NCBI GenBank assembly: GCA_024278345.1
Contig: JAJRTK010000397.1
Span: 1 to 9,309 of the forward strand
Direction: 5' to 3'
Origin: a bacterium
Lineage (GTDB): Bacteria; CSSED10-310; JAJRTK01
DNA length: 9,309 nucleotides
This document shows positions 1 through 9,309 of this stretch, one piece after another. Under the pieces are notes generated by a model. It was not told the DNA's origin. It did not search any database and saw only the letters and a list, made by a program, of their open reading frames with translations. The stretch's first letter is position 1, and each line of letters starts with the position of its first letter. The position numbers were made by a program, and so were the translations under genes.

Positions 1-299
1 TGACAACTTCACCGCTGGGGCGGGCCTCCTTCCCGGCTCCGTGCAGCCCGGAGGGCGCTACACCGGCAAGATGCCGGTGCCACCGTTTCGGCGAAGAAAA
101 GTGTAAAGCAAAAACACGACAATTTGACAGGTCCCAAAGAAAAGGAACCTATCAGATCGGGTTGACAACTTCACCGCTGGGGCGGGCCTCCTTCCCGGCT
201 CCGTGCAGCCCGGAGGGCGCTACACCGGCAAGATGCCCGTGCCACCGTTTCGGCGAAGAAAATTGTAAAGCAAAAACAGGACAATTTGATAGGTCCCAA
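1..299. repeat. Direct tandem duplication, 137-bp unit, period 162 bp
   Basis: Bases 1-137 and 163-299 are the same sequence with four differences that I can see (positions 76/238, 101/263, 117/279 and 128/290), about 97% identity. They are separated by a unique 25-bp spacer (138-162). Copy 1 begins at the window edge, so the array may continue to the left. Each copy has a GCCC-GGA-GGGC mini-hairpin (46-56; 208-218) and, just after it, the palindrome CACCGGCA-AGA-TGCCGGTG (61-79; 223-241 in copy 2 with one broken pair). Read on the minus strand, a spurious frame gives GTGILPV. I recall that string from many junk ORF predictions in Verrucomicrobiota and related genomes, which would make this a dispersed intergenic repeat rather than a gene. 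The repeat nature is certain; family membership is recollection only. Confidence 0.93.
61..79. repeat. Perfect 8-bp-stem palindrome inside repeat copy 1
   Basis: The arms CACCGGCA (61-68) and TGCCGGTG (72-79) are exact reverse complements around the loop AGA. The second copy (223-241) has C at 238 in place of G, which breaks one pair without a compensating change. The short-loop, GC-rich form is like REP-type palindromes. It carries no T-run, so it is not an evident terminator. Confidence 0.8.
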
Positions 300-431
300 T
301 GCGGGAAAGCGGATTGGACAGGCGCCCCGAGCTCTGATCTGATTTCACTAGCGGATGGGAACTGGAAGCGGTACAAACCATTTGAGAACTATGGAATGAT
401 CGGCTTCTGACATTTTCGAGGGACGGTTGGC
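300..431. other. Non-coding stretch between repeat and first gene
   Basis: This unique sequence separates the repeat block from the M50 gene. I see no convincing gene, RNA or promoter here. A TTGGAC at 314-319 resembles a -35 box but has no acceptable -10 at 16-18 bp. A purine-rich GAGGGA at 418-423 lies about 8-10 bp before the ATG at 432 and is the likely ribosome-binding site. Together with the repeats, the first 431 bases of the window carry no supported protein gene. Confidence 0.5.
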
Positions 432-1241
432 ATGAGGCGATGCCGCAATTGTGGTGACAAGGTTTCGGAGCTGCAGGAAACCTGCTTCCTCTGTGGCCAC
501 TCTCTGCACGAAAAAGGGTCCACGGGTTGGCTCTTTTACGTCGGTGGGCTGGCCGGGGCAAGACTCTTTGTTCACAAGTCGTTGCCGATTCTCTTCCTGC
601 TCGGGCTGCTCTGGGAGATCGCCCTCCTGAACGAGGCAAGTTTGGTCAATTTCCTGGTTTTTTCTCTCTTGTGGGCCAGCGTGCTTCTGGTTCACGAGGG
701 TGGGCACATTTTGGTCATCCGAGGGCGTGGCTTGACTTGCGGCAAGGTTGTTCTTCATCTGTTTCCAGTTTTCTCCGTTCAGGAGTGGCAAGTGAGGGGA
801 AACCCACGGGACTTGGCCCGTGTCGCTCTTGGCGGTCCCCTCATGAGCTTGGCCGTGGCTGCCATCTGTTGGCTGTTGAGCGATGTCGTGACAATCGGTT
901 TGTTGCCCTTGCCGCGAGTGGCCTTATTCCACGCCATCGTCGGAACAGTCAATCTTTTTCCCGTTTGGCCATTGGATGGCGCGCTCTTTTTCCGGCGCCT
1001 GGATTCGCCGCGGGAGGAAGCGATTGCGCCGCAGGCGGAAGAAGTGCCGCGAAAAGAAGCCAAACGAATAGAAAACTTGATTCTGGAGGAGCTTGATGCG
1101 GCGCCGCGCGAAGAGACTCCTCCAGAAGCCCTCACCGACGTCGATGCCATCCTGGAGAAGATTTTTGCTTCCGGCCTCCACTCTTTGACCGAACAAGAGC
1201 GCTCAATCTTGCACGAAGCCAGCAGAAACCTCCGCCGTTAG
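432..1241 (+). CDS. Zinc-ribbon M50 (site-2-protease-like) membrane metalloprotease
   Basis: This 269-residue protein probably cleaves membrane proteins within the bilayer. An N-terminal zinc ribbon (C4-x2-C7 and C18-x2-C21) is followed by hydrophobic segments at about 51-66 and 71-87. The second runs into the metalloprotease motif HEGGH (H88, E89, H92). A further segment with GGP (about 134-149) is followed by NLFPVWPLDG (N174-G183), the second signature of the M50/S2P family, whose Asp182 would be the third zinc ligand. Both catalytic signatures are intact, so it is likely active. The tail (about 191-269) is charged and ends in a segment, about 227-269 with SLTEQER, that resembles the C-terminal domain seen on many bacterial rhomboid proteases (I recall it as DUF6576). 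No PDZ domain is visible. The ATG at 432 is preceded by GAGGGA. The substrate is unknown; the S2P-type family call is firm. Confidence 0.87.
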   Translation: MRRCRNCGDKVSELQETCFLCGHSLHEKGSTGWLFYVGGLAGARLFVHKSLPILFLLGLLWEIALLNEASLVNFLVFSLLWASVLLVHEGGHILVIRGRGLTCGKVVLHLFPVFSVQEWQVRGNPRDLARVALGGPLMSLAVAAICWLLSDVVTIGLLPLPRVALFHAIVGTVNLFPVWPLDGALFFRRLDSPREEAIAPQAEEVPRKEAKRIENLILEELDAAPREETPPEALTDVDAILEKIFASGLHSLTEQERSILHEASRNLRR

Positions 1242-1285
1242 GCGCAAAGCTCACCCTGCTCCAGGCGCTCCCTCATGGCGGGACT

Positions 1286-1321
1286 GTGCCGCTTTTTGGC
1301 AAGATCTTGCCACGGGGGCAC
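1286..1321. repeat. Extended palindrome with perfect 16-bp core
   Basis: The core TGGCAAGATCTTGCCA (1297-1312) is a perfect palindrome. Outer arms GTGCC (1286-1290) and GGCAC (1317-1321) pair as well, across a small internal loop. As RNA it would form a stem TGGCAA/TTGCCA with a GATC loop. It sits 45-80 bp past the M50 stop codon. No T-run follows on either strand, so a classic intrinsic terminator is not supported. A protein-binding operator or an RNA-stabilising 3' hairpin are alternatives. Confidence 0.65.
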
Positions 1322-1414
1322 TGAGGTTCCGCTGTCCGAAGCAGCGTTGAGAGATTGATGATCCCCATGAAAACAGGGGCTCTCGTGGGTCTCGATTGTT
1401 TTGGCATGAGGCTT

Positions 1415-1511
1415 GCTACTTCCCTTGGCAGCTAGCGGATGGCGGGACCCAGGTGGTCTCGTGGGAAACCTCCCAACGCCCACCCGCGCAACATGGTCCC
1501 TACCCAAGGAG
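1415..1511 (+). promoter_or_regulatory. Candidate structured 5' leader covering the PilZ-gene Shine-Dalgarno
   Basis: Four helices nest in order: CCTTGG (1423-1428) with CCAAGG (1504-1509), GGGACC (1444-1449) with GGTCCC (1495-1500), GGTGG (1452-1456) with CCACC (1480-1484), and TGGGA (1462-1466) with TCCCA (1471-1475) around an AACC loop. The outermost helix occupies AAGG of the ribosome-binding site AAGGAG (1506-1511). GCTA (1415-1418) can also pair with TAGC (1433-1436), placing CCTTGG in a hairpin loop and making the contact with the Shine-Dalgarno a pseudoknot. The geometry suggests translational control. It matches no riboswitch class that I can recognise, and folding by eye can overstate structure. 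Confidence 0.4.
1506..1511 (+). promoter_or_regulatory. Ribosome-binding site fixing the PilZ start
   Basis: AAGGAG lies 6 bp before ATG 1518. It argues against the upstream in-frame ATG at 1512 and against longer versions of the frame. Confidence 0.75.
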
Positions 1512-1517
1512 ATGGAA

Positions 1518-1862
1518 ATGGTTGAGCAGTTCAAGGTTGAGCGAGCATATCCTAGAGCGGATACGGAGCTTCTGGTCTATTTGGAGCAGCAGGATGCAGA
1601 GAGAGGAGTCTGCTATCAGACCATGGGAAAGGTACTGAACTTGAGTGAAGGCGGACTTCTCGTAGAACTCCAAGGGCCGGTGTACCCAGGCGTGAGCTCT
1701 TTCGTGACATTGGCTTTGGGACCGGAGTGCGTGGAAGTTCGCGCCAAGCTTTATCGTATGAGAAAAGCAGGTCGCCAGTACCACGCGGTGTTCCGGATTG
1801 ATCAGCGTTTCCGCCGAGCCCGAGCCAAAATCGCCAACTACGTTCAGGCAAAGGCCGCGTGA
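1518..1862 (+). CDS. Stand-alone PilZ-domain protein (c-di-GMP receptor)
   Basis: This protein has 114 residues from the ATG at 1518. It is a single PilZ domain: the N-terminal RxxxR loop is R9-A-Y-P-R13 and the second motif NxSxxG is N41-L-S-E-G-G46. Both are the residues that contact cyclic di-GMP in PilZ proteins, so ligand binding is probable. The rest is predicted beta-barrel plus a basic C-terminal helix (RFRRARAKI). No signal peptide or membrane segment is seen, so it should be cytosolic and act by contacting a partner after binding c-di-GMP. Of two in-frame ATGs (1512 and 1518), the second is preferred because AAGGAG at 1506-1511 lies 6 bp before it; this motif overlaps 1512 too closely. 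It converges on the kinase gene with 13 bp between stops. The partner and process (motility, adhesion, polysaccharide) cannot be told from the context. Confidence 0.86.
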   Translation: MVEQFKVERAYPRADTELLVYLEQQDAERGVCYQTMGKVLNLSEGGLLVELQGPVYPGVSSFVTLALGPECVEVRAKLYRMRKAGRQYHAVFRIDQRFRRARAKIANYVQAKAA

Positions 1863-1875
1863 AGGACCGCTCTGT

Positions 1876-3612
1876 TTACAGGTGCCGGAGTAACGCCTGG
1901 AATAGACGTTTCGCCGCGTGGAGGGTTCCCTGGTTGATGATGTCCAACCCCCACGCGGCGAGGAGCCCGGTGGCGATGATCGCCATGGTGGCCAGGAAGG
2001 CTAGCAAGGCCAACCGGTAGGGAAGAGCCGTTCCCAATTCTGAAGGGGCGGCTGCCTCCGAGGTGACAGTCTCCCAGCTCTCGGTCATCTCTTCCAGGGC
2101 GTCTCGTGTTGAGGGTTCCCTCGCATCCTTGGCACCAGACCACTCTTCCAGATCCTCTGTTTCCCGCTGCGAAGCTCTTCCAGTCCCAACATCTTGGCTA
2201 CCCGATTCCGCCCGTGCCGGAGCTTGGGTGGCAGTGGGCTTGTGCAGCCGTGGTGGCACGGGAAAATCGGGAACCGCTGAAGAGATGCCGGCTTCGAGGT
2301 CAAAAGGCTCCGTTGTTGGGTCGTCGTCGAAGGGACTGGGTGCGGAAGCGTCTCTTGATGAACTTTCCGAGAGATCCACGACCGATTCCCTTTCCGGTCG
2401 CTGGAAAGTGCCGGTGGGATCCGAAGGCCTGGCACCTAGACGGCGGATTCGGAGTTCAGCGGAGGTTGTCACTTCCGAGGTTTCGGGCTTTTGACCGCCG
2501 GGGAGCACATTTCTGAGGAGTCGCGAGTTGTCGGGCTTTCGTAGACCCGTCCCGGATTCGGGTAAAAAGACTCCGTTCAAGGGGACGATGGCTTCGACCC
2601 GTGCTCGAGTGGTTTCTCTCAGGCTCCGGGAGCTGTCAAAGCTCTGGAAAATCCTGGAGATGGCCCGGCGTACATCCACCGCGCTCTGAAAACGCTCTTC
2701 GGGTTTTTTTGTGAGGCATCGTTGGACGAGTTTGTCCACTTCCGTCGGAATCTTGGGGTTCACGCTTGACGGCAAAGGTGCCGGCATTGAAATGTGCATC
2801 CCGATGAGCTCGGGAATGGTGTCGGCTCGGAATGGTTGGCGGCCCGCCAACATGTAGAAGAGAACGATACCCAGGGAATAGATGTCGGAGCGCGGGTCGG
2901 CCGGATGTCCCTGGCATTGTTCCGGCGACATGTAGGAGGGGGTTCCCACGGCGATGCCCTGAGCCGTCATCGTGCGGAGATCGGGGGACTTGGCAATCCC
3001 GTAGTCCATAATCTTGACGATGCCCTGCCGAGTGACCATAATGTTTTGAGGCTTGATGTCGCGATGGATCACCTTTGCCTCGTGTGTCGCCCGAAGTCCA
3101 GAGCAAACCTGATACACAATGCTCAGCGCATCGCGGATGGCAATGACTCTCTTTTGCTCAAGGATGGACAGAACATCCCGCCCATCCACGAACTCCATCA
3201 GGATGTAGTAGACGCCTCCATCAATACCCAGATCGAAAATCTGGCAGCAATTGCGGTGGGCAATCCTTCTGGCCAAAAGGATTTCTCGCCGAAACCTCTC
3301 ACGGTTCTCTGGGCGTGCGCTTGCTTGGGGGTTGAGGAGCTTGGCACAGCAATGTGTCTTTAGTATCCGATCGTAGACCTTGAAGACGGTACCATACGCC
3401 CCGGAACCCAGAAACTCTATAAGCTCGAAACGGCCAGCGAGAGTCGATCCAATGGCCGGTCGGTTAGGCGGCACGTTCAAAGCAGGGAGTCTCCCGGTGC
3501 TTCTTGCAATGCCGGAACAAGCCGGGCCAGTGGGCTCATGATGTTCACCGTTACCCCGGGGCTCGACATGCAAGATCCAGAAGGTTAAAGAGACCTTGAC
3601 CTCAGCATCCAA
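1876..3612 (-). CDS. Membrane-anchored Hanks-type Ser/Thr protein kinase
   Basis: This 578-residue frame holds a complete kinase domain at about 61-323: glycine loop GSGAYGTV (69-76), ATP lysine K91, helix-C glutamate E110, catalytic HRDIKPQN (H183-N190, D185), metal-binding D203 in DYG rather than DFG, an activation loop with T214, T216 and T224, and SPE (229-231). H183-R184-D185 makes it an RD kinase, so activation-loop phosphorylation is expected. A long Ser/Pro/Thr/Glu-rich, probably disordered linker (about 325-528) leads to one transmembrane helix (about 534-556) and a 22-residue tail, so the kinase faces the cytosol. No PASTA, WD40 or TPR sensor is present; the extracytoplasmic part is only the short tail. 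The start is uncertain: TTG at 3612 (GGGAG only 3 bp away) gives the longest form, while TTG 3480 or GTG 3474 start just before the kinase domain. It is divergent from the lipoprotein gene. Confidence 0.9.
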   Translation of the reverse strand: MDAEVKVSLTFWILHVEPRGNGEHHEPTGPACSGIARSTGRLPALNVPPNRPAIGSTLAGRFELIEFLGSGAYGTVFKVYDRILKTHCCAKLLNPQASARPENRERFRREILLARRIAHRNCCQIFDLGIDGGVYYILMEFVDGRDVLSILEQKRVIAIRDALSIVYQVCSGLRATHEAKVIHRDIKPQNIMVTRQGIVKIMDYGIAKSPDLRTMTAQGIAVGTPSYMSPEQCQGHPADPRSDIYSLGIVLFYMLAGRQPFRADTIPELIGMHISMPAPLPSSVNPKIPTEVDKLVQRCLTKKPEERFQSAVDVRRAISRIFQSFDSSRSLRETTRARVEAIVPLNGVFLPESGTGLRKPDNSRLLRNVLPGGQKPETSEVTTSAELRIRRLGARPSDPTGTFQRPERESVVDLSESSSRDASAPSPFDDDPTTEPFDLEAGISSAVPDFPVPPRLHKPTATQAPARAESGSQDVGTGRASQRETEDLEEWSGAKDAREPSTRDALEEMTESWETVTSEAAAPSELGTALPYRLALLAFLATMAIIATGLLAAWGLDIINQGTLHAAKRLFQALLRHL

Positions 3613-3626
3613 CAGCTCCCAGCATA

Positions 3627-3648
3627 GACACCGGCCCGGTCCGGTGTC
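3627..3648. promoter_or_regulatory. Perfect inverted repeat in the divergent kinase/lipoprotein promoter region
   Basis: GACACCGG (3627-3634) and CCGGTGTC (3641-3648) are exact reverse complements separated by 6 bp. The element lies in the only intergenic space between two divergent genes (3613-3699), 15 bp upstream of the longest kinase start and 52 bp upstream of the lipoprotein start. It could be an operator or a hairpin in the kinase 5' UTR. If the kinase begins at a downstream start, the element moves further upstream. No consensus -35/-10 pair is clear; TGCTATGGT at 3668-3676 resembles an extended -10 on the plus strand. Confidence 0.55.
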
Positions 3649-3688
3649 AATGAAGGCCCCCCCGTCGTGCTATGGTGTCCCCGAAAAC

Positions 3689-3693
3689 GAGGT
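3689..3693 (+). promoter_or_regulatory. Ribosome-binding site selecting GTG 3700 for the lipoprotein
   Basis: GAGGT ends 6 bp before GTG 3700. This start supplies the basic n-region of the signal peptide. The upstream ATG at 3667 has no such motif, and the internal ATG at 3778 would leave too short a signal peptide. Confidence 0.65.
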
Positions 3694-3699
3694 AACAAC

Positions 3700-4224
3700 G
3701 TGCGTCGAGCGATTTACGAAACTTCCTTCTCCCAAAAACAACAGAGACGTTTGCCTCGGCCATTCTTGTTCACTTTTATGGTTCTCCTTCCTCTTGTTTC
3801 GTGCTTCGCCGGTCGGACTGGACCTAAGAAGCTGGGCCTCCACCCCATAGAAATCACATTCTCGGGATTTGAGCTGTCCCAACAGATGGTCAGCCGCGCA
3901 CAGCCCTTTCTCTTTTTGACGCCAACCCTTGAGTTCTTTAATCCCAATGACAGATCCGTGAAGTTAACCAGATACGACATCGAAATCGGAGGATCGGATC
4001 AACTGGTACAGCTTGATCATCGTTCCTGGCGCACCGTGTACACTCTGAAACCGGGCCAAGGAATTCAGCAGCGACCGCCCATCCGCGTGGGGTTTTCCGC
4101 AAGTCCGGGCGGCACCGTTGTCCTGCGGAATCTCTATGTAAGAGGCCGCGCCTACTTCCAAGTGGGAACCAGAAGTTTCTCTCAAGGTTTTTTGGGGCGA
4201 CGGGCCAACGTCGAAGAGTTTTGA
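3700..4224 (+). CDS. Probable outer-membrane lipoprotein with LEA/WHy-like domain
   Basis: From GTG 3700 the product has 174 residues. A basic n-region (QKQQRRLPR) precedes a hydrophobic stretch FLFTFMVLLPL and the lipobox L32-V-S-C35, so Cys35 should be lipidated. Phe at +2, not Asp, favours outer-membrane sorting if Lol rules apply. The mature part is beta-rich. It contains FFNPNDRSVKLTRYDIEI, with N81-P82-N83, which resembles the NPN-centred core of LEA14/WHy (water-stress and hypersensitive response) domains. The later segment with LKPGQGIQQ and the alternating strands fit that fold. The family call rests on this pattern alone, so a different immunoglobulin-like lipoprotein fold is possible. 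HtpG follows 91 bp downstream on the same strand, so co-transcription is possible. The exact role is not known. Confidence 0.6.
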   Translation: MRRAIYETSFSQKQQRRLPRPFLFTFMVLLPLVSCFAGRTGPKKLGLHPIEITFSGFELSQQMVSRAQPFLFLTPTLEFFNPNDRSVKLTRYDIEIGGSDQLVQLDHRSWRTVYTLKPGQGIQQRPPIRVGFSASPGGTVVLRNLYVRGRAYFQVGTRSFSQGFLGRRANVEEF

Positions 4225-4315
4225 CGCAGACCACGCAATGCATCTATTTGTAGCCCCCTAACGAGAGCCAATTGAGCCGGCGATCTTTCATCCTTATGCC
4301 AACGGAGGTCGTGAG

Positions 4316-6235
4316 ATGACTGAACACGCTTCTGCAACTTCCCAAGAACAACAGCCACAATCCCATGAGTTTCAGGCCGAAGTACAACAACTTCTCGATA
4401 TCCTTGTCCACTCTCTCTATTCTCACAAGGAGATTTTTCTTCGAGAGCTCCTGTCCAACGCCGTGGATGCACTGGACAAAATGAGGTTTGAACAGCTCAC
4501 CCTCTCCAGCTCGGATGCCGCCAGCCTGCCTTTGGAGATTCGTATCGAGTGTGACGAGACCAAGGGCCGCCTCACCATGACTGATACTGGAGTGGGGATG
4601 ACCCGGGACGAGCTTGTGGAGAATATCGGCACCATCGCCCGTTCAGGTACTGCCCGCTACCTTTCCCACCTCTCCGACGAGGCCAAGCAGGATTCCAATT
4701 TCATCGGGCAGTTCGGCGTAGGATTTTACTCGGTCTTCATGGTAGCGGAGAAAGTGCGGATCATCACATGCTCGTACCGCCCGGACTCGGTTCCGGTCTT
4801 TTGGGAATCCGATGGCCGAGGCACCTACACAATCGCCCAACACGCTGATTCTCCAAGGGGCACAAGGATCGAGATCGACCTCAAGAAGGACGAAAACCGC
4901 TTCGCCAAGCCTCAGACCATTCGCGAGATCGTCCAGAAACATTCCAACTACGTTCCCTACCCCATCAAGTTGGCCGGAACGGCCATCAACGAGGTCAGCG
5001 CCCTTTGGCGGCGTCCAAAACAGGAAATCGCTCAGGAGGACTACCAGGAGTTCTACAAATTCATCACGGGGCGCACCGAAAACCCCCTGTCGATCCTCCA
5101 CTTTTCCCTGGATACCCCCTATCAGCTCCATGCGCTTCTCTATGTGCCGCCCCAGACTTTGGATTTCATGGGCCTCCCGGAAATGCGCCCAACCCTTAGC
5201 CTCTACTCCCGCCGCGTTCTCATCCAGCGCGACTGCAAGGAGCTCCTCCCGGACTATCTCCACTTCCTGGCGGGCTTGGTTGACGTGGAAGATCTTCCCC
5301 TCAACATTTCCAGAGAGGGCTTCCAGCGCGACCGGAACCTCCAGCTCCTACAGAAGCTCTTGACAAAGAAATTTTTGTCTCATCTCCAGGAGACCGCCAA
5401 AAAGGATTCCGACCTCTATTCCCGGTTCTACCGTATTTTTGGCCACACCTTGAAACAAGGTTTCCAAACCGATTTCGGAAATCGCGACAGAATTGTTCCC
5501 CTGCTCCGTTTCAATTCTTCAACCTGCGACGACGATCATCTCTCTGTTTCTCTGGCAAACTATGTGCAACGAATGAAGGACGACCAGAAGGAGATCTTCT
5601 ACCTCTGTGGCGCCCATCGAGAGAGCCTTCTCCGAAGCCCCCACCTGGAAGTCTTTCGCGCCAAAGAGATCGAGGTTCTCTTTCTCACCGATCCCATGGA
5701 CGACCTGGTCCTCACCACCCTGCAAACCTTCCAGGAGAAACCGTTTGCCGCCGCCGATCAGGCTGACCTTGGCCTCACTGTCCAGGAGAAAGACGAAGAA
5801 GAAGAGCCCCTTTCCTCTCGCGCCAGGCTGGATCGCCTCTTGGTCAAGATGGGAAAGCTCCTGGAATCCAGGGTGGTGGAAGTTCGCCAGTCGAAAAGGC
5901 TCAAAAAGAGCCCGTGCGCACTTGTGAATCCCCAAAACAGCGCTACGGCGGGGATCCAGAAACTCATGAGCCTGATGGACAAGGAATTCCAGCTTAGCCG
6001 CAGAATCCTGGAGATTAATGGCAAGCACCCCATTATCCGCGGGTTGGCACAAATCCACGACAAAGAGCCGAATGCCCCGGTCATCGAGCATGCCGCTCAT
6101 TTGCTTCTTGACAGTGCAATGCTCCAAGAGGACTTGCCAGTGGCACCTCGGGAGATGGCGCCCAGGCTGGAATCGGTCCTGGAAGAGTTGACCCGGCTTC
6201 GGGCGATTTCCGGAACAACACCGCCGACTCCTTGA
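4316..6235 (+). CDS. htpG: HtpG, bacterial Hsp90 chaperone
   Basis: This is a full-length 639-residue cytosolic ATP-dependent chaperone that remodels client proteins, in this family usually with DnaK. The N-terminal ATPase domain (about 16-225) shows FLRELLSNAVDALDK with catalytic E44 and N48, DTGVGM with D90 contacting adenine, the lid segment NIGTIARSGT, and GQFGVGFYS (131-139). The middle domain contains LPLNISRE with R333, the arginine expected to reach the ATP phosphate. The C-terminal part (about 515-639) is the dimerisation region, which includes RRILEINGKHPII. The last residues are TTPPTP; the eukaryotic MEEVD tail is absent, as expected for bacteria. The ATG at 4316 has GGAGG at 4304-4308, 7 bp upstream. 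No CIRCE-type heat-shock inverted repeat is seen in the 91-bp gap. The 146-bp gap downstream shows no clear terminator. Confidence 0.98.
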   Translation: MTEHASATSQEQQPQSHEFQAEVQQLLDILVHSLYSHKEIFLRELLSNAVDALDKMRFEQLTLSSSDAASLPLEIRIECDETKGRLTMTDTGVGMTRDELVENIGTIARSGTARYLSHLSDEAKQDSNFIGQFGVGFYSVFMVAEKVRIITCSYRPDSVPVFWESDGRGTYTIAQHADSPRGTRIEIDLKKDENRFAKPQTIREIVQKHSNYVPYPIKLAGTAINEVSALWRRPKQEIAQEDYQEFYKFITGRTENPLSILHFSLDTPYQLHALLYVPPQTLDFMGLPEMRPTLSLYSRRVLIQRDCKELLPDYLHFLAGLVDVEDLPLNISREGFQRDRNLQLLQKLLTKKFLSHLQETAKKDSDLYSRFYRIFGHTLKQGFQTDFGNRDRIVPLLRFNSSTCDDDHLSVSLANYVQRMKDDQKEIFYLCGAHRESLLRSPHLEVFRAKEIEVLFLTDPMDDLVLTTLQTFQEKPFAAADQADLGLTVQEKDEEEEPLSSRARLDRLLVKMGKLLESRVVEVRQSKRLKKSPCALVNPQNSATAGIQKLMSLMDKEFQLSRRILEINGKHPIIRGLAQIHDKEPNAPVIEHAAHLLLDSAMLQEDLPVAPREMAPRLESVLEELTRLRAISGTTPPTP

Positions 6236-6381
6236 GGGTATGCTCTGGTGTGACCTCGGGCGAGTAGCGGGAGCGGCTGCGACCGATGCGAGCGGAAAGC
6301 AACCCAAAGAAGGAGAGTCGATTGCTTATTACAGGCCTTCAGGATGTGGGATTCCGATAGACTGATGGATGCTGGCCGGGA

Positions 6382-9201
6382 CTACGTACGAGTGGCTCGG
6401 GCGTATTCCTTTTCGGCATTTCGGATCGCTTGCTGGAGTTCCTTGTTGGACGTGGCGAGTGCGATTTCCTGGAGGAAACCGGTTTCCATCACGAGCTTGG
6501 CAAACTTGGAGAGGATCTGGAGGTGTGCGTGGCGATCAGACGGTGGCCCGACGGTGGCGAGGCAGAGGTGTACGGGTTCGCCACTGGCCATCTGGTAGGG
6601 GATGGGTGTTTTCAGGGCGAAGAGCCCCGCGTGAGTGCCCTCGGTTGCCGCGATGGTGGCGTGGGGGATGCACACGCCTTGCCCGATTCCGGTGTTTTGC
6701 TGGTGTTCCCGATCCCAGAAGCCTTCGTTGATCTCTTTCTCCGGGAGGCCTAGGTTTTGGGCGAACACGCGGGATAGATAGGCGAAAAGCTCATCCTTTG
6801 TGGGAGTCTCAAGTCCGGTTTGGAGGGCGTTTGGCGCGAGCACATCCACTAGGCTGAGTTGGTCGAGCCCCCCCGGATCCGGTGCCAGGGCCTGGTGGGT
6901 CTGTTCTTGGGGTGTTCGAAGCTGGAGGACAGAACAGACGGCCCGGGCGGCGATGCTTTGTTTCGGGGAGCCGACGAGCATATTTCGCCAATGGCGCTCC
7001 GCTGCACCGGCCATGACCAGGAGGTCGTAGGCTACGCTCGCTTTGACGACGGCTTCCACGAGGTTGTCGGCTTTGACAATCGCACTTTGGGATGGCGCGT
7101 CGCAGAGCTGTTTGAATTGGTCGTGATAATCTAAGAGGTTTTGGATTTCCAGGGCTGGAATGTCGGGCGGCACGACTCCTATGAAGGTGAGGGTTGCCTG
7201 GCTACGGGCGGCGAGCCGGTGGGCTGTTTTCACGACCAGGGCATCGTGAGGGCCTGGTTCGGCGAGGACAAGGATTTTTTTGTAAACGCGGACTCCCGCG
7301 TCGCGAAAAACCGCCACGTCACAACCAAGGTTGTGGAGCAGCCACTCGAGGGGATTGCTCACAAGAACGGCTTGCCGTCTATAGCGGTGCTCCAGGATGA
7401 CCCATTGGCAGGAGAGGTTGCGGCTTTTTCTATAAAGTGCTTGCCGAGTATCCTTGGTGACAACCGTCTGAAAGTGAGCTTTGATTCCCAGGTCTTCAGC
7501 CATAGCCAAAGCTCTTCGCCGGATCGACTTGATCTTGTGCTCGACGAAAGTGGCGTCCGCTAGTTCGGTCTGTTCCGGGAGTTCTTGGAAATAGGCTACC
7601 TCCACGACGTCTAGTGGAGTCGGCGTCAGCGCGGAAGCGATCTCCATGAGGCTCTCAGGTGATCGTTCCTTGCCAATGAGTGCCACGAGCGTTGGTGCCG
7701 AGGTGGGGCCCGCTCCGCTGTCGAGGGGATCGGTTTCGCCCGGTGGGGGAGACTGCACCAGATCTTTCCGATGTCCCAGTTGTTGGAGCTGTCCTCTTCT
7801 GCGAACACGGGTCCGACCGTAGCAGACAAACCATAGAAGAGAGAGAAGTGTGAAGCCCAACACACTGGCAATTGCCATGGTTCCGAGCATTGCAAGGAGT
7901 GCGATTCCCCCGAGGATTCCGAAAATCTGCGTTGCTGGATAGAAGGGTGAGCGGAAAGTTGGTCGGTACCAGGAGGTCCCTGCTTCCCGGAAGATAATGA
8001 GGGCAAAGTTCTCGACGCAGAAAATGAAAATCTGGAAGCCGCTGGCCAGTTTGGCGACTTTTTCCACGTCTAGGAAGAGGATGACGAACCCCATAGTGAC
8101 AGAGGTCATGAGAATCGATCCGATGGGTGTCAGGAGTTCGGTGTGGAGGCGGCCTGTAAAGGGCGGGAGGAGTCCGTCTCTGCCCATGGCGAAGGGAAAT
8201 CTGGAAGAGGCAAGGAGGCCCGCATTGGCCATGGAGGAGAGAGCGAGGATCGCGATGGCGGCCACGATGAGGGAGACTTCATGTCCTCCGAGCCGTTCCG
8301 CCATCGTGGCGATGGGCGTGATGTCTCCAGAAAGATCGCCATAGGGAACCGTACCCACGAGCACGACGGATACAAGGGCGTAAAGAGTCGCCATGAAGCC
8401 CAGCGATAAGAGCATTCCCAGGGGCAGGTTCCTTGAGGGATTGTCGATCTCTTCCGCGATGGCGGCGATCTTCGTGACACCGGCATAGGAGACGAAAACG
8501 AAGCCCGCCGAGGCGAAAAGCCCGCTGACGCCGTGAGGAAAATGGGGCTCCAGAAGCTGAGGTTGGAACTGCGCGAGGCCGCTAAAACCCAGGGCAGTGA
8601 GTGCGACTAGGCAGATGCCCACCAGTACTGTTTGCAGGCGTCCAACTTTGGAAATGCCCTGGATATTGATGTACGTCACCAGCCCCAGAATGCCAATGGC
8701 CACAGGTTTGAGTGGAAGGTCCGACAGAAGTGCCAGGTAGCCGCCCAGGCCCATGAGTGCAAAGGAAGCCTTGAAAAGGATCGAGAGCCATGCTCCGATG
8801 CCAGTGACGGTTCCCGCCACGGGGCCAAGACTCCGTTCCACGAAGAGGTAGGTGCCTCCGGAGCCCGGCATGGCCGTGCCGAGCTCCGACTTGCTCAAGG
8901 TAGCCGGAAGCACGAGGATCGCTGAAATCACGTATGCCAACCAGAGGGATGGCCCGGTCATCGTGGCGGCAAGTCCCGGAAGCACGAAGATGCCTCCGCC
9001 GATCATGGCGCCAACGCTGATGGCAACGACGCTCACCAGTCCAAGTTCTCGTCCCAGCTTCTCCACGAAGGCCTCCCACAAATGATGAGGGTATTTTCCT
9101 TTATCAAAGGTCAATACTTTACCATACAAGGCATGTTTGCCCAGGAGCGTGTTGCGCATCACCGCCCAATCCCGAAAAACGGGTGCCTTGGCCTCGGTCA
9201 T
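6382..9201 (-). CDS. APC amino-acid permease fused to two USP-like domains and a PTS EIIA (PtsN-type) domain
   Basis: The product has 939 residues from ATG 9201. Residues about 52-462 form an APC-superfamily permease with some twelve membrane segments. The TM1 signature is GAMIGGGIFVLPG (64-76), and the TM6 region runs into AEEIDNPSRNLP (249-260), so amino-acid or cation-coupled uptake is likely; the substrate cannot be told. After a polar linker come two universal-stress-protein-like domains (about 502-635 and 637-763), both with degenerate nucleotide motifs. The C-terminal 785-930 is a PTS EIIA type 2 / EIIA-Ntr domain: NTGIGQGVCIPHA gives the phosphorylatable H847, and H893 in HAHLQILSKF is the second conserved histidine. 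A cytosolic phospho-relay input that gates transport is inferred. GTG 9066, with GGAGG 5 bp upstream, is a rival start that would remove 45 residues before TM1. TTG 9237 is possible but unsupported. The gene is convergent with htpG. Confidence 0.93.
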   Translation of the reverse strand: MTEAKAPVFRDWAVMRNTLLGKHALYGKVLTFDKGKYPHHLWEAFVEKLGRELGLVSVVAISVGAMIGGGIFVLPGLAATMTGPSLWLAYVISAILVLPATLSKSELGTAMPGSGGTYLFVERSLGPVAGTVTGIGAWLSILFKASFALMGLGGYLALLSDLPLKPVAIGILGLVTYINIQGISKVGRLQTVLVGICLVALTALGFSGLAQFQPQLLEPHFPHGVSGLFASAGFVFVSYAGVTKIAAIAEEIDNPSRNLPLGMLLSLGFMATLYALVSVVLVGTVPYGDLSGDITPIATMAERLGGHEVSLIVAAIAILALSSMANAGLLASSRFPFAMGRDGLLPPFTGRLHTELLTPIGSILMTSVTMGFVILFLDVEKVAKLASGFQIFIFCVENFALIIFREAGTSWYRPTFRSPFYPATQIFGILGGIALLAMLGTMAIASVLGFTLLSLLWFVCYGRTRVRRRGQLQQLGHRKDLVQSPPPGETDPLDSGAGPTSAPTLVALIGKERSPESLMEIASALTPTPLDVVEVAYFQELPEQTELADATFVEHKIKSIRRRALAMAEDLGIKAHFQTVVTKDTRQALYRKSRNLSCQWVILEHRYRRQAVLVSNPLEWLLHNLGCDVAVFRDAGVRVYKKILVLAEPGPHDALVVKTAHRLAARSQATLTFIGVVPPDIPALEIQNLLDYHDQFKQLCDAPSQSAIVKADNLVEAVVKASVAYDLLVMAGAAERHWRNMLVGSPKQSIAARAVCSVLQLRTPQEQTHQALAPDPGGLDQLSLVDVLAPNALQTGLETPTKDELFAYLSRVFAQNLGLPEKEINEGFWDREHQQNTGIGQGVCIPHATIAATEGTHAGLFALKTPIPYQMASGEPVHLCLATVGPPSDRHAHLQILSKFAKLVMETGFLQEIALATSNKELQQAIRNAEKEYARATRT
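9072..9076 (-). promoter_or_regulatory. Internal Shine-Dalgarno supporting an alternative transporter start at GTG 9066
   Basis: On the minus strand GGAGG is followed after 5 bp by GTG (9066-9064), reading M-EKLGRELGLVS just before TM1, a typical APC N-terminus. The sequence just upstream (about 9080-9140) is noticeably AT-richer than the surrounding gene, with TTGACC at 9116-9111 but no good -10. The ATG at 9201 has only GGGTGG about 8 bp upstream. Confidence 0.4.
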
Positions 9202-9247
9202 GGTACCGGCCACCCGAAAAAAGCGCGCAGCGCACAAAGATGTGGGT

Positions 9248-9293
9248 CCAGGGAGCTGGCTCCCTGGCGTGGGTCTGGGAGCGGCGCTCCCAG
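9248..9293. repeat. Two adjacent perfect hairpins upstream of the transporter gene
   Basis: Hairpin 1 has arms CCAGGGAG (9248-9255) and CTCCCTGG (9260-9267) with loop CTGG. Hairpin 2 has arms CTGGGAGC (9275-9282) and GCTCCCAG (9286-9293) with loop GGC. The two share the CTGGGAG/CTCCCAG theme and are 7 bp apart. They are followed by CGGAGG-TC-CGGAGG at the window end. This looks like an intergenic palindromic repeat unit cut by the window edge. No T-run follows either hairpin inside the window. Confidence 0.75.
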
Positions 9294-9309
9294 CGGAGGT
9301 CCGGAGGCA

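Follow-up and report, generated by a model that had tools for sequence, protein, structure and literature searches.

A bacterial APC-superfamily permease bearing a tandem USP module and a C-terminal EIIA-Ntr-like domain

The window analysed here, a stretch of 9,309 nucleotides that makes up the whole of one contig (C333) in a genome of 6.06 Mb, 550 contigs and 87.9% completeness, encodes a single polypeptide in which an APC permease is followed by two USP domains and a terminal EIIA domain (Table 1). APC-USP-USP proteins are already known; the addition here is the EIIA tail on them, a four-domain form that we found in 18 other genomes. By analogy with described systems, we favour, with a probability of roughly 60%, the reading that this protein is a PTS-controlled APC-superfamily amino-acid transporter whose H847 would be phosphorylated by EI and HPr.

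The frame runs through 939 codons without interruption or frameshift, and GC by codon position is coding-like and even across all its parts. Pfam matches above the cut-off are AA_permease_2 (residues 53-445, 9.7e-45), Usp (640-759, 1.3e-7) and PTS_EIIA_2 (789-928, 5.2e-21). These are the three domains that the initial annotation had read in one unbroken frame, with the EIIA similarity at 785-930, and the even coding signal together with the same four-domain order in 18 other genomes bears that reading out. Since the order is repeated in 18 further proteins, chance or assembly error is excluded as the source of the fusion.

Table 1. Features of the four-domain protein; positions are those of the window.
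Feature	Position	Strand	Basis or remark
APC-USP-USP-EIIA protein, 939 aa	6382..9201	-	start codon ATG 9199-9201, stop 6382-6384
APC transporter domain, residues 47-470	7792..9063	-	Pfam, PDB sequence search, model; K144 and K244 invariant
First USP domain, divergent, residues 500-633	7303..7704	-	relatives' matches and model
Second USP domain, residues 640-763	6913..7284	-	Pfam and model; degenerate ATP motif
EIIA-Ntr-type domain, residues 787-932	6406..6843	-	Pfam, weak NCBIfam, PtsN alignment, model
R831, invariant EIIA-domain residue	6709..6711	-	family alignment
H847, predicted phospho-acceptor	6661..6663	-	aligns with PtsN H73; invariant 19/19
H893, second active-site histidine	6523..6525	-	aligns with PtsN position 120; kept 18/19

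The AA_permease_2 profile spans the whole permease domain above the cut-off. The nearest solved structure is the arginine-bound bacterial CAT homologue (6f34/5oqt, 27% identity), and the modelled permease superimposes on 6f34 with a Z of 47.3 and an rmsd of 2.1 Å over 419 residues, which gives it the APC fold. Sequence identity is 27% to the CAT/ApcT amino-acid transporters versus 12-16% to SLC12 or KimA; no SLC12 family was among the Pfam matches of the 939-residue protein, and a PDB search with it gave no sequence match to KimA. Pfam likewise detected none of the EIIC or EIIB domains of sugar PTS permeases in the protein. A lysine in TM5 binds the proton in ApcT and GkApcT and marks the proton-coupled members, not the whole APC superfamily. 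This proton-site lysine is absent here, the aligned residue being C197, which is small or polar in relatives. K144 and K244 are invariant, K144 lying elsewhere than the TM5 site, and with the replacement by C197 the permease may or may not be proton-coupled.

Both USP domains proposed by the initial annotation could be located, the second through Pfam and the first through relatives and the structural model. In the 939-residue protein only the second passes the Pfam Usp cut-off. The site of the first, however, matches Pfam Usp in the four-domain relative L169, and a profile match links it to the first of two USP domains in a soluble USP-USP-EIIA protein (91.5%, E 8.6e-7). The full-length AlphaFold model (mean pLDDT 84, pTM 0.62) has two stretches, 504-633 and 642-762, in which strands and helices alternate. 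ATP-binding USPs carry the motif G-2x-G-9x-G(S/T), although non-ATP-binding USPs have also been noted, and some degenerate USPs still bind ATP (PMC3673472). Neither USP of the present protein keeps the motif; the second retains part of it, without conservation in the family. The missing motif limits the function of these domains, not their fold assignment, and from their sequences ATP sensing by either is unlikely. The best full-length Foldseek matches are the human SLC12 cotransporters NKCC, KCC and NCC (E about 1e-22), with alignments spanning the APC and both USP domains in which the orientation of the parts relative to each other differs or is unfixed (rmsd 16-20 Å). In KCC, the inner cytosolic lobe resembles USPs and the termini are phospho-regulated (PMC8280820). 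By analogy with this layout, the USP pair may act as a relay and dimerisation part, as the SLC12 likeness suggests.

The PTS_EIIA_2 match covers positions 4-143 of a 144-position profile, that is, the full domain. In an alignment with the E. coli PtsN structure 1a6j, H847 falls at position 73 and H893 at position 120, in agreement with the two conserved histidines first read from the window. In the alignment of the family, R831, T837, P846 and H847 are invariant in all 19 four-domain proteins, and H893 is kept in 18. The NCBIfam PtsN models TIGR01419 and NF008145 score 51.8 bits against a cut-off of 138.7 and 58.3 against 221, respectively; by its sequence the domain is EIIA-Ntr-like, not a PtsN ortholog. 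No separate match to an EIIA fold appeared among the structure matches listed, which are filled by permease matches, so that the EIIA identity rests on sequence. The model, with its pTM of 0.62, does not fix the placement of the EIIA domain relative to the membrane. In its input alignment the EIIA of the short APC-EIIA forms is unaligned to that of the window, and this part of the model therefore rests mainly on a single four-domain relative, L074.

How often the architecture occurs was followed through several sets of genomes. A first sample of 79 genomes gave a strong match in 12, all but one a permease plus EIIA without USP. Among 386 genomes, 59 had a strong APC match; most of these carry the shorter APC-EIIA form, and none besides the window's has the four-domain form. 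At the threshold used, no homologue appeared in the seven remaining genomes of the rare phylum to which the window belongs. A single-protein scan of genome contigs returned no relative, and an alignment-based scan of named genomes found L074, the four-domain protein of the NCBI 'Deltaproteobacteria bacterium' Zod_Metabat.76. Among 289 relatives of that genome, matches reaching into the EIIA domain were present in 18 besides L074's own; in 17 of them the complete four-domain protein could be read, and G691 showed it only in two pieces. The family alignment thus holds 19 full proteins, namely these 17, L074 and the window's, and the relatives in 18 other genomes, centred on this one MAG, are 39-44% identical to the window's protein. 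Identity to the latter is 44-52% in the permease, with 63 invariant positions across the 19 proteins, and 22-35% in the EIIA domain. APC permeases with an attached EIIA are not rare, a point that the initial annotation missed: the shorter APC-EIIA form prevails among the 59 genomes with a strong match, and the full four-domain order itself recurs in 18 other genomes.

The wider subfamily swaps its cytosolic tail, which may be USP-USP, EIIA, EIIA plus TrkA-C, or USP-USP-EIIA. In a non-random sample of 121 permease frames from the loci fetched, we classified 48 as APC-EIIA, 47 as APC-USP-USP, 19 as APC-EIIA-TrkA_C, 6 as APC only (a few of them cut by contig ends) and 1 besides the window's as APC-USP-USP-EIIA. 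The short APC-EIIA proteins (about 615-660 aa; Omnitrophota, Latescibacterota, Calditrichota and others) share the APC subfamily and the C-terminal EIIA, and the residues equivalent to H847 and R831 are invariant in 17 aligned examples; they differ in having a helical linker in place of the USP domains and permeases that fall in a clade of their own, a tree placing them with the window's being rejected (p 5e-61). The APC-EIIA-TrkA_C proteins (about 700-760 aa) also combine this APC subfamily with an EIIA. Their EIIA has diverged and some have lost the histidine motif (L113, 4947-7064, plus strand, where TrkA_C was confirmed by Pfam; L117; L035; and 16 others).

In the permease tree, the window's protein and L074 group with bacterial APC-USP-USP proteins (9 rows, support 100), apart from APC-EIIA, and the same test rejects the idea that a short APC-EIIA protein of this clade received a USP-USP insertion. 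The enlarged permease clade has 27 rows (support 100), of which 19 are four-domain proteins and 8 lack EIIA. The EIIA-less members (Bdellovibrionota, Campylobacterota, Bacteroidota and L177) nest among the four-domain ones, and a single permease clade of four-domain proteins is rejected (p 9e-9). No EIIA remnant was found beside the EIIA-less genes of this clade. The four-domain form is probably ancestral to this bacterial clade, with EIIA lost more than once, an ancestral state that depends on a root set by the outgroups sampled. In the EIIA tree, the EIIA domains of the four-domain proteins all fall into a single clade (support 98). Free trees separate them from those of the short fusions (98-99), although joint grouping is not rejected (p 0.54-0.85).

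The search for the phosphorelay proposed in the initial annotation found both EI and HPr in the window's genome, where a sigma-54 gene (rpoN) on contig C72 is directly followed by genes for an 89-aa HPr and a 581-aa EI. This EI has all three EI domains and no GAF match. The genome holds three other EIIA-type domains and gave no match to PTS_EIIC, the one EIIC family searched. Together with the rpoN-HPr-EI cluster, this makes its PTS look regulatory. Of 19 genomes that carry the four-domain form, 17 showed an EI N-domain, the window's own genome having EI besides; the domain was not found in G687 and G566, whose assemblies may be incomplete. In the same APC clade, EI accompanies only 2 of the 8 relatives without EIIA, namely L076 and L177, the latter's genome through a 598-aa PEP-utilizers_C frame (Fisher p 0.0018, uncorrected for kinship); an earlier mixed set gave 11 of 14 EIIA-bearing versus 3 of 13 EIIA-less genomes (p 0.007, kinship likewise uncorrected). 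As EI is equally common among non-carriers, being present in 18 of 20 non-carrier relatives of G396, the co-occurrence partly reflects phylum. L177 and L076, which lack EIIA despite the presence of EI, count against the favoured reading. A broader proposal, which we put forward tentatively and at clearly less than even odds, is an SLC12-like family of non-sugar transporters with a built-in phosphohistidine switch gating amino-acid flux, in which EIIA would have been gained in two independent events and, among members of the USP-bearing clade, would have disappeared along with the PTS. As a separate observation, an SLC4-type HCO3_cotransp protein in the window's genome (L158, 935-3205, plus strand; G000:C454), and also at L004, has an N-terminal EIIA-like domain that scores 23 bits, below the Pfam cut-off, and keeps the histidine (ILH for IPH). 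At L004 the ORF upstream of this gene (438-1034) is beta-carbonic anhydrase-like by eye.

Several described systems bear on the function. APC-USP-USP transporters have been described in archaea (PMC3673472) and are frequent in haloarchaea (PMC12159084), so the fusions that the initial annotation mentioned are indeed published. They have the same permease family and the same tandem USP position as the window's protein, whose APC domain shares a clade with bacterial members, but they stop after the second USP, whereas the window's protein adds EIIA. The initial annotation also named free EIIA-Ntr as a regulator of K+ transport proteins in E. coli; in that species, unphosphorylated PtsN binds and inhibits YcgO and phosphorylation weakens the binding (PMC11808508). 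PtsN resembles the present EIIA in having both histidines and regulates its transporter via the cytosolic part; unlike it, PtsN is free and acts in trans on a K+/H+ antiporter, while the window's EIIA is covalently attached to an APC permease. The SLC12 proteins also join an APC-fold permease to a two-lobed USP-like cytosolic domain and are phospho-regulated, but on Ser/Thr in their own cytosolic termini; they differ further in substrates, in identity (12-16%) and in having no EIIA. KimA, the K+/H+ symporter of B. subtilis, is another APC-superfamily member gated through a cytosolic C-terminal domain, which can lock the permease (PMC10284832); that domain is PPAT-like and responds to c-di-AMP, in place of USP-USP-EIIA, and the protein transports K+. 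A search of the open-access literature turned up no description of APC-EIIA or APC-USP-USP-EIIA proteins.

In the mechanism we propose, the 12-helix permease would move an amino acid, and the two USP domains, arranged like the SLC12 cytosolic domain, would likely provide a platform for dimerisation and relay. The phosphoryl group would pass from PEP through EI and HPr to H847 of the terminal EIIA, whose phosphorylation state would alter its docking on the cytosolic face of the USP domains or permease and hence the transport rate. By the PtsN-YcgO analogy, our guess is that unphosphorylated EIIA inhibits and that phosphorylation releases. Here we infer the phosphorylation, the substrate, the coupling and the sign of regulation. 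The control of uptake by PTS phosphorylation state, as initially suggested, gains partial support from the presence of EI and HPr, the lack of a PTS_EIIC match, the invariant phospho-site residues and the PtsN-transporter precedent; the accompanying tie to nutrient stress is a guess.

Most work on how the regulatory PTS (PTS-Ntr) governs nutrient transport concerns Proteobacteria, where free PtsN acts in trans. With EIIA covalently tied to its likely target, the effect of phosphorylation on transport becomes testable with one purified polypeptide. The family presents a transporter with an exchanged regulatory tail (USP-USP, EIIA, TrkA-C). It also offers a bacterial counterpart to the permease-plus-USP arrangement of SLC12, in which the phospho-input is another. 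If PTS control is correct, cells may throttle amino-acid transport directly by a PTS energy signal.

It is unlikely, in our estimate, that EIIA instead runs in reverse, with the transporter sensing its substrate and reporting to the PTS via phosphate as a membrane sensor (transceptor). The EIIA active site is intact, and the soluble USP-USP-EIIA protein, in having no permease, implies that the module need not be tied to transport; the 63 invariant permease positions are nevertheless as expected of a working transporter, and no signalling partner is encoded nearby. Somewhat less likely again is that the permease carries ions or osmolytes, as SLC12 and KimA do, and that USP-USP-EIIA regulates ion flux instead of amino-acid transport. 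The full-length model does align with NKCC, KCC and NCC including the cytosolic domain, a K+/H+ antiporter is a target of free PtsN (PMC11808508) and a Balneolaceae CPA2 antiporter has a similar tail, but permease identity is highest to CAT/ApcT and far lower to SLC12 or KimA. That the EIIA is a scaffold no longer phosphorylated appears improbable: dead EIIA domains without the IPH motif occur in several APC-EIIA-TrkA_C and Balneolaceae CPA2 fusions, yet R831, T837, P846 and H847 are invariant in the 19 four-domain proteins despite the low EIIA identity. That separate genes were fused by an error of assembly or annotation, for which the small contig in a 550-contig genome might speak, has a negligible chance given the even coding signal and the same order in 18 independent genomes.

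EIIA tails were also seen outside the APC subfamily. The Balneolaceae CPA2 Na+/H+ exchangers (L123, 5519-7996, minus strand; L108, 2735-4813, minus strand) have the order USP-(USP)-EIIA, and their genes adjoin an APC-USP-USP gene. The soluble USP-USP-EIIA protein (433 aa; L056, 1435-2733, minus strand, identical to L154, 9179-10477, minus strand; G111) has an intact IPH motif, and its gene lies downstream of an HD-domain gene with no permease nearby. No conserved neighbour genes were found around the four-domain genes, and context lends no support to a pathway. In the window, the transporter gene is convergent with a gene for HtpG (Hsp90; 4316-6235, plus strand). The contig start (1-350) holds a stretch encoding TTSPLGRASFPAPCSPEGATPARC... 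as two tandem copies, and two short GC-rich palindrome-like repeats, CCAGGGAGCCAGCTCCCTGG and CTGGGAGCGCCGCTCCCAG, lie at 9245-9295, just upstream of the transporter start codon.
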